DNA of 64,000 bases from Phycisphaerales bacterium (lineage in GTDB: Bacteria > Planctomycetota > Phycisphaerae > Phycisphaerales > SM1A02): positions 1 through 64,000 of the forward strand of contig SIAD01000002.1 of assembly GCA_009691915.1 (NCBI GenBank). The letters run 5' to 3'. Position 1 is the first letter of the stretch, and each line of letters opens with the position of its first letter. Below the pieces are notes generated by a model that saw nothing but the letters and a program-made list of their open reading frames with translations, was not told where the DNA came from and made no database searches. Of this stretch, positions 1 to 64,000 are shown piece by piece. A program made the position numbers and the translations under genes.

Positions 1-158
1 AAGCCTTCAACACACACAAGATTGACAGCGGACTGACGAGACTCGGGTGTGTATTGACGCAGAGTGGCCAAGAATGATTCCCAGCGACACGCTCCTTCTG
101 GCGAGAGCAAACTCGCCGATTCTTAGTGTCCACCAAATCTGGGGAGGTCCACTCTGGG
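1..158. other. left-edge stretch, no gene seen
   Basis: I see no convincing gene, RNA or repeat here. A 6-bp inverted repeat (100-105 with 112-117) lies about 40 bases past the stop of the minus-strand gene at 159-752. It has no T-run on that strand, so it is at best a weak terminator. Confidence 0.4.
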
Positions 159-752
159 TCAACTCGCGGCACCCTTCCGCCCTGCGCCGACGATCAGGGC
201 GATGATCCACGCGGCGATCACCCATCCGATCACCTGCTCAAGGAGCGCGTCGGTGACCCAGGAGAGCGGGTAGGCGTACCAGAGCCACTCGCTGTACGAA
301 TGCGAGAACCACGCCGCCACCGCGCACATTCCGCCGGCGAACGCAGCATGGGATGGGGGCACGGACAGTTTCGAGATCACCAGTCCCGCGAAGAAGCACG
401 CGACCGTCCCGCCGAGCAGTTCGAGCAGCAGGGTGCTCGGTGGCATCATCTCCTTGACCGATCGCTGATAGATCAGGATCCCCACCGGTCCCTGCGCGAA
501 CTTTGCCTCGAGCTCCTTTATCTGCGCCTCGTCGGCTCCAGAACCATGAGCACCGCCCCAGTAGGGAAACGCGTACAGCCCGTCCTCGGGGTTGCCTTCA
601 CGAAGCGCGGCTGCGACGGCCGCTTCGTTGGGAAGTTGCTTGATGGAACTCTCACCGAACTGCAGCACAATGTGCGCGAATGCACCCCACAAGAACCAAG
701 CGATTCCAGCCACGATCGCCGCGAGGACGATCCGAGTGAGCGAGGTCTTCAT
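159..752 (-). CDS. small polytopic membrane protein, unknown function
   Basis: The 197-residue protein begins with a hydrophobic segment (about residues 7-28) and has about three more membrane segments in its C-terminal half (about 100-120, 128-148 and 165-190). Between them lies a soluble loop of about 70 residues rich in charged residues. I do not recognise the family. I chose the ATG at 752 because it puts the first membrane helix at the N-terminus. A longer reading frame runs into the upstream protease gene, but its extra 35 residues are arginine-rich and look like read-through. The gene starts 11 bases after the protease stop. A TAGACT box (761-766) overlaps that stop and lies 8 bases from the ATG, so it may have its own near-leaderless promoter as well as read-through. 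Confidence 0.7.
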   Translation of the reverse strand: MKTSLTRIVLAAIVAGIAWFLWGAFAHIVLQFGESSIKQLPNEAAVAAALREGNPEDGLYAFPYWGGAHGSGADEAQIKELEAKFAQGPVGILIYQRSVKEMMPPSTLLLELLGGTVACFFAGLVISKLSVPPSHAAFAGGMCAVAAWFSHSYSEWLWYAYPLSWVTDALLEQVIGWVIAAWIIALIVGAGRKGAAS

Positions 753-760
753 GGACGCTG

Positions 761-766
761 AGTCTA
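761..766 (-). promoter_or_regulatory. candidate -10 box TAGACT, 8 bases before ATG
   Basis: TAGACT reads on the minus strand and ends 8 bases before the start at 752; its TAG is also the stop codon of the upstream protease gene. The same hexamer is the -10 of the rpmF promoter at 27467. No good -35 is visible. Confidence 0.35.
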
Positions 767-3010
767 TGGGCAGGTGCCCCAGTACCCGAGCAGGACGCCT
801 AGGTCGACTCCATCGGTCATCCCGTCGCCGGTGATGTCCTGAGCGGCACTGCCCCACGCACCGAGCATGATTCCCAGGTCGAGGGCATCGACATAGCTGT
901 CGCCGTTCCGGTCACCAGAGCAGGCGACGGTACAACTGGTCGTCAGTGTTCCGTCGCCGCTCGTCGCGGCTGGTGCTCCGACTCGGATGTACCAGACGCT
1001 TCCTGCCGTTGCATTCCATGTCGCCTGGCTGGTGTAGGCGGCGCATCCTGTGGCGTTGTCAGAACATGCTGCGACTGCTGACGCCGAGGTTGGGCAGGCC
1101 GCGCCGCCGTACACGGCGATCCGCGTATCGAACGCCGCAGTGCCGCAGGTACTGGCCTGGGCCGTCCCCGCACACGGCGCGGTGTAGCGGTACCACACAT
1201 CCTTGTTGAGCGCGACGCCGCCACCTTCGTTGCAGGAGGTCGGCAGATTGAGCGTCGCTGTCGTCGCCGCCGTCGTGTTGAAGGCGAATGCCCCGTTTCC
1301 GATGACTGTCGCCGCCGAGCAGGTGTCATTCACTGGAGGAGGGGTTGTGAGTGTGATGGTCATCGAGTAGTCGTTGCGTGTGTCGGACGCCAGGTACACG
1401 CGAAGATAAAGCGTCGTCGCGGGGCCCGGATTGGTGTAGGACATCGTGTCGTTGTTGACATTGCCAGCCCACTGCGCGACTGCCGTGCCTCCACAGGTAT
1501 TGAAGAGCTGGAGGTCGATATCACCGTTGGCGTGCGTGTAAGTGACGGTTCCGCCGAAAACCCCCCCGACGGGAACACCGATCGAGTACCAGTCCTCGTC
1601 AAGGCGTTTGACGACGAGCGCCGTGTACGACCCTGCGGCGATCGCATAGGGAACCGCGCAGGTGTCATTGGGCTCGCGCGTGTCGTCGCTGCCCACAGCT
1701 AGCGGCGTTGCAAAGCCGCCGCTGTTGACGGCGACATCCCATCTTCCGTACCCATCGTCCCCACTGGGATTCGAGCACGCACTCGCGCCGCAAGTCAACA
1801 CGCCGTAGAGCTTGTGGTCACTATCGCGATAGATGGCTGCTCCCGAGGATCCTCCCTCGGTAATGCCATTGGTCCAGGAGAGCTGCGCCCAGTTGGATCC
1901 AGTGCCGCAGAAGTTGTTCGTTCCGACCTTGGTCCCAAATGAGATCGCCTGTGGTGTGCCACTGGGGTGATGGATGCAGGTGGACGTGGTACTGGTGGCC
2001 GGGCTCGCGTTGGTCCATCCCGCCCACCACACTCCCGTCGGCAGCGCGCCACGGACCATCATGAGTGTGCAGTCGCTCGTCGAGTAGCCCGCGGTGAGAT
2101 CAGCGCCCGAGACGGCGGTTCCTGCGGAATTCGAGCCGGTGCATGTGTTGGCGCGATAGAAGAACTGGAACTGGCAACTGTTGGCTTCGGCCGAAGTCGA
2201 AATGCAATGGTTGGCGGTCGATGCGTACGGAGTCTCGTCCGCCGCCGTAGTCGCCATCATCTGGCCTGAACAGAGGTAGCCCACGCCGCCGCTGGTGAAC
2301 GAGAGCTTGAACGCCGCGTTTGCCTCGTTGACCCATGCCGCATAGCACGATGGATTGAACGAGCAGGTTCCGCCAAGCTGCTGGAACGCGCCGAAGACAT
2401 CGCGGTATCCGTAGGCGTTGTACGCCTCGACAAATGGCAGGTCATCGACCTTCTGCCCATCGGGAACGAACCACTCAATGCGCGCGCGCGCCGTCGGTCC
2501 ACACAGTCCATAGGCCTCGCCGGTGCCGAAGTCCCCCTTGCCACTGAGGACGCCAGTCATCTGCTGTTCAAGTTCGGGTGATACGAGGGCTAGCTCCTGG
2601 CCCTCGGCGAGAAACAAGCCAGTCAGGTGGAGCCGCGAATTGAGCGCACCCTCCATACCTATATCCGCTCGCCAGAGACGACCACCCTCGACATCGAGCC
2701 ACTGCCCGTCCGCTAGGGTGATATCGATCACGCGCTCAATCGAGAAGCGCAGGGGCAGTGACTTGTCGGCACCCGCATCCTCTTTGAGATAGCCAGTTAC
2801 ATCGATCGCACCCATCTCGGAAATCGGTGGCGGTGCGAACCATGCACCGAATCGGTCAGTAAGGGTCTGCTCGGGCGCATCGGCGATGGCTGGCGCGGGA
2901 AGCGGGCCATGGCCGCTCGCACCGTCGGCGTCTTGGCGGTCAGCCGCCATCCCGAAACTGCAGGCACAACTCAGCGAGAAGTAGGCGAACGCCGTCGTGG
3001 AGCGGGGCAT
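764..3010 (-). CDS. secreted trypsin-like (lysyl-endopeptidase-like) serine protease with PPC and dockerin-like domains
   Basis: The 748-residue exported protein starts with a short signal peptide (to about residue 22). The protease domain spans about residues 215-440. I place the catalytic triad at His268 in 'STANHC', Asp313 in 'TSDCTLMMV' and Ser389 in 'GGSSGAAIY'. The 'CIHHPSG' motif and abundant cysteines fit the lysyl endopeptidase branch of family S1. A bacterial pre-peptidase C-terminal (PPC) domain follows (about 450-560, 'EPNDTC', 'DEDWYSI', 'GDIDLQLFN'), then a second similar beta domain. The last 50 residues are a dockerin-like pair of calcium loops ('GDRNGDSYVDALDLG', 'DITGDGMTDGVDLG'). 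ATG 3010 is chosen over an upstream TTG because GGAG lies 8 bases before it. Probable role: extracellular protein breakdown. Confidence 0.85.
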   Translation of the reverse strand: MPRSTTAFAYFSLSCACSFGMAADRQDADGASGHGPLPAPAIADAPEQTLTDRFGAWFAPPPISEMGAIDVTGYLKEDAGADKSLPLRFSIERVIDITLADGQWLDVEGGRLWRADIGMEGALNSRLHLTGLFLAEGQELALVSPELEQQMTGVLSGKGDFGTGEAYGLCGPTARARIEWFVPDGQKVDDLPFVEAYNAYGYRDVFGAFQQLGGTCSFNPSCYAAWVNEANAAFKLSFTSGGVGYLCSGQMMATTAADETPYASTANHCISTSAEANSCQFQFFYRANTCTGSNSAGTAVSGADLTAGYSTSDCTLMMVRGALPTGVWWAGWTNASPATSTTSTCIHHPSGTPQAISFGTKVGTNNFCGTGSNWAQLSWTNGITEGGSSGAAIYRDSDHKLYGVLTCGASACSNPSGDDGYGRWDVAVNSGGFATPLAVGSDDTREPNDTCAVPYAIAAGSYTALVVKRLDEDWYSIGVPVGGVFGGTVTYTHANGDIDLQLFNTCGGTAVAQWAGNVNNDTMSYTNPGPATTLYLRVYLASDTRNDYSMTITLTTPPPVNDTCSAATVIGNGAFAFNTTAATTATLNLPTSCNEGGGVALNKDVWYRYTAPCAGTAQASTCGTAAFDTRIAVYGGAACPTSASAVAACSDNATGCAAYTSQATWNATAGSVWYIRVGAPAATSGDGTLTTSCTVACSGDRNGDSYVDALDLGIMLGAWGSAAQDITGDGMTDGVDLGVLLGYWGTCP

Positions 3011-3063
3011 CTTCAATTCTCCAAAAGATCAGCACACCGAGGGGAGGGGGCTACGACGCACCC

Positions 3064-3069
3064 ATTATA
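3064..3069 (-). promoter_or_regulatory. candidate -10 box TATAAT upstream of protease
   Basis: A perfect TATAAT reads on the minus strand about 54 bases before the ATG at 3010, giving an expected leader of some 45 bases that holds the GGAG ribosome-binding site. The only TTGA-like -35 candidate (3092-3097) is 22 bases away, which is too far to be convincing. Confidence 0.45.
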
Positions 3070-3146
3070 CCGATACCGTAGGAGCCCCTGAGATCAACTT
3101 TCGGACGGGAAACTGACGAATTTCCCGCATTTTCTGCCAGTGGCCA

Positions 3147-5543
3147 CTATGGGGCCGGGCAGGGACCCCATCCGGCCAGCAGGAATGACAGGTCGAACCC
3201 ATCGGTGGTGCCGTCTCCGTTGACATCCGCGACTGGGGTCCCCCAGCCCGAAAGGATTGGAGTCAGATCGGTGGCATCGCGGTACCCGTCTAGATTCCAG
3301 TCGCCGGGACACGGGGCAGCGGGGAAAGCAATCGCGCAGGAGTGAGAACCGCCAGCGGCGATCTCCAACGAGTCGGGCAGATTTGGCGGGGTCTCAGTCT
3401 GTTCATTGCCGTTCGCTCCCCACGCCACGATGTGTCCCTGCGCGCTGAGAGCGAGCGCATGCATCGATCCCGCCGCAATCTTCGAACTTCCGCTGGCGGA
3501 GACAGGAATGTCGGCCAGACCACCCTTGGGAGATCCCCAGTACCTGATGGTGCCGTCGGTTCGCAGGACAAGAGTTCCGAGCGCCGATGCGGAGATGTCC
3601 CTGCATGAACCGGGGAGTGCACAGTCCACGGGAACATCGATTGGCGAGAGCCGCCCGAGCAGCGCGTCGACTAGCCGCCCGGAGAGGTTGGTGTATCCCG
3701 CTCCGGACAGATGGACCATGCCTCCCGCCGAGTGCCAGTCATGGGAGGCCGACTCACTCGCGAGCGCGAGCTGCGAGAGGTCGAGGATCGTGAGGTTCGG
3801 TATGGTGCCGGGAAGTGTGGCCGCGTAGGCGCGGAGCTCCAAGAGTTCACCATCGGCCTCCGAGATCGGATGCGAAACCATCGCCACGAAGGTGATGTCG
3901 TCGAGGCTTCGATCCATCGTGATCCACGCCGACTCAAGTGCTGCCTTGATGGCCAAGACTGCGGTCCCCCAGGACTCCGGGGTGCCAGCGTCGGAATTAA
4001 CTCCACCCTGGACCCACACGATGACTCGCCCGGACCCGCCGCTGGCGCGTTGGCGGTCAACAAGCTCCCCTAGCCATGTCATCCTCGAAGCGATCGGCAT
4101 CATCGTCACATCCCGGGCGATCTTGGTCATCGTCGCTCCACTGTGGTAATCAAGAGGCTGGCTCGCCCAGCCCTTGGCGTCACGGCGGACGGATTGAAGT
4201 CCAAGGGGAGCATTTCCGGAGATGCCGAAGTCCTGGCCCGCGGCGCCGCCACCCAAAGTCGCACGAACCGTGAGAGGCGCACGGCCGGGATCGGCTGGAA
4301 GAGTCAGTTCGTCGGCGACCCAGCGGCGCGCGAGACCAACGATCTCGCGCCGCGCGGGCTGGATGAGGGTGACCCCGTTGTCGTACTGCCAGCCTTGAAA
4401 GTAGTGACCAGGACTGTCGGCCGAGATGAGCTCTCCACGAAGCACTCGGTAGTGCAGGGTTTCTCGCGTGTCCAAAGGGCTGTCCGGGTAGATGCTGACC
4501 CCTGAATTCCCAATGAAGAACGGATAGGTCTGTCGGGGAATAAAGGAGAAGTCAAATGGAACGCCGTTGGGGTGCAGTCCGAGTTCCCCCGGTGGGGCTC
4601 CCGAAGTTAGCGACTCAACGAGATCGGCGGGCGCGTTCGCCAGACCGCTAACATTGACGGCCGTCGACTGTCCGCCAGTCCAGCCGGTTCCAAGGGGCAT
4701 CGACCAGTTCATCGACCACCGTCCGAACGATTCGCCTATGGCGTTCACTGGCAACAGCGGTGTCGCGTACTGCCGAGCGCCTCTCTCATTGAGTGCGACC
4801 GCCACCCCATCGCACCAGCCACTGACAGGAGTGCTGCCATCTGAAAACCCCGTGTTGCTGTCCCCACACCAGAGCAGATCCACGCTGTCTGTGCCGGCAA
4901 GGACATCAAGAATGAACTGACGCGCCCTTCCGGAGCCGTTCACGCCCGGAGCAGTGAGCCCCCAGCAGCGCACACGCCCATCGGCGGTCAAGGCGACCGA
5001 GTGATCCCGCCCCCCAGCGATCTTGACGCACACACCGAGGTCGACGGGTGGTGAACTCTGACCGACATCGTTGCGGCCCCACGCGCGCACTTGACCATCG
5101 TTTCCGAGGACGAGTGAGTGGCCATCGCCGCCAGCGGCTGACGCGATCGGAGGCAACCCCGTGGGCACATCGACCTGGCCATCCTGATTGAGCCCCCACG
5201 CGTACACGCCGCCTGTTGTCGAGATCGCGATCGTGTGATTCCATCCAGCGGCGATGGCGGAGCAGAGAGGCAATCCCGGTGGCACTGCGGCCTGCATGTA
5301 CTGGTTCGATCCCCAGCAGGCGACCGTGCCATCCGCCCGAAGAGCCACCGTGTGCGCCGCACCTCCAGCCACCGCGTTGCACGGCCCAAGACCTTGAGGC
5401 ACTGTCGACTGTCCGTGGATATCGGACCCCCAGCACGCGACAGTTGCCTGACCCTGGCCGGTAGCTCCGGCACCTGTGACGATCGCCAGCACCGCGACGA
5501 CGGGCGTAGCCTGCAGAGGGATAACCGGAAGGCGAAAGTGCAT
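3147..5543 (-). CDS. secreted RCC1 beta-propeller with inserted SGNH-type hydrolase domain and dockerin-like tail
   Basis: The 798-residue protein has a signal peptide (about residues 1-30). RCC1 blades follow, each ending in 'WG': Trp at 38, 77, 116, 155 and 194, exactly 39 residues apart. Two more follow at 669 and 708, and a final half-blade 'AAGGSHSCAIAF' at about 730. Between blades five and six lies an insert of about 440 residues with SGNH-type features: 'CGDSNTGF' (about 227) as the Ser block, 'VWVQGGVNSDAG' as the Gly/Asn block and 'DWHSAGGMVHLSGAGY' (His about 611) as the Asp-His block. The tail is a dockerin-like calcium-loop pair ('GDWNLDGYRDATDL', 'DVNGDGTTDGFDL'). I infer surface carbohydrate or ester binding and hydrolysis; the substrate is unknown. 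Blade count and motifs are seen directly; catalytic activity is inference. Confidence 0.75.
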   Translation of the reverse strand: MHFRLPVIPLQATPVVAVLAIVTGAGATGQGQATVACWGSDIHGQSTVPQGLGPCNAVAGGAAHTVALRADGTVACWGSNQYMQAAVPPGLPLCSAIAAGWNHTIAISTTGGVYAWGLNQDGQVDVPTGLPPIASAAGGDGHSLVLGNDGQVRAWGRNDVGQSSPPVDLGVCVKIAGGRDHSVALTADGRVRCWGLTAPGVNGSGRARQFILDVLAGTDSVDLLWCGDSNTGFSDGSTPVSGWCDGVAVALNERGARQYATPLLPVNAIGESFGRWSMNWSMPLGTGWTGGQSTAVNVSGLANAPADLVESLTSGAPPGELGLHPNGVPFDFSFIPRQTYPFFIGNSGVSIYPDSPLDTRETLHYRVLRGELISADSPGHYFQGWQYDNGVTLIQPARREIVGLARRWVADELTLPADPGRAPLTVRATLGGGAAGQDFGISGNAPLGLQSVRRDAKGWASQPLDYHSGATMTKIARDVTMMPIASRMTWLGELVDRQRASGGSGRVIVWVQGGVNSDAGTPESWGTAVLAIKAALESAWITMDRSLDDITFVAMVSHPISEADGELLELRAYAATLPGTIPNLTILDLSQLALASESASHDWHSAGGMVHLSGAGYTNLSGRLVDALLGRLSPIDVPVDCALPGSCRDISASALGTLVLRTDGTIRYWGSPKGGLADIPVSASGSSKIAAGSMHALALSAQGHIVAWGANGNEQTETPPNLPDSLEIAAGGSHSCAIAFPAAPCPGDWNLDGYRDATDLTPILSGWGTPVADVNGDGTTDGFDLSFLLAGWGPCPAP

Positions 5544-5549
5544 CGACCT

Positions 5550-5579
5550 ACATTATGGCTTGGAATGGTCCAAGCGCAA
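5550..5579 (-). promoter_or_regulatory. promoter of RCC1-SGNH gene, leaderless type
   Basis: On the minus strand TTGCGC (5574-5579) is followed by 16 bases and CATAAT (5552-5557). The overlapping TAATGT (5550-5555) ends exactly 6 bases before the ATG at 5543. Transcription would begin at or next to the start codon, and no Shine-Dalgarno is present. The spacer contains the inverted repeat at 5559-5574. Confidence 0.5.
5559..5574. promoter_or_regulatory. palindrome CTTGGA-ATGG-TCCAAG in promoter spacer, possible operator
   Basis: A perfect 6-bp inverted repeat with a 4-base centre fills the spacer between the candidate -35 and -10 of the minus-strand gene. This is a position where a repressor or activator could act. 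It also lies within 80 bases of the start of the divergent gene at 5640. Confidence 0.35.
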
Positions 5580-5582
5580 CCA

Positions 5583-5598
5583 CCTTTGGGGGCAAAGG
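5583..5598. repeat. inverted repeat CCTTTG-GGGG-CAAAGG in divergent intergenic region
   Basis: A perfect 6-bp stem with a 4-base loop, 9 bases from the palindrome at 5559-5574. It lies just upstream of the candidate -35 for the gene at 5640, so it could be a second binding site. It may also be chance. Confidence 0.25.
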
Positions 5599-5604
5599 CA
5601 CACG

Positions 5605-5633
5605 TTCACCGCGGTTTGGGGGTTGTGTAGGCT
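5605..5633 (+). promoter_or_regulatory. promoter TTCACC-17-TAGGCT, leaderless type
   Basis: TTCACC (5605-5610) matches TTGACA at four positions. After 17 bases comes TAGGCT (5628-5633), which ends exactly 6 bases before ATG 5640. The G-run abutting the ATG is too close to serve as a ribosome-binding site. TAGGCT with the same 6-base spacing recurs at 40902 and 46544. Confidence 0.55.
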
Positions 5634-5639
5634 TCGGGG

Positions 5640-6629
5640 ATGCTCCCCATCGCTCGAACGGTGACCGTGGTGTTTGGCTGCTCGGTCGTCCTAGCCATCA
5701 TCGGGTGCAAGTCGCCCCCCGGGACCCCTCAGGGATCGTCGTGGGCCGATGTGCTGGAACGAAGCCCAGACCCAGCGATCGTGAGTGATGCCGCACTCAG
5801 AGCGCGCATCGCCGGGACTGGACTCCCGTGGCGTGTGCGCGATCGCGCCAGCGGCATTGAGATGCTGCTCGTTCCACCTGGAGACTTTGTGATGGGGATG
5901 AGCCTGGGTGATCTTGAGTCGATGGATGATGAGCGCCCGGCGCATGCGGTCACCATCTCCAAGCCGTTCTATCTGGGTCGCTACGAGGTGACCCAAGCGG
6001 AGTGGATCTCGGTCATGGGATACAACCCGAGTTACTTTCAGGAGGCCAACTACTCGGTCATTGTGAGTGCCGATCAGGAGGCGCGTGTCGTTGAGCTCGT
6101 CGCGTTGGGGCACACGGACGGCGAGGCGCGGGCGCAGGCTCAGACGGGCGAACTAGTCGAGAGTGATGCCCGGCTCTGGCCGCTCGAGACGGTGACCCCA
6201 TCGGCTGTCGAGCCGTTCCTGCGCAAGACTGGATTGCGACTGCCGACGGAAGCGGAGTGGGAGTTCGCCTGCCGCGCGGGCCTCAGACAGCCGAGATACG
6301 GTGAACTCGATGCCATCGGTTGGTACACCGGCAATTCCGGAGGTCGGACGCATGTCGTCGGCGCGAAACCCGCCAATCCGCTGGGGTTCTCCGACATGAT
6401 CGGAAATGTGTGGGAGTGGTGCTCCGATTGGTACGGGCCGGAGTACTACGACGACTGCGGTGCCGGAGTGGTCGACCCGACGGGCCCGGCCGAGGGCGAC
6501 TTCGGCATAGCGCGTGGGGGGTCGTGGGACCATGTCCCGGCCAATTGCCGTTCGTCGTACCGCGAGAATCACTTCATGACCGACCCGCGAATCACAGACT
6601 TCGGCTTCCGCGCCGCGAGGAACCCCTGA
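5640..6629 (+). CDS. FGE-sulfatase-fold lipoprotein, paralogue 1
   Basis: The 329-residue protein starts with a lipoprotein signal ending in 'LAIIGC' (Cys23), so it is probably membrane-anchored. The rest is a formylglycine-generating-enzyme (SUMF1/FGE-sulfatase) fold: 'MLLVPPGDFVMGMS', 'YLGRYEVTQAEW', 'LRLPTEAEWEFACRAG', 'DMIGNVWEWCSDWYGPEYY', 'ARGGSWDHVPANCRSSYR' and the final 'DFGFRAARNP'. About 55 residues are inserted between 'NPSYFQ' and the 'LPTEAEW' block compared with typical members. Only the second of the two cysteines used by true formylglycine-generating enzymes is present, so an oxidase role is unlikely. Many bacterial members of this fold bind ligands or act in other ways. The start is 6 bases after TAGGCT. 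One base separates its stop from the next gene, a paralogue. Confidence 0.8.
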   Translation: MLPIARTVTVVFGCSVVLAIIGCKSPPGTPQGSSWADVLERSPDPAIVSDAALRARIAGTGLPWRVRDRASGIEMLLVPPGDFVMGMSLGDLESMDDERPAHAVTISKPFYLGRYEVTQAEWISVMGYNPSYFQEANYSVIVSADQEARVVELVALGHTDGEARAQAQTGELVESDARLWPLETVTPSAVEPFLRKTGLRLPTEAEWEFACRAGLRQPRYGELDAIGWYTGNSGGRTHVVGAKPANPLGFSDMIGNVWEWCSDWYGPEYYDDCGAGVVDPTGPAEGDFGIARGGSWDHVPANCRSSYRENHFMTDPRITDFGFRAARNP

Positions 6630-6630
6630 G

Positions 6631-7677
6631 ATGACACTCATGATTTCAGCCGTCGCGTTCGTTCTTCCACTCTGGTTGGCCGCCACGCCGCAGCAGGCGC
6701 CGCCGACCACCGCTCCTGCGCCCGAGCAGACGAGCGTCTGGATGAGTTCCGAGGAGCGGGCCGCGACCGCGCTGGCCGTCCGCATGGCATGGGCAGAAGT
6801 CATCGAAGCCATAGTCGATCCCAAGATTGTGTCGGATCCGGCATTGGCCGCAGCGATCAGCAGAACAGGACTTCCATGGCGAGTGCGAGACACGGCGACC
6901 GGAATCGAGATGCTTCTCGTGCCGCCTGGTCAGTTCAACATGGGGATGAGCGTCGGTGACGCCCTTGCCAACGGCGACGAGCGGCCGGTGCACGAAGTCA
7001 TCATCACCCGCCCGTTCTATCTCGGCCGCACGGAGGTCACGCAGTCCCAGTGGACACGCATGATGGGTTCGAACCCGAGTTACTTTCAGGATGTGAACTT
7101 CCAGCCGATGTCGGACAGCGAGCGCGTGGCGAAGCTCGAGAAAATGGTGAGTGGAGGATTCACTCGACAGCAAGCCGAGGCCAGACTCGGTGCGCAGATT
7201 CTCGCGCCGATCTCGACGGCCAACTGGCCAGTGGACACACTCACTTGGGAGGACCTGCAGATTTTCACTGTGAAGACAGGTCTCAGGCTTCCGACCGAGG
7301 CGGAGTGGGAGTACGCGTGTCGTGCGGGTTCGACTGAGCCAACCTACGGTGCACTTGATCAGGTCGCGTGGACAACACTGAACGCGCAGGAGCGGACACA
7401 TCCCGTGGGCGCCAAGCTTCCGAACGGTCTGGGCTTCTACGACATGATCGGCAATGTGTGGGAGTGGACCAACGACTGGTACGCCGCCGACTACTACAAG
7501 GCGTGTGAGTTTGGCGCGACTGATCCCCGCGGGGCGGGATCCAACACCTTTCGAGTTCTGCGCGGCGGGTCGTGGGACTACGACGCGCGCAGTTGTCGGG
7601 CGTCGTTTCGCCTCAACTACTTCCTCGGGGATCCACGGATCACGGATTTTGGAATGAGAGTTGCTCGCACACCGTGA
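6631..7677 (+). CDS. FGE-sulfatase-fold exported protein, paralogue 2
   Basis: This 348-residue tandem paralogue shares the same order of motifs as the gene before it: 'MLLVPPGQFNMGMSVGD', 'YLGRTEVTQSQW', 'SNPSYFQ', 'LRLPTEAEWEYACRAG', 'DMIGNVWEWTNDWY', 'LRGGSWDYDARSCRASFR' and 'DPRITDFGMRVARTP'. It has a signal peptide (about residues 1-20) but no lipobox, so it is probably periplasmic rather than anchored. It also has the insert after 'NPSYFQ' and lacks the first catalytic cysteine. The one-base gap to the upstream stop and five-base gap to the porin start suggest one three-gene operon: lipoprotein, soluble paralogue, porin. I infer envelope binding or processing linked to the porin; the ligand is unknown. 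Confidence 0.8.
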   Translation: MTLMISAVAFVLPLWLAATPQQAPPTTAPAPEQTSVWMSSEERAATALAVRMAWAEVIEAIVDPKIVSDPALAAAISRTGLPWRVRDTATGIEMLLVPPGQFNMGMSVGDALANGDERPVHEVIITRPFYLGRTEVTQSQWTRMMGSNPSYFQDVNFQPMSDSERVAKLEKMVSGGFTRQQAEARLGAQILAPISTANWPVDTLTWEDLQIFTVKTGLRLPTEAEWEYACRAGSTEPTYGALDQVAWTTLNAQERTHPVGAKLPNGLGFYDMIGNVWEWTNDWYAADYYKACEFGATDPRGAGSNTFRVLRGGSWDYDARSCRASFRLNYFLGDPRITDFGMRVARTP

Positions 7678-7682
7678 CAATC

Positions 7683-9176
7683 ATGAGAGGCCTTTCTAAC
7701 ACAGTGCTTTCCGGTTGGATCGCCTCAGTCATGCTCGCTTTGCCCTCCAGTGCCCGTCAGTCAGACACCGGCGACGATGCCCTCAGGCAGATTCAGGCCC
7801 TCAAGCAGCAAATGGCCACGATGGAAGCGCGTCACGACGCGGAGATCGCCGCGCTGCGCAGCGAGCATGGGGACAAGTGGCTGACTCAGGCGCGCGCGCT
7901 GGAGGTTCGGGAGTTTGTAAAGGAGATGCTCGCTGACAGCGAGACGCGCACCTCACTGCAGGGAACCGGAGCGACCGCAGGATGGGACAAGGGGTTCTTC
8001 CTGTCGAGCGCTGACGGAAACTTCAGCCTCAGGTTCGTCGGATCGATGCAGACTCGCTATGCGTACAACTACCAGCCGCCCGAGAACCAGGTGGCGTCTG
8101 GGGGCGACCCGATCGTCGTGAACGAATGGGGCTTTGAGATGCGCCGTGTCGAGCTTGAGTTCCTTGGGCACATCATCGACCCGAGCTGGGAGTACAAGGT
8201 CAAGCTCTCGTTCAATTCCAACAACGCGGTGGTGCAGACTGGCGCAGGGGTGCAGACCACCTCCAATGCTGCAGTCCTCGAAGATGCCTATGTTCGCAAG
8301 GATCTCGGCAATGGATTTGGCCTGCGGGTGGGTCAATTCAAGAGCAACTATGACTTCGAGGAAACGATCTCCGGCACCGCACTCCAATTCGCCGAGCGCA
8401 CCCTGCTGAACTCGTACTTCAGCACCAAGTTCATCCAGGCGGTACAGCTCGAGTACCGGAACGACTTCGTGAGGGTCCTTGCCAACTACAACGACGGCGG
8501 AGGCAACCGCAATGTCAGTGCTATCGGTGCGGAGGTCAATGTCGAGTGGGCCACGGCGGGCCGGGTGGACTGGAAGCTCATGGGTGATTGGACGCAGTTT
8601 CGAGAGTTCACATCCTGGCGGTCGAGTGACATGGCGATACTGCTCGGTGGTGCGTACAACTGGCAGCGTGGCGGCGGGTCGAACGCATTCAACCCGAACT
8701 ATGTCGGCAACAGCGATGGCATAAACATCTCATACACCGGCGACGCCAACCTTCGCTACGACGGATTCAGCCTGTTCGGCGCTGTTCTTGGAAATACCTT
8801 CTATGCCCGTCCTGATGGCGAAGCGAGTGTCACCTCACTCGGAGCGATCGTGCAGGGGGCTTACCACCTGACCGACGACCTCGAAGTGATGGCGAGATTT
8901 GAGTATCTGAATGTCTCGGGGGGTACGACCTCGGTGGCCGCCACCCCCTCCGCAATCAACGCGCAACGGCTCAACATCTACACCGTCGGCGCCAACTACT
9001 ACATCGACAAGAACAAAGTCAAGCTCACGGCCGATGTTGGCTATGTTGTCGGCGGGATTCTCTTCACCAACGGGATCTACGGGCAAAACATCGTCGGAAC
9101 CGACTACAGGACTGACCAGACTTCAGGGTCGACGGGTCAGGTCGTCGCTCGGGCACAACTTCAGTTCGCGTTCTAA
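7683..9176 (+). CDS. phosphate-selective porin O/P-like outer-membrane protein
   Basis: The 497-residue protein has a signal peptide (about residues 1-24). A coiled-coil region follows (about 30-60, 'LRQIQALKQQMATMEARHD'), then a beta-barrel of about 400 residues ending in the aromatic terminus 'ARAQLQFAF'. The barrel begins 'FFLSSADGNFSLRFVGSMQ' and continues with 'RRVELEFLGHIIDPSWEYK' and 'LEDAYVRKDLGNGFGLRVGQFK', which are hallmarks of the porin O/P family. The N-terminal coiled coil is common in planctomycete and related porins and may reach into the periplasm. I chose ATG 7683 because it opens a good signal peptide and lies 5 bases after the upstream stop; an earlier in-frame start lies inside the previous gene. 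Family membership does not fix the transported substrate. Confidence 0.88.
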   Translation: MRGLSNTVLSGWIASVMLALPSSARQSDTGDDALRQIQALKQQMATMEARHDAEIAALRSEHGDKWLTQARALEVREFVKEMLADSETRTSLQGTGATAGWDKGFFLSSADGNFSLRFVGSMQTRYAYNYQPPENQVASGGDPIVVNEWGFEMRRVELEFLGHIIDPSWEYKVKLSFNSNNAVVQTGAGVQTTSNAAVLEDAYVRKDLGNGFGLRVGQFKSNYDFEETISGTALQFAERTLLNSYFSTKFIQAVQLEYRNDFVRVLANYNDGGGNRNVSAIGAEVNVEWATAGRVDWKLMGDWTQFREFTSWRSSDMAILLGGAYNWQRGGGSNAFNPNYVGNSDGINISYTGDANLRYDGFSLFGAVLGNTFYARPDGEASVTSLGAIVQGAYHLTDDLEVMARFEYLNVSGGTTSVAATPSAINAQRLNIYTVGANYYIDKNKVKLTADVGYVVGGILFTNGIYGQNIVGTDYRTDQTSGSTGQVVARAQLQFAF

Positions 9177-9195
9177 GTGCTGTCGGCGGTCGTTC

Positions 9196-10167
9196 TCACC
9201 GGATCGGGGTTACTTCGTAGGCTCGCGTGCGAAAGTCCTTCCACGCATCGCCTATCTCTCCGAGGTCCGTCAGGTTTCCGTCGTGCAGGCGATCCTCCGC
9301 TGCCGCCTCTGCCAGTACAAAGACCAGACCATCGTGCGTGACCGTCTCGTCGCCCGTCTGGGCTTCGACGCGGACTCCGACGAGCGCGTGCCCCGTTCCA
9401 TCGCGCGCCTTGAGAGTGACGATGACCGTGTCTGCGATCGCCCGCGACCGAATGAACGCCGCCATGAGCGCTGACTTGGAATCGCAGTCGCCGCCCTTGA
9501 GGAGCGTAGTCAGGGGTGCGCGCATTCCACAGCGGTCCTTGCCGTCGGGAAGATCACCCACGGGCTCGTAGGGGATCGACTGAATGAAACGGAAGATCGC
9601 GGCGACCTTGTCACGCTGCGTGGCGACCCGCGGCGCATGGCTCTCCTTCAGTACCCGGTCGGTCTCCTTGAGGATGCTCGCGGCGATCGGGGCCACCTCC
9701 CTGCGGCAACCATCGACAAGCCATTGGAAGTCGACTTCAAGCTTGCCGAAGCTCCCATCGGAACTTGAGACAACCCGCATCCCGTGATGCGCGAGCTTTC
9801 GGTCTTCAAGCCGCTGGCACTTCGCCTTCTCCTCGGGGCTCGTGAATGAGAATTGGATGTCCTCCAGTGGCGCACCGAAGTGCCGTTCGATGGATTGCGC
9901 TCTCGCTTCGTCAAGAGTTGCGGAGATCGAGAAGCGCCACGGTGTGACGGACGGATCCCGGTAACGGACACCACCCCGCTTCGTGATCGCTGGCGTCGCG
10001 TCGAGCCAGCTGTAGTCGCGTGTCACCGGCTTCGGCGCGACCTTCGCGGCCTCGCTCGGAGTCTTGAGCCAGGCGTTGAATCTCGCGTTGTAGTCCTGGG
10101 ATGCGGGCCCATGACCATCGCCCGCAAACATGGCCGAAGCGACTAGGAAGGCAACACCCAGAGGCAC
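9196..10167 (-). CDS. exported transglutaminase-like cysteine protein
   Basis: The 323-residue protein has a signal peptide (about residues 1-15, cleavage near 'SAMFA'). A domain of about 100 residues near the C-terminus has transglutaminase-like features: 'VAAIFRFIQSIPYEP', catalytic-type Cys in 'LLKGGDCDSKSALMAAFIR', and His in 'GTGHALVGVRV'. The likely third residue is the acidic position near 'VFVLAEAAAEDRL'. The N-terminal part is not recognised. Such proteins can be peptidases, cross-linkers or inactive binders. The start is GTG 10167, not the upstream TTG or GTG (10191, 10188), because TACGAT ends exactly 6 bases before it and the signal peptide begins there. Its stop faces the porin gene across 19 bases. 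Confidence 0.7.
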   Translation of the reverse strand: MPLGVAFLVASAMFAGDGHGPASQDYNARFNAWLKTPSEAAKVAPKPVTRDYSWLDATPAITKRGGVRYRDPSVTPWRFSISATLDEARAQSIERHFGAPLEDIQFSFTSPEEKAKCQRLEDRKLAHHGMRVVSSSDGSFGKLEVDFQWLVDGCRREVAPIAASILKETDRVLKESHAPRVATQRDKVAAIFRFIQSIPYEPVGDLPDGKDRCGMRAPLTTLLKGGDCDSKSALMAAFIRSRAIADTVIVTLKARDGTGHALVGVRVEAQTGDETVTHDGLVFVLAEAAAEDRLHDGNLTDLGEIGDAWKDFRTRAYEVTPIR

Positions 10168-10173
10168 GCTGCC

Positions 10174-10179
10174 ATCGTA
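10174..10179 (-). promoter_or_regulatory. -10 box TACGAT, exactly 6 bases before GTG start
   Basis: TACGAT on the minus strand, then GGCAGC, then the GTG at 10167. The pattern TANNNT-N6-start recurs at six other genes in the window and sets the start of this one. No clear -35 is seen. Confidence 0.45.
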
Positions 10180-10201
10180 GGCGGGCACCAACGCGAATCG
10201 C

Positions 10202-10525
10202 CTACCCCTCAGAGGCGGTCTGTTCGCTCGCCCGCGCCAGGCAGCGGTGCATCTCGGCGCGCACTTCGTCCGCAGAGGTGTTCACTCCGCGCGCCTTCAG
10301 GTCGCCGAGGACCTTCTCCTCCACATCGGCGTCACCGACTGCTTTGAGATCGTGGGCCTGAAGTTCCGCCGCGTACTCGGCGACCTGGGCAGGGGTCATT
10401 CCCACCTTCTCGCCGACCCACTGAGCGAGCAACTTGTTCCGCCGCGCCTGCGCCCGGAACCGTTTCTCAGCGTCAAACGCAAACTGCTTCTCAAACCCCT
10501 CTTCGCGTTGCGAGAATCCTGACAT
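10202..10525 (-). CDS. F1-ATPase inhibitor zeta-like protein (DUF1476)
   Basis: This 107-residue soluble helical protein matches the alphaproteobacterial zeta subunit/DUF1476 family along its length. Motifs seen are 'REEGFEKQFAFD' at the N-terminus, 'FRAQARRNKLLAQWVGEK', 'YAAELQAHDLKAVGDADV' and 'KARGVNTSADEVRAEM'. In Paracoccus the N-terminal segment enters F1 and blocks ATP hydrolysis. Here the equivalent segment is present, so a similar role is plausible but inferred. A good ribosome-binding site (AAGGAG, 7 bases before ATG) sets the start. The gene stands alone, divergent from an MgtE-like gene and about 45 kb from the ATP synthase cluster in this window. The family is best known from Alphaproteobacteria, so its presence here is unusual. 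Confidence 0.85.
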   Translation of the reverse strand: MSGFSQREEGFEKQFAFDAEKRFRAQARRNKLLAQWVGEKVGMTPAQVAEYAAELQAHDLKAVGDADVEEKVLGDLKARGVNTSADEVRAEMHRCLARASEQTASEG

Positions 10526-10546
10526 GATTACACTCCTTGCCTCCCG

Positions 10547-11602
10547 ATGCTAGCGCTGCCGCTGATCAGTGTGAGCTCCGACGACTCAACGCGGGACTAT
10601 TCCGAAGTGACGATCCGTGACATGATGGAGCCGATTCACGCGGCCTTCGGGAAGTCGGAAACTGTCGAAACTGCCGTGGCGGAGATCCGAGGGATGGTTC
10701 GAAGAGTTTTTGTCACCTACGCCTTCGTGGTCGACCAGGCGGGGCGCCTCGAAGGGGTCGTCACGATGCGCGACCTCCTTCTGGCCGATTCGAAGGCGAC
10801 ACTCGAGAGCGTGATGCTCAAGGAACCATTCTGGGTCCCCGCCGATATCCAGCTCATGGAGGCGATGAGGCTGGTTCTCAAGCGGCACTACCCGATCTAT
10901 CCGGTGTGCACTCCGGACAGGACGCTCGTCGGACTCATTCGGGGGCCGGCGATGTTTGAGGCTCAGGCGATTGAGATCAGCGCCCAAGCGGGATCCATGG
11001 TTGGAGTCACCAAGGAAGAGCGACTCTCAACCCCTTGGCTGTGGAGCCTCCGCTACCGCCATCCGTGGCTCCAACTCAACCTCTTGACGGCCTTCCTCGC
11101 GGCAGCTGTCGTGGCGGCATTCCAGGAGACGCTCAATCAGCTGGTGATCCTTGCCGTCTTTCTTCCAGTCCTTGCAGGTCAATCGGGCAATACCGGCTGC
11201 CAGGCACTGGCGATCGCGTTGCGCGGAATGACACTCGGGGAGTTGAAGCCGGGGTTTGAACGGTCTCTGGTCATGAAAGAGGGACTTCTCGGACTCCTCA
11301 ACGGGGCTCTTGTAGGAGTCTCCGCGGGAATCGGCATGTACATCTTTGCCCGCATGCAGCCCACTCCCGAGGATCCGATGGTTCTCGCACCCGCGGGGCA
11401 GGCGTTCATCCTCGGTGTCGTGACCTTCACCGCGATGATCGGAAGCTGCATGGTGAGCGGACTCGCCGGAGCACTCATTCCGATGACCCTCAAGCGCCTT
11501 GGCGCCGATCCTTGCACAGCCTCGAGCATTTTCCTGACGACTGCGACCGATGTGGCGAGCATGGGGATCTTCCTCGGTCTGGCGACGCTAGTCTTCAGGT
11601 AG
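10547..11602 (+). CDS. mgtE: MgtE-type magnesium transporter, short form with CBS pair
   Basis: The 351-residue protein has two CBS modules (about residues 22-145, 'IRDMMEPIHAAFGKSETV', 'FVVDQAGRLEGVVTMRDLL', 'PIYPVCTPDRTLVGLI'). Five predicted membrane helices of the MgtE channel domain follow. 'LAGQSGNTGCQALAIALRG' is the family's signature loop, and 'SSIFLTTATDVASMGIFLG' carries the conserved pore aspartate. The usual N-terminal MgtE-N superhelical domain (about 120 residues) is missing, so Mg2+ sensing would rest on the CBS pair. It imports Mg2+ or a related divalent cation across the inner membrane. The gene is divergent from the zeta-like gene across 21 bases and ends before a strong hairpin terminator. 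Confidence 0.85.
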   Translation: MLALPLISVSSDDSTRDYSEVTIRDMMEPIHAAFGKSETVETAVAEIRGMVRRVFVTYAFVVDQAGRLEGVVTMRDLLLADSKATLESVMLKEPFWVPADIQLMEAMRLVLKRHYPIYPVCTPDRTLVGLIRGPAMFEAQAIEISAQAGSMVGVTKEERLSTPWLWSLRYRHPWLQLNLLTAFLAAAVVAAFQETLNQLVILAVFLPVLAGQSGNTGCQALAIALRGMTLGELKPGFERSLVMKEGLLGLLNGALVGVSAGIGMYIFARMQPTPEDPMVLAPAGQAFILGVVTFTAMIGSCMVSGLAGALIPMTLKRLGADPCTASSIFLTTATDVASMGIFLGLATLVFR

Positions 11603-11627
11603 GACGGGCGGGGGCCAATGAAAAAGA

Positions 11628-11652
11628 GGTCGGAGCACAGGCTGCTCCGACC
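11628..11652. terminator. bidirectional hairpin terminator
   Basis: A perfect 10-bp stem (11628-11637 with 11643-11652, GGTCGGAGCA/TGCTCCGACC) with a 5-base loop lies between the convergent genes ending at 11602 and 11681. An A-run at 11621-11625 becomes a T-run for minus-strand transcripts. On the plus strand CCTTT follows. Confidence 0.8.
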
Positions 11653-11680
11653 CCTTTGATCAATGAAGTCGTCCTAGCCG

Positions 11681-11920
11681 TCAGGTCGTCGAGGACTTCT
11701 TGGCGAACACCGCAACAATCACGAGCAGCGCGATCAGGCCAACGAATCCGCCGTTACCCAGTTGCGTCACAAAGCCCATGAGGTTGCTGGTGATGCCAGC
11801 GAAGAATCCGACATTGTTCGAACCAAAGATGATCTGCACCAGAACTCCTAGAGCGATGAACAGCAACATGATGTCCATGAGTTCGCGTGCCCAACCCTTG
11901 ATCCATGTGAATGCCTGCAT
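11681..11920 (-). CDS. small membrane protein, two transmembrane helices
   Basis: The 79-residue protein has an amphipathic N-terminus ('MQAFTWIKGWARELMDIML'), a first membrane helix (about 14-32) and a second (about 50-70, 'GFVGLIALLVIVAVFA'). It ends in a short basic tail. I do not recognise a family. The start at 11920 is fixed by AAGGAG about 10 bases upstream; a longer in-frame start at 11974 lacks one. It is a single-gene unit bounded by the hairpin at 11628-11652. The 229 bases upstream, to the ABC gene at 12150, hold no other gene that I can see. Confidence 0.65.
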   Translation of the reverse strand: MQAFTWIKGWARELMDIMLLFIALGVLVQIIFGSNNVGFFAGITSNLMGFVTQLGNGGFVGLIALLVIVAVFAKKSSTT

Positions 11921-12128
11921 TTTTGATAGCTCCTTGTGCGTCCGATCCTGAGCACTCTGCACGATGCAGTGCACCCGAGTGTGTTATCGGCAGGACAACA
12001 GAGTTTTCGACAATCTGACGGAAATGACCGGGCCAGTTGACCGTTTGCCGGACACGCGGCCACCGGCATAAATCATCGTTTTTGAGAAACCATCAAGGTT
12101 TTTCCACTCACGACCGCGGAAGCGGCAT

Positions 12129-12134
12129 TAGGAT
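12129..12134 (+). promoter_or_regulatory. candidate -10 box TAGGAT before ABC operon
   Basis: TAGGAT lies 15 bases before ATG 12150, so a transcript starting about 7 bases downstream would have a leader of roughly 9 bases. No consensus -35 or Shine-Dalgarno is seen. Confidence 0.35.
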
Positions 12135-12149
12135 CTCCCCATCATCCCC

Positions 12150-12902
12150 ATGAACTGTGTTATTGATGCGTCTGCTCTGAGAAAACTGTTCGGGAACCGG
12201 AGAGCAGTGGATGGCGTCTCCCTCCGAGTGAATGCGGGGGAGGTCGTCGGATTCCTCGGACCAAACGGCGCGGGGAAGACCACCACAATGCGAATGCTGA
12301 CGGGCTTCCTCGAGCCCACCGAGGGACGGGTGTCATTGGCCGGTATCGACATCGACGAAGCACCCATCGAGGCGCGCAAACACTTTGGGTATCTCCCGGA
12401 AGGGGCTCCGGCGTATCCGGAGATGACGGTGCGCGAGTACCTGAGATTCGTTGGGCGAGCGCGGGGGATTGCCTCTGGGGATCTCGCCGCCCGGCTAATG
12501 AGCGTCGCGGATCGAGTGCATCTTGGCCGCGTCATGGACCAATCGATAGAGACGCTCTCCAAGGGGTTCAAACGGCGCGTCGGGATCGCCCAGGCGATCA
12601 TCCATGATCCGCCGATCCTGATAATGGACGAGCCGACAGACGGCCTCGATCCCAACCAGAAGCACGAGGTCCGGGAACTCATCAGGCAAATGGGATCGAC
12701 CAAGGCCATCGTCCTGTCGACTCACATTCTTGAGGAGGTCGAGGCGGTCTGTTCGCGCGTTGTCGTGATCGCGGCGGGACGGATCGTGTTTGACGGAACC
12801 CCGGCGGTGTTCGAGGCGATGGCGCCATCGTCAGTTCAGAGACATCGGATGGATCATGTCTTTCGACAGCTGACGGCTGACGCCACGGAGGTCCAGCCAT
12901 GA
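12150..12902 (+). CDS. ABC transporter ATP-binding protein, GldA-like
   Basis: The 250-residue ATPase has Walker A 'GPNGAGKTT' (residues 37-45), the signature 'LSKGFKRRVGIAQA', Walker B 'ILIMDEPTDGLDP' and the H-loop 'LSTHILEEVEAVC'. It is the energy subunit of an ABC-2 system closest in layout to the gliding-type GldA/GldF/GldG exporters. It is the first gene of a four-gene operon and overlaps the permease gene by ATGA (12899-12902). The substrate of such systems in planctomycetes is not known. The start has no strong ribosome-binding site; a TAGGAT box at 12129 suggests a very short leader. Confidence 0.9.
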   Translation: MNCVIDASALRKLFGNRRAVDGVSLRVNAGEVVGFLGPNGAGKTTTMRMLTGFLEPTEGRVSLAGIDIDEAPIEARKHFGYLPEGAPAYPEMTVREYLRFVGRARGIASGDLAARLMSVADRVHLGRVMDQSIETLSKGFKRRVGIAQAIIHDPPILIMDEPTDGLDPNQKHEVRELIRQMGSTKAIVLSTHILEEVEAVCSRVVVIAAGRIVFDGTPAVFEAMAPSSVQRHRMDHVFRQLTADATEVQP

Positions 12903-13642
12903 CCTCCGGCAGCGGGCTTCGGGTGATCTTTCTCCGCGAGTTCAAGTCGTACTTCGCAACTCCACTGGCGGCGGTGTTTCTTGTGGTCTTCCTGTTCCTC
13001 GCGGGGATTTTCAGCTTCTCGATGGGTGGGCTCTATGAGCGTGGGCAGGCTGACCTCCGTTCATTCTTCCAGTTCGTCCCATGGCTTTACCTGTTTCTGG
13101 CTCCTGCCATCGCGATGCGCCTGTGGGCGGAGGAGCGCCGACTGGGAACGATCGAGATCCTGACGACGCTGCCGATTCCCCTCTGGCAGACCGTCGTCGG
13201 GAAGTTTCTCGCCGCATGGGGATTCTCGTGTGTCGCCCTCGCGCTGACTGCACCCCTTTGGATCACCGTCTCGTGGCTCGGCGATCCCGATCAGGGAGCG
13301 ATCGTCGCGGGATACGCCGCCTCGGCGATGGTGTCGGGGATCTTTCTCGCCATCGGTGGTTTTGTCTCAACGCTGACCAAGAACCAGGTGATCGCCTTTG
13401 TGGTGACGGCCGTCGCCTGTTTCCTGGTTTTTCTGGCGGGATATCCGGTTGTTCTCGACTTCTTCAGGGGGTGGATGAGCGCCGGGGTCGTAGACGCGGT
13501 CGCAGGCGTGAGCCTGCTCGCCCACTTCCAGAGTTTGATGCGCGGAGTCGTGGAACTCCGCGACGCCGTCTACTTTGGCAGCGCGATTGCGGCGCTCCTA
13601 GCCGCAACCACTCTTGCGATCGATTGGAAGAAGGGGACCTGA
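12899..13642 (+). CDS. ABC-2 type permease, GldF-like
   Basis: The 247-residue membrane protein has about six helices and opens with 'REFKSYFATPLAAVFLVVFL', a common N-terminus of ABC-2 permeases of the GldF/NosY type. It also has 'WAEERRLGTIEILTTLPI', the cytoplasmic coupling motif of this family. It overlaps the ATPase gene by four bases and is followed one base later by the GldG-like gene, so the subunits are made together. It forms the membrane channel of the system. Confidence 0.87.
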   Translation: MTSGSGLRVIFLREFKSYFATPLAAVFLVVFLFLAGIFSFSMGGLYERGQADLRSFFQFVPWLYLFLAPAIAMRLWAEERRLGTIEILTTLPIPLWQTVVGKFLAAWGFSCVALALTAPLWITVSWLGDPDQGAIVAGYAASAMVSGIFLAIGGFVSTLTKNQVIAFVVTAVACFLVFLAGYPVVLDFFRGWMSAGVVDAVAGVSLLAHFQSLMRGVVELRDAVYFGSAIAALLAATTLAIDWKKGT

Positions 13643-13643
13643 C

Positions 13644-15488
13644 ATGGCGCGCCTACGAAAGCGGAGGGTCGCCATCGTCGGAAGCGCCGCGCTCCTCGTG
13701 GGGTGGATCGCCCTCAACGCAATCGTGTCCGGCCTGCCAACCGGGGCGAGGCTCGATCTGACCGAAGGTTCGCTCTACACCCTGTCGCCGGGCGTGCGAT
13801 CGATGCTCGAAGCGCTCAATGAACCAGTGAGAGTCGAACTCTTTTCTACTGAGGAGGGAACCCGGGAGATCCCGCAGATCCGCAACCACGCGCTGCGGGT
13901 CGAGGAGTTTCTCCGGGAACTCGCGCGTGCCTCCAACGGCAGGGTGGAGGTGTCTGTCATCGATCCGCGCCCCTATTCGGAGGCGGAGGATGCCGCAAAA
14001 GCCGCTGGGATCGTGCCGATTACGGTCGATTCGTCGGGACGACAGGCCATGCTCGGACTCCTCGTGACCGGTCCCACCGACCGACGGGAGGGAATCCCGT
14101 ACCTCAATCCGGCCGATGAGGCGTACCTCGAGTACGACATTTCACGAGCGATCATCAGTGTCAGCCGCGCCACGCGCGCCAAGGTTGCCATGGTCACAAG
14201 CCTGCCGATGGATGCGAGTTTCGATCCGCGATCCCAGCGGATGACCGAGCCGTGGCAGGTTCTTGCACAGCTTCGGACTCTGTTCGATGTCGAGGTCGTT
14301 GCACCGAGCGCCGAGAAACTCCCGGAGGCGTTCGATGCGTTGGTGATAGCCCATCCCAAGGGTGTCTCTGAGACTCTTCAACGCTCGATTGACTCATACG
14401 CGGTCGGCGGGGGACGGATTCTCTTGTTCATGGATCCATACTGTGAGTCGGACGCGTCGGCGGCGGGACCGGGCGGGTTTGGCGCGGGTGGTGGCGCGAG
14501 CGATCTCGGCACGCTTCCCGAGTCATGGGGGATTCGCTGGGTGCCGGGGCGCGTCGTCGCCGACCGGCTCTACGCGCAGCGCGTCAGGGCTCGGAGTGAG
14601 GCGGGGCTTGCGACCGTCGAGTATCCGGCGTGGCTCCTGCTTCCCAAGGCCACATTCGCTCAGGGAGATCCTGCTTTCGGGACGCTGCAGACCCTGGTGA
14701 TGCTCTCCGCAGGATCGCTCTCGACGACCGACGGGTCGGCCCTGGCAATGACACCGCTCATTGATAGCTCCGCCGACTCGATGATTGTCGATGGCTCCAA
14801 GCTCGGACCGTTCGCCGATCCGGCAGGGATGCTGCGGGATTTCAAGGCCGATGGTGAGCGCCATGCGCTCGCCGCGCGGTACACCGGGCAGGTCAAGAGC
14901 GCATTCGCGGCACCGTCAGTAGACGCATCGGCCACAATCGTCGTGGTCGCCGACGCCGATCTCCTGCGCAACGAGACATGGATCCAGGAAGAGCGGTTGG
15001 GGGCTCTGAGTCTCGGCTGGCGGACATTCGCCGACAACGGAGCGCTCATGCTCAACACCGTCGAGCAGCTGTGCGGTAACTCGGCACTTCTCTCGCTGCG
15101 GGGTCGCGGAGAAAGCCAGCGGCCATTCACAGCGGTAGCCGCGATCCAGCGTCAGGCGGAGGACCGCTACCGTGCTCGCGCCGAGGAGTTGGAAGCGCGC
15201 GTCACGCAGATTCAGACACGGATCAACGAGATCCAGCGGCAGAAGGCACCTGATCAAATGCTGATTCTGACCCCCGAGCAGCAGGCGCAGCTCGAGACAG
15301 CGAAGAAGGAGATTGTGGAGGCGCGCAAGGAACTGCGGCAGGTCCAGTTCAGCCTCCGTGAAGATGTCGAGGCGCTTGGACACCGTCTGATGCTGCTCAA
15401 TGTCGTGGCGTGGCCACTGGTGGTTGCAGCGGTCGTCGTCCTGTTCGGAATGAGGCGTCAACTCTTTGGCGCGAAGGGGACCGCATGA
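13644..15488 (+). CDS. GldG-like ABC auxiliary protein (ABC_transp_aux)
   Basis: The 614-residue protein has one N-terminal membrane helix (about residues 8-28). A large extracytoplasmic domain of the ABC-transporter auxiliary type follows: 'LDLTEGSLYTLSPGVRSML', 'PVRVELFSTEE', 'VSVIDPRPYSEAEDAAKAAG', 'YDISRAII', 'ALVIAHPKGVSE' and 'GGGRILLFMDPYCESD'. A coiled coil (about 505-575, rich in E, Q, R and K) precedes a C-terminal membrane helix (about 583-605, 'LMLLNVVAWPLVVAAVVVLFG'). This is the standard GldG architecture. ATG 13644 is chosen because it follows the permease stop by one base; an earlier in-frame start lies inside the permease gene. It overlaps the next gene by ATGA. Confidence 0.85.
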   Translation: MARLRKRRVAIVGSAALLVGWIALNAIVSGLPTGARLDLTEGSLYTLSPGVRSMLEALNEPVRVELFSTEEGTREIPQIRNHALRVEEFLRELARASNGRVEVSVIDPRPYSEAEDAAKAAGIVPITVDSSGRQAMLGLLVTGPTDRREGIPYLNPADEAYLEYDISRAIISVSRATRAKVAMVTSLPMDASFDPRSQRMTEPWQVLAQLRTLFDVEVVAPSAEKLPEAFDALVIAHPKGVSETLQRSIDSYAVGGGRILLFMDPYCESDASAAGPGGFGAGGGASDLGTLPESWGIRWVPGRVVADRLYAQRVRARSEAGLATVEYPAWLLLPKATFAQGDPAFGTLQTLVMLSAGSLSTTDGSALAMTPLIDSSADSMIVDGSKLGPFADPAGMLRDFKADGERHALAARYTGQVKSAFAAPSVDASATIVVVADADLLRNETWIQEERLGALSLGWRTFADNGALMLNTVEQLCGNSALLSLRGRGESQRPFTAVAAIQRQAEDRYRARAEELEARVTQIQTRINEIQRQKAPDQMLILTPEQQAQLETAKKEIVEARKELRQVQFSLREDVEALGHRLMLLNVVAWPLVVAAVVVLFGMRRQLFGAKGTA

Positions 15489-16507
15489 ATTCCGGGCGGA
15501 TGGTGCGATTGGTGATGGGACTCGCCGTAGCGGCGGTGGTGGTGGCGGTCGCCATGCGCGTTATGGGGCCGAACAAGGGAGACACGGCTGGACTTGGAGA
15601 AGCGGTCGTTGACCTTGCACAGGTCGCGGCCACGATCAACAGGGTCGAAGTACAGCGCGGGACCACCGCGATGGTGGCCCAACGCGGAGCGGGCGGTTGG
15701 ACTCTTGCAACGCGGGACGGATTTCCGGCAAGAGAGTCGGCACTGCAGGAGCTGGTGCGCGGGCTGATCTCGCTCAGAAAGTCTCAGCGGATGACCGCGA
15801 TGCCAGAGCGGCATAGCGAACTCGGACTCGCGTGGCCGGATCCGATGAATGAAGCGCGGCTGGTGCGTGTGTACGCCGAAGGTTCGGAGGCACCAGTGGC
15901 GGAGCTGCTCGTGGGGCGCAGTGTGCAGTCGCCTCTAGGCGTGTTCGTCCGCACGGTGGGTGACAACCAAGCTTGGCGCTGCACGGGGACGATGCCGACA
16001 GGATCAGATCCGGGGGAGTGGATCGCGGGGCCGGTCTCGGACATTCCTGCGGACTTCCTGCTCTCTCTCGAGTGCAATGGCGTGACACTTGTCAAGGGAA
16101 CAGGCGGATGGAGTGTTGTGGATGCGCCGCAGCCACAACCACAGCCTCCGCCTGCGACGCCGGGCGGCGAGCCGGAGGATCCGAAAGTCAGTTCCTTGCG
16201 AGGGACACTGCCATATCTCCTGTCGGGACTGCAACCCGAGAATGTCAGACGCGAGCGCCCTGAGGATGCTTCGCGCCCGCAGCAGGTCGAAGCGACCATT
16301 CGCGTCGATGCCGGTCACACAGTTGACGCGCGGCTATGGAAGGAAGGGGACGATGTCTGGATTCGGCTAGCGACGGGAGAGTGCGAAGGGGAGCCGAACG
16401 CCAAACTGGAGGAGTTCGCGCCGAAGTGGGCTGGGTGGGTGTTCAAGCTTCCATCATGGAAGGCAGGCCAGTACAAGGCTCTGTTTGATGCTCCGCCGAA
16501 GCCGTAG
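15485..16507 (+). CDS. DUF4340 domain protein of the GldA/F/G-like operon
   Basis: The 340-residue protein has one N-terminal membrane helix (about residues 8-26) and a long extracytoplasmic part of repeated beta units. Motifs seen are 'VEVQRGTTAMVAQRGAGGW', 'RESALQELVRGLISLRKSQ' and 'ELGLAWPDPMNEARLVRVY', the typical DUF4340 pattern. A proline/glutamine-rich linker at about 215-230 separates two such units. DUF4340 proteins are frequent companions of GldG-like proteins and probably cap or load the system outside the membrane. The ATG overlaps the upstream stop (ATGA at 15485-15488), so the four genes form one translationally coupled operon. Confidence 0.8.
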   Translation: MNSGRMVRLVMGLAVAAVVVAVAMRVMGPNKGDTAGLGEAVVDLAQVAATINRVEVQRGTTAMVAQRGAGGWTLATRDGFPARESALQELVRGLISLRKSQRMTAMPERHSELGLAWPDPMNEARLVRVYAEGSEAPVAELLVGRSVQSPLGVFVRTVGDNQAWRCTGTMPTGSDPGEWIAGPVSDIPADFLLSLECNGVTLVKGTGGWSVVDAPQPQPQPPPATPGGEPEDPKVSSLRGTLPYLLSGLQPENVRRERPEDASRPQQVEATIRVDAGHTVDARLWKEGDDVWIRLATGECEGEPNAKLEEFAPKWAGWVFKLPSWKAGQYKALFDAPPKP

Positions 16508-16540
16508 CGCTGGGGCGATGCCGGTGCGATACTAGGCACC

Positions 16541-17284
16541 ATGGCCACGCGCACCCCGGCAGAGTCTGCGTCCGTCCCGCAAGCGTCGGCGTCGAAAATC
16601 TACGAAGGAGACGGCGATCGCCTCGTGGAGGTCCCCTCCCACGGACCGAAGGTCACGATCCTTCCTTCAGGTGATCCAAGGACCGTGAACGCCAAGCAGC
16701 AGATCCGGATCATGTGGGGGCAGCACCTTCTGGACGATTTGGTCGCGTGGGACTACCGCACTCTCGTCTGCGCGGTCAACGACATGGACAACACGCATGG
16801 GATTCTCGGCGAGATTCTGAAGTTGGTGCCGACGAGCCAGTGGACACTCGCCTCAGCGACGAGCTACGCCAAGGTGTTCCGCTCCGCGGTATCCCTGCAT
16901 GCGAAAGAAGATCGAGAACCGTACATCCTGAAGTTCGACCTCGACCGGATCCTGGTGCTCGCGCTTTTGAGGCCGACGGGGCGCGACCACTTGAACCTCG
17001 AAGATCTATACCGGGGATTCCGCACGATTTCTCAGATGCTGGAGGGGCGGGCGGATCGTCGGCCTGCGGCGACGATTTCGTTCCTCGGAGCCAAGAGCAA
17101 TCGGCTGCGCGATCACAGTGGACAGGAGCCGAGTTGCGAGGCGGTCCTCAAGGCGATGTATGACGCGGGCTACGACGGGGACTTCTATCCTCCGGTATCC
17201 GGGTGGGACTCGCCTCGAACGGGTGTGTTTGCGCGCTACCCATTCCCCGCCGGGGTTGACCGCATGCGCGAGGGAAGCAGCTGA
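16541..17284 (+). CDS. conserved-looking hypothetical protein
   Basis: The 247-residue soluble protein has no signal peptide or membrane segment. I do not recognise it. Notable stretches are 'VTILPSGDPRTVNAKQQIRI', 'VCAVNDMDNTHGILGEILK', a helical middle and 'AVLKAMYDAGYDGDFYPPVS' near the C-terminus. Its codon use and balanced composition look like a real gene. It lies 33 bases after the four-gene ABC operon and may be its last member. A GATACT box (16528-16533) 7 bases before the ATG could also give it its own near-leaderless start. Its stop faces the M28 peptidase gene across 24 bases. Confidence 0.7.
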   Translation: MATRTPAESASVPQASASKIYEGDGDRLVEVPSHGPKVTILPSGDPRTVNAKQQIRIMWGQHLLDDLVAWDYRTLVCAVNDMDNTHGILGEILKLVPTSQWTLASATSYAKVFRSAVSLHAKEDREPYILKFDLDRILVLALLRPTGRDHLNLEDLYRGFRTISQMLEGRADRRPAATISFLGAKSNRLRDHSGQEPSCEAVLKAMYDAGYDGDFYPPVSGWDSPRTGVFARYPFPAGVDRMREGSS

Positions 17285-17308
17285 GGAGATCCCGCGAGGG
17301 GTGTTCGC

Positions 17309-18940
17309 TCACTTCTCCCCGACGAGCCCGGCGAGTGTCGCGGCGACCAGCGCTCCCCGTAGCGCGGTGAAGCCGCCGAGGGAGAGGCCGAAGGCGTCGA
17401 CGAAGGCTGGTTCGAGGGGGATCCATACGAGAAGTGTGGCGGACGCTCCCGCAACAGTGCACCACACCGGGCGGCGTGAGCCAAGGCGGACGGCGACGAC
17501 GGCCGCGATCGCCGCTACTGCTACCGGAACGACGAACGGATGAGCTGCTCCGGGTGCTTCCGCTGCGACCAAGGCACCAATGCTCAGGATGGCGAACCAC
17601 GATCCGAGGAACGAGTCCCACGCGACGAGTGCGTGCTCGCGTCGGCGCATGCGCCGGCGTGCGAGCCATTGGACAGCGATCGCCGCAATGAGGAATCCCA
17701 GTGCCCAGATCGCACACTCTCCCCACCAGACTCCCGCGCTGGGCCAAGGAAGCTCGACTGCCCCGCTGATTCGTAGCAACATCGTGGCGAGGGTTCCCGC
17801 GAGCACAGCAATGGCGAGAATTCCGAGTGTCGCGACGGCGGCCAACGCACTCCCGAGGATCGTTGCCCCGACCCTACGCCGACGGATTCGCAGCACGCCG
17901 ACAAATGTCGCGGCCGATCCACCGACGATCGCCCAGTTCGCCCACGCGGGCCAGTGGAGAATCGTCCAGCCGAAGAGGTCGAACCAGACATGCGCCCGCG
18001 GAGCGGCCGATCTCGGCGGTGGCGTTTCGGAGAGCGCACGGACTAGCGAGAGCGCTGTCGTTCCCATTTGACCGACGGTCCGTGGATCGAGATTGTCGAT
18101 GGTGTCACTCGCGCGGTGGTAATTGCGAGGACTTCCGATGAAGGCGAGATTGAATCCCGGCAGACCCGCGCGGAGGAACACGGAGAAGTCAGTGCCGTTG
18201 GGCATTTGGCGGTAGGCCTCTGCAGCGAGACTGGTCGTGCGCGCATTGTGGTCCAACCGGGCAAGGAGACTTGCATGCCACGCGCCGTCGGAGCCGGTCT
18301 CGAAGGCGTACACCGGCCCGTCGCTTCCGCGGGCATCAAGATTCACGACGGAGGCGATACGCGGGAAGAGTGGGTAGTCGAGCACAAAGGCGCGAGCACC
18401 GTTGAGTCCCGTCTCCTCGCCATCCGCAAAGAGCACCAGCACATCGGTGGCGGCTGGCTGCTCGGCGAGGTCGCGGAGAACTTCGATGGCGCACGCGACC
18501 CCGGCAGCGTTGTCGCCCGCTCCTGGACCTGCCGCAACGCTGTCGTAGTGTGCACAGAGGAGCACCATCCCCGCGTCGTTAGAGGATGGGCCCTTCGCCC
18601 GGGTGCGGGCGATCACATTGGTCATCGCGACGGCGGTGCGGTCCCATCCTCGGGCGTGGAATGGTTGCTCTGAGACTTGGCAGTCGATCGTGGCAAGCAT
18701 GGCGAGGAGGCGTGTCCGCGCGGCGTCGTGTCCAGCGGATCCAACCGATCTCGGTGTGCCGTCGCCCACAAACTCCCGCAAGCTCTCCATCGCCCGCGCC
18801 GTATCGAAAGCACCGCGCTCAGCGGGTGGAGAGAGCCGCGGGGGAGGGTTCGTTGCGACGGTGAGCGCGACAATCGCGGCAGCGATGACCACTATCACCA
18901 GCAAACCACGGGTGTGTGTGGCACTCGGACTACCCATCAC
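17309..18940 (-). CDS. membrane-bound M28 family zinc aminopeptidase
   Basis: The 543-residue protein has an N-terminal signal anchor (about residues 10-30). An M28 metallopeptidase domain follows, with the metal and catalytic motifs 'LCAHYDSVAAGPGAGDNAAG', 'LFADGEETGLNGA' and 'VVNLDARGSDGP', and a later 'FSVFLRAGLPGFNLAFIG'. The C-terminal half is hydrophobic, with about six membrane helices, as in the multi-spanning branch of M28 peptidases. It probably removes N-terminal residues from peptides outside the cytoplasm. It overlaps the stop of the upstream GH15 gene (GTGATG: GTG 18940 or ATG 18937 could be the start). It is the last gene of the acpP-fabF-GH15-M28 unit. Confidence 0.87.
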   Translation of the reverse strand: MMGSPSATHTRGLLVIVVIAAAIVALTVATNPPPRLSPPAERGAFDTARAMESLREFVGDGTPRSVGSAGHDAARTRLLAMLATIDCQVSEQPFHARGWDRTAVAMTNVIARTRAKGPSSNDAGMVLLCAHYDSVAAGPGAGDNAAGVACAIEVLRDLAEQPAATDVLVLFADGEETGLNGARAFVLDYPLFPRIASVVNLDARGSDGPVYAFETGSDGAWHASLLARLDHNARTTSLAAEAYRQMPNGTDFSVFLRAGLPGFNLAFIGSPRNYHRASDTIDNLDPRTVGQMGTTALSLVRALSETPPPRSAAPRAHVWFDLFGWTILHWPAWANWAIVGGSAATFVGVLRIRRRRVGATILGSALAAVATLGILAIAVLAGTLATMLLRISGAVELPWPSAGVWWGECAIWALGFLIAAIAVQWLARRRMRRREHALVAWDSFLGSWFAILSIGALVAAEAPGAAHPFVVPVAVAAIAAVVAVRLGSRRPVWCTVAGASATLLVWIPLEPAFVDAFGLSLGGFTALRGALVAATLAGLVGEK

Positions 18941-20931
18941 GCCCGTGCCGAGACGCCGTGGTTGACTCCGGTGAGTCGTGTGTGGCGCTGGAGGTACTTG
19001 AGGGCGGTTGTCATGAACGCGGCGTGCGACCAGGTGAGGGGGCTCACCGAGATGTGTGCGCCAGAGTAGGGGTCGTACTGTTCGGCGAGCACGCCTGAGC
19101 GCTGAGCGCGATCACACGCCCACTGCATGAGCGAAACCGCCTCGGCAAGCTCCTCGATCGTGTGGGCGGTTTCGATGACCCACTGGGCGTACCAGAGGGT
19201 CGAGATCACCCACGGATTCCCTGGAACCGTGCCCAGATCGTGCCGTTCAACCTGGTGGTAGGGGTCGCGCTCGTAGCGCGCGAGTCCGCCGATCTGCGTG
19301 TTCACCCAGAGCCGCTTGCGGAGCGCCTGCATGTGCGCCGTCACGCGCGGGTCGGTCGCATCGAGCGCGCCGAAGGCGAAGAGTCCGCACGCACTGGCAT
19401 CGAGTGTGAAGTCGAGCGCATACGAGCCGGATCCATCGGCGGTGGCCATTCTGGCAAAGAGACACCGCTCGGGATCCCACATGTACCGGATCATTGCCTC
19501 GCGCATCACGATCGAGCCCTGTTCGAAGTCCGCCGCACGGTCGAGCGCTCCCACCTCGTGGGCGAACTCCGCGGCGGCCTTGAGTGCGCCGATCGTCGCC
19601 GCCACCGTGAAGAGATGGACGCCATGCCGCTCCTCCCAGAGATCCCAACTCGGCGCCGGGAGTCCGTGCTGGTCGCGGTGGAGGAGGAGCCAGTTGGCCG
19701 GCTCGATGACTAGCGGCGTATAGAGGTCGCGCACAAACTCAACATCACGGAATGTGCAGAAGTGTCTCCGCAGTGCCCAGAGCACGAGCGCGGTTTCGTC
19801 CTGCTGGATCGGATGGGCCGGCTTGCCATTCACTATCCAGGGATGCCAGCTTGATGCCAGGGTTCCAGTGGGGTTGTACTTGTGAAGGAAGTACCCGTGC
19901 TTCTGCACGACCTTGGCCGCAAATCGGAAGAACGCCCGAGACAGTTCGCTTTGACCCGCCATGGTCAGCGCGTACGACACGAGCGCGCCGTCGCGTGGCC
20001 ACATGTAGGAGTAAGTGTCGCCGGCGTAGCGGGTGATGTCGTAGTCATTGGCGGCGATGATCGCACCGCCCTTGTCGATCTGCGTGCGCACGATGAGCTG
20101 GCTACGCATAAAGAGATTGCGCACGGCCTTGGGAAGCGGCGAAAAGTCGAATCCCTCCTTGTTGGCCCAGAGCCGCCAGTATGCCTCCGTCCGAAGCACC
20201 ATCCTGCGCGGACTCTTGGAACGGATCTTGCCGTCAAGCTCACGGACCTCCTCGTAGCTCCCGCCCGCGCAGATCCAGTAGTCGACCTCGGCAGTTCCTG
20301 ACGGATTCAGCGACAGTGAGAACCCCACGGTCGAATCGACGGATCCCTGGGCGATAGCGTTCTGCGAAAGGAGCCCGTCTTCGGCATCGCGCCATGTTCC
20401 CTCGGCGTCGCGGATGCGCTTCTGGCCGGTCGACCAGGTGTCCACCCCGTAGCCACGCGGTCCACAGCCGTTGAACAGGAAGTAGGTGGCGTCCTTGTAA
20501 TGGACTAGGCCGTTGGTCTGGGGGTCGTAGTTGACGGTGTCGCCGATGGCGCTCTCGCCGATGGAGAGATCCTGATGAAAGAAGAGGCGGACATCGCGCG
20601 GGCGCCCCGCAAGATCGGTGACGGTCACACTTCGGAAGTACACCGGGCTCCAGTAGTCGACCGCATCGCGGCATCGCATTGCGAGGCCGAGACGGTCATT
20701 GCGCAGCGTGACTTCGGTGACGAGCGAGTCCACCGCGTAGTCGAGTTCGCGTGTCCATCCTGGCCCCTCGATCCAGGCAAACTGTCCATCGACCCAGACT
20801 CCGAAGCGCTGGAGATGGCCGCAGGTGTGGTTGGGCATCCCCACATGGGGCCAGTACAGATCGCGAACCCGGTAGAGGTCATCGAACGCCACCAGCATTT
20901 CGCCATTTCCGACTGGAAGGTCGCGCGGCAT
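18937..20931 (-). CDS. glycoside hydrolase family 15, glucoamylase-like, cytoplasmic
   Basis: The 664-residue enzyme has no signal peptide, so it probably acts inside the cell on alpha-glucan or a related disaccharide. The N-terminal beta domain ('YRVRDLYWPHVGMPNHTCG') is followed by the (alpha/alpha)6 barrel. Barrel motifs are 'DTYSYMWPRDGALVSYAL', 'QQDETALVLWAL', 'PAPSWDLWEERHGVHLFT' (general acid Glu) and 'LAEQYDPYSGAHISVSPLTW' (general base Glu), which are standard GH15 blocks. Members can be glucoamylases, glucodextranases or trehalases; motifs alone do not decide. It begins 12 bases after the fabF stop and overlaps the M28 gene, an unexpected partnership with fatty-acid synthesis. Confidence 0.88.
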   Translation of the reverse strand: MPRDLPVGNGEMLVAFDDLYRVRDLYWPHVGMPNHTCGHLQRFGVWVDGQFAWIEGPGWTRELDYAVDSLVTEVTLRNDRLGLAMRCRDAVDYWSPVYFRSVTVTDLAGRPRDVRLFFHQDLSIGESAIGDTVNYDPQTNGLVHYKDATYFLFNGCGPRGYGVDTWSTGQKRIRDAEGTWRDAEDGLLSQNAIAQGSVDSTVGFSLSLNPSGTAEVDYWICAGGSYEEVRELDGKIRSKSPRRMVLRTEAYWRLWANKEGFDFSPLPKAVRNLFMRSQLIVRTQIDKGGAIIAANDYDITRYAGDTYSYMWPRDGALVSYALTMAGQSELSRAFFRFAAKVVQKHGYFLHKYNPTGTLASSWHPWIVNGKPAHPIQQDETALVLWALRRHFCTFRDVEFVRDLYTPLVIEPANWLLLHRDQHGLPAPSWDLWEERHGVHLFTVAATIGALKAAAEFAHEVGALDRAADFEQGSIVMREAMIRYMWDPERCLFARMATADGSGSYALDFTLDASACGLFAFGALDATDPRVTAHMQALRKRLWVNTQIGGLARYERDPYHQVERHDLGTVPGNPWVISTLWYAQWVIETAHTIEELAEAVSLMQWACDRAQRSGVLAEQYDPYSGAHISVSPLTWSHAAFMTTALKYLQRHTRLTGVNHGVSARA

Positions 20932-20943
20932 GGCGGCGCTCGA

Positions 20944-22200
20944 TCAGCTCTTGGCGCGGCCGAAGACGAGCGAGGTGTTGTGGCCCCCGAACCCGAAGGA
21001 ATTGTTGATTCCCACATCAACCTTGCGTTCCTGCGCAGTGTTGGCCACGAAGTTCAGGTCGACCCCGTCGTCAGGACTGTCGAGGTTGATCGTCGGAGGG
21101 AGGACGCCCTTCTCGATGGCCAGCACCGTGGCGACCGTCTCGATTCCACCGGCAGCACCAAGCGCGTGGCCAGTCACTGACTTCGTCGAGCTCATGGCCA
21201 GTCGTGTCGCGTGTGCGCCGAAGAGGTTGTTGACGGCGATCACCTCGGCGGCATCTCCTAGCGGAGTGCTGGTGCCGTGCGCGTTGATGTAGCCGACAGC
21301 GTCAGGATTCACCTGCGCGTCGGTCAGCGCGTTGACCATCGCCCGCTGCGCGCCTGCGCCCTTGGCGTCGGGGGCCGCAATGTGGAACGCATCACCGGAA
21401 CTTCCGTAACCGAGGACCTCCGCGTAGATGTGCGCACCTCGTCGTGTGGCGTGGGCGAGTTCCTCGAGCACTACGACTGCCGCGCCCTCGGAGAGCACGA
21501 ATCCGTCGCGGTCCCTGTCGAAGGGCCGTGAGGCAAGTTTCGGCGCATCGTTCCGCGTGGAAAGTGCCTTCATGGCCGCAAACGATCCGATGCAGAGCCT
21601 CGTGACCGCTGCCTCTGCGCCCCCAGCCATCATCACATCGGCGTCACCCCGCTGAATGAGTTGGAATGCAGTGCCGATGGCATGAGACCCCGAGGCGCAC
21701 GCGGTCGCCGTCGAGATGTTCGCGCCCTTCAGGTTGAAGCGAATTGAGACTTGTCCGGTTCCGGCGTTTCCCATGAGGCGTGGAACGGTGAAGGGGCCGA
21801 TCTTGCGGTGGCCTGCATGATTCATTGCGGAGACGCCGCTTTCGATTGTGCCGATTCCTCCGATGCCAGATCCCATGGCGACGCCCTGGCGGTACGGATC
21901 CTCCGAAGCAAAGTCAAAGCCGCTGTCGTGGGCCGCTTCTGTGGCCGCACCAAGGGCCAGAAGCGCGAACCGATCGAATCGGCGCGCCTCGCGCGCATCG
22001 GTGAGGGTCCCGAAGTCGTAGTCGCGGACCTCGCCCGCAAACCGTACCCCCCAATCGACATTGGCCTCAAACAGGGTGATCAGGTTGATCCCCGACCGAC
22101 CATTGACCAGACTGTCCCAGAGCGCAGGGACGCTGTTGCCGGCGGGGGTGATCGCGCCGAGCCCTGTTACGACGACCCGTCGAAGGGTGATTGTCCGCAC
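20944..22200 (-). CDS. fabF: beta-ketoacyl-ACP synthase II
   Basis: The 418-residue condensing enzyme elongates acyl-ACP with malonyl-ACP. The catalytic Cys-His-His triad is seen in 'STATACASGSHAIG', 'YINAHGTSTPLGD' and 'STKSVTGHALGAAGG'. The N-terminus 'RRVVVTGLGAITPAG' and the glycine-rich 'NNSFGFGGHNTSLVF' near the end are typical. Length is normal. The start appears to be GTG 22200, 24 bases after the acpP stop, without a strong ribosome-binding site. It follows acpP as in many bacteria and would be co-transcribed with it. Confidence 0.95.
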   Translation of the reverse strand: MRTITLRRVVVTGLGAITPAGNSVPALWDSLVNGRSGINLITLFEANVDWGVRFAGEVRDYDFGTLTDAREARRFDRFALLALGAATEAAHDSGFDFASEDPYRQGVAMGSGIGGIGTIESGVSAMNHAGHRKIGPFTVPRLMGNAGTGQVSIRFNLKGANISTATACASGSHAIGTAFQLIQRGDADVMMAGGAEAAVTRLCIGSFAAMKALSTRNDAPKLASRPFDRDRDGFVLSEGAAVVVLEELAHATRRGAHIYAEVLGYGSSGDAFHIAAPDAKGAGAQRAMVNALTDAQVNPDAVGYINAHGTSTPLGDAAEVIAVNNLFGAHATRLAMSSTKSVTGHALGAAGGIETVATVLAIEKGVLPPTINLDSPDDGVDLNFVANTAQERKVDVGINNSFGFGGHNTSLVFGRAKS

Positions 22201-22224
22201 CGTTTGGCTCGGCCTGCGACTGGG

Positions 22225-22503
22225 TCAGGTGGCTGACTTCGCCGCATCCCCCTTGGGACCTGAGCCGAAGTTGGTCTTGATGTACTCGATCGCGGCTCCA
22301 ACGGTCTTGATGTTTTCGCCCTGTTCGTCGGGAATAGATGTTCCGAACTGATCTTCGAACTCCATGACCAGTTCCACGATGTCCAGACTGTCCGCGTTGA
22401 GGTCGTTGGCGAAGCTCGTCTCGCGCTTGATCTCGCTCTTGTCGACCCCCATCTGCTCTGCAACGATGGCGATCACCTTGGTTTCGATCTCGGCTTCAGT
22501 CAC
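22225..22503 (-). CDS. acpP: acyl carrier protein
   Basis: The 92-residue carrier has the phosphopantetheine site Ser39 in '[19 protein letters not shown]', the classic ACP helix II. It carries growing acyl chains for the fab enzymes encoded around it. The C-terminal tail ('[14 protein letters not shown]') is about a dozen residues longer than in E. coli ACP. The start is GTG 22503, fixed by GAGGAG 7 bases upstream. It is the first gene of the acpP-fabF-GH15-M28 unit and is divergent from fabG. Confidence 0.95.
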
Positions 22504-22576
22504 GGGTTAGCTCCTCAATTGGCCTGGGGTCAGATGGGGGGTCAAGACGGGGATACTCGGCGTTTGCCGGGACGGA

Positions 22577-22582
22577 AGTATA
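22577..22582 (-). promoter_or_regulatory. candidate -10 box TATACT for acpP
   Basis: TATACT reads on the minus strand about 73 bases before the acpP GTG, giving a leader of about 65 bases that carries the strong ribosome-binding site. No clear -35 is seen. It lies in the 150-169 bases between acpP and fabG. Confidence 0.4.
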
Positions 22583-22653
22583 GCGAGTACCGGTGGGGCG
22601 GTGAGGGCCGCGGCCTCAACCTGAACCTGATCCGGAGCGGCTGACTGCGCAGT

Positions 22654-22659
22654 TATGAT
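22654..22659 (+). promoter_or_regulatory. candidate -10 box TATGAT for fabG
   Basis: TATGAT lies 13 bases before ATG 22673 and includes the ATG at 22655. If this is the -10, the upstream ATG cannot be in the transcript, so fabG starts at 22673 with a leader of about 6 bases. Confidence 0.4.
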
Positions 22660-22672
22660 CCTGCACTTCCCA

Positions 22673-23419
22673 ATGGAGCCAACTATCGATAGGCGCGTTG
22701 CAATCGTCACGGGTGCAAGCCGAGGAATCGGGCGCGCGATTGCCCTGCGACTGGCGCGCGACGGCCGTCATGTAGTGGGATTCGCGCGCGATCAGGGGCA
22801 ACTCGAATCGCTCGCGACCGCGATCGCCGCGATGGGTGGTTCGTGCGAGACGACCGTGCAGGATGTCGGCGATGGCGCGACCTTTGGCGCGGCGATCGAA
22901 TCCGTGGCCGAACGGCACGGTCGCCTCGACATCATCGTCAACAACGCGGGAATCACCCGCGATGGGTTGATCCTCAGAATGAGCGACGAAGACTTCGACG
23001 ATGTGATCCGGGTCAATCTGCGATCGGCATTCGTGGCCTGCCGCGCGGCGGCACGGTCGATGATGCGCGGAAGGTTCGGTCGCATCATCAACATCAGCTC
23101 CGTTTCCGGGATCACCGGAAATGCCGGGCAGACCAACTACTCAGCCGCAAAGGCGGGCCTCATCGGCCTGACGAAGTCCATCGCCAAGGAGCTCGGGGGC
23201 AAGGGAATCACCGCGAATGTGATCGCCCCCGGGTTCATCGATTCGGACATGACGAAAGCACTCCCCGCGTCTCTGAAGGATGCCGTGCTGCCGGCGATCG
23301 CACTGAGGCGATTCGGCGCCGTCGAAGACATTGCCGCGGCCGCGTCCTATCTCTCGTCGGACGATGCCGGCTATGTCACCGGGCATGTTCTGCAGGTCGA
23401 TGGCGGTCTGGGGATGTAG
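22673..23419 (+). CDS. fabG: 3-oxoacyl-ACP reductase
   Basis: The 248-residue short-chain dehydrogenase reduces 3-ketoacyl-ACP with NADPH. The cofactor motif 'TGASRGIGRAIA' starts at about residue 13. 'NNAGITRDGLILRM' and the Ser-Tyr-Lys catalytic set ('INISSVSG', 'QTNYSAAKAGL') follow. 'PGFIDSDMTKALP' and the C-terminal 'SSDDAGYVTGHVLQVDGGLG' are typical of FabG. ATG 22673 is preferred to 22655 because 22655 lies within the candidate -10 box and homologous proteins begin near the later site. It is on the opposite strand to the rest of the fab genes, and its stop directly abuts the stop of the convergent lipoprotein gene. Confidence 0.93.
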   Translation: MEPTIDRRVAIVTGASRGIGRAIALRLARDGRHVVGFARDQGQLESLATAIAAMGGSCETTVQDVGDGATFGAAIESVAERHGRLDIIVNNAGITRDGLILRMSDEDFDDVIRVNLRSAFVACRAAARSMMRGRFGRIINISSVSGITGNAGQTNYSAAKAGLIGLTKSIAKELGGKGITANVIAPGFIDSDMTKALPASLKDAVLPAIALRRFGAVEDIAAAASYLSSDDAGYVTGHVLQVDGGLGM

Positions 23420-24265
23420 TCAGCGGCCCGGCGACGGACCTTCGGGTCCGCGGACGGGCGGGCCGGTTGGGTGCTTGCGCATCGGCGCCCCACCACCACC
23501 AGCTCCGCCGCCACCACCTTCATCGGCGGGAGGAGTCGGGGCCGCCGAATCGTTCTCCGCCAGCTGGACATCCTGCTGAGGAATCTCGATCTCCTCGTCT
23601 GGCAGGTTCGCATACTTCTCAAAGAGTCCGTTGACATACTTCTTCCACGCCTCGATCCAGTCCTCGCCGCTCAGGTGATCAAGGATGTCGCTCGGCCCCG
23701 GGAACGCGGTGAAGGTCGCGGCATCGGCTTCGCTCACCGTGGCGTCCCACAGGAGAGGCTGCTCGGACCCGCCTGCTGTGATGACGCCTAGTGTGGCGAA
23801 ACCATCGCCCTCATCGCTGCACTGCACTTCGATCTTTTCAATCTTGGCGGTCGCCGCATCCCAGGATCCGGTGCTCTTGAGTCCCGTGAGCACGCGCTTG
23901 TCCTCCGACGACATCTGCGTGAGGGCGTACTGCGAATCTCCCTTGGCAAAGGCGTTCCAGAAGAGGAGCACGGCAACGCGCTCCTCGGTCGTGTCGGGGG
24001 CCCGCTCTTCCGGGAGTTCGACTCGCGGATCGATGTTGAGTTCCTTCATGAGCTCCGCGATCGACTTGACCGTTGGCTCTGGCGGCGGCGGTGGCGGCGG
24101 CTCGGGAGCGCGCACAACCGGCGGCGGTGGAGGTGCATCGTCTTCGCCGCAGCCGCCGACGAGCACCGTTGTTGCGGCGATGGCGGCAAGCCAGTTGAGT
24201 CCGGCGCGGGGGAAGGCCCGTTCAGGCGGGTGATGGTGACTCGTCAGGTTTGTCAGGTTTGTCAT
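23420..24265 (-). CDS. proline-rich lipoprotein, unknown function
   Basis: The 281-residue protein has a lipoprotein signal ending in 'TTVLVGGC' (Cys39). A proline-rich stretch follows (about 45-65), then a soluble domain of about 170 residues with 'EERVAVLLFWNAFAKGDSQY' and 'SEDKRVLTGLKSTGSWDAA'. It ends in a low-complexity Gly/Pro-rich tail. The core loosely resembles small domains that follow a growing or spent pool, but I cannot name a family. ATG 24265 lies inside the fabD 3' end (44-base overlap). Earlier in-frame starts would add an arginine-rich region from inside fabD. It sits at the end of the rpmF-plsX-fabH-fabD unit, and its stop abuts the fabG stop. Confidence 0.65.
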   Translation of the reverse strand: MTNLTNLTSHHHPPERAFPRAGLNWLAAIAATTVLVGGCGEDDAPPPPPVVRAPEPPPPPPPEPTVKSIAELMKELNIDPRVELPEERAPDTTEERVAVLLFWNAFAKGDSQYALTQMSSEDKRVLTGLKSTGSWDAATAKIEKIEVQCSDEGDGFATLGVITAGGSEQPLLWDATVSEADAATFTAFPGPSDILDHLSGEDWIEAWKKYVNGLFEKYANLPDEEIEIPQQDVQLAENDSAAPTPPADEGGGGGAGGGGAPMRKHPTGPPVRGPEGPSPGR

Positions 24266-25202
24266 GACTGGTGACCTCGCAACTCTTATCGATCCGACGC
24301 ATGAGACCTTTGAGCACGCTCCCAGGGGCCATCTCGTGGAATGATGGCCGTTGGGATGAACCCGCAAGCGACGCAGAGAGCGCCGCCATGGACTGACTCC
24401 ATCGTACGGGGCTGACGATCTGTTGGACAAGGAGTTTCTTGAGCGCGGTGGGGTCGTTACGAGGGTGTAGCGACGCGGTCACATTGCCCCAGACATCCAT
24501 TGATAGGGGGGCAAAGGCGACCGATTCCAGCGCTGTGGCCATCCGGTCGGCGGCACTCTGCATCAATGGCGAGTGAAATGCTCCCGCGACCTGAAGGCGG
24601 GTCGCGCGGCATCCAGCCTGGCCTGCCGCGTCGACGGCCCGCAGGCACGCGGAAGACGATCCAGAGAGGACGATCTGCCCGGGTGCATTGAAGTTGGCAC
24701 AGACGAGCACCTCGCCCTGTGCGGCGAGGTCGCACACCTTCTGTGCCTGCGCGTCATCGGCGCCGATCAGGGCCACCATGCCCCCTTCGCTCGACTCAGC
24801 GGCTTCCTGCATGAAGCGCCCGCGCAATGCCACCAGCCGGAGTCCGTCCTCGAAGGAGAACGCGCCGGCGATGTGCAGCGCGGTGTACTCGCCAAGCGAG
24901 AGTCCGGCGCAGGAATGAATCACGCCGATGAGCCCTGTCGCCTGCATCGCGCGCAGCGAGGCGATCGCGCATGTGTACAGCGCAGGCTGGCTCACATCGG
25001 TGCGATTGACAATCTCGGGCGATCCCCGGAAGCAGATCTCAGACAGCGTCCCGCCCAAGTGCTTGAGATCGATCGTTGAGTCGGCGGACGCAAAGACCCG
25101 AGCGGCCTCCTGGCTTCCCGAGTGCCATGCGGCTCCCATCCCGAAGCCTTGCGCCCCTTGTCCTGGGCAGAGAATGACCGACGAGCCAAGCATGATGCTC
25201 AC
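24222..25202 (-). CDS. fabD: malonyl-CoA:ACP transacylase
   Basis: The 326-residue enzyme transfers malonate from CoA to ACP. Seen are the opening 'VILCPGQGAQGFGMG', the nucleophile block 'CAGLSLGEYTAL' (serine in GLSLGE), 'QEAAESSEGGMVALIG' (Gln and Arg region) and the catalytic His in 'VAGAFHSPLMQ'. The usual His before the serine (GHSLGE) is Leu here; the nucleophile itself is intact. The C-terminus, about 15 residues of charged sequence, overlaps the start of the next gene. The start is GTG 25202, or possibly ATG 25193, just after the fabH stop. Confidence 0.93.
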   Translation of the reverse strand: MSIMLGSSVILCPGQGAQGFGMGAAWHSGSQEAARVFASADSTIDLKHLGGTLSEICFRGSPEIVNRTDVSQPALYTCAIASLRAMQATGLIGVIHSCAGLSLGEYTALHIAGAFSFEDGLRLVALRGRFMQEAAESSEGGMVALIGADDAQAQKVCDLAAQGEVLVCANFNAPGQIVLSGSSSACLRAVDAAGQAGCRATRLQVAGAFHSPLMQSAADRMATALESVAFAPLSMDVWGNVTASLHPRNDPTALKKLLVQQIVSPVRWSQSMAALSASLAGSSQRPSFHEMAPGSVLKGLMRRIDKSCEVTSHDKPDKPDESPSPA

Positions 25203-25208
25203 GGAGTG

Positions 25209-26213
25209 TCACACTCTCCAGACGCCGCTGGCCCAGGTGAGCCCGCCGCCGAACGCAACCATCACGAATGGCCGCTCCGGTTCAATCTTCCCGGCGCGCC
25301 ACAGCTCGTCGAGACAGAGACCCACGCTCCCAGCGGAAGTATTGCCGTACTTATCGATGTTGATGTAGAGCTTTTCGGGTGGCAGCGCGAGCCGCTCACG
25401 GGCGGCCTCGATGATTCGGACATTTGACTGGTGGCAGATGATCTGTCCGACACTCTGTGAGTCGAGCCCCGCCTGCGTCAGCGCGTCCTCCATCACCTCG
25501 CGGAACTTGTTGACAGCGAATCTAAAGACTTCCTTGCCGTTCATGCGCAGATTCCCCAGCGTGATCGGATTCGCCCTGTCCTTCTCGGGGATGTCGCGCT
25601 CGTGCCGCGGGATGTACAGCGACTCCCAGGCGGAGCCATCAGCCCCCATCGTCTGGTAGAGGCAGCCGATTCTCGGGTCGGGATCGCGCACAAGGACCGC
25701 GGCGCCGGCCGCGTCTCCAAACAGGATGCTCGTGCCGCGGTCTGCCCAGTCGGTGATTGTGCTCAACGCCTCCGCCCCCACGACGCCGACGGCGCGGAAG
25801 CGACCTGCGCGGATGAGGGTGTCGGCCAGATTGATGGCATACACGAACCCACAACAGGCTGCGGCGATGTCGAATGCCGCCGCAGGCACAGCTCCAAGGG
25901 CCGCCCCGACCCGCGTGGCGACCGAGGGGCAGGCCATCTCCCCAGTGACCGTACCCACGATGATCAAGTCGAGGTCGGAGCCCTTCATCTTCGCGGCGTC
26001 GAGCGCGCGCGCGAGCGCGTCACGAGACATGGTGAAAGTTCCTTCGCGTGCGGGGTCACAGATGCGGCGCTCGCGGATTCCAGTGCGCTGGACAATCCAC
26101 TCGTCGCTGGTGTCCACCATCTTGGAGAGATCGTGATTCGTCAGGACTCGTTCCGGAACGCATGAACCGGTTCCACGAATCCTCACCCCGCAGGGCAGCT
26201 GCGAACTAGTCAT
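25209..26213 (-). CDS. fabH: beta-ketoacyl-ACP synthase III
   Basis: The 334-residue enzyme starts fatty-acid synthesis by condensing acetyl-CoA with malonyl-ACP. The catalytic Cys-His-Asn triad is visible in 'DIAAACCGFVYAI', 'IICHQSNVRII' and 'NIDKYGNTSAGSVG'. The N-terminal 'GTGSCVPERVLTNHDLSKMV' is the standard FabH opening. Length is normal. Its ATG overlaps the plsX stop (ATGA at 26210-26213), giving translational coupling. Confidence 0.95.
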   Translation of the reverse strand: MTSSQLPCGVRIRGTGSCVPERVLTNHDLSKMVDTSDEWIVQRTGIRERRICDPAREGTFTMSRDALARALDAAKMKGSDLDLIIVGTVTGEMACPSVATRVGAALGAVPAAAFDIAAACCGFVYAINLADTLIRAGRFRAVGVVGAEALSTITDWADRGTSILFGDAAGAAVLVRDPDPRIGCLYQTMGADGSAWESLYIPRHERDIPEKDRANPITLGNLRMNGKEVFRFAVNKFREVMEDALTQAGLDSQSVGQIICHQSNVRIIEAARERLALPPEKLYINIDKYGNTSAGSVGLCLDELWRAGKIEPERPFVMVAFGGGLTWASGVWRV

Positions 26214-27226
26214 GCGACGAGGTGGCTGGCCGCAGCCAATCTCTGCACAATGGTTTCGTTGACCCCGAGGTCCACGAAGTTGTGTGCGCGGTGGATCGCG
26301 TTCATGATCGTTCGCGCGACGCTGGATCCGTGTGAGATCAGGCAGACCCCGTTGACCCCAAGCAGCGGAGCGCCTCCGTACTCGTGATAGTCGTACTTGG
26401 CGTAGAGGCTCTTGACGACCGGCTCGAGGCGCGATGCCAGAGTCGGGTCAATCGCGAAGACTTCCTTGGCGAGCGCCTTGAAGATTCCCGACGACAGTCC
26501 CTCCGCGAGCTTGAGCATGACATTGCCGACGATCCCGTCGGTGATGACTACATCAGCATCGCCGTTGAATACCCCGCGCCCTTCGACGAATCCAGTGAAG
26601 TTCAGTCCTTCGGTGGCGCGCAGCAGGTCGCGCGCATCGCGCACTTCCTGCGTGCCCTTCTGTTCCTCGCCGCCGACATTCATGATGGCCACACGCGGGT
26701 TCTCGATACCCAGCACCCGACTCGCGTAGACGCTGCCCATGACTCCGTACTGCGCCAAGTGTGCCGCCTTCGGCTCGATATTCGCACCGACATCGATGAG
26801 GACGATGGGGCCGGCAAAGGTCGGCACGGTGACGGCGATGCCGGGGCGAATCACCCCGTCCAGCCGCCGCATGTGGAGTTGCGCCGCCGCGACGCACGCC
26901 CCTGTATTCCCGGCGGAGATCACCGCGCTGAGGCGCTGCTCAAGCTTGTGCGACGCAAGTCGCGCCATCTGGACGATCGAGGAGTTCTTCTTCGTGCGGA
27001 CCGCCTCGACCGGTGGCTCGTCCATCCCGATGACTTCGGTGGTCGGGACAACCTCAAATCGGGAAGCATCGATCCCACGCTCGGAAATCGCCTCCGTGAT
27101 GAGGTCGCCGTCGCCGATCAGAACGAGTCGATCGGCCGGTCCCAGCTTAGACAGCGCCGCGAAGCACCCCTTGAGTATCTCGTCGGGGGCATTGTCGCCA
27201 CCCATCACATCGATGCCGATTCGCAT
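26210..27226 (-). CDS. plsX: phosphate acyltransferase PlsX
   Basis: The 338-residue enzyme makes acyl-phosphate from acyl-ACP for phospholipid synthesis. It opens with 'RIGIDVMGGDNAPDEILKG'. It has 'GLNFTGFVEGRGVFNGDADV' and 'DGIVGNVMLKLAEGLSS', plus the C-terminal 'PLLGVNGVCLISHGSS', all family hallmarks. It lies 11 bases after rpmF and overlaps fabH, the conserved rpmF-plsX-fabH-fabD order of many bacteria. Confidence 0.95.
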   Translation of the reverse strand: MRIGIDVMGGDNAPDEILKGCFAALSKLGPADRLVLIGDGDLITEAISERGIDASRFEVVPTTEVIGMDEPPVEAVRTKKNSSIVQMARLASHKLEQRLSAVISAGNTGACVAAAQLHMRRLDGVIRPGIAVTVPTFAGPIVLIDVGANIEPKAAHLAQYGVMGSVYASRVLGIENPRVAIMNVGGEEQKGTQEVRDARDLLRATEGLNFTGFVEGRGVFNGDADVVITDGIVGNVMLKLAEGLSSGIFKALAKEVFAIDPTLASRLEPVVKSLYAKYDYHEYGGAPLLGVNGVCLISHGSSVARTIMNAIHRAHNFVDLGVNETIVQRLAAASHLVA

Positions 27227-27237
27227 CGTGGACTAGC

Positions 27238-27426
27238 TCAGCCGTTCGGCTGGTTGAATCCCTTGAGCTGAAGCCCAGGGCGAACATAGCCGCACGAGGA
27301 GCAGGCGCAGTGGGGTCGCTTGGCCGCACCGCAGTTGGGGCAGAGGACGGTCTGTGTCGCTCGAAGGGCCTGATGGTTGCGCCGCCGGCGAGTGCGGCCG
27401 GGAGAGGTTCGGAAGACTGGATTCAT
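27238..27426 (-). CDS. rpmF: ribosomal protein L32
   Basis: The 62-residue protein has the L32 opening 'MNPVFRTSPGRTRRRRNHQAL' shifted slightly from the usual 'VPKRRTSKSR'. It carries a zinc ribbon with cysteine pairs C29/C32 and C42/C45 ('CPNCGAAKRPHCACSSCGY'), so it is probably the zinc-binding form. It is the first gene of the unit and is followed directly by plsX. The start at 27426 has GAGG about 10 bases upstream. Confidence 0.92.
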   Translation of the reverse strand: MNPVFRTSPGRTRRRRNHQALRATQTVLCPNCGAAKRPHCACSSCGYVRPGLQLKGFNQPNG

Positions 27427-27466
27427 CGGAAGAGGTCCTCAAGGGCCCGTATTGGGCAGGGGGAGG

Positions 27467-27494
27467 AGTCTACCCAGCGCGGTATGCATGTCAA
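27467..27494 (-). promoter_or_regulatory. promoter TTGACA-16-TAGACT for rpmF-plsX-fab operon
   Basis: A perfect TTGACA (27489-27494) and TAGACT (27467-27472) are separated by 16 bases on the minus strand. The leader would be about 33 bases. This is the clearest sigma-70-type promoter in the window and shows that TANNNT is used as a -10 here. Confidence 0.75.
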
Positions 27495-27511
27495 GGAAGG
27501 AGGGTTTGGGG

Positions 27512-27540
27512 TTGCTCGGCGCGTGGGGTTTCTGTATCTT
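27512..27540 (+). promoter_or_regulatory. promoter TTGCTC-17-TATCTT for rpsL
   Basis: TTGCTC (27512-27517), 17 bases, then TATCTT (27535-27540), followed by a leader of about 20 bases holding GGGTGA before ATG 27568. It is back to back with the rpmF promoter in a 141-base divergent region. Confidence 0.6.
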
Positions 27541-27567
27541 CCTCGACCCACCCACGGGTGAATCAAC

Positions 27568-27957
27568 ATGCCGACCATCAATCAACTCGTTCGCAAGCCG
27601 CGCCGCGATCCTGCCACAAAGAGCAAGGTCACCGACCTCGCGTCGTGCCCGCAGCGCCGCGGCGTGTGCCTGCAGGTCAAGACAGTTACGCCGAAGAAGC
27701 CGAACTCGGCGCTGCGCAAGGTGGCGCGTGTTCGCCTCTCGAACGGGCGTGAAGTCACCGCCTACATCGGCGGCGAAGGACACAACCTGCAGGAGCACTC
27801 AATCGTGCTCGTTCGTGGTGGGCGAGTCCGCGATCTCCCCGGCGTTCGTTATCACGTTGTCCGTGGCACGCTCGACTGCCTCGGTGTCGATGGCCGCAAG
27901 AAGGGCCGTTCGCTCTACGGCGTCAAGAGGAAGGCCGCAACCGCAGCCAAGAAGTGA
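27568..27957 (+). CDS. rpsL: ribosomal protein S12
   Basis: The 129-residue protein is a complete S12: '[12 protein letters not shown]', '[19 protein letters not shown]', '[17 protein letters not shown]' and '[16 protein letters not shown]', including the decoding-centre loops. It belongs to the small subunit and helps monitor codon-anticodon pairing. It is followed by rpsG after 132 bases, the start of the classical str operon, but fusA and tuf are absent here. Confidence 0.97.
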
Positions 27958-27968
27958 TCCCATATGTC

Positions 27969-27991
27969 GCGCACGGGATGTTCCCGCGCGC
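27969..27991 (+). other. intercistronic hairpin between rpsL and rpsG
   Basis: GCGCACGGGA (27969-27978) pairs with TCCCGCGCGC (27982-27991) with one mismatch and a 3-base loop. In E. coli the rpsL-rpsG spacer contains the S7 translational control site, so a regulatory role here is possible. A T-run is absent, so it is not a normal terminator. Confidence 0.4.
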
Positions 27992-28089
27992 ACGGCAGTA
28001 ATCGGGCCGCGCAACTCCGGAGCTTCAGCCTCCATGCGACCCGGTGAACCACCCGTGATCAGTCACGCAAGCCCCCTAAGGAGTCATTC

Positions 28090-28584
28090 ATGCCTAAGCA
28101 GTTCACCGCCAGCGAGTCTCAGCTCAAGCCTGACCCGCGCTATCAGGACCTCATGGTCTCCAAGTTCATCAATTGCCTCATGTATGGGGGAAAGAAGGCG
28201 ACGGCCCAGCGGGCGGTCTACGGCGCATTCGACATGATTCAGAATCGCCTCGACAAGGAAAAGTCCGAGGCCATGCCGAAGACGGCGATCGAGCTCTTCC
28301 ACAGGGCGTGCGACAATGTCCGCCCGGCGGTCGAAGTCCGGTCCAAGCGAGTCGGCGGCGCCAACTATCAGGTCCCGATGCCGCTGAACAGGCGTCGCGC
28401 ACAGAGTCTGACCTTCCGATGGATCATCGACGCCGTGCGCAGCGAGAAGGGGAAACCAATCAACCTGCGGCTTGCGAAGGAGTTCTTCGACGCCGCCAAG
28501 AACGAAGGCAAGGCAGTGACCACGCGCGAGAACACTCACCGCATGGCCGACGCCAACAAGGCCTTCGCGCACTTCGCCTGGTGA
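28090..28584 (+). CDS. rpsG: ribosomal protein S7
   Basis: The 164-residue protein binds the 3' domain of 16S rRNA and organises the small-subunit head. Seen are 'DLMVSKFINCLMYGGKKATAQ', 'ALDN'-like 'ACDNVRPAVEVRSKRVGG', 'YQVPMPLNRRRAQSL' and the C-terminal 'TRENTHRMADANKAFAHFAW'. AAGGAG 7 bases before the ATG is a strong ribosome-binding site. It is followed after 10 bases by a ThiF-type gene instead of fusA. Confidence 0.96.
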   Translation: MPKQFTASESQLKPDPRYQDLMVSKFINCLMYGGKKATAQRAVYGAFDMIQNRLDKEKSEAMPKTAIELFHRACDNVRPAVEVRSKRVGGANYQVPMPLNRRRAQSLTFRWIIDAVRSEKGKPINLRLAKEFFDAAKNEGKAVTTRENTHRMADANKAFAHFAW

Positions 28585-28594
28585 TCGGAGTGCG

Positions 28595-29653
28595 GTGAAC
28601 GCGGCACTCAGTCGCTTCCACCGACAACTCATCCTCCCCGGCTTTTCCGAGGCGGCACAGACGCGTCTTGGTCAGTCGCACGCACTCGTCGTCGGGTGCG
28701 GCGCCTTGGGCTGCGCCAGTGTCGATCTCTTGGTGCGCGCCGGTGTCGGTCGCGTGACGATTGTCGACCGAGACACCGTCGAGGAGACGAACCTCCAAAG
28801 GCAGTGCCTGTATACGGACGAGGACGCGAGGCGTGGAGTTCCGAAGGCGGAGGCCGCTGCGAGGCGTGTTCGTGCGATCAATCCGGCCTGCGAAGTCCGG
28901 GGATGGGTGGACGACTTCCGGGCGGAGAACGCGCGGGAGTACGCACGCGGTGCGACCATCATGATCGACGGTCTCGACAACTTCGAGACGCGATACCTGC
29001 TCAACGATCTCGCCATCGACACAGGGACTCCGTACATCTACTGCGCGGCCGTCGGCTATGAGGGGATGACCTTTCCGATCGTGCAGGGGGAAGGGCCGTG
29101 CCTGCGATGCGTGTTCCCCACGCCGCCGGCCGCGGGGTCGGCGCCGACCTGCGATCGCGCAGGGATCTTCGGTCCGGCGATTGCGGTTGCGGCGGGCTAT
29201 GCCATGGCGGTGGCGATCCGCCGGATGGCCGGGATTCCGACCCGAGGGGACAGCGATCTTGTGAGCTTCGACCTGATGGCGCCGAGGATGACACGGGTGC
29301 GACTGGGCGACTCCGCGCGCTGCCCCGGATGCTCCGCATGCGTCGACCGGCAGTTTGAGTTTCTTGACGGTTCGCGCTCGACACGGACCACGGCGCTCTG
29401 TGGCCGTAATGCCGTGCAGGTGCTCCCAGCGTGCATGGGTCGAATCGACCTCGCGGGGCTTCGCGAGCGGCTCGTTGCGCACGGTGAGTTCTCGGTCGAG
29501 TCGGGGCGGCTTCGGGGCGAACTCCTCCGTGAGGCGACGCCCGAGGGTGGCCGCGTCGAGTTGACAGTTTTCGAGGACGGCCGCGCCATCATCCGTGGAT
29601 CGGTCGAGAGCGCCCTCGCGCTGCGCATCTACGCGAAGTATGTCGGACTGTGA
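28595..29653 (+). CDS. ThiF/MoeB-type adenylyltransferase with C-terminal extension
   Basis: The 352-residue enzyme has the E1-like fold that adenylates the C-terminus of a ubiquitin-like sulfur carrier. It has 'RFHRQLILPGFSEAAQ', the nucleotide loop 'VVGCGALGCASVDLLVRAGV', 'VDRDTVEETNLQRQCLY', 'DGLDNFETRYLLND' and zinc cysteines in 'CLRCVF' and 'CPGCSAC'. The last about 75 residues form a small extra domain ('RIDLAGLRERL...') that is not a rhodanese. Whether it serves thiamine or molybdopterin synthesis cannot be told from the sequence. The start is GTG 28595, supported by GGAG 4 bases upstream and the 10-base gap from rpsG. Confidence 0.85.
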   Translation: MNAALSRFHRQLILPGFSEAAQTRLGQSHALVVGCGALGCASVDLLVRAGVGRVTIVDRDTVEETNLQRQCLYTDEDARRGVPKAEAAARRVRAINPACEVRGWVDDFRAENAREYARGATIMIDGLDNFETRYLLNDLAIDTGTPYIYCAAVGYEGMTFPIVQGEGPCLRCVFPTPPAAGSAPTCDRAGIFGPAIAVAAGYAMAVAIRRMAGIPTRGDSDLVSFDLMAPRMTRVRLGDSARCPGCSACVDRQFEFLDGSRSTRTTALCGRNAVQVLPACMGRIDLAGLRERLVAHGEFSVESGRLRGELLREATPEGGRVELTVFEDGRAIIRGSVESALALRIYAKYVGL

Positions 29654-29674
29654 TCACCCGTCGACCCTTGGCGG

Positions 29675-29680
29675 TACGCT
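29675..29680 (+). promoter_or_regulatory. -10 box TACGCT, exactly 6 bases before GTG start
   Basis: TACGCT, then GACAGG, then GTG 29687. It fits the leaderless pattern seen at six other genes. No clear -35 is visible. Confidence 0.5.
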
Positions 29681-29686
29681 GACAGG

Positions 29687-32200
29687 GTGACACCGCGGTG
29701 GACCTCAATGGCCGCGTTTGCCTTGATCTGCGCCATCGGAGCGCAGATCGCGGTCGGTCAGGGGACCTCGGGAAACTTTGCGGATCCGCTCGGGATCATG
29801 GAGTTGTCCCAGTTGTTGGAGCAAACCGGCGCCGATCCGCGGCCGGTGTGGCCGGCCATCGAGGCATTGCACACAAAGTACCTTGAGGACTGCGCCTCCC
29901 TGCGATCAGCGCGGATCGAGCGGGTGCAGGCGCGTGGGCGCGAGCTTTTCGCGTCGGGAATCCAGTCGCCGGCGAACGCAGCGGAAGTGGAGCGTTGGAC
30001 GCGCGAGTGGCTTAGCGCAAGACGCACCGCGGCCAAGTTGGACGAGGCTCTGTTTGACGCCGTCCGCGAGGCGATGCCGGTTGCGACCCACGAGCGCGTT
30101 GCACGCGCACGCGCGGCACGCGAACGCGCGGCGCTACTTGTGGCAGTCGCACGCGGACTCGCGGCGGAGTCGGTGACCATTGATCTGGCGTCGCTCTTCC
30201 GTGGGATCGACAGTGAGAGCCCGCAGGCGGAAGCAATACGCGCCGAGTGCGAGCTGGCGCTCGCCGACTACGACGCCCGTCAGGGGCGCGCGGTGCGCGA
30301 GTACACGGAGGCCGCCGCCAACGGACTTGTTGCGTACTACAAGGCGATCGAGTCGGAGCCCCGACCGGACCTTGAGAATGGGGACGACGAGGAGATCGCG
30401 GCGTTCATGGAGCGGTCAAAGGCGGCGATGGGTCGGGCGTTCGAGCCAGCATCGCGGATCGGGCGGACCCTGAGGGGGAGCAATGTCCGCGCGTTCGAGG
30501 CCGTGCGCGCGGTCCTTGCATTGCGCGATCCCGTGTGGGAGAGGAGATTGCGTTTGGCCTACCTGGTTTCGGCGTATCCCTCGATCCGCGAGGGCGAGAG
30601 CTTCGGTGTCGAGGCGATTGCGCTCAAGGCTCTTCGGCTGAAGTTGCTGGGTGAGGCGGAGCGACACGCGATCCGGCAGGAGTTCGCGCAGTGGCGTGTG
30701 GCAGACGATCGACTCATTGCCGAGCAGGTGACGCAGGAGAACGCGCACAGTGACTTTGCCAGCGACCATGTGGGATCGGTTGATGAGGAGGAGAGTGCCG
30801 CGTATTCAAGCAAGGTTGAAGCGATCCTCACGCGCCGGAGCACCGCGGCCGAGGAGGCCATCGCGCGCATCGAGGGAGTTGCCGGCCCCAACGCGCGCGC
30901 GCTGTTCGCCAAGTGCGGCACACACGAGGAGGGAGAGCATTTTCTCGGCGAGGGAGAGGTGTTTCTGGTCGCGGCCGCCACCGCCGCGGTCGAGGCTCCG
31001 CGAACCGAGGCGGCTGTAGTGCGCGAGCCCATGGCGGTTGCTGGAGAGACCCTCTTTCGAGCGCGGCCGATGGGGGTGGAGTGGACCGATCGGATCGTGC
31101 GTTCGCTCGGATTGGCCGAGGCGCAGCGCGCCATCGTCGAGGCCCTTATGGCCGACTACCGAGAGGCTTGGGAGCGCGACATCGGCGAACGGATGAGCGA
31201 GGTCGAGTCGGTGGCGGCAATCTCCGCTCGGCTCGCGTCCTCGGGCGAAGGCGATGGCCGTCCAGTGCCGAGCGAAGAGTCAGTTCTGGCGATGGTCACG
31301 GCCGGAGCCAGTCTCAGGCGCGCGCAGCGGGAACTCGACGATCGCTTGTTCGGTGACCTCGAAGCTGTTCTCGGTGACACAACGCGGGGTCAGGTCGTGA
31401 CGCTCTTGCGATGCGCCCGCGACTCTGGTGACCGCATCCCTGAACTAGACGCTGTCTTCGACGGGCGAACCGGCGGCGAGGAAAACTCAAATGTGGCACT
31501 GTCGCTGACGAGCGTCAAACTCTCCCCCGAGGAGTGCGCAAAGGCGGCGGCGGCGCTCGCACCGAGCATTGAGGGGCTGACACGCACGGCCCATGGCGTT
31601 GAGTCCGCGCTGTCCGCACTATGGCGCGATCGTGCAACTAACGAGCTCATGATCGCCAGCCTTGCCAAGCTGAACGACACCAGCCTATGGGCGCAGGCTC
31701 AGCGCGAAGCCAAGAAGAGGACTGATGCGGTGAGGGGGGCAGGGGCCGCAGCGGCGCAGGCCAAGGCGAGTGCGCAGCGCAAGGCACTCGATGCGGTGCT
31801 CGCAGTCCTGTCACAGTCGGCCCGAAAGGTTGTGGAGGCGTCCTACCTGCGCGATGCCTACCTCGCCGCCTACGAAGAGAGCGAGCCCGCCAGCGAGGCG
31901 CTCGATCGTGCGTTCGCGCTCGCTGATCTGACCGACGCGCAACGGACTTCCTTGGCGATTGCTCGTGACGAGTATCGCGCGGGACGCGACGCGGCGGTTC
32001 AATTGATGGTGAAAGTGATGCAGGCGGACGCGACGAGTACGCCTGGCGCCAAGGGCGAGAGTACGGCCGCCGAAACCTGGGGGCACATTGAGGACTTGCA
32101 GCGGTATGCCTTCGCGCGCGATGCCGCGCGTGATGCGCTGCTGATGAAACTCAGGACGACTCTCTCACCCGAGCAGCTGCTGACGACTGGGATCAAGTAG
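29687..32200 (+). CDS. large exported helical protein, unknown function
   Basis: The 837-residue protein has a signal peptide (about residues 1-25, 'LICAIGAQIAVGQG'). It is then almost entirely helical and rich in Ala, Glu and Arg, with many heptad-like runs, but has no membrane segments. I recognise no domain. Repeated features are 'DRLIAEQVTQEN'-type segments and an 'REAMPVATHERVARARAARE' stretch. It ends at 'EQLLTTGIK', 12 bases before glpK. The start is GTG 29687, preceded by TACGCT at 6 bases. The length, export signal and lack of match make it a lineage-specific orphan that may have a structural role in the periplasm. Confidence 0.75.
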   Translation: MTPRWTSMAAFALICAIGAQIAVGQGTSGNFADPLGIMELSQLLEQTGADPRPVWPAIEALHTKYLEDCASLRSARIERVQARGRELFASGIQSPANAAEVERWTREWLSARRTAAKLDEALFDAVREAMPVATHERVARARAARERAALLVAVARGLAAESVTIDLASLFRGIDSESPQAEAIRAECELALADYDARQGRAVREYTEAAANGLVAYYKAIESEPRPDLENGDDEEIAAFMERSKAAMGRAFEPASRIGRTLRGSNVRAFEAVRAVLALRDPVWERRLRLAYLVSAYPSIREGESFGVEAIALKALRLKLLGEAERHAIRQEFAQWRVADDRLIAEQVTQENAHSDFASDHVGSVDEEESAAYSSKVEAILTRRSTAAEEAIARIEGVAGPNARALFAKCGTHEEGEHFLGEGEVFLVAAATAAVEAPRTEAAVVREPMAVAGETLFRARPMGVEWTDRIVRSLGLAEAQRAIVEALMADYREAWERDIGERMSEVESVAAISARLASSGEGDGRPVPSEESVLAMVTAGASLRRAQRELDDRLFGDLEAVLGDTTRGQVVTLLRCARDSGDRIPELDAVFDGRTGGEENSNVALSLTSVKLSPEECAKAAAALAPSIEGLTRTAHGVESALSALWRDRATNELMIASLAKLNDTSLWAQAQREAKKRTDAVRGAGAAAAQAKASAQRKALDAVLAVLSQSARKVVEASYLRDAYLAAYEESEPASEALDRAFALADLTDAQRTSLAIARDEYRAGRDAAVQLMVKVMQADATSTPGAKGESTAAETWGHIEDLQRYAFARDAARDALLMKLRTTLSPEQLLTTGIK

Positions 32201-32212
32201 AACTGCTCAGGA

Positions 32213-33700
32213 ATGGCCAACCCCCTCGTGCTGGCTATCGACGAGGGAACGAGCGGTTGCCGCACGATCGCGGTGGATGCCTCCGGCGCCATCGTGGCGA
32301 GAGCGCAGCGGGACTTCGCGCAGCATTATCCCCAACCCGGCTGGGTGGAACATGACGCAATGGAGATCTGGGAGGCGCAACTAGAAACGCTTCGTGAAGT
32401 GGTTTCGCTGTGCCGAGGGCGGGAGATCGCGGCCATCGGAGTCACCAATCAGCGCGAAACGGTTGTGGTGTGGGATCGCGTCACCGGGCACCCCGTCGCG
32501 AACGCGATCGTCTGGCAGGATCGCAGAACGACCGATGCCATGATCCAGATGCGGCGCGACGGCGTAGAGCAGGAGATCGGCGAGCGGACCGGGTTGACGC
32601 TTGACCCGTATTTCTCGGCATCAAAGGCGGGGTGGATTCTTGATCATGTTCCAGGAGTGCGCCAGCGCGCCGAGCGAGGCGAGCTTGCGCTGGGGACGAT
32701 TGACTCATGGCTCGTGTGGAAGTTGACTTCGGGACGGATCCACGCGACCGATGTCAGCAATGCGTCGCGGACGATGCTGGCGAACCTATCGACGCTCGAT
32801 TGGGATCCGTGGCTGCTCGAGCGGTTCGGGATCCCGCCCGGACTGCTCCCGACGATCGGTGACTCGAGTGGTGTGATCGCCGAGGCCGATGCAAGCATGA
32901 TCGGCCACACGGTTCCCATTGCGGGAGTAGCGGGGGATCAGCAGTGCGCACTCTTCGGGCAGGGATGCCTTGAACTGGGGGCCACCAAGACCACATTCGG
33001 GACTGGGTGCTTTCTGCTGCGCAACGCCGGAGCGAATCCTCCCCACTCGGCGTCGCGGCTGCTGCGGACGGCCGCGTGGCGTCGCCGTGGCACGAAGGCT
33101 GTCTATGCCGTCGAGGGGAGTGTGTTCATGGGCGGCGCGGCGATTCAGTGGCTGCGCGATGGACTGGGAATCATCAAGTCTGCCGCGGAGGTGAACACGC
33201 TCGCCATGAGTGTTGCGGACTCGGGGGGCGTTGTCGTTGTTCCCGCCATGACGGGGCTCGGGGCACCGCACTGGGATCCGTCGGCGCGGGGCGCGATCAT
33301 GGGGCTGACACGAGGATCGACCGCGGCGCACATCGCACGGGCGACGCTGGAGGGAATCGCGATGCAGGTCGTGGACGTGGTCGATGCGATGGGTGGGCTC
33401 AGTGGCGAGACGATGCGCGTCGATGGCGGCGCGTGCGCGAGTGATCTCCTTATGCAGATTGTGGCGGATCTGCTGGGCGCGCCCATTGAACGCCCCGCCC
33501 TCCTGGAGACAACCGCGCTTGGCGCGGCGTACCTCGCCGGCCTCGGTGTCGGGTTGTGGAAGAGTGAGCAGGAGCTTGGCGCCCTGCGGAAGGTCGATCG
33601 GACATTCGTACCCCAGATGGATCCGTCGAAGCGAACCGCGATGCGCGCGCGATGGTCGCGGGCCGTTGATCGGACAAGGCACTGGGAGGATCAGAGATGA
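32213..33700 (+). CDS. glpK: glycerol kinase
   Basis: The 495-residue FGGY kinase phosphorylates glycerol to glycerol-3-phosphate. Seen are 'LAIDEGTSGCRTIAVDASG', 'GVTNQRETVVVWDRVTG', 'NAIVWQDRRTTD', 'LGTIDSWLVWKLTSG', 'AGVAGDQQCALFGQGC' and 'VPAMTGLGAPHWDPSARG', matching glycerol kinase end to end. The usual 'DQGTTSSR' at the start reads 'DEGTSGCR'. It overlaps glpD by ATGA (33697-33700). A glycerol facilitator gene (glpF) is not present in the window. Confidence 0.95.
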   Translation: MANPLVLAIDEGTSGCRTIAVDASGAIVARAQRDFAQHYPQPGWVEHDAMEIWEAQLETLREVVSLCRGREIAAIGVTNQRETVVVWDRVTGHPVANAIVWQDRRTTDAMIQMRRDGVEQEIGERTGLTLDPYFSASKAGWILDHVPGVRQRAERGELALGTIDSWLVWKLTSGRIHATDVSNASRTMLANLSTLDWDPWLLERFGIPPGLLPTIGDSSGVIAEADASMIGHTVPIAGVAGDQQCALFGQGCLELGATKTTFGTGCFLLRNAGANPPHSASRLLRTAAWRRRGTKAVYAVEGSVFMGGAAIQWLRDGLGIIKSAAEVNTLAMSVADSGGVVVVPAMTGLGAPHWDPSARGAIMGLTRGSTAAHIARATLEGIAMQVVDVVDAMGGLSGETMRVDGGACASDLLMQIVADLLGAPIERPALLETTALGAAYLAGLGVGLWKSEQELGALRKVDRTFVPQMDPSKRTAMRARWSRAVDRTRHWEDQR

Positions 33701-35280
33701 GCGATTTCACCCGGGATGCGATGCTTGCGCGGGCCGACGGCGGGTCGTTCGATGTTCTGGTCGTGGGCGGTGGCGCAACGGGATTGGGTGTGGCGGTTGA
33801 TTCCGCGGCGCGCGGCTACTCGGTGTGTCTGGTCGAGGCCCACGACTTCGCCAAGGGAACATCGAGCCGCTCGACCAAACTCGTGCATGGCGGCGTGCGC
33901 TACCTCGAGCAACTCGACATCGCCCTCGTGATGGAAGCACTGCACGAGCGCGGGCTGATGCATCAGAATGCGCCTCACCTCGTACACGATCTGGCCTTCG
34001 TCGTCCCGCGATACACATGGTGGGAAGGCCCGTTCTACGGTGCTGGCCTGAAGCTCTACGACATTCTCGCAGGGAAGCGCAATCTCGCACCGAGCCGTTC
34101 GCTCTCGGTGGAGGAGACCATCGTGGCCATCCCGAATGTGGCGCGCGAAGGGCTCCTCGGCAGCATCCAGTATCACGACGGACAGTTCGACGATGCGCGC
34201 ATGGCGATGTCGCTGGCGATGACCGCGGCGGATCATGGCGCGGTCGTAGTCAATGGTGCGCGGGTGGTCGGGCTCCTGAACGATGCCGCCGGGGTCGTGA
34301 AGGGGGCGCGCGTGATGGATCGCGAGAGCCAGCGGGAGTTTGGCGTGCATGCGCGGGTTGTGGTCAACGCGTGCGGGATCTTTTCGGACGAGTTGCGCAC
34401 GATGGACGACCCACGCGCGATACGGATGGTGGAGCCCGCGCAGGGAGTGCACCTGGTGTTCGACCGCGCGCTTCAGCCGAGTTCCATCGCGGTGATGGTT
34501 CCGCACACCGATGACGGACGGGTGCTGTTTGTCATCCCATGGCATGATCGGGTTGTCGTCGGAACAACAGACACGCCCATGAAAGCCCCCGATATCGAGC
34601 CTCGCGCGCTTCCCGAGGAGATCGAATTCATCCTGCGCAATGCTGGGAGGTACCTCGAACGCGACCCCACGCGCCTCGATGTGCGGAGTGTGTTCGCGGG
34701 CATGCGACCCCTCGTGCATGAGAGGGGAGTCGATGCGGCGACGAAGTCGATCTCCCGCAGCCACAAAGTGGTGGTGAGCGCCAGCGGGATCGTCTCGATC
34801 CTCGGCGGAAAGTGGACGACCTACCGGAGGATGGCGCAGGACACGATGGACCGCGCGATCGATGTCGGTGGGCTCGACAGACGACCGTGCGCGACCGAGT
34901 CGCTGCGGGTTCGCGGATATCTCCCGCGCATGGATCCCGCGATGCCCTCAGAGGACTGGCTGCGGGTCTACGGGTGCGATGCGCCTCGAGTCCGTGCGGT
35001 GTGCGCCGAGCGAGCGGCGTGGAACCGGCCGATGCACCCGCGACTGCCGTACCCCCTCGGCGTCGCCGCCCATGCGGTGCGCTACGAAATGGCGCGAAGC
35101 GCGGATGATGTGCTGGCGCGGCGGACGAGATCTCTCTTCCTCGACGCCCAGGCCGCCTCTGACTCCGCCGATGTTGTCGCGCAGGTCATCGCTGAGGAAC
35201 TCGGGAGGTCTTCCGCGTGGGCGCAGGCCAATGCCGCCGAGTTCCGGACGATCGCAGCTGGCTATCGCGTGAGCGAGTAA
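33697..35280 (+). CDS. glpD: aerobic glycerol-3-phosphate dehydrogenase
   Basis: The 527-residue flavoprotein oxidises glycerol-3-phosphate to dihydroxyacetone phosphate at the membrane and passes electrons to quinone. The FAD motif 'VVGGGATGLGVAVDSAARG' and 'KGTSSRSTKLVHGGVRYL' are diagnostic. Also seen are 'HDGQFDDARMAMSLAMTA' and 'SGIVSILGGKWTTYR'. It is the second gene of a glpKD operon and is translationally coupled to glpK. The next gene, at 35311, appears to have its own promoter. Confidence 0.94.
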   Translation: MSDFTRDAMLARADGGSFDVLVVGGGATGLGVAVDSAARGYSVCLVEAHDFAKGTSSRSTKLVHGGVRYLEQLDIALVMEALHERGLMHQNAPHLVHDLAFVVPRYTWWEGPFYGAGLKLYDILAGKRNLAPSRSLSVEETIVAIPNVAREGLLGSIQYHDGQFDDARMAMSLAMTAADHGAVVVNGARVVGLLNDAAGVVKGARVMDRESQREFGVHARVVVNACGIFSDELRTMDDPRAIRMVEPAQGVHLVFDRALQPSSIAVMVPHTDDGRVLFVIPWHDRVVVGTTDTPMKAPDIEPRALPEEIEFILRNAGRYLERDPTRLDVRSVFAGMRPLVHERGVDAATKSISRSHKVVVSASGIVSILGGKWTTYRRMAQDTMDRAIDVGGLDRRPCATESLRVRGYLPRMDPAMPSEDWLRVYGCDAPRVRAVCAERAAWNRPMHPRLPYPLGVAAHAVRYEMARSADDVLARRTRSLFLDAQAASDSADVVAQVIAEELGRSSAWAQANAAEFRTIAAGYRVSE

Positions 35281-35298
35281 GCAAGACGCGCGGCGGAG

Positions 35299-35304
35299 TA
35301 CCTT
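35299..35304 (+). promoter_or_regulatory. -10 box TACCTT, exactly 6 bases before ATG start
   Basis: TACCTT, CAGAGG, then ATG 35311. The AGAGG directly touching the ATG is too close to be a normal ribosome-binding site. No clear -35. Confidence 0.45.
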
Positions 35305-35310
35305 CAGAGG

Positions 35311-37350
35311 ATGAATCGACTCTCGAAGGCGGTCGCGCTGCTAATGGTGTCATCGGGAGCCTTCGCGCAGCGGGGGGTGCCGAGCACGCCGCCGACGCAG
35401 TCCCCCCCCGAGGGGACGATCAGTAAGTCCGACGCGCCGCAGGTGCCGATTCCGTGGCCGATGCAGATGGGGATCCGTTCGATGCAGGTACGAATGCGGA
35501 TCGCCACCGTCGATCAGGTGGTGCTCGTTCCTGATGCCGCGACTTACCTCGACGAAATCTCCCGTTGGACCCTGCGCGAGCGGTGGCCAGTCCTCATCGA
35601 GGATGACTTCTACGCGCCGATGTTCGTCCGCTCGTTCAAGCCGGCGCGCGTAGTGCGTCGAACCGCGGTCGCGGCACTCCCTACGGATCGCGAGGCCCGT
35701 CGCACGGCGGCTCGCACAGCCGTCGCGAAATCCTGGACGGTTCCGGGAGGCGGAATCGACCCTACGACCCCTGCAGAGGCGTTCGCCGCAGTTCGCTTCG
35801 AACCGCTCGGAATCGTTCTCACCAGCATGGACGATCCCGCGTGGACCGCCGGCGTCGCACTGGCCTCGGGTCACGGGCAGGCGCTGCTCTGGCTCGAGGG
35901 CAATTGCGGAGGTCCCAACGACACGCTTGAGCCATCCGCCCTTGAAGAACTCTCGGCAAAGGTCGAGGAGGCCGCGAGGGCAACATCGTTGCCGTACGCG
36001 CAACTCGGCGACACGATTGACGCCGTGACGATCGCGCGAACGATCGCACCCAAGGCAGTCGTGAGGGCAACACCGCAGTGGCGTCCTCCGCGCGGCGCGA
36101 TCACGAAGCCAGGGGAACCCGTGGCAGTTACCGACGCGCTCTGCCGCAATGAAGACGGATCGCGGTGGGCGATCGCGGGATGGATCTTCGGCAACGAAAC
36201 TCGAGCGGCCTACGGGGCTATGTGCAGTCTCTATCTCTCGCCGAAGTCAGTGTGGGAAGTGAACACCTATCCCACCCAGGGCGATTGGGCGAAGTACGGA
36301 TTCCGTGAGGCGACTCCCACACTCGCGGAGGCGGGATTCGAGGTCGAGGAGTTCAACGGTGTGCAGGCGTCGGTGGTTGGATGGCTCAATATGCTGATGG
36401 GAGGGTTCACCCCCGACATTCTCCTCATGAACACCAAGGGGAACATGGACTTCTTCGAGATGTTCCCGACGGGAGTCTGTTATCCCGAAGATGTCCCATT
36501 CGAACAGAAACCGATCGCGCTGCACTTGATCCACTCGTGGAGCCTGACAAGCCCGCAGGCACGAATGACCGTCGGTGGGAGATGGCTTGAGCACGGGACA
36601 TACGCCTACGCGGGAAGCGTGTACGAGCCGTTTCTCGCGGCCTTCGTCCCGCCGGTGATCCTCTCACAGCGGATCGCGAACTATGTGCCATTCCTCGTCG
36701 CGTGCCGATGGGGCGAGGGGGAGAGCGACCAGACCTGGAGGGTGACGACGATCGGCGATCCACTATTCGTGACGATCCCGCCATCGCAGCCGCTTCCGCC
36801 GCGACTGCCGCCATCGGCTCTCGACGCGGCGCGAGGGGAGTCCGACCTCAGGGAGAGTGCGCGGGACGCACTCATCAACGCCAAGGCATCGGGCGCCCCC
36901 GCCGACTACGCGCGGGCGCTTGACGATCTTGTGAAGGCGGGTGACGACGCGATCGCCACGCAGGTCTGGACGCTCGCGGCGAAGACCGGTGGCACCGTCG
37001 GAATGCCCGGTGCAAGCGTCGCACTCGGGCCACTCTTCAGGGAACGCAATGCCGACGGATTCCTGAAGGCTTACCGGGCGATCGACGCACCCAGCGACAT
37101 CGCGAAGGACATGCTCTGGCAACTCTGGACCCAGCAACTGGGCGGAGTCGATGACCCGGCGCTCCTCCAGTGGTTCTCAACTCAGGTGAGGCCGACACGG
37201 CCTGCGGTGGATCTCGCTCGGCTTGCACCCGAGATCGTGCGCGTGTCTGGCGCGGACGCCGCGCGCGCCGCGGTCGCTCCCTGGATCGACCGGACCCCCG
37301 AGGGCGGGTACCGCACCAAGGTGCGCGAGGTGTACGCAGCCATTCACTGA
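35311..37350 (+). CDS. large exported protein, weakly like caspase-fold TIGR03790 proteins
   Basis: The 679-residue protein has a signal peptide (about residues 1-20). The middle has long runs like 'DWAKYGFREATPTLAEAGFE' and 'LHLIHSWSLTSPQA', and 'WLEHGTYAYAGSVYEPFLAA', the last weakly recalling the 'GATATYGTVVEP' block of a large family of secreted planctomycete proteins with a caspase-like fold. 'CRWGEGESDQTWRVTTIGDP' follows, which resembles the 'GDPLY' region of the same group. The C-terminal third is helical and soluble. A catalytic His-Cys pair is not clear, so it may be inactive. This assignment is weak. Confidence 0.65.
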   Translation: MNRLSKAVALLMVSSGAFAQRGVPSTPPTQSPPEGTISKSDAPQVPIPWPMQMGIRSMQVRMRIATVDQVVLVPDAATYLDEISRWTLRERWPVLIEDDFYAPMFVRSFKPARVVRRTAVAALPTDREARRTAARTAVAKSWTVPGGGIDPTTPAEAFAAVRFEPLGIVLTSMDDPAWTAGVALASGHGQALLWLEGNCGGPNDTLEPSALEELSAKVEEAARATSLPYAQLGDTIDAVTIARTIAPKAVVRATPQWRPPRGAITKPGEPVAVTDALCRNEDGSRWAIAGWIFGNETRAAYGAMCSLYLSPKSVWEVNTYPTQGDWAKYGFREATPTLAEAGFEVEEFNGVQASVVGWLNMLMGGFTPDILLMNTKGNMDFFEMFPTGVCYPEDVPFEQKPIALHLIHSWSLTSPQARMTVGGRWLEHGTYAYAGSVYEPFLAAFVPPVILSQRIANYVPFLVACRWGEGESDQTWRVTTIGDPLFVTIPPSQPLPPRLPPSALDAARGESDLRESARDALINAKASGAPADYARALDDLVKAGDDAIATQVWTLAAKTGGTVGMPGASVALGPLFRERNADGFLKAYRAIDAPSDIAKDMLWQLWTQQLGGVDDPALLQWFSTQVRPTRPAVDLARLAPEIVRVSGADAARAAVAPWIDRTPEGGYRTKVREVYAAIH

Positions 37351-37360
37351 GCGCGTTCGA

Positions 37361-38296
37361 TCAGCGGCCGACGGGTCGTGCCTTGGTGCGCTCACCGAGA
37401 AGCGCACACTGGCGGATCGCGACCGGATCCATCGTCCACGGCGACGCACTCGATGGATCGAATTCGCTCGCAGTCATCATGATTCCGGCGGCCAGTGCCA
37501 CCGTGCCGCAGAATGTGGGATGGAGTTGGTCGCCTTGGAGCATCGCTCCACACTTGGCGGGATCCCACTGCGATCCACCGAGCGTGACGGTCTCACCCCG
37601 TTTCAGCGACGCAAGAATTGCCGCCAGCGGAACCATGCGTACTCCCGGCCGAGTACTTACCCATGCCCCGATGCGTTCATTGGCTTTGACGAGAGTCTCT
37701 GGTGATGGAACCTGCGCCGCCGAGAGCATCTTGCCGATGGCATCCTTCATGTTGGGAAGGTCACCGATGATGATCGGGGTCCCTTCGGCGAGCACGCGGT
37801 CGAGTTGCGAGAGCCCCAGCTCCAGGTTCGCAAGACGCGCCGCCTCGTCTGCCATCGGTTGCCCCGATCCATCGACGGTGCCGTAGACCCACCAGAAGAG
37901 GTAGTCGAGTGCAATCACCAGCGTGGGCTTGGACTTCAGCGCGCGATCGACTTCGCTGCGACCGACCGTGCCCGGGCTCGCGAAGAAGAGACCGCTCGCG
38001 TAGTGGTGGATGATGGGTCGTGGCGCGCCCTCGTTCGCCGGTAGACCGGCCCTTGCCGCATGTCGAAGCACTGTCGTTAGGTTGAGATGGATGGCGACAG
38101 GATGTGGGTTGGCTTCGCTGATGTCCCAGCGGATCACGACACCGAAACCATCGGAGGCGCTCGCCCCGACTACAGCAATCCGGTCGTAGAGATGCCCCGG
38201 TTCAATCGACGGCGCCGCGGTTGGTTCGCCGCACAGAACAGAGTGCGTGATTGCGGCCGCGACGAGAATCGCAACGAGTGTGCGGGCGAAGGCCAC
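37361..38296 (-). CDS. exported SGNH-like protein
   Basis: The 311-residue protein has a signal peptide (about residues 1-22, 'TLVAILVAAAITHSVLCG'). It has an SGNH/GDSL-like pattern: 'IAVVGASASDGFGV' at the N-terminus (nucleophile block), 'LVIALDYLFWWVYG' in the middle, 'IIIGDLPNMKDAI' and 'GDQLHPTFCGTVALA' at the C-terminus (Asp-x-x-His block). The nucleophile block lacks the strict GDS, so activity is uncertain. The start is probably GTG 38296, because a TATGAT box (38304-38309) lies 7 bases before it and overlaps the ATG at 38308, the other candidate. Its stop faces the 35311 gene across 10 bases. Confidence 0.7.
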   Translation of the reverse strand: MAFARTLVAILVAAAITHSVLCGEPTAAPSIEPGHLYDRIAVVGASASDGFGVVIRWDISEANPHPVAIHLNLTTVLRHAARAGLPANEGAPRPIIHHYASGLFFASPGTVGRSEVDRALKSKPTLVIALDYLFWWVYGTVDGSGQPMADEAARLANLELGLSQLDRVLAEGTPIIIGDLPNMKDAIGKMLSAAQVPSPETLVKANERIGAWVSTRPGVRMVPLAAILASLKRGETVTLGGSQWDPAKCGAMLQGDQLHPTFCGTVALAAGIMMTASEFDPSSASPWTMDPVAIRQCALLGERTKARPVGR

Positions 38297-38303
38297 CGAC
38301 CCG

Positions 38304-38309
38304 ATCATA
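38304..38309 (-). promoter_or_regulatory. candidate -10 box TATGAT, 7 bases before GTG start
   Basis: TATGAT then CGGGTCG then GTG 38296 on the minus strand. The spacing is one base longer than the other leaderless cases. If it is the true -10, the ATG at 38308 cannot be the start. Confidence 0.4.
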
Positions 38310-38345
38310 GAGGTGCGGACTCTGCTGGCCGAGATACCCCGCGAC

Positions 38346-39299
38346 CTATCCCGCCCCGACACCGATCGCCTCGGCGCCAAGCGCCTTCGCCGCCATGGCA
38401 CCCATGTCGGCAGGACTCAGTGCCACAAGCACGCCGCACGCCGTGAGCGCGGCGATCTTCGCGCGCGCCGTGTCATCCTCTCCGCCGATGATCGCACCGG
38501 CGTGTCCCATGCGTCGTCCCGGTGGCGCCGTCTGTCCCGCGATGAACGCGACGACCGGTTTTCGTGTGTTGGCCTTGATCCAGTGGCCGGCGTCGACCTC
38601 CGCGCTCCCGCCGATCTCACCGATCATCACGATCGCGCTCGTCTCTCGGTCGGCGGCGAACATCTCGATGACATCAATGAAGTCAAGTCCCTTGATGGGA
38701 TCTCCCCCGATGCCGACACAAGTCGACTGACCGAGCCCGCGCGCCGTGCACTGCCAGACCGCCTCATAGGTGAGGGTCCCGGAGCGGCTGACGATTCCGA
38801 CCGCCTTCCTGCTCGGTGCGTCGCTGCGGTGCGTGTGGATGTAGCCGGGCATGATGCCGATCTTGCAGCCGCCCTCGTAGCGGCCTTCTGCGACCTTTCG
38901 CCCGGGTGTGATGACGCCAGGGCAGTTCGGTCCGATCAGCGTCGAGGCGGGGTACTTCGCGAGCATCGCTTTCACCCGGATCATGTCCTGTACCGGGATT
39001 CCCTCGGTGATCGCGCAGATAGTGCTGATCCCCGCGTCGGCGGCTTCGATGATCGCGTCGCCGGCAAAGGGCGGAGGCACGAAGATCATGGTGGCCGTCG
39101 CACCCGTGTCCTTCACCGCTTCGCGCACCGTCTCGAAGATCGGAAGGCCATTGGCGTCGCGCTGGCCACCCTTGCCCGGAGTTGTCCCGCCGACCATCTT
39201 CGTGCCGTAGTCAAGGCATCCCTTAGTGTGGAACGCGCCGGCCGATCCGGTGATTCCCTGGCAGATGACCCGCGTGTTCTGGTCGATCAGGATTGACAT
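38346..39299 (-). CDS. sucD: succinyl-CoA ligase alpha subunit
   Basis: The 317-residue subunit forms the succinyl-CoA with its beta partner in the TCA cycle. Seen are '[20 protein letters not shown]', 'GGTTPGKGG', '[17 protein letters not shown]', 'GRVIGIV'-type '[16 protein letters not shown]', '[15 protein letters not shown]' and the phospho-His in '[12 protein letters not shown]'. No sucC is adjacent, so the beta subunit must be elsewhere. The ATG 39299 is chosen because homologues begin '[18 protein letters not shown]'. A TATCCT box lies 9 bases upstream. It is divergent from purM. Confidence 0.94.
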
Positions 39300-39308
39300 G
39301 GATCGGGG

Positions 39309-39314
39309 AGGATA
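39309..39314 (-). promoter_or_regulatory. -10 box TATCCT, 9 bases before sucD ATG
   Basis: TATCCT, nine bases, ATG 39299. The same hexamer with the same 9-base spacing precedes nuoI (55325-55330), suggesting a leader of about 2-3 bases. Confidence 0.45.
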
Positions 39315-39336
39315 GCCCGAGAGGGTCGGAATCGTG

Positions 39337-39342
39337 TGTAAT
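39337..39342 (+). promoter_or_regulatory. candidate -10 box TGTAAT, 6 bases before purM ATG
   Basis: TGTAAT matches TATAAT at five of six positions and ends exactly 6 bases before ATG 39349. It supports that ATG over the GTG at 39334, which would lie upstream of transcription. Confidence 0.4.
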
Positions 39343-39348
39343 GGGGAG

Positions 39349-40428
39349 ATGAGCGCCAAGACTGTCGCGAAGGGACTGACCTACCGAGAATCGGGTGTCG
39401 ACATCGATGCGGGCGATGAGGTCGTCGATCTCATTCAGCCCGTGCTTGCGCGAACGATGAGTCCGCGCGTGATGGGTCGACACGGGGCATTCGCTGGGAT
39501 GTTCCGCTTGGACTCGAACAAGAAACTCTTCAAGCGCAACTACCGCAAGCCGGTGCTGGTGGCATGCACCGACGGCGTAGGCACGAAAGTTCTGCTGGCG
39601 GCTCAGCGGCGCCGTTACGACTCAGTCGGGATCGACTGCGTGGCGATGAATGTGAACGACCTCATCGTGCAGGGGGCAGAGCCGCTCTTCTTTCTTGACT
39701 ACCTCGGATTGTCGAAGCTCAATCCCACCGAAACCGCCGCGATGATCGAGGGGGTCGCCAGAGGATGCGAGATTGCGGGGTGCTCACTCATCGGCGGGGA
39801 GTGCGCGGAGATGCCGGACATCTACAAGCCTGGGGATTTCGACATCGCTGGGTTTTGCGTTGGGGTCGTCGAGCTGAAAAGCGTGATCGACGCGTCCCGT
39901 GTAAAGCGCGGTGATGTCGTGATCGGCCTCGACAGCTCGGGGGTGCACTCAAACGGATACACGCTCGTGAGGCGCATCGTGAAGGAGGCCAAGCTCGATC
40001 TGGACACCCCGCAGCCCACGCTTCAGGGACGCACGCTCGCGGATGTTCTCCTCGAACCGACTCGGATCTACGCGAAGCCGATTGTCAAACTCCTCGATGC
40101 CTTCCGCCGCAAGAAGGCGATCACGGGGATGGCGCACATCACCGGGGGTGGCTTGCCAGGCAATGTCAGCCGCGCGCTGCGAGGCAATCTCGACGCAGTC
40201 ATCGAGAAGTCCGCGTGGACGCCTCACCCCATCTTCCCGTTCCTGCAGGCGTATGGTCGCGTCGAGGAGGAGGAGATGTTCAAGGTGTTCAACATGGGGA
40301 TCGGATTCGTAGTGATCTCCCGACCCGATCACGCGGCCTCGATCATCAAGAAGTTGAACAGGTGGGGGGAGGTTGCGCGGGCGATCGGTGTGATCGCCAA
40401 GGGCACCGGTCAGGTACAGATTCGCTAG
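39349..40428 (+). CDS. purM: phosphoribosylformylglycinamidine cyclo-ligase
   Basis: The 359-residue enzyme forms aminoimidazole ribonucleotide in purine synthesis. Seen are '[18 protein letters not shown]', '[15 protein letters not shown]', '[20 protein letters not shown]', '[16 protein letters not shown]' and '[19 protein letters not shown]', all standard PurM. Two starts are possible: GTG 39334 (with GAGGG 8 bases upstream) or ATG 39349 (with TGTAAT exactly 6 bases upstream). I prefer the ATG because homologues begin near it. Its last 4 bases overlap the end of convergent arfB. Confidence 0.94.
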
Positions 40429-40919
40429 CCCTCGCCGCCCTGGCGGCGCACTTTCTTGTCGCTCTGGATTCGCTTGCCTTCGAGTCGTCGTTCCTTCGAG
40501 GAGCGTGTGGGCTTCGTCTTGCGCCGTCTGCGCGGCACGATCGATGCGCGCAGAACCAGATCGTGCAATCGGTCAAGGCAGGCGTCGCGGTTGGCGCGCT
40601 GCGATCGGTGCTCCTCGGCCGAGAACAGCAGTGCTGCCGACGGCGCCTCGACCGATGCGGGATCATCTGCATCCGCGCCGATCAAGTGCGCCTGCGCTAG
40701 GCGCGCGAGACGCAGCCGACCGTCCCCATCGAGACCCCCGATCGAGCGGATCGCGAGACGCAACTGCGCCTTCGATTCGACCTTGTTGACATTCTGTCCC
40801 CCGGGACCACTCGAGCGCGAGTAAGCGAAGTCGAGGGCGCTCGGAGCGACCCACCCTCGCGGTCCCAGTGCGATCGCGTTCGCAGGTCGAGGAGTGGTCG
40901 GTAGGCTCACGCTGTGCAT
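40425..40919 (-). CDS. arfB: alternative ribosome-rescue factor ArfB-like release factor
   Basis: The 164-residue protein has the GGQ catalytic motif in 'RSSGPGGQNVNKVESKAQLR' and a basic C-terminal tail ('RRRRKTKPTRSSKERRLEGK') that in ArfB/YaeJ enters the empty mRNA channel. It hydrolyses peptidyl-tRNA on stalled ribosomes without a stop codon. The N-terminal 20 residues are variable. Length is typical. Its ATG lies 6 bases past the start of the divergent outer-membrane gene, so the two starts overlap. Confidence 0.9.
   Translation of the reverse strand: MHSVSLPTTPRPANAIALGPRGWVAPSALDFAYSRSSGPGGQNVNKVESKAQLRLAIRSIGGLDGDGRLRLARLAQAHLIGADADDPASVEAPSAALLFSAEEHRSQRANRDACLDRLHDLVLRASIVPRRRRKTKPTRSSKERRLEGKRIQSDKKVRRQGGEG
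40879..40907 (+). promoter_or_regulatory. promoter TTCGCA-17-TAGGCT, leaderless type
   Basis: TTCGCA (40879-40884), 17 bases, TAGGCT (40902-40907), then 6 bases and GTG 40914. The promoter lies inside the 5' coding part of the opposing arfB gene. Confidence 0.5.
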
Positions 40920-41888
40920 CTAACACGCAATCGGCTCCTCGTGCTTTCCATGATCACGGTCGGCGCGTGGCAGGCGGGGACCGACCTCAAGGCAAGGGCA
41001 TCAGGTCCCGTTCCGATCTGTGTCGCCGACCTTCTCGTATTTCAGGAGGCCTCTGCGCCCGCGGCATCGCAGGGGCCGCCGATCGAGCCCGCACCAACTG
41101 ACGGCGACTTTCACACTACATTCGCTCCTGCCGCGTGGCTCGCGCGCGTCCGAGGCAATACGACATTCGGTGGGCCGAATTTCACAGTGGATGACGAGCT
41201 GGCGCTCAACGGCATGGAGGCGTCCATCAGCGGCGAACTCTCGTTCGTCTGGGGCGGCTTCTATAAGGCGATGCTCACGGGGTGGAACTTCTCGACCTCC
41301 GCAGCGACGAGTGCCACACAGGCGGGCGCGTTCGGCGGCGCGGCCATAGCTCTCGGCGATCAGCTATCCAATTCCTTCTCCGCGGCGGGCGCGGGTGGCG
41401 AGTTCGACATCACACTCTGGCGGCCCTACGCCGACCAGAAGTCACCGTGGGGCGACCGCATCGTGAACGCGTCGGACAGTGCCCTCGCTGGCGGCTCCAA
41501 GGCTGATCTCCGGCTCAAGGCCATCGGCGCGGTCCGCTGGTACAGCGCGTCGCTCACTGTCGATGATTTGACCAGTGCGACCAGTGGATCGTGGAGCCTC
41601 AATGCGGTGATGCCAGGGATCGGCGGCGGAGTCGAGCTCGACATTGACCTCTCCAACACAGTGTCGTGGATCGACTCGATCTCGTTCGAGGCCGCGGGTG
41701 GAACGGGGTCCAACTTCGTCAATGAGCAGTACTACACATTCATCCGGGCGGGTCTCGCAGTTCACTTCACGCCGAATGTCGAGGGCACATTCGGATACCG
41801 TCTCGAGGACTTCAAGCTCGCCAACAGCTCCGCCGTGTTTGACGGCGGCGTACAAGGACTCTTCATTGGAGCCAACTTCAAGTTCTAG
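40914..41888 (+). CDS. outer-membrane beta-barrel protein, unknown function
   Basis: The 324-residue protein has a signal peptide (about residues 1-28) and a soluble, alternating beta-rich body ending in the aromatic terminus 'GLFIGANFKF', a typical outer-membrane barrel ending. Strands such as 'GELSFVWGGFYKAMLTGWNF' and 'LAVHFTPNVEGTFGYRLEDF' support a barrel of about 8-12 strands. I do not recognise a family. The start is GTG 40914, 6 bases after TAGGCT; the next in-frame ATG (40950) would destroy the signal peptide. The 3' end overlaps the presumed start of the metallophosphoesterase gene. Confidence 0.72.
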   Translation: MHLTRNRLLVLSMITVGAWQAGTDLKARASGPVPICVADLLVFQEASAPAASQGPPIEPAPTDGDFHTTFAPAAWLARVRGNTTFGGPNFTVDDELALNGMEASISGELSFVWGGFYKAMLTGWNFSTSAATSATQAGAFGGAAIALGDQLSNSFSAAGAGGEFDITLWRPYADQKSPWGDRIVNASDSALAGGSKADLRLKAIGAVRWYSASLTVDDLTSATSGSWSLNAVMPGIGGGVELDIDLSNTVSWIDSISFEAAGGTGSNFVNEQYYTFIRAGLAVHFTPNVEGTFGYRLEDFKLANSSAVFDGGVQGLFIGANFKF

Positions 41889-42816
41889 CCGCCGGCCGCC
41901 TCGCGTCACCATCGCCACCCTGATCGAACAGGGGCGGCAGGCCGCACGGCCAGATAGCCAAGGTCGTCTCGCACGGGCGACGCTGCGCCATGCCGTGTTC
42001 ACGATGCTGCCCGACCAACTCGTGGGCGGTGCCCTGTCGCGCAAGCACCTGTCGAAGGCGCTCTCCTTCCAGAAGGTGGAGGTGTGGGTGCCAGGATGGC
42101 CTGCAAAGTTCGACGGGCTGCGCATCGGTCACATCAGCGATCTCCATGTCGGCCATTTGATGCCGGTTTCCCGCGCGTTGGAGGCGGTCGACCTACTCGC
42201 TCAGTCGAAGCCCGATCTTCTGGCGTGCACCGGTGATGTCGTCGACCTCGAAGTCGCTGGGTCGGAACCGGTCTTTGCGGCCCTTGGTCAGCTTCGTGCG
42301 CCTCTGGGGCGTTACTTCGTACTAGGCAATCATGATCTCCTCGACAATGCACGCAAGGTCCTCCGTCTCGCGCGCTCCAGCGGGCTCGCCACGCTTCGTT
42401 CAGAGATGACCTCCGCCAAGGGCGGCCTTCGAATCGGGGGGATCGATTGGTCGCGGACTCTCGAAGGGAATGCGAAGGCCGTTCAGACGCTCGTCAAGGA
42501 CGGCGCCGTGCCACACCTCCTGCTTGCCCACAATCCCAAGGCATTCCGCGAGGCCGCGAAGTGGCGAATCCCGCTCACGCTCGCTGGGCACACCCACGGT
42601 GGGCAGTTTTCGATCGTGCCTCAGTCCCTCAGGATGCCGCGCGCGGCGGAAAGCCGCGCCCTTCGTGCGGGTCACTACCACGACGGCGAGTCACACCTGT
42701 TCGTGACCACCGGAGTCGGCGGATGGTTCCCACTCCGCGTCAACTGTCCGGCCGAGGTGGTGGTGGTGACTGTTCGGCGAGGCACAAAGCGGCCCGCGCT
42801 GCCTCGTCAGAGGTAG
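41866..42816 (+). CDS. metallophosphoesterase (YkuE-like)
   Basis: The 316-residue enzyme has the calcineurin-like metal motifs 'IGHISDLHVG' (Asp, His), 'LLACTGDVVDLE' (Asp), 'VLGNHDLLD' (Asn, His), 'LLLAHNPKAF' (His) and 'LAGHTHGGQF' (two His). It cleaves a phosphoester or phosphodiester; its substrate is not clear. No ATG fits between the end of the preceding gene and the first motif. A TTG at 41866, preceded by AAGGA 8 bases upstream, is the best start, overlapping the outer-membrane gene by 23 bases. An ATG at about 42001 is the alternative. The last 10 bases overlap the convergent gene at 42807. Confidence 0.8.
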   Translation: MEPTSSSSRRPPRVTIATLIEQGRQAARPDSQGRLARATLRHAVFTMLPDQLVGGALSRKHLSKALSFQKVEVWVPGWPAKFDGLRIGHISDLHVGHLMPVSRALEAVDLLAQSKPDLLACTGDVVDLEVAGSEPVFAALGQLRAPLGRYFVLGNHDLLDNARKVLRLARSSGLATLRSEMTSAKGGLRIGGIDWSRTLEGNAKAVQTLVKDGAVPHLLLAHNPKAFREAAKWRIPLTLAGHTHGGQFSIVPQSLRMPRAAESRALRAGHYHDGESHLFVTTGVGGWFPLRVNCPAEVVVVTVRRGTKRPALPRQR

Positions 42817-43880
42817 TGTCGCCCGAATCGGTTGGCGATGAAGTTGTCCCATGAGACATCTTCCATGCGGACTAGACCCTTCTGTGGCGTCTTCCCCTCA
42901 GCGAAGAGATCGACGATGGCGCAGAGTCCTGCAGCGGTCGTGACTTGGATCGCGGTCCAGTGATGACCGCCGAGTGACTGCGCGAACACGCGCTTGGCGT
43001 AGACCCGCTGGTGGAGCTTCCCGTCAAGCGTTCCCGAGGCACTCACAAACATGACCACCTGATCTTGGGTTGTGGTCGGAATCGATCGCTCGAGCACTTC
43101 CTTCAGTTGCGCTCGATGCTCCGCGAAACGCAATTCGTGGAGGAGAAACCGCAGCAGCTCGCAGTGTCCTGGGAATCGGATCGTCTTGTAGTTGAGGTTG
43201 CGCACGCGGCCTGCGAGAGAAGTGGCGAGTGTCCCCAATCCGCCGGATGTATTGAACGCTTCGAACTCAACGCCGTCGATCACTAGACGCTCAAGGTGCT
43301 CAAGTGCTGGGACGCTGGCCATTGTGCCGTCAACGACCGCATCGCAGGCGTTGATGCACTCGTTGATGACCCCATCGGTAGACCATGTCAGGTTGTATCC
43401 CAACTTGTTCGATGGATGAAGTGGGAGAGCGCCGACCCTCAGCCGCAGTTCGTCAATGGCCGCGAACGGCTTCGCAAGATGATTGGCCGCGATGGTGATG
43501 AACCCCGGCGCGAGTCCGCACTGCGGGACAAAGGCCGTTGAGGCACCCTTGGCGAGTTCGATGACACTGCGGGTGACATTGACATCCTCCGTCAGGTCAA
43601 AGTAGTGCGTGCCCGCGTCGCGCGCACATCTGGCGATTGTGGCATTGCAGCGGTAGGGGGCGCACGAGACCACCGCCCACGCACCCTTGAGGCATGCGGC
43701 GATCCGTGCCGGATCGGAGAAGTCGATCTGGTCGTGTGTGCCGCCGCCCACGGCCGCGGCCGCACGGGCTCCCTCGAGGCTGAGGTCCCCGACATGCACG
43801 CTGTAGTCGCCGCAACCCCCCAAGAGAAAACTGACCATTCGGCCGATATTTCCGCCTCCGAGAATGACAACCTTCTTCAC
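42807..43880 (-). CDS. saccharopine dehydrogenase-like oxidoreductase
   Basis: The 357-residue enzyme has an N-terminal Rossmann motif 'VVILGGGNIGRMVSFLLGG' and 'VGDLSLEGARAAA', then 'AVVSCAPYRCNATIARCARD' and 'GLAPGFITIAANHLA', all typical of the saccharopine dehydrogenase-like (Lys9) family. It probably acts in lysine or related amino-acid metabolism. The start is GTG 43880, with AGGAG 7 bases upstream. It is 39 bases after the M3 peptidase gene and is the last of a three-gene unit with ispE. Confidence 0.87.
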   Translation of the reverse strand: MKKVVILGGGNIGRMVSFLLGGCGDYSVHVGDLSLEGARAAAAVGGGTHDQIDFSDPARIAACLKGAWAVVSCAPYRCNATIARCARDAGTHYFDLTEDVNVTRSVIELAKGASTAFVPQCGLAPGFITIAANHLAKPFAAIDELRLRVGALPLHPSNKLGYNLTWSTDGVINECINACDAVVDGTMASVPALEHLERLVIDGVEFEAFNTSGGLGTLATSLAGRVRNLNYKTIRFPGHCELLRFLLHELRFAEHRAQLKEVLERSIPTTTQDQVVMFVSASGTLDGKLHQRVYAKRVFAQSLGGHHWTAIQVTTAAGLCAIVDLFAEGKTPQKGLVRMEDVSWDNFIANRFGRHYL

Positions 43881-43919
43881 TGTGGCGCTCCTGTATCGGT
43901 GGTGTTGTGTGCGCTGCGG

Positions 43920-45617
43920 CTAGGCGGGGATGGTTTCAAGTTCAGCCTGCACCTCGTCCATAAGGCCGCTGACTGTTTCGGGTCCGAAGTCGAAGGAAAT
44001 CCCGGCTGACTTGAACAACTCAGGGAGTGGCTGCGATCCGCCCAAGGCGAGCGCGCGCTTGTAATTGCACAGTGCGGCTGCGGGGTCGCGTCGCGCCTGC
44101 GCCCAAATCTGGAGCGCACCGAGCTGTGCGATCCCATACTCGACATAGTAGAAGGGGCTTCCGAAGAGGTGCAGTTGGCGTTGCCAGAGCGAGGCGAGGG
44201 AATCCTCGTGGCCGGTGTAGTCCACGCCCCCACCGAATCGCTGGTGGATTGTCATCCAGTGCGCTGCACGCTCGGCGCGTGAATGGCCTGGATTTGTGTA
44301 CACCCAGTGCTGGAACGCATCGATGGAGGCGACCCACGGGAGGAGCGTCGCGAGCCCCTCCAGAAGGTCGCGCCGCGCGCGAGCACTCTCCTCTTCGGTG
44401 TAGAACTCATCGAGCTGCGGGAAGGTGAGGAGCTCCATGCTCATGGAGGCAACCTCGGCGAACTCAATCGGACTGCCGCGGTAGGCAAGCAGCGGGTCGT
44501 GCTTGGAGAGCAGCGAGTGGAAGGCATGGCCGGCCTCGTGGACCATGGTGACCAGGTCGCGCTGAAGGCCCGCGGCGTTCATGAAGATGAACGGGGTCCG
44601 CGATCGCTGGCGTTGGTACTGGTAGCCGCCGGGAGCTTTGCCCTTGCGAGTTTCTAAGTCAAGACATGCGCCGGTGCGCATCGAGTCGAAGAGCTGGCCG
44701 AGTTCTGCATCAAGGCGGTGGAACGCCCGTGAAGTCCGCTCGACCAATTGCGCGGTGTCGGCGAACGGGCGCAGCGGCGCGCGACCTCGCAGGTCGACCT
44801 TGCCATCCCACGGCCGCACCGTGGGTATTGCGAGGGCGTTCGCCCGTTCGCTTTGAAGGTCGCGCATGAGCGGCACGCAGGTCCGTTCGATCGCCTCGTG
44901 GAATCGCAGGCAGTCCGCGGGGGTGTAGTCGAATCGATGGAGCCGCTCGTGCTGGTAGTCGCGGAAGTTCTTGAAGCCCGCGTTGAGCGCCATCGTGTGA
45001 CGGACAGCCACGAGCTTGTCGAAGATCGCGTCGATGGCCTCGCGGTCACGAAGGCGGCGCGCCGTGACCACGCACCACGATGCCTCGCGCTGGTCACGCA
45101 GGGTCGACTCCAGATACTTGGCCATCTGCGGCATCGTCTGCTCACGGCCATCAAACTCAACGGTCATCTCCCCGCAGATCCGGCTGTACTCCTGCTCGAG
45201 CGTCGTCGCCTCGGTCTGGAGCGGCACATTCTCCTGACGGAAGAGCCGCGCCTCCTGCCGCAGCGCACGCAGGTAGGTGTCGTAACGCGTCGCTGAGAGA
45301 TCCTTGACGAATGGGCACTCGATGATCTTCCGGTCCAGCGCCGCACCGGCGACCTTGAGTTTCGGCTCGACATCCTGCACGAAGTCGAGAAACGCCGTAC
45401 GCCGCCCGGCGTCGTCGGTGTGGCAGGTCATTTCGATGTAGAGGTTTGCCTGCGCCTCGTCGGCGGCGGCATCCAGCTCGCTCCGATCGAGGATGAGGCG
45501 CTCAAGATCACCACTCGAGGCGACGGCACGCCGTTCTAGCTCTTGGTAGTGAGGCTCGAGTTGTGGCCACTTCGCGGCATCAAGTGAAGTCTGCAGGTTC
45601 ATGGGGAGAGAGATCAT
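43920..45617 (-). CDS. M3 family oligoendopeptidase (PepF-like)
   Basis: The 565-residue zinc peptidase has the HExxH motif in 'LVTMVHEAGHAFHSLL' and the third ligand region 'SPIEFAEVASMSMELLTFP'. Other blocks such as 'GGYQYQRQRSRTPFIFMNAA' and 'HWVYTNPGHSRAERAAHWM' are typical of oligoendopeptidase F. It probably trims peptides in the cytoplasm, as it has no signal peptide. Its ATG overlaps the ispE stop (ATGA at 45614-45617), so it is translationally coupled to ispE. The ATG at 45602 is less likely. Confidence 0.93.
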   Translation of the reverse strand: MISLPMNLQTSLDAAKWPQLEPHYQELERRAVASSGDLERLILDRSELDAAADEAQANLYIEMTCHTDDAGRRTAFLDFVQDVEPKLKVAGAALDRKIIECPFVKDLSATRYDTYLRALRQEARLFRQENVPLQTEATTLEQEYSRICGEMTVEFDGREQTMPQMAKYLESTLRDQREASWCVVTARRLRDREAIDAIFDKLVAVRHTMALNAGFKNFRDYQHERLHRFDYTPADCLRFHEAIERTCVPLMRDLQSERANALAIPTVRPWDGKVDLRGRAPLRPFADTAQLVERTSRAFHRLDAELGQLFDSMRTGACLDLETRKGKAPGGYQYQRQRSRTPFIFMNAAGLQRDLVTMVHEAGHAFHSLLSKHDPLLAYRGSPIEFAEVASMSMELLTFPQLDEFYTEEESARARRDLLEGLATLLPWVASIDAFQHWVYTNPGHSRAERAAHWMTIHQRFGGGVDYTGHEDSLASLWQRQLHLFGSPFYYVEYGIAQLGALQIWAQARRDPAAALCNYKRALALGGSQPLPELFKSAGISFDFGPETVSGLMDEVQAELETIPA

Positions 45618-46516
45618 AGGGACTTGACTTGCGGGGTCGGAACGGTGCTCACGGCCAGGGCAGGGATGTGAAGTCTCGACTGGCAGTGCGTCGCGACTGC
45701 GCTCGCATGAAGAGGATCGCTGCAGACAACAAAGAGACTTGATCCGCTGCCACAGACATGCACGGGGAGGTCGATGGCGGCGCGGATCTCCTCCATATCG
45801 TCCGCCATCGCCGGAGCGATTCGCTGGGCGGCGAGTGCGAGGTCGTTGAACGGGGCGTCGGCAGGAACCGATTCACGCCTAGCCAGTCCGCGCACCCGCG
45901 CCACCTGCAGCTCCGCGGTTGTGTTGCGGTCGAACTCCCGGTAGACCGGACCGGTCGGGCAGAGCACACCGGGAAAGAACAGCGTCGCATGAATGTCTGG
46001 CGCGGCCTCGAGTGGCTCGATCGACTCGCCCAGCCCACTGACAATCGCCGACCCTCCGTCGATGAGGAACGGGACATCTGCGCCGAGTGTCGCGGCGACA
46101 GAACGCAGGTCCGCACTCGAGACCCCGAGGTCGAAGAGTTCGTTGAGTCCGCGCAGCATTGCGGCAGCGTCACTTGAGCCTCCGCCGAGTCCGCCTCCGA
46201 CGGGGATCCGCTTCTCAACGCGGCTCTTGACGGGAAGTTCTCGCCCCGTGAACGCTTCAAGTGCCGTGTGGGCGCGATGGACCAGGTCTCTCGAGATCGG
46301 CCACTCGATCTCGCTTCGGCTGAGTGCCTCGGAGTGCCAAATAGTGGCGAAGAGCGAAAACGCACCGTCAGGAAGCCGTTCGAGGTGGAGGTCGTCGAAG
46401 AGGTCGACAGTCACCATCCAGCTGGATATCGGGTGCATGCCATCGGGAAGTGGGGGACCCACCGAGAGCGCGAGATTCAGTTTCGCGGGGGCCTGGATCA
46501 GGATTGATCTTGGCAT
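45614..46516 (-). CDS. ispE: 4-diphosphocytidyl-2-C-methyl-D-erythritol kinase
   Basis: The 300-residue GHMP kinase works in the MEP route to isoprenoids. Seen are the opening 'ILIQAPAKLNLALSVGPPLP', the ATP loop 'RIPVGGGLGGGSSDAAAMLR' and 'LGADVPFLIDGGSAIVSGLG', and the C-terminal 'VCGSGSSLFVVC'. The start is ATG 46516, with a TATGAT box 9 bases upstream; longer in-frame starts would read into the S1/P1 nuclease gene. It is divergent from that nuclease and heads an ispE-M3-saccharopine-dehydrogenase-like unit. Confidence 0.94.
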   Translation of the reverse strand: MPRSILIQAPAKLNLALSVGPPLPDGMHPISSWMVTVDLFDDLHLERLPDGAFSLFATIWHSEALSRSEIEWPISRDLVHRAHTALEAFTGRELPVKSRVEKRIPVGGGLGGGSSDAAAMLRGLNELFDLGVSSADLRSVAATLGADVPFLIDGGSAIVSGLGESIEPLEAAPDIHATLFFPGVLCPTGPVYREFDRNTTAELQVARVRGLARRESVPADAPFNDLALAAQRIAPAMADDMEEIRAAIDLPVHVCGSGSSLFVVCSDPLHASAVATHCQSRLHIPALAVSTVPTPQVKSL

Positions 46517-46525
46517 GCCTGAGCG

Positions 46526-46531
46526 ATCATA
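46526..46531 (-). promoter_or_regulatory. -10 box TATGAT, 9 bases before ispE ATG
   Basis: TATGAT followed by 9 bases and ATG 46516 on the minus strand. The short 39-base divergent region to the nuclease gene means the two -10 boxes lie only 12 bases apart. Confidence 0.45.
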
Positions 46532-46543
46532 GAGAGCGCGAAG

Positions 46544-46549
46544 TAGGCT
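46544..46549 (+). promoter_or_regulatory. -10 box TAGGCT, exactly 6 bases before ATG start
   Basis: TAGGCT, TCTTGA, ATG 46556. The same hexamer at the same distance precedes genes 5640 and 40914. No ribosome-binding site is present. Confidence 0.5.
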
Positions 46550-46555
46550 TCTTGA

Positions 46556-47464
46556 ATGGCAAGCAGCATGATGCGGCAGTTCGGGTTGTGTGCGGCGGGA
46601 GTGCTGGCATGCGCGTCGCTGGCGCAGGCCTGGGGCGAAGAGGGACATCAGATCGTTGGCACCATCGCCATGACCCGGCTCACGCCCCAGGCGCGGGCGG
46701 CGATCATCGAACTCCTCGGCAACGACGATCTTGCCAAGGCTGGTCTCTGGGCCGATCAGATTCGCGGCGACTCCAAGTACGACTGGGCGAAGCCGTACCA
46801 CTACATCAATCTGCCACGAACCGCTGAGATGATCGACCTTTCGCGGGACTGTCCGACGGGAGAGTGTGTCGTCGCGGCCATTCCCAAGTTTCTAGCCAAG
46901 GCCGCGGATCCCAGCCTTCCGATCGACGAGCGACGGGAGGCACTCAAGTTTGCGGTGCACTTCATCGGCGACCTTCACCAGCCGCTGCACGCCGGGTACA
47001 AGGACGATCTCGGAGGCAACCGAATCCAAATCGTCGCGTTCGGTGGCACCGAGGCTGAGACGAAGACAAACCTGCACGCGCTCTGGGACAGCGTGTTGAT
47101 CAGGCACCGCTCCAGGGGAGAGTGGCGCACGCTTGCGGGAGAGATCGCGGCGTCGGCGCCTCCGGATCTCGTCGCCTCATGGCAGTCGAACCTTGACTCG
47201 GTCGACTGGGCCAACGAATCAGCGGCGATCACACGGATGGTCTACAAGGATCTTCCCACCGATCAGAGGGTTGGCGAGACCTACTACGAGGCGAACATTG
47301 CGACAGTGATGCGGCGGCTCGCGGCTGGGGGAGTTCGAATGGCAGCAATTCTCAATAGGACATTCGCTCAACACGAGCCAGCGAAGCCCGTCGAAACTGC
47401 GGGCGGCTCAGGGCAGGGTGCCCCAGCGCGAGAAGATCCCGGTCAGGTCGCCCCCGCCAATTGA
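46556..47464 (+). CDS. secreted S1/P1-type zinc nuclease
   Basis: The 302-residue nuclease has a signal peptide cleaved after Ala25, exposing Trp26 of 'WGEEGHQIVG'. In this family the N-terminal Trp and His ligate zinc. Further zinc motifs are 'AKPYHYINLP', 'AVHFIGDLHQPLHAGYKDD' and 'NLHALWDSVLI'. It cleaves single-stranded DNA or RNA outside the cytoplasm, useful for phosphate or nucleoside recovery. The C-terminal 25 residues ('KPVETAGGSGQG...') are a low-complexity tail. The start is 6 bases after TAGGCT. The last 57 bases overlap the end of the convergent FG-GAP gene. Confidence 0.9.
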   Translation: MASSMMRQFGLCAAGVLACASLAQAWGEEGHQIVGTIAMTRLTPQARAAIIELLGNDDLAKAGLWADQIRGDSKYDWAKPYHYINLPRTAEMIDLSRDCPTGECVVAAIPKFLAKAADPSLPIDERREALKFAVHFIGDLHQPLHAGYKDDLGGNRIQIVAFGGTEAETKTNLHALWDSVLIRHRSRGEWRTLAGEIAASAPPDLVASWQSNLDSVDWANESAAITRMVYKDLPTDQRVGETYYEANIATVMRRLAAGGVRMAAILNRTFAQHEPAKPVETAGGSGQGAPAREDPGQVAPAN

Positions 47465-49225
47465 TCCATTGCCATCGAGGTCGGCGTATGCGGGGGTGTT
47501 GGTTCCCCACGCCGAGAGGATGAGGGCCATGTCGATCCCATCGACCTGGCCATTGAGGTCGAAGTCTCCGAGGGCTCGCTCGCACGCGTCAATTCGGCCA
47601 TCCGCGTCGGTATCCGCCGCGCCGGACGCAATGTCGCACGAGTCCGGCACGAGGTTGGCATTGCAGTCCCGGACTGTGCCGTGGGCGATCTCCCACAGGT
47701 CGGGAATGTCGTTGTCGTTGCAGTCAGTCTGGCAGGAGTCGGGAACTGCGTTGCCGTCGACATCCGTGCTCGTTCCCGAAGCGATGTCGCAGCTGTCGGG
47801 GATCAGGTTGGCATTGCAGTCCTGGGCGATTCCGCTGGCAATGTCCTCGGCGTCGGGGATCCCGTTGCCGTTGCAGTCGGTCGGAACAAGTTCGAATATG
47901 TACGCCGATCCCTGATCCTGACGAAGGGGAGACCCGATGTCGTCCGCTGGCGATCCCACGATCCCGTAGCCACCCCAGATCGCCGCAGATGTCCCGAAGT
48001 ACTTCTCCGCTTGTCCATCGGCGCAATTGAACCGCGCCTTCTCCGCCCACACGGTCCCCGTGCGCTCGAAGAGGTACGCCGCGCCGATGTTGGTGTAGCT
48101 CGTGCCGCCGCCGCCGGCGGTTCCGTCGTCGTAGGGAGCCGCAATGATCGCACGCGTCCCGTCAATCGCGACCGCACTGCCGAAGATGTCGTTAATGAGG
48201 CCGTCCGCTGCGATCAGCTTGGCCTGTTGGGTCCATGTCGCAGTCCCCGATCGCAGGAACACATACGCCGAACCTCGATCGCCGACTGCCGAGAAGTCGT
48301 CGCCGGGAGCACCCACCATTGTGTAATCACCGCTGATCGCAATCGCGTTGCCGCAGAAGTCACCGACAGCGCCATCGGCGGCGACGATCTTTGCCTCTTG
48401 GCTCCAAGCCCCGGTTGTCGCGCGTTTCCAGATGTAGGCCGACCCTCGGTCGACCGCGCCAGCGATGTCGTCGCCGGGGCACCCGATTGTTGCGCGGTCT
48501 CCGTGAACGGATACGGCTGTCCCGTAATACTCGCCTGCGGCGCCATCGGCCGCGGCCGCAAAAAACTTCCCCTCCTGCGACCAGGTACCGGCGGTCGATC
48601 GCTTGAAGGCGTAGGCCGATCCCTGGTCAGTGAGAGTCGAAAAGTCGTCGCTCCACGCGCCGACGACCGCGAGGTCGCCGATTGTGGCTCCGGTGAGAAC
48701 CGTGTTCGTCAGCGAGACGGAGTACCCGAAGGAGTCCCCAGCCGCGCCATCCGTAGCCAAGAGCTTTGCCGCCTGACTCCAGGTTCCGCTCGCGCTGCGC
48801 TTGAAGATGTAGGCCGAGCCCTGGTCGATGGTGGTTCCGTTGTCATCGCCGGGCGAGCCGACAATGATCGTGTCACCAAAGGCCGCCACGGAAGCTCCGA
48901 GGAAGTCATTAGCCGCACCGTCAGCCGCCGTGAGCTTCGCCTCGAATACCCATAGGCCAGCAGCACTCCGCTTGTAGACATTGACGCTTCCCTTGTTGAC
49001 TACCGTGCCGACGATGTCATAGGGGATCCCGCTCGCTGCGAGATCGGGAGTAGCGCCGGCCGTTCCCAGGAGACTCGTGAGCGAGGTCGACCGTCCGAAG
49101 TTGTCGATTTCCTGGCCGTCGGAGGCGACGAGTTTGGCCTTCTGCACCGGTGGGGCGGCCTGCGCCACCACCCCGGCTAGCGCAGTCGCGGCAGCACAGA
49201 CGATGGGAAGGCAGCATCGGGGCAT
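47408..49225 (-). CDS. exported FG-GAP repeat protein with calcium repeats and dockerin-like tail
   Basis: The 605-residue protein has a signal peptide (about residues 1-22). About seven 55-60-residue FG-GAP/integrin-alpha-like repeats follow, each with 'AAD', 'GDSFGYSVS' or 'GSAYIFKR' motifs ('KLLATDGAAGDSFGYSVSLT', 'RSASGTWSQAAKL'), likely a beta-propeller. A linker then has three 'DCNxNxxPD' calcium-type repeats ('DCNGNGIPDAEDI', 'DCNANLIPDSCDI', 'DCNDNDIPDLWEI'). The C-terminus is a dockerin-like double calcium loop ('GDFDLNGQVDGIDMALILS', 'DLDGNGSIGGGDLTGIF'). It is probably an adhesin or scaffolded surface protein. No promoter or ribosome-binding site is obvious at the ATG 49225. Confidence 0.82.
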   Translation of the reverse strand: MPRCCLPIVCAAATALAGVVAQAAPPVQKAKLVASDGQEIDNFGRSTSLTSLLGTAGATPDLAASGIPYDIVGTVVNKGSVNVYKRSAAGLWVFEAKLTAADGAANDFLGASVAAFGDTIIVGSPGDDNGTTIDQGSAYIFKRSASGTWSQAAKLLATDGAAGDSFGYSVSLTNTVLTGATIGDLAVVGAWSDDFSTLTDQGSAYAFKRSTAGTWSQEGKFFAAAADGAAGEYYGTAVSVHGDRATIGCPGDDIAGAVDRGSAYIWKRATTGAWSQEAKIVAADGAVGDFCGNAIAISGDYTMVGAPGDDFSAVGDRGSAYVFLRSGTATWTQQAKLIAADGLINDIFGSAVAIDGTRAIIAAPYDDGTAGGGGTSYTNIGAAYLFERTGTVWAEKARFNCADGQAEKYFGTSAAIWGGYGIVGSPADDIGSPLRQDQGSAYIFELVPTDCNGNGIPDAEDIASGIAQDCNANLIPDSCDIASGTSTDVDGNAVPDSCQTDCNDNDIPDLWEIAHGTVRDCNANLVPDSCDIASGAADTDADGRIDACERALGDFDLNGQVDGIDMALILSAWGTNTPAYADLDGNGSIGGGDLTGIFSRWGTLP

Positions 49226-49354
49226 TGATCGGGGCTCAAGACGGCGCACTGTGCGTCCGGAACGGAGATCTTGGCATGAACGGGCGACCAAAGCAAGCGT
49301 CGACCCTCTGAAATCTCAGTGAATCTGGGGAGGCGAGCCTGCTGCCTCGTTCCG

Positions 49355-49360
49355 TACAAT
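49355..49360 (+). promoter_or_regulatory. candidate -10 box TACAAT for nadA
   Basis: TACAAT lies 12 bases before ATG 49373, giving a leader of about 5 bases. No strong -35 is seen. Confidence 0.4.
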
Positions 49361-49372
49361 TCCAGACCCAAA

Positions 49373-50575
49373 ATGCTCTGGCAACCGGAACTTCCTGATC
49401 GATACCGCGAGGCCACCGAGGCGGACTTGGGCGAGGCGATCACGCGGAGACGGCGTGAACTCGGCACGAGACTGTTGATTCTCGGTCACCACTATCAGCA
49501 GGACGATGTGATCCGTCATGCGGACTTCATCGGCGACAGCCTCAAGTTGAGCCAGTTGGCGTCGACGGAGGCCCCTCGTCGCGGAACTCAGTTCATCGTC
49601 TTCTGTGGCGTTCACTTCATGGCGGAGACCGCCGATGTACTGACCGAGGACTCCGTTTGCGTCGTGCTACCGGATCTCAGTGCGGGCTGTTCGATGGCCG
49701 ACATGGCTGCGTACGACGATGCCCGAATGGCCATCGACTTCATCGAGCGGAGTTCACACGGAAGTGGTTTGGATCGTTGGCGGGTGATCCCGATCACCTA
49801 TGTCAACTCGAGCGCGGCCATCAAGGCACTCGTCGGCGAACTCGGTGGCGCTTGTTGTACAAGCTCGAACGCGGGCCAAGTCTTTGACTGGGCGCTCGCA
49901 GGTGGTGACGAACCGTTGGCGCCGGGTGAGCGGGTCAAGATCCTGTTTCTCCCTGATCAGCATCTGGGTCGCAACACCGCTCATGCGAAGGGATTCGTCA
50001 CCGAGGTCGATGCGGCCGAGTCGGGTGCGCGAGCAGAGACACTGCTCTGGGATCCGCGCAAGCCAAGTGGCGGCGTGACCCCCGAGGAAGTGGGCGATGC
50101 TCGCGTGATCCTCTGGAGAGGGCATTGCAGCGTCCACGGGCTGTTCAGGCCGGAGCATGTCGATGCAATCCGAGAGCGCGGGGATACGACCAAAGTGCTC
50201 GTGCATCCGGAGTGTTCTCAGGAAGTAGTGGCCAAGTCGGATCTCGTCGGCTCGACCGAGTTCATCATCAGGAGCATCGAGGCCGCCGCGCCGGGGTCGC
50301 GATTCGCCGTCGGAACCGAGGTGCACCTAGTGTCGCGGCTCGCGCGCGAAGCGGCACAGAGGGGGGTCGAGGTCGAGATGCTCTCAGGATGCCAGTGCCT
50401 GTGCACGACGATGTACCGCATCGACCAGCAGCATCTGGCGTGGGTGCTCGACGAGATTGCTGAGGGGCGAGTGGTGAATGAGATCCGGGTGAATGTGGAC
50501 GCGAAGCGGTGGGCGCGTGTGGCGCTGGAGCGGATGCTGGCGAACGCTGCCCAGACTCCCGTTCTGGTTGACTGA
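49373..50575 (+). CDS. nadA: quinolinate synthase A
   Basis: The 400-residue iron-sulfur enzyme makes quinolinate for NAD synthesis. Seen are 'ILGHHYQQDDVIRHADFIGD', 'FCGVHFMAETADVL', 'DLSAGCSMADM', 'YVNSSAAIKALVGELGGACC', 'LPDQHLGRN', 'HPECSQEVV' and 'GCQCLCTTMYRI', whose cysteines bind the 4Fe-4S cluster. The start is ATG 49373; the earlier GTG 49319 adds 18 unlikely residues. It is followed 5 bases later by the 1381-residue gene. No nadB or nadC is in the window. Confidence 0.95.
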   Translation: MLWQPELPDRYREATEADLGEAITRRRRELGTRLLILGHHYQQDDVIRHADFIGDSLKLSQLASTEAPRRGTQFIVFCGVHFMAETADVLTEDSVCVVLPDLSAGCSMADMAAYDDARMAIDFIERSSHGSGLDRWRVIPITYVNSSAAIKALVGELGGACCTSSNAGQVFDWALAGGDEPLAPGERVKILFLPDQHLGRNTAHAKGFVTEVDAAESGARAETLLWDPRKPSGGVTPEEVGDARVILWRGHCSVHGLFRPEHVDAIRERGDTTKVLVHPECSQEVVAKSDLVGSTEFIIRSIEAAAPGSRFAVGTEVHLVSRLAREAAQRGVEVEMLSGCQCLCTTMYRIDQQHLAWVLDEIAEGRVVNEIRVNVDAKRWARVALERMLANAAQTPVLVD

Positions 50576-50580
50576 CTTCG

Positions 50581-53500
50581 ATGCGTGATCCGATCAGCAC
50601 TCCGAAGCGGCGGACGATGCGATGGATCAGGCGCTCGGCCGCGTTGGTTGTCGCGCTGACCGTGGCAGTAGCGGTGGTGGTGGCGCTCGCACCCTGGATC
50701 CTGTCGGGATCGATCGGTCGAAGCTTGCTCGTCGACGCGATTGCGCCGTATGTCAATGGAGCAGTCTCTGTGCAAGGGCTCTCGCTGTCGTGGGGCGGGC
50801 CGCAGACAGTCACGGCGCTCTCGATCAGGGGATCAGATGGCGCGGAAGTTGTGCTCAATGCCCAACTGCGCAACACGCTCGTCGAGGCGGTGCGGATGAG
50901 CGCGCCGCCGCGGATCACGGTCTCCGGCTCTATCCAGTCGAAGTATCGCAGCGACGGATCGCTCACACTCACGGATCTCCTCCGGCGTGATGCTGCAAGT
51001 GGACAGGCGGTTCGTCATGGTGCGAGTAGCGACGGCGCACACGAGCGGGAGAAGCCGCGCCGGGCGTTGCACGAGACTTTGGATGGCGCCTCGCTCGAGA
51101 TAGCCGGGTTGCGATTCGCGGTGACGCCCTCGGAAGGGGGACCGGAGATCGAGATATCAGCGCTGCAGGGCAGTGTGCAGGTCAATGGCGGTGACGTTGT
51201 CGCCGAACTCTCGTCGCCCACTCGCGTGGGCGCGAAGTCGGGCTCGTTTGCCGCGAAGGGCCGTATCAATGCGATGCTCGCGGCGGACGGTCCGGCGGAT
51301 TGCGCGGTCGATCTTGAGGTGTCTGCGACCTCGCTGGCGATTCCTGCTCAAGGGATACCGCTGGAAGTCGAGACGGCATCCCTGAGAGTGGCAAGCGCAC
51401 GGCTCGGGGACGCGGTGCATGTCGAAGGAGTTGCCACGATCATCGTGCCGACCGGTGAGCGGGCGAATCTGTCGCTGGCGATCGATGCCGTCAAGCCGCT
51501 GTCGGTCGAACTCATGGATCTCACCGGAAAGGTCTCGATCGAGGGTCTTCCGACATCCGCGCTGTCCCCGTACCTGCCCGCGGCGATCGTCGTTGAGCGG
51601 GACATCGGTCCTTCGGTGACTGCCAGCGCCACCTTCGCGGGTCGCACGGGGAGTGCGACGGTCACAAGCCGATCCCTGACGATCGAAGGTGCGGCGCGGC
51701 TGACCGACCAGGGCGACGCACTGACGATCGACCGTCTCGCAATCCACGGCGCAGTCGATCCGGTGTGGGTACCGGGCGGACTTGCCACTCAGGTTCCGAT
51801 CGGAATCACCATCACAGGATCGGTCGGGAATCTGCCGCTGCCAACCGAGTCTGCGCCGACTGCGTGGGCGAACTCGTCGTTCGACTTCGCGGTCGTAGTT
51901 GATGGGGCCTCGCTGCGGGTCGCCGAGACTCCTCTAAGCACCGATCCGGCGACGCTCATGGTCGGCCCCACGACGATCACAGTGAACTCCTCGCGTCTCG
52001 CGGACGGGCTTCACGCCTCGCTCAATTCCACCGTGAATGGCGCAGTGATTGCGGCTGATCAGACGGTCGTGGGGCTCGTCGGGAACGAGGGGATCTCCAT
52101 TGAGGGCGCACACGCGAAGGGAACGATCTCGCTCACGCCGCTCGGGCTTGCGACGCTCCCATGGCTCTCTCCCGAAGTGGTCGCGGCGCTTGCAACGAGC
52201 GGGATTTCGAGCGTCGCGACGACCATCACCAATGATGCCTCAATGCACGCCGGGAACGCGCGGGTCTCCGTGGCGCTCTCCGACACCGTCATCGCGACGA
52301 CGATCGACTTCACCGACCGCGGATACTCGAGTTCCCCCATCACGGCGGATCTGCTCGTCACCCCAGCACTGGCGGCGACGCTGGCGGGAGAGTCGGTCGA
52401 CCTCGCCACTCCCGCCTCACTCTCAATCACGGTCGCACCGATCACGGGAACATGGGAAGCACTTCGGTCGGGAGATGCGATTCCCACGACGATCGAGGCT
52501 GGGGTTAGCGCGGTGCGCGTCGAATTGGCGAAGGCGCCGGGGCTCATCGCGGGCGCAGTCATCGAGGATCTCATTGTCTCGTCGCGGTTGGGATTTTCGC
52601 CCACCGGCGAACTTCGATCGATCGATGGATCCATCCGCGCAACCATGTCGTCCGTTTCGGCAAAGGTCGCCGAGATCGCCGGCACGATCACCATGGACGA
52701 GCTCTCGAAACCAGACTTCAAGTCCACCGTCGAAGTGTCGATTGCTCCAGGCTCCGCCTTAGCGTCACTCCTTGAGTACTACGAGGCCGCCGCGGTCGTC
52801 ATCGGTCCAGGGTCGATCAAGGCTTCCCTGATTCGCGCGGGCGAAGACCTCTCAATAGACGGGCAGGTGACCCTCCCCCGAGTGTCGCTTGCGACCAGCG
52901 CGCGCGTGACTCTCGCCCAGCCGCTCAGCATCGAAATCGCAGCCACCACAGGTTCGTTCGACCTTCCCGCGACTTTGGTGGAGGGTGCGTTGGGACTACG
53001 GCCCAGAGGCGACTGGCGATCGGAGCTCGCCTCCACGAGCGGGAGGAGTGTGAAGGGCAGCCTCAACATCGAGGCGATTCGTTGGACGGGCCGAGCGCAG
53101 GACGCGGCGTTCGTCGCGCGCGCCACAATCGAGCCCGGCACGCTCGAGTCAGCTCAGCGCGAACCGATCTCGTTCGACCGTCTCGCCCTGTCTGTGGAGA
53201 GTCCACAACTAGCGACGCGCATCGCTGTCGGGATCACTGGCGCAGTTGGCGTGGGATCGGGCGAGCGGGAGCCGCTCGCACTCACAATGAATCTCGTCGG
53301 CAAACTTGCGGGGGTGCTCGGTGATGTTCCTGCGTCGTCGGGCACAACCGTCGCCCCTGTGACACTCTCCAAGAGCGAGATCGCCCTCAAGGTGCCAGGA
53401 TCGCTGGCACTCGCCGCCCTCGACTGGGCTCGCGGCACGAAGGATGCCTCCGCGACCTTTGAGCAGCTCGGAGCCATCGACGCGCGTGTCGACATTGCCT

Positions 53501-54726
53501 CAATGTCGCTTCCCGCGACGGGCCTCGCGCAAGCCTCCTGCTATCTCTCGCTGGCCATGTCCCCGATCTCGATGAAGTTCGCGGGGCAACTTCCCATCGA
53601 GCTGGGATCGACACTCGCGACTCTCAAGTCCGCGCGGCTTGGCGACACCATCGATCTGTCGCTGGCTACGGGCGGTGTGAAAACGGGATCGATCGAGGTG
53701 ACCGCGTCAGGACGAGGGCAAGCCGACTCCGCCGGGCGATTCTCGCCGCTTCTGGGGTCCTGGACTGCGAAGGCGCGGGCGGCGACGATGAAAACTGCGT
53801 TTGTCGATGCACTCGTGGGCGCGGGCGGTCGACTCACTGAGGCGCTGGGCGACTCACTCGATCTCACTCTCGACGCAGCTCCCGCGCCGCTGCCGGACGG
53901 GTCATCGGGCACAGTCGCCTCGATGGCGTTCAAGTCCCAGGCATTGATCATTGATGCCCCGCGCGTGACGATCGCACACGGACTTCTCGCGATCAATCAG
54001 GACGCGCCGATGACCGCCACACTGGCCATCAACAAGGCGCTGCAGAAGCGGCTCCTCGGGCCGGTCAATCCGGTGCTTGCGGACATTCGAAGTGCGCCTC
54101 CGATTCGCGCTCTGATCTCATCCTGTCGCTTCCCCGCCGACGCTGATCTTGCGAAGTTCGACCTCGATGCGCGCATTGAGTTCGGCGATGTCGAAGTGGT
54201 CTGCTCCAACCAGATCCTCGGCGTGCTGGCGCTAGCGCAGGAGTCCCAGAGCCAGACGATCCCCGCGCGGATCGAACCGCTGGTCATCGCCGTGCGCGCA
54301 GGCCAGCTCAAGTACTCGGATTTCGTGGTGAAGGCGGGGAAGTACGGCGATCAGTGGAAGCAGATCCTGAAACTCGCTGGAGACATCGACCTCACGACGA
54401 CACCGCCGTATGCGCGCGCGATCACCTGCCGCTACCCGCTCGCGTCGCTGGGTCGGACGATCGGCGGCGCCTCCGGGCCGTTCTCAACGACGCTGAGTGA
54501 GCTCAGCGATCAACTGCAGAAGCTTCCGATCGATCCCGGGATGCTTTTCGATGTCGATGTCACCCTCCACGGTCCCTTGGGCGATGTAAACGGACAGGCT
54601 CGTCCACTGGAGAGCAAGGTGCGGCTCGCCTTTGATCCCAGCGCGATCGATGTGAAGAAGGTTCAGTCAGGGATCAGTGACATTGGCAAGACGATCGACG
54701 GACTCCGCAAACTGTTCGGTCAATGA
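50581..54726 (+). CDS. very large AsmA/TamB-like envelope protein
   Basis: The 1381-residue protein has one N-terminal membrane helix (about residues 17-40) and then a long beta-rich body with no further helices. The opening pattern of helix, 'ISGSIGRSLLVDAIAPYVNG', 'GAVSVQGLSLSWGGPQTVTA' and 'LSIRGSDGAEVVLNA' is that of AsmA/TamB-type bridge proteins, which span the periplasm and move lipids. The repetitive beta structure and high Ala/Ser/Thr content support this, but I cannot match a defined domain. It follows nadA after 5 bases. I infer a role in outer-membrane lipid transport or maintenance. Confidence 0.7.
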   Translation: MRDPISTPKRRTMRWIRRSAALVVALTVAVAVVVALAPWILSGSIGRSLLVDAIAPYVNGAVSVQGLSLSWGGPQTVTALSIRGSDGAEVVLNAQLRNTLVEAVRMSAPPRITVSGSIQSKYRSDGSLTLTDLLRRDAASGQAVRHGASSDGAHEREKPRRALHETLDGASLEIAGLRFAVTPSEGGPEIEISALQGSVQVNGGDVVAELSSPTRVGAKSGSFAAKGRINAMLAADGPADCAVDLEVSATSLAIPAQGIPLEVETASLRVASARLGDAVHVEGVATIIVPTGERANLSLAIDAVKPLSVELMDLTGKVSIEGLPTSALSPYLPAAIVVERDIGPSVTASATFAGRTGSATVTSRSLTIEGAARLTDQGDALTIDRLAIHGAVDPVWVPGGLATQVPIGITITGSVGNLPLPTESAPTAWANSSFDFAVVVDGASLRVAETPLSTDPATLMVGPTTITVNSSRLADGLHASLNSTVNGAVIAADQTVVGLVGNEGISIEGAHAKGTISLTPLGLATLPWLSPEVVAALATSGISSVATTITNDASMHAGNARVSVALSDTVIATTIDFTDRGYSSSPITADLLVTPALAATLAGESVDLATPASLSITVAPITGTWEALRSGDAIPTTIEAGVSAVRVELAKAPGLIAGAVIEDLIVSSRLGFSPTGELRSIDGSIRATMSSVSAKVAEIAGTITMDELSKPDFKSTVEVSIAPGSALASLLEYYEAAAVVIGPGSIKASLIRAGEDLSIDGQVTLPRVSLATSARVTLAQPLSIEIAATTGSFDLPATLVEGALGLRPRGDWRSELASTSGRSVKGSLNIEAIRWTGRAQDAAFVARATIEPGTLESAQREPISFDRLALSVESPQLATRIAVGITGAVGVGSGEREPLALTMNLVGKLAGVLGDVPASSGTTVAPVTLSKSEIALKVPGSLALAALDWARGTKDASATFEQLGAIDARVDIASMSLPATGLAQASCYLSLAMSPISMKFAGQLPIELGSTLATLKSARLGDTIDLSLATGGVKTGSIEVTASGRGQADSAGRFSPLLGSWTAKARAATMKTAFVDALVGAGGRLTEALGDSLDLTLDAAPAPLPDGSSGTVASMAFKSQALIIDAPRVTIAHGLLAINQDAPMTATLAINKALQKRLLGPVNPVLADIRSAPPIRALISSCRFPADADLAKFDLDARIEFGDVEVVCSNQILGVLALAQESQSQTIPARIEPLVIAVRAGQLKYSDFVVKAGKYGDQWKQILKLAGDIDLTTTPPYARAITCRYPLASLGRTIGGASGPFSTTLSELSDQLQKLPIDPGMLFDVDVTLHGPLGDVNGQARPLESKVRLAFDPSAIDVKKVQSGISDIGKTIDGLRKLFGQ

Positions 54727-54757
54727 TCGCCCTCGCCCCGCGGCGCGGGCCTCGGCG

Positions 54758-55315
54758 TCACATCGGCTTTTCGGCGATCGTCTGGTCGTAGATCTCGAGC
54801 AGCTTCGCCTTGTCGAAGACAAGCTCGGCACGCGTGAGCCCGGTGACCTCGTAGTGGGGTGTCAGTTCAATGGCATCAACCGGGCACGCCTCTTCGCACA
54901 TCCCGCAGTAGATGCACCGGAGTTCGTCGATGTCGAACTGCTTCGGATACTTCTCGCGATCCTCCCACGGGCTCTCCTCGGCCACGATGTGGATGCAGTT
55001 GGCCGGGCAGGCCGTGGCGCACATGAAGCACGCCACGCAGCGGACCCGCCCATCCTCATCCTTGTTCAGTCGGTGCACACCGCGGAAATTAGGGCGAAAC
55101 TGGCCGCCTTCCTCGACGGGTCGATCATCCCGCTTCTGCTCGGGATACTGCACCACCCACAGCGTGTCCTTGTTCGATCCGTTGCGGCCGAAGTTCTGCA
55201 TCGCATGCCGCAGTGTCGTCCCCAGTCCCTTCACGATGCTGGGGACGAACAGGGTCTCGGCCAGCGTGAGCGGCTTGTGGGTGACATCGACGACCTCGTC
55301 ATCTCGGATCGGCAT
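54758..55315 (-). CDS. nuoI: NADH-quinone oxidoreductase subunit I
   Basis: The 185-residue ferredoxin-like subunit binds two 4Fe-4S clusters through the motifs 'CVACFMCATACPANCI' and 'CIYCGMCEEACPVDAI'. It has the typical NuoI N-terminal amphipathic part ('LTLAETLFVPSIVKGLG'). It passes electrons inside complex I. It stands alone here, without the rest of the nuo genes. The start is ATG 55315, with a TATCCT box 9 bases upstream. It is divergent from the ATP synthase cluster by 80 bases. Confidence 0.9.
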   Translation of the reverse strand: MPIRDDEVVDVTHKPLTLAETLFVPSIVKGLGTTLRHAMQNFGRNGSNKDTLWVVQYPEQKRDDRPVEEGGQFRPNFRGVHRLNKDEDGRVRCVACFMCATACPANCIHIVAEESPWEDREKYPKQFDIDELRCIYCGMCEEACPVDAIELTPHYEVTGLTRAELVFDKAKLLEIYDQTIAEKPM

Positions 55316-55324
55316 GGGGCTTTG

Positions 55325-55330
55325 AGGATA
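55325..55330 (-). promoter_or_regulatory. -10 box TATCCT, 9 bases before nuoI ATG
   Basis: TATCCT with 9 bases to ATG 55315, identical in hexamer and spacing to the sucD promoter at 39309. It supports a class of near-leaderless promoters for central-metabolism genes. Confidence 0.5.
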
Positions 55331-55395
55331 GCGGCAGGCATGGACGCGCCATCGCACTACGATGCCTTGGTGATCCCAGACGAACGGCTCTCGCG

Positions 55396-55662
55396 ATGAA
55401 CCGCCAGGAGCGCGAACGCGAGGAAGTCCGTGTGGGCTGGCGGATGATGGGGCTCGCGTGGGGATTTGTCACTCAGATGCTGGCCGGGGCCTTGTTGGGG
55501 TTGGGGGTCGGAGTCTGGCTCGGTGACGAGACCATGGGCGCACTTTTCGGAACGGGGACGGGCCTTGTGGTCGCCACATACTTCCTTCTTCGAGGCGGGC
55601 TTCGTCTCAACCGCGAGCTCGATCGGATCGCGGCGCAGCAGAGGAACAGCAGTGACAAGTGA
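55396..55662 (+). CDS. AtpZ/AtpI-like small membrane protein of the ATP synthase cluster
   Basis: The 88-residue protein has two membrane helices (about 20-42 and 48-66). The glycine-rich 'MLAGALLGLGVGVWLGDETM' pattern is typical of the AtpZ/AtpI family at the start of atp operons, which are thought to help assemble the c-ring or act as a small Mg2+/Ca2+ carrier. Its charged C-terminus ('RELDRIAAQQRN') faces the cytoplasm. It is the first gene of the cluster. A TACGAT box at 55358-55363, 32 bases upstream, could be its promoter. It overlaps the next gene by 11 bases. Confidence 0.72.
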   Translation: MNRQEREREEVRVGWRMMGLAWGFVTQMLAGALLGLGVGVWLGDETMGALFGTGTGLVVATYFLLRGGLRLNRELDRIAAQQRNSSDK

Positions 55663-56092
55663 GGTTTCTCACAAGAGTGCGTTGACCGATGCGCCGAAGG
55701 TTTCGTTGCCGTGGCTCAGGGTGCTCGTCGTCACGAGCCTGACGGCACTCGCGACTTCAGCACTCTGGATCGCACTTGCCCCACGGTGGGGATGGGAGGG
55801 ATCGCCGATCGCCGTCCGTGCGATTGTCACGGTCGTTCCGGTCGCTGTGCTTGGCTGGCTCGTCACCGCGCCATGGAAACCGCGGACGATTCTCGACTGG
55901 ATGACGGCGTGGCTCGTGGGGACTGTCATACGGTTCCTGCTGACGCCGGCCGCAGCCGCGGCGGTATACTTCTCCGCCCCGTGCGACACTCGTCAGTTCA
56001 TTGCGGCGCTCGGGGCGTGCTACTTCGCGTCGCTGTTGGCGGAGGTTGCCACGATCGCCACGGCGCTCTCGGACTGCGGTCGGCAGCCCTAG
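55652..56092 (+). CDS. AtpI-like membrane protein
   Basis: The 146-residue protein has about four membrane helices ('VLVVTSLTALATSALWIALA', 'IVTVVPVAVLGWLVTAPWK', 'VGTVIRFLLTPAAAAAVYF', 'ACYFASLLAEVATIATAL'). Its place between AtpZ-like and atpB is where AtpI (gene 1) usually lies. The sequence itself is too variable for certainty. The start appears to be GTG 55652, giving an 11-base overlap with the gene before it. It probably helps assemble the membrane part of the synthase. Confidence 0.65.
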   Translation: MTSEVSHKSALTDAPKVSLPWLRVLVVTSLTALATSALWIALAPRWGWEGSPIAVRAIVTVVPVAVLGWLVTAPWKPRTILDWMTAWLVGTVIRFLLTPAAAAAVYFSAPCDTRQFIAALGACYFASLLAEVATIATALSDCGRQP

Positions 56093-56125
56093 GCGAATAC
56101 CCCACCGACCGCGAGGCTTGACGAA

Positions 56126-57506
<1,381 letters not shown>

Positions 57507-57576
57507 TCTGACCAAGCGGGTGGCCGACGGCGGAGTACTTCCGCTCCGGTCCCCAAGCCTGCAAGGAGAGTTCCGC

Positions 57577-58089
57577 ATGCTGCTTGCCTCTGCCGATCCT
57601 ATGGCCTTCAACTGGCTTCCGTTCGTCACGACCATCGTGGTGTTCGGGATCGTGTTCTTCGTTCTCGCGTTTAGCGTTTGGCCCAAGATCGACAAGGGGC
57701 TCGACGAGCGGTCACAGAAAATCCTGCACGAGATCGAGTCGGCCGAGGCCGCGCGCGTCACGGCCGCGGCGAAGCAGAAAGAGTTTGAGCAGAAGTTGGC
57801 GGAAGGGCTGGAGCAGTCGGCGCGGATGATTCGTGAGGCCAAGGCCGAGGCCGTTCGCTTGGGGGACGAAATCCGTGCGAGGAGTGAAGCCGACCTCTCG
57901 GAGCGCGCCCGGCGCGCGGCGGAAGAGATCGACGGAGCCCGTCGACTCGCCGTCTCAGAGCTCGAGGCCCACGCCGCCGCGCTCGCTGTGGCGATTGCGG
58001 GTCGAATTCTCCAGCGCGAGTTGAAGCCAGCTGACAATCAGCGCATCGTCGAGGAGTCGCTCGCGGGCATGTCCGCGAAGCGCGGGTGA
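57577..58089 (+). CDS. atpF: ATP synthase F0 subunit b
   Basis: The 170-residue subunit has one N-terminal membrane helix (about residues 12-32, 'TTIVVFGIVFFVLAFSVW'). A long charged coiled coil then forms the peripheral stalk ('KILHEIESAEAARVTAAAK' and onwards). This is the normal b-subunit form. ATG 57577 is chosen over GTG 57520 because GGAG lies 8 bases before it. It is followed by atpH after 7 bases. Confidence 0.92.
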   Translation: MLLASADPMAFNWLPFVTTIVVFGIVFFVLAFSVWPKIDKGLDERSQKILHEIESAEAARVTAAAKQKEFEQKLAEGLEQSARMIREAKAEAVRLGDEIRARSEADLSERARRAAEEIDGARRLAVSELEAHAAALAVAIAGRILQRELKPADNQRIVEESLAGMSAKRG

Positions 58090-58096
58090 TTCAGCG

Positions 58097-58696
58097 ATGC
58101 CCAGCACCGATCAGGTCGCCAGCGTCTATGCCGACGCGCTCCTCGAGCTCGCCATCCACGAGGGTGGCAATTCAAGGGCGCAAGAGTTGGGCGATGAGCT
58201 TGGTGAACTGTGCGAAGTGATCATCGCGAACAAGGCTGTCGTCCGCTTCCTGTCCTCACCGGTCGTTGACCGCGCCGAGCGCAGCGCGGTGATCGAACGC
58301 ACATTCAAGGGGCGCATCAGTGACACGCTCTACCGCTTCGTCCTCACGGTTGACCGCAATGGCCGCCTCGGGCACCTCGTTGCGATGGAGCAGTGCTACG
58401 ACGCGCTGTTGCAGAAACTTTTCGGCAAGACCGAAGTGGATGTGTACACCGTCGATGGCAAGTCACTCGACGCCTCGACGGAGGAGCTTCTGCGAGAGAG
58501 GGTCAAGGCCACGGCGGGCGAGGATGCGGTCTTCCACTACTACGCCGATGGGTCAATGATCGGCGGGATCAAGCTCCAGATCGGGGACCAGCTTGTCGAT
58601 GGATCGATCGCCACGCGGCTGAGGCGGCTGCAGGCCGCGATTGTTGAGTCCGGCGGCGCCTCGGTGCGCCGCGACCCCACGCGATTCATCGGCTGA
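58097..58696 (+). CDS. atpH: ATP synthase F1 subunit delta
   Basis: The 199-residue subunit links the peripheral stalk to the top of F1. 'VASVYADALLELAIHEGG' (N-terminal helix), 'SSPVVDRAERSAVIERTFKG' and the C-terminal 'GGIKLQIGDQLVDGSIATRL' are standard delta/OSCP motifs. Length is slightly longer than the usual 180. It is followed after 30 bases by atpA. Confidence 0.92.
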   Translation: MPSTDQVASVYADALLELAIHEGGNSRAQELGDELGELCEVIIANKAVVRFLSSPVVDRAERSAVIERTFKGRISDTLYRFVLTVDRNGRLGHLVAMEQCYDALLQKLFGKTEVDVYTVDGKSLDASTEELLRERVKATAGEDAVFHYYADGSMIGGIKLQIGDQLVDGSIATRLRRLQAAIVESGGASVRRDPTRFIG

Positions 58697-58726
58697 CGAC
58701 GAAGCACAGAACACCAAGGAACCACT

Positions 58727-60283
58727 ATGAAAATCAAGACCGACGAAATCGCATCAATCATCCGCAAGGAAATCGAGCAGTTTGGCACCACACTGGAGGT
58801 CAGCGATGTCGGCCAGGTAGTCGAGGTCGGCGACGGGATTGCCCGTGTGTATGGCCTCTCCAAGGTGATGGCTGGCGAGCTCCTCGAGTTCGAGACGGTC
58901 GAAGGCAGCGTCACAGGTCAGGCGATGAATCTCGAGGCTGACACCGTCGGAGTTGCACTCTTCGGAAACTCGACGGGCGTGCGTGAGGGTGACACGGTGC
59001 GATCGACCGGTCGCCTGCTGGAAGTCCCAGTGGGACCGCAGCTCCTCGGACGCGTCGTCGACTCGCTCGGAAGACCGCTTGACGGCGGTGCGCCCATCGG
59101 GGCGACGGAGACCGGCAAGGTCGACATCGTCGCGCCCGGGATTTCCGCTCGCCAGCCGGTGAAGGAACCGATGCAGTTCGGCATCAAGGCAGTCGATTCG
59201 ATGATCCCCGTCGGCCGCGGACAGCGCGAACTCGTCATCGGTGATCGCAAGACCGGAAAGACCGCGATCTGCCTGGACTGCATCATCAATCAGAAGCAGT
59301 ACTGGGGCACGCCCGATGCGGTCGTGTGCATTTATGTCGCCGTCGGCCAGAAAGACTCGACGGTCGCCGCGGTTGTGGACACGCTCCGAACGCATGGCGC
59401 GATGGACTACACCATCGTTGTCAATGCGGGAGCGGCGTCGTCCGCCCCAATGCAGTACATCGCCCCGTACTCAGGGTGCGCGATGGGTGAGTACTTCATG
59501 TGGAAGGGGAAAGACCCCAGCTACACCGGACCGAAGCATGTCCTGTGTGTCTACGACGACCTCTCCAAGCAGGCGGTCGCCTACCGCGAACTCTCCCTGT
59601 TGCTGCGACGGCCTCCCGGGCGCGAGGCGTATCCAGGCGATGTCTTCTACCTGCACTCCCGCCTCCTCGAGCGGTCCACAAAACTCTCCAAGGAGAATGG
59701 CGGCGGATCGATTACCGCACTGCCGATCATCGAGACCCAGGAAGGCGATGTCTCCGCGTACATCCCCACGAATGTGATTTCGATCACCGACGGACAGATC
59801 TACCTTCAGCCGGAACTCTTCTCGGCGGGTGTGCGTCCCGCGGTGAATGTTGGAATCTCCGTGAGCCGTGTCGGCGGTGCGGCCCAGATCAAGGCGATGA
59901 AGGAGGTTGCCGGATCTCTGCGTCTCGATCTGGCGGCGTATCGCGAACTCGAGGCATTCGCGCAGTTGGGCACCGAACTCGATCGCGCCAGCACCAGACA
60001 GCTCGAGCGCGGCGCCCGCATGGTCGAACTTCTCAAGCAGGGGCAGTACACGCCGTTCGACACGATCGACCAGTGCATCTCGATCTTCTCGGCCTCGAAG
60101 GGCCTGCTCGACGATGTTGCCAAGGACAAGGTGCCGCAGTTTGAGCGCGACCTGCTGGATGCCATGCGGGGACCGCACAAGGCACTGCGAGCCGAACTAG
60201 TCGCCGCGAAGTCGTTCAAGGGCCTTGAGGACAAGTTCATCGCTGCGATCAAGTCCTTCAAGGCGTCCTGGAAGGCCGCGTGA
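58727..60283 (+). CDS. atpA: ATP synthase F1 subunit alpha
   Basis: The 518-residue subunit has the nucleotide-binding P-loop 'GDRKTGKTA', '[20 protein letters not shown]' with the following '[10 protein letters not shown]', and the N-terminal beta barrel ('[20 protein letters not shown]'). AAGGA 7 bases before the ATG gives strong translation. Normally atpG, atpD and atpC follow; here the next gene is an SDR epimerase that overlaps the stop by GTGA, so the cluster is truncated. Confidence 0.96.
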
Positions 60284-61245
60284 AAGTTGGCTGGCTCGAT
60301 CAGCACCGATCGTTCTACTCAGGTCGCTCGGTGTGCGTGACGGGAGGGGCAGGCTTCATCGGATCGCACCTCGTCTTGGCGCTCGACTCGCTGGGCGCGC
60401 GCGTGTCGATCATCGACAACCTCGTCAATGGGAAGCGCGAGAATCTCCTAGGTCAGTCGGCGCGGGTGACGCTGGAGGAGGGGAGCATCCTCGACCATGC
60501 ATGCCTTGATCGTGCCATCGACGGTGCAACGACTGTCTTTCACCTTGCGGCGCTCGGGTCGGTCCCGGCATCGGTCGAGAGCCCGGAAAAGTTTCAGGAG
60601 GTCAATGCCACCGGGACGATGCGAGTCCTGCAAGCTGCGCGCAAGGCCGGCGCATCGCGCGTCGTCTACTCGGCGTCGAGCTCGGCCTATGGCAACACGC
60701 CGACCCTTCCCAAGGTCGAGTCGATGACTCCGGATCCGCTCTCCCCGTACGCGGTCGCAAAGCTCGAGGGGGAGCACTTCTGTCGAGCATGGAGCAGCTG
60801 TTACAGACTGTCGACGGTGAGCCTTCGGTACTTCAACATCTTCGGCCCACGCCAGCGACCAGACTCGCAGTACGCCGCGGTGATTCCGCGCTTCGCGGCC
60901 TCGTTGCGTGAAGGAACCGCACCGACCATCTTCGGTGATGGGACTCAGACGCGCGACTTCACTTTCATTGACAATGCGGTGCACGCCAACCTCCTGGCCG
61001 GATCTGTTGAGACCGTGCTGGCGGGAGAGATGGTCAACATCGGCTGCGGTGCCAAGTTCTCGCTGCTCGAATTGCTTGATCAGATGAATTCGATCCTCGG
61101 AACATCCATCGCGCCGCGCTTCGAGTCCATGCGGGCGGGAGATGTCCGCGACAGCCTCGCGTCGATCGACCGGGCGAAACGCGTGATCGGCTATGAGCCC
61201 GTCACGCTCTTCGCTGAAGGGCTGCGCGAGACTCTGGCGAGCTGA
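60280..61245 (+). CDS. NAD-dependent nucleotide-sugar epimerase/dehydratase (SDR)
   Basis: The 321-residue extended SDR has the NAD motif '[20 protein letters not shown]', the acidic 'IIDNLVNG', '[14 protein letters not shown]' and the catalytic '[11 protein letters not shown]' with Tyr-Lys in '[17 protein letters not shown]'. '[19 protein letters not shown]' is typical of UDP-hexose 4-epimerases (WbpP/GalE). It probably supplies a sugar nucleotide for envelope glycans. The GTG start overlaps the atpA stop (60280-60283), so it is translated with the ATP synthase operon, which is unusual. Confidence 0.88.
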
Positions 61246-61263
61246 CCGAGAGTCGCCGGAGAC

Positions 61264-61713
61264 TCACTCGCCGATGTCCTCAGCCCAGAGGTCGGGTTTT
61301 TCGCGCTTCATCCGCTCCATGAGAGCAACGCACCGGGGATCGTCGAGCACCGTCAGGGCGATGCCCGACTGCCGCATCCAGTCTTCGGCCCCAAGAAAAG
61401 TTCTGTTCTCGCCGATGATCACTCTCGGGATCTTGAAGAGGATCGCGGTGCCCGAGCACATCGGGCATGGGGAAAGCGTGGAGACCAGCGTCAGACTGCG
61501 CCAGTCGCGCCGTCTCCCCGCCTTGCGGATGCAGTCCACTTCGGCGTGCGCCGTTGGATCTCCCGACTGAACGCGCTGGTTGTGTCCGCGCGCGACGACC
61601 GCGCCGCCGGCGTCCATGAGAACGCTGCCGATGGGAATTCCACCCTCGCGCCATCCCTTCTCCGCCTGCTCGATCGCCGCGTCGATTCCCTCCCGAAGTT
61701 CTGTCGGACTCAT
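61264..61713 (-). CDS. fungal-type cytosine deaminase-like nucleobase deaminase
   Basis: The 149-residue zinc deaminase has His56 and Glu58 in 'TAHAEVDC' and Cys83/Cys86 in 'LSPCPMCSG', the metal site. It also has Asn45 in 'RGHNQR', Phe106 and the C-terminal 'WAEDIGE' (Trp143, Asp146). These match the substrate-binding residues of yeast FCY1 cytosine deaminase (end 'WFEDIGE', 'VVDDERC' versus 'VLDDPRC') far better than E. coli CodA, a different fold. It probably converts cytosine to uracil; a related base is possible. Its ATG overlaps the stop of the membrane-protein gene (ATGA, 61710-61713). Confidence 0.85.
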   Translation of the reverse strand: MSPTELREGIDAAIEQAEKGWREGGIPIGSVLMDAGGAVVARGHNQRVQSGDPTAHAEVDCIRKAGRRRDWRSLTLVSTLSPCPMCSGTAILFKIPRVIIGENRTFLGAEDWMRQSGIALTVLDDPRCVALMERMKREKPDLWAEDIGE

Positions 61714-63890
61714 GCGTGCGCCTCCATGGTTGCCTTCGGTGTCGTGTGCCGCGCTCGCCGTTCCTGAACTGCACCCTGTGGGACGCGACGCCGCAGACCA
61801 GTGACAGGCTTGGTCGCATCAGGCACGAGACCTGAGAGCACCGCCCCAGCGATGAGCGCGAGCCCCGCCGTCACAATGGAGAAGGGGATCGCGGTGATGG
61901 TCGCCGCCACACCGATGGCTGTCGCGCTGAACACCACAGGGAGGGCAGCGATCACGGCGGTTCCCAGGAGTAGAGCTCGCAGGCCGCGCGCCAGCCTCGA
62001 GGCGTCGTCGAGCGCGATGAGGGCGAGAGCCACTGCCACCGACGCGACTGCCAGCAGCGAGACGATCCCGGACACAGTCACGGCACTCACGACGATCGGC
62101 CCCTTCCACGGAATGCCACCCACGCCCGCCGTCGCGATCGCCAGCGTGCAGCAGCCGACGGCGATCCGCCGCATGGCTTCGTCGCGGCGGCGCACAGTGA
62201 ACGGACACTCCTGTGGTGCTAGCGGATCCCCTTTGTCATCACAGGGTGCCGTGAGTCCGCCCACGGCTGCAGTGGCCATTCGGCGCGCACCGGCGATCGA
62301 CCATCCAAGAATGAGCCCCCACATCCCGATCGACGCCCCCGCGATGGCGGCCATCACCGGACTTCCTCCACTTGAGTTCCCGCTCTCCAACACTAGCCCC
62401 GCGAACGCGAGCGCCACGAGCATGGCCGTCGTCATCATCCCGATGATGAGCGCATCCTGATGGCGTGTGCGGGATGCGACGAACGACGGCAGCCACGCCG
62501 CGATCCCCACTAGCGACCCGGCACTCGCCGCCCATGCGACATCGTGAGTCATCGTCCCGACTGCAACGACTCCAAGGGCCACATCGGCAAGCGCCCACAG
62601 GGGAGTCGCGCAGGGATGGACAATCGGGCGGTTGGGAGAGTGCTCGGCCGTGCGCTGGACGGTCACCAGCGGTACAGGAAGATCGAGGCCGTGGTCCGGT
62701 CGCGCGAGCAGCGGATGCAGCGACGGGAATCGGACAAAGCGATCCATGGCGATCGAGCACGCGCCGCCGATGCAGACGACCCCGTGGACGAGCAGGATGG
62801 CGCACAGCGGCGCGAGTCCGATCGACTGCGGAGCGAACGCGCCGGCAACGAGCGCGACCCCGAGAGCCACAAGGGACCACAGTTCGAACTCGACGAGCGA
62901 CCGCAACTGACTCTCGGATCGACGCGATCGACCCTGCACCAGCCGCCATGCCAGGAGCGCGGGGATCATCGGAAGTGCAGCGCTCGCCAGCATCACCGCG
63001 GCGCAGTGGGTGCGTTCGTGGGCGACCAGCGACGGTGACTCATGCTGCGAGAGATCTTCGATGAACCGTTCAATCCGCGCAGCGGACGCCGCTGAGGCCA
63101 CTGAGGCTGCCGCGCAGGCGGTCCACGCGGAACCGATCATCAGTGTCCATGCGGTTGTCGCGCCATCTAGTGTCGCTGGAAGTCCATCGGCGGCGATTGT
63201 GGCTAGAACTCCGGCGAGGGCGACCATCATCGCGGCCCACGCGGCCAACGGTGACTTGGCCCGGAGACTTCGCGAGAGCGCCATCGCCGCGAGCACGATT
63301 CCAAGGAGTGCGATCGCGCCGCCGGCCACGGTGGAGATCGCGGGAGCACTACCAACTCTCCACGGAAAGAGCGTCGTCGCGGTTATCCCAAGTCCGAGGG
63401 CGGCAGCGATCGCGGCGGCAATCGTCTGGCGCGAATCGAACTGTGCCGAGTGTGCCGTGGCTTGGCGCGCATCGGGCCATGCGGCATAGGCCACGATCCA
63501 CGGGGCCGCACCCGCGCACGCGAGCAGCATGAGGGCGACCCAGGGTGCCGAGTGCAGGGCCAGTGTCCCGAGCGGCGAGGCAACACACAGAAGTGCAAGG
63601 AGCACCGGAATCCTTCTTCCAAGGATTGGCCTGCACCTCAGGGTGACCAGTTGCACGGCCGCGACGACGACGGTGATTCCGACTGCCCAAGCCGAGATGG
63701 AGACAAATGCGGCGCGCAGGTCGAGGCGGACAAAGTCAGGAATGGCAGCGAGCGACGCACTCCCGACCGCTCCCAGAGCCGTCAGGGCCAGCAGCGCAGC
63801 TGAATTGGCCGGGGTCTCGGGCGTGCCCGAAGCATCGTGATCGTCAAGCCATGCCGAGTCGAGTCGACCTCGTGCAGGGAGTCGATCCAT
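61710..63890 (-). CDS. large polytopic membrane protein, unknown function
   Basis: The 726-residue protein has about 18 predicted membrane helices, all hydrophobic Ala/Val/Leu stretches, with short loops. I recognise no transporter motif. A hydrophilic segment of about 50 residues opens the protein before the first helix. It ends with a basic tail. The start is uncertain: ATG 63890 is used here, but GTG 63941 adds 17 residues, and the true start could also lie further upstream, since neither has a clear ribosome-binding site. It overlaps the deaminase gene by ATGA. Confidence 0.65.
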   Translation of the reverse strand: MDRLPARGRLDSAWLDDHDASGTPETPANSAALLALTALGAVGSASLAAIPDFVRLDLRAAFVSISAWAVGITVVVAAVQLVTLRCRPILGRRIPVLLALLCVASPLGTLALHSAPWVALMLLACAGAAPWIVAYAAWPDARQATAHSAQFDSRQTIAAAIAAALGLGITATTLFPWRVGSAPAISTVAGGAIALLGIVLAAMALSRSLRAKSPLAAWAAMMVALAGVLATIAADGLPATLDGATTAWTLMIGSAWTACAAASVASAASAARIERFIEDLSQHESPSLVAHERTHCAAVMLASAALPMIPALLAWRLVQGRSRRSESQLRSLVEFELWSLVALGVALVAGAFAPQSIGLAPLCAILLVHGVVCIGGACSIAMDRFVRFPSLHPLLARPDHGLDLPVPLVTVQRTAEHSPNRPIVHPCATPLWALADVALGVVAVGTMTHDVAWAASAGSLVGIAAWLPSFVASRTRHQDALIIGMMTTAMLVALAFAGLVLESGNSSGGSPVMAAIAGASIGMWGLILGWSIAGARRMATAAVGGLTAPCDDKGDPLAPQECPFTVRRRDEAMRRIAVGCCTLAIATAGVGGIPWKGPIVVSAVTVSGIVSLLAVASVAVALALIALDDASRLARGLRALLLGTAVIAALPVVFSATAIGVAATITAIPFSIVTAGLALIAGAVLSGLVPDATKPVTGLRRRVPQGAVQERRARHTTPKATMEAHA

Positions 63891-64000
63891 GCGCGCGTCG
63901 GCCGATGGTCGGGTCCATGGCGGGTCCGGCCCCTGTGGCACGCGTCTAGAACTGGAATCGTCATCGGACTCGGCCGATGTCCGCTTGCCTGGTTGCGACA
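63891..64000. other. right-edge stretch, no further gene seen
   Basis: This holds only possible upstream sequence or an alternative N-terminus (GTG 63941) of the minus-strand membrane protein. No RNA or other gene is apparent. Confidence 0.4.

Follow-up and report, generated by a model that had tools for sequence, protein, structure and literature searches.

The zeta subunit of Paracoccus denitrificans (structures 2ll0, 2mdz and 5dn6) is a helical-bundle protein encoded outside the ATP synthase operon, and its N-terminal 14 or 17 residues plug F1 (PMC10469736, PMC9317440). Two proteins of similar action are described in the second of these sources. Mitochondrial IF1 acts analogously, inserting its N-terminal helix at the F1 interface that zeta uses, but is held to be non-homologous to zeta, while in bacteria hydrolysis is blocked by the C-terminal domain of the epsilon subunit, which in Alphaproteobacteria is reported to have lost its inhibitory function and its ATP motif (PMC9317440). 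Membership in the zeta family does not prove inhibition, since the zeta of Sinorhizobium meliloti (7vkv) is reported to be folded in solution and to leave its own F1 uninhibited (PMC10469736). In both papers, zeta is called essentially exclusive to Alphaproteobacteria, and its loss enters the argument on the origin of mitochondria and of IF1. Here we describe a full-length zeta gene under selection in another phylum; the family is thus not confined to Alphaproteobacteria.

The gene occupies positions 10202–10525 on the reverse strand of the window, the whole 64,000-nucleotide stretch of DNA analysed here, and encodes 107 amino acids. It starts with ATG, and a Shine-Dalgarno-like AAGGAG lies 7 bases upstream. 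An earlier note, made from the letters of the window, had matched the product to DUF1476/zeta from N- to C-terminus, and the profile search bears this out: PF07345 is matched at E 8.6e-31 with 106.8 bits (hmmscan, cut-off 25), profile positions 1–102 of 102 are covered, and the reading frame has no internal stop. The search did not place the protein in another family. Its sole NCBIfam match, to phasin (TIGR02809), is weak (14.1 bits against a cut-off of 65.85) and was rejected, and neither of its two Pfam hits with E ≤1 is to an IF1 family. Against PDB sequences, phmmer returned 7vkv (8e-16), 2ll0/2mdz/5dn6 (2.7e-14) and 2kzc (4.4e-11), and after these three zeta-family sequences the next lies at E 0.94.

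An AF2 model, for which 42 sequences of the window and the collected loci were aligned, has a pLDDT of 91 and a long N-terminal helix (residues 2–41) followed by helices at 45–59, 66–78 and 85–106; over the first ten residues pLDDT is 76, so the N-terminal tip is modelled less confidently. Foldseek ranks the three zeta structures first at E ≤1e-3, with rank 4 at 1.6. VIA-align gives Z 12.6 and an rmsd of 1.7 over 85 residues for 2kzc, Z 9.5 over 97 residues for 2ll0 and Z 8.8 over 88 for 7vkv, with the next row at 6.8, values to be read in the knowledge that Z under about 13 may reflect only the common arrangement of helical bundles. Because such scores are weak for this kind of fold, the homology is carried by the sequence comparison. 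By profile, full-length match and predicted fold, the window protein is a true and complete zeta subunit.

For residue comparisons we assumed 19 residues as the bound of the Paracoccus inhibitory segment. In the window protein these are encoded at 10469–10525 on the reverse strand and cover the first 14 or 17 residues named in the papers (PMC9317440, PMC10469736), so the segment that plugs F1 in Paracoccus is included, as had been proposed. Across 53 planctomycete and 101 alphaproteobacterial zeta sequences, the majority residue is identical in the two sets at 16/19 positions in residues 1–19 and at only 17/32 in residues 76–107; the same N- to C-terminal conservation gradient is reported for alphaproteobacterial zeta (PMC9317440). 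Seven residues (F4, R7, E12, K14, F23, R29 and W36) each form the majority in both sets, at a frequency of 83% or more. Of the seven, only K14 is missing from the window protein, which has Q in its place; over the first 19 positions this protein agrees with the alphaproteobacterial majority at 11 and departs from it at 8.

These residues bear in both directions on the reading that the window zeta, like that of Sinorhizobium, has ceased to inhibit the F1 of its own cell and persists because of some other role, such as F1 stability or nucleotide binding. A non-inhibitory zeta of this kind does exist in S. meliloti (PMC10469736). The window protein is homologous to it in sequence (E 8e-16), matches its fold and shares F11 with it, and is without the conserved K14. 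On the other side, the window protein keeps F4 where the S. meliloti protein has M4, and the N-terminal segment is about as conserved in planctomycetes as in Alphaproteobacteria (mean majority frequency over residues 1–19 of 0.63 versus 0.66). We return to this reading with the F1 and epsilon comparisons below.

The host had been taken for a planctomycete, and the relatives of the gene agree: the close records L034 and L064 are titled Phycisphaerales, an order of Planctomycetota, and the L034 zeta falls among those of the window's genus in the zeta tree. Among the best 80 contig matches to zeta, these two group with the window's relatives together with L032 and L035 (both titled uncultured bacterium) and L033 (titled Singulisphaera). 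A further 74 are named after Alphaproteobacteria or simply "Proteobacteria", and the remaining one, L105, bears the title Anaerolineae. The title of the Singulisphaera record (CAMAXY010000043.1) looks wrong: its zeta protein is that of G473, a member of the window's genus.

The window's genome (G000) comprises 2.27 Mb in 34 contigs, and many related assemblies are in tens to hundreds of contigs, which leaves room for the idea that zeta sits on a contaminating alphaproteobacterial contig of a metagenome-assembled genome. Yet the single zeta gene of this genome lies on a contig of 258,696 bases, and the same contig encodes an F1 alpha subunit that shares 89% identity with a genus relative's and only 58–61% with those of 8 Alphaproteobacteria. 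The synteny around zeta recurs in genus relatives from other assemblies, and a one-contig genome of the order (G507) has zeta as well. On these four grounds we reject recent contamination, whose probability we regard as negligible.

Within the genus the gene has a conserved setting. Downstream, at 9196–10146 on the reverse strand, lies a gene that is weakly transglutaminase-like (below the Pfam cut-off) and that adjoins zeta in L032, L033 and L034 as well. On the other side a divergent gene at 10547–11602 on the forward strand encodes an MgtE-like CBS-domain transporter (PF01769, 90.7 bits), which is also found beside zeta in L017/L033, L026, L034, L122 and L123. In three genus members (L032, L021 and L124) tblastn gave no MgtE-like match between zeta and the next conserved gene; relative to the window, the transporter gene has been gained or lost there. 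That next gene, a small hydrophobic ORF at 11681–11926 on the reverse strand, is 81–90% identical over the matched stretch at 9 genus loci. Where a locus of the genus extends far enough, the conserved order runs transglutaminase-like gene, zeta, MgtE-like gene where present, small hydrophobic ORF, ABC ATPase and permease. Outside the genus, in L022, L035 and L064, only zeta itself was matched, and the neighbourhood is thus conserved only within the genus. Elsewhere in the window, 5640–6629 and 6631–7677 encode adjacent, similar proteins that by eye resemble the formylglycine-generating-enzyme (sulfatase-modifying) family.

Within the genus, the median dN/dS of zeta is 0.159 (50 of 120 pairs with estimable dS), and pN/pS taken across all pairs has a median of 0.32. 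Likewise, dN is below dS in 12 more within-genus pairs drawn from the rest of the order, a divergent genus contributing two. Zeta is kept under purifying selection within the window's genus and in other genera. Conserved synteny, presence across relatives and low dN/dS together identify it as a resident and selected gene, and not a product of contamination or decay.

That the family is known mainly from Alphaproteobacteria was rightly stated in the earlier note, and the published accounts go further in calling it essentially exclusive to them (PMC9317440 and PMC10469736). A class sample of Alphaproteobacteria yielded zeta matches in 96/142 genomes. The corresponding sample of the window's phylum yielded 4 in 392, the window's own genome included, and all four belong to the window's order. 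Sampled more closely, again counting the window's own genome, the order has matches in 51/301 genomes and 14/147 genera, the one-contig genome among them; the family in 29/101 genomes and 13/45 genera, leaving 72 genomes without a match; and the genus in 15/17 genomes. The patchy spread within the family counts against the reading favoured below. Presence clusters by genus: zeta occurs in 13 genera where shuffling gives a mean of 22.5, and none of 10,000 shuffles is as low. A search of the openly licensed literature returned no paper on zeta in planctomycetes. These genomes extend a known family to a new host lineage, a finding modest in kind, yet a direct counterexample to the published exclusivity of zeta.

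A further candidate outside Pseudomonadota, the Chloroflexota zeta suggested by L105 (JANQQD010000247.1), was rejected: its phylum sample has 44 matching genomes, and 10 of them recur in the alphaproteobacterial class sample. The title of that record looks wrong: its "Anaerolineae" genome groups with the Pseudomonadota samples. A search for carriage of zeta by phages gave no match. Plasmids carry zeta in 87 records from eleven genera, ten of which we take to be alphaproteobacterial.

As to how the gene reached its present host, old inheritance and transfer had both been proposed, and the distribution supports the second and disfavours the first. Transfer from Alphaproteobacteria is favoured because zeta is found in one planctomycete order on the one hand and in most of a proteobacterial class on the other. 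Vertical descent from an ancestor shared by Proteobacteria and Planctomycetota would require loss nearly everywhere else. It draws on the diversity of the planctomycete sequences, which are 30–65% identical to the window protein, and on a single planctomycete clade being 11.6 log units worse without being rejected (AU p 0.374, 114-row set). The restriction of all four phylum matches to the window's order counts against it, as do 5 of 15 planctomycete genera (g7, g272, g282, g287 and g295) whose closest zeta outside the genus is alphaproteobacterial, by 2 to 5 identity points (59% versus 55% to another planctomycete genus in g7, 59% versus 54% in g282); the best match of the other ten lies in another planctomycete genus. 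We consider vertical descent very improbable.

A quick tree (159 rows, 107 columns) leaves 89 of its 156 inner branches open. The planctomycete zeta sequences fall into several clusters interspersed with alphaproteobacterial ones on a backbone without resolution. The tree requires the planctomycete label to change 6 times, against a mean of 46.8 in shuffles, and starred branches force 1 of these changes. For the careful tree, on the 114 rows used for the clade comparison, 24 rows that were long or odd and another 21 planctomycete rows were set aside. Zeta was probably acquired by Phycisphaerales from Alphaproteobacteria long ago, without F1 alpha and beta; one old transfer followed by much loss and a few separate transfers both fit.

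The window encodes ATP synthase subunits a (56126–57073; PF00119, 3.9e-44), c (within an ORF at 57024–57506, matched over residues 95–157 and with its true start probably inside; PF00137, 2e-18), b (57520–58089; PF00430, 2.5e-24), delta (58097–58696; PF00213, 7.9e-31) and alpha, part of the presumed zeta binding site (58727–60283; PF00006, 1.1e-75), all on the forward strand. The F1Fo genes are scattered: beta is on another contig (C5), and epsilon is on a third (C4) without beta beside it. The gene next to epsilon is, as we judge from its sequence, scpB.

An ATP synthase cluster 45 kb from zeta had been noted and taken to suggest control of ATP hydrolysis. The distance stands (45.6 kb, from the a subunit at 56126), but beta and epsilon are missing from the cluster, and neighbourhood makes a weak argument. 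Zeta, with unrelated genes beside it, lies apart from the operon at 48 kb from alpha, as it does in the genus relative G452. That distance is about 14 kb in G342, 17 kb in the one-contig G507 and 331 kb in G497, and in 9 further of the 14 zeta-positive genomes compared the two genes are on different contigs. Proximity is not generally conserved, and a functional linkage through the window's cluster is unsupported.

The window's alpha subunit is 70–89% identical to those of zeta-positive and zeta-negative Phycisphaerales alike, and 76–89% to those of both kinds within the family, fragments aside. Mean identity to Alphaproteobacteria is 57.1% for alpha in 13 zeta-positive genomes versus 56.6% in 7 zeta-negative ones, and 63.8% versus 64.1% for beta; the alpha comparison left out a fragment from G452 (L323) and a beta-type hit of G392 (L325). 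No alpha or beta column was found in which zeta-positive genomes are more alphaproteobacterial than zeta-negative ones by a difference of 0.6, and hence no trace of co-adaptation. Co-transfer of the F1 target with zeta is unsupported for alpha and beta, and since these subunits are no more alphaproteobacterial where zeta is present, those that zeta would meet are native.

We favour, with a probability of about 0.68, the reading that the window zeta was acquired long ago without F1 alpha and beta, has been kept by selection and works on the native F1 as it does in Paracoccus. In such a mechanism the C-terminal helical bundle would anchor zeta on the cell's own planctomycete F1, and the N-terminal segment of about 14–19 residues would turn helical and wedge into the alpha-beta-gamma interface, blocking rotation in the hydrolysis direction and allowing synthesis. 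On our analysis the protein most likely serves to keep the native F1 from hydrolysing ATP, and the control of ATP hydrolysis suggested earlier is plausible. The likeness to Paracoccus zeta extends to full-length homology, the inhibitory segment, the fold and a gene outside the operon; the differences are a planctomycete host, with mean identities of 57–64% between its F1 alpha and beta and the alphaproteobacterial subunits, and an inhibition that is predicted for the window protein.

The Sinorhizobium-like reading, in which zeta has ceased to inhibit, gains from the lack of a co-adaptation signature in alpha or beta and from the epsilon subunit, a protein distinct from zeta, whose C-terminal domain, the usual bacterial inhibitor, is present in these genomes. 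Judged by length, that domain is kept in 31/32 zeta-positive rows, 34/37 zeta-negative rows and 5/6 comparison rows, so its loss does not correlate with zeta presence. An I/LDxxRA-like motif occurs in none of the 32 zeta-positive rows, in 2 of the 37 zeta-negative ones and in 1 of the 6 comparison rows. The epsilon set had 81 rows, of which six were dropped, five as duplicates and one because a contig end truncated it. Two of the 32 zeta-positive rows repeat a genome (identity of the proteins shows L133 to be G473 and L135 to be G431) and two come from genomes with divergent zeta; the six comparison rows, used for beta as well, include L129, from a genome titled Anaerolineae. Weighed against the kept F4 and the conserved N-terminal segment, loss of inhibition seems to us unlikely, though it retains real weight beside the favoured reading of an inhibitor acting on native F1. 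In three g295 rows (L260, L289 and L290) and one of g5 (L291), epsilon has 86–98 residues and its C-terminal helical domain is wholly absent.

Planctomycete zeta lends itself, as a natural experiment, to asking whether the zeta mechanism depends on an F1 of alphaproteobacterial type. More tentatively, at somewhat less than even odds, zeta may be a transferable one-protein brake that entered Phycisphaerales alone, perhaps on several occasions, and acts on an F1 of non-alphaproteobacterial type; the proteins of one divergent genus would then have kept the N-terminal plug and rebuilt the middle. That genus, g285 (L029, L030 and L031, from genomes G438, G480 and G409), encodes zeta-like proteins scoring 36–39 bits. 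They largely keep the N-terminal pattern (GF, EKF, RFQ or similar) and have lost the ARRNKLLGxWAA stretch, and dN is below dS in the two pairs tested. The g285 protein is possibly a zeta with a rebuilt docking part.
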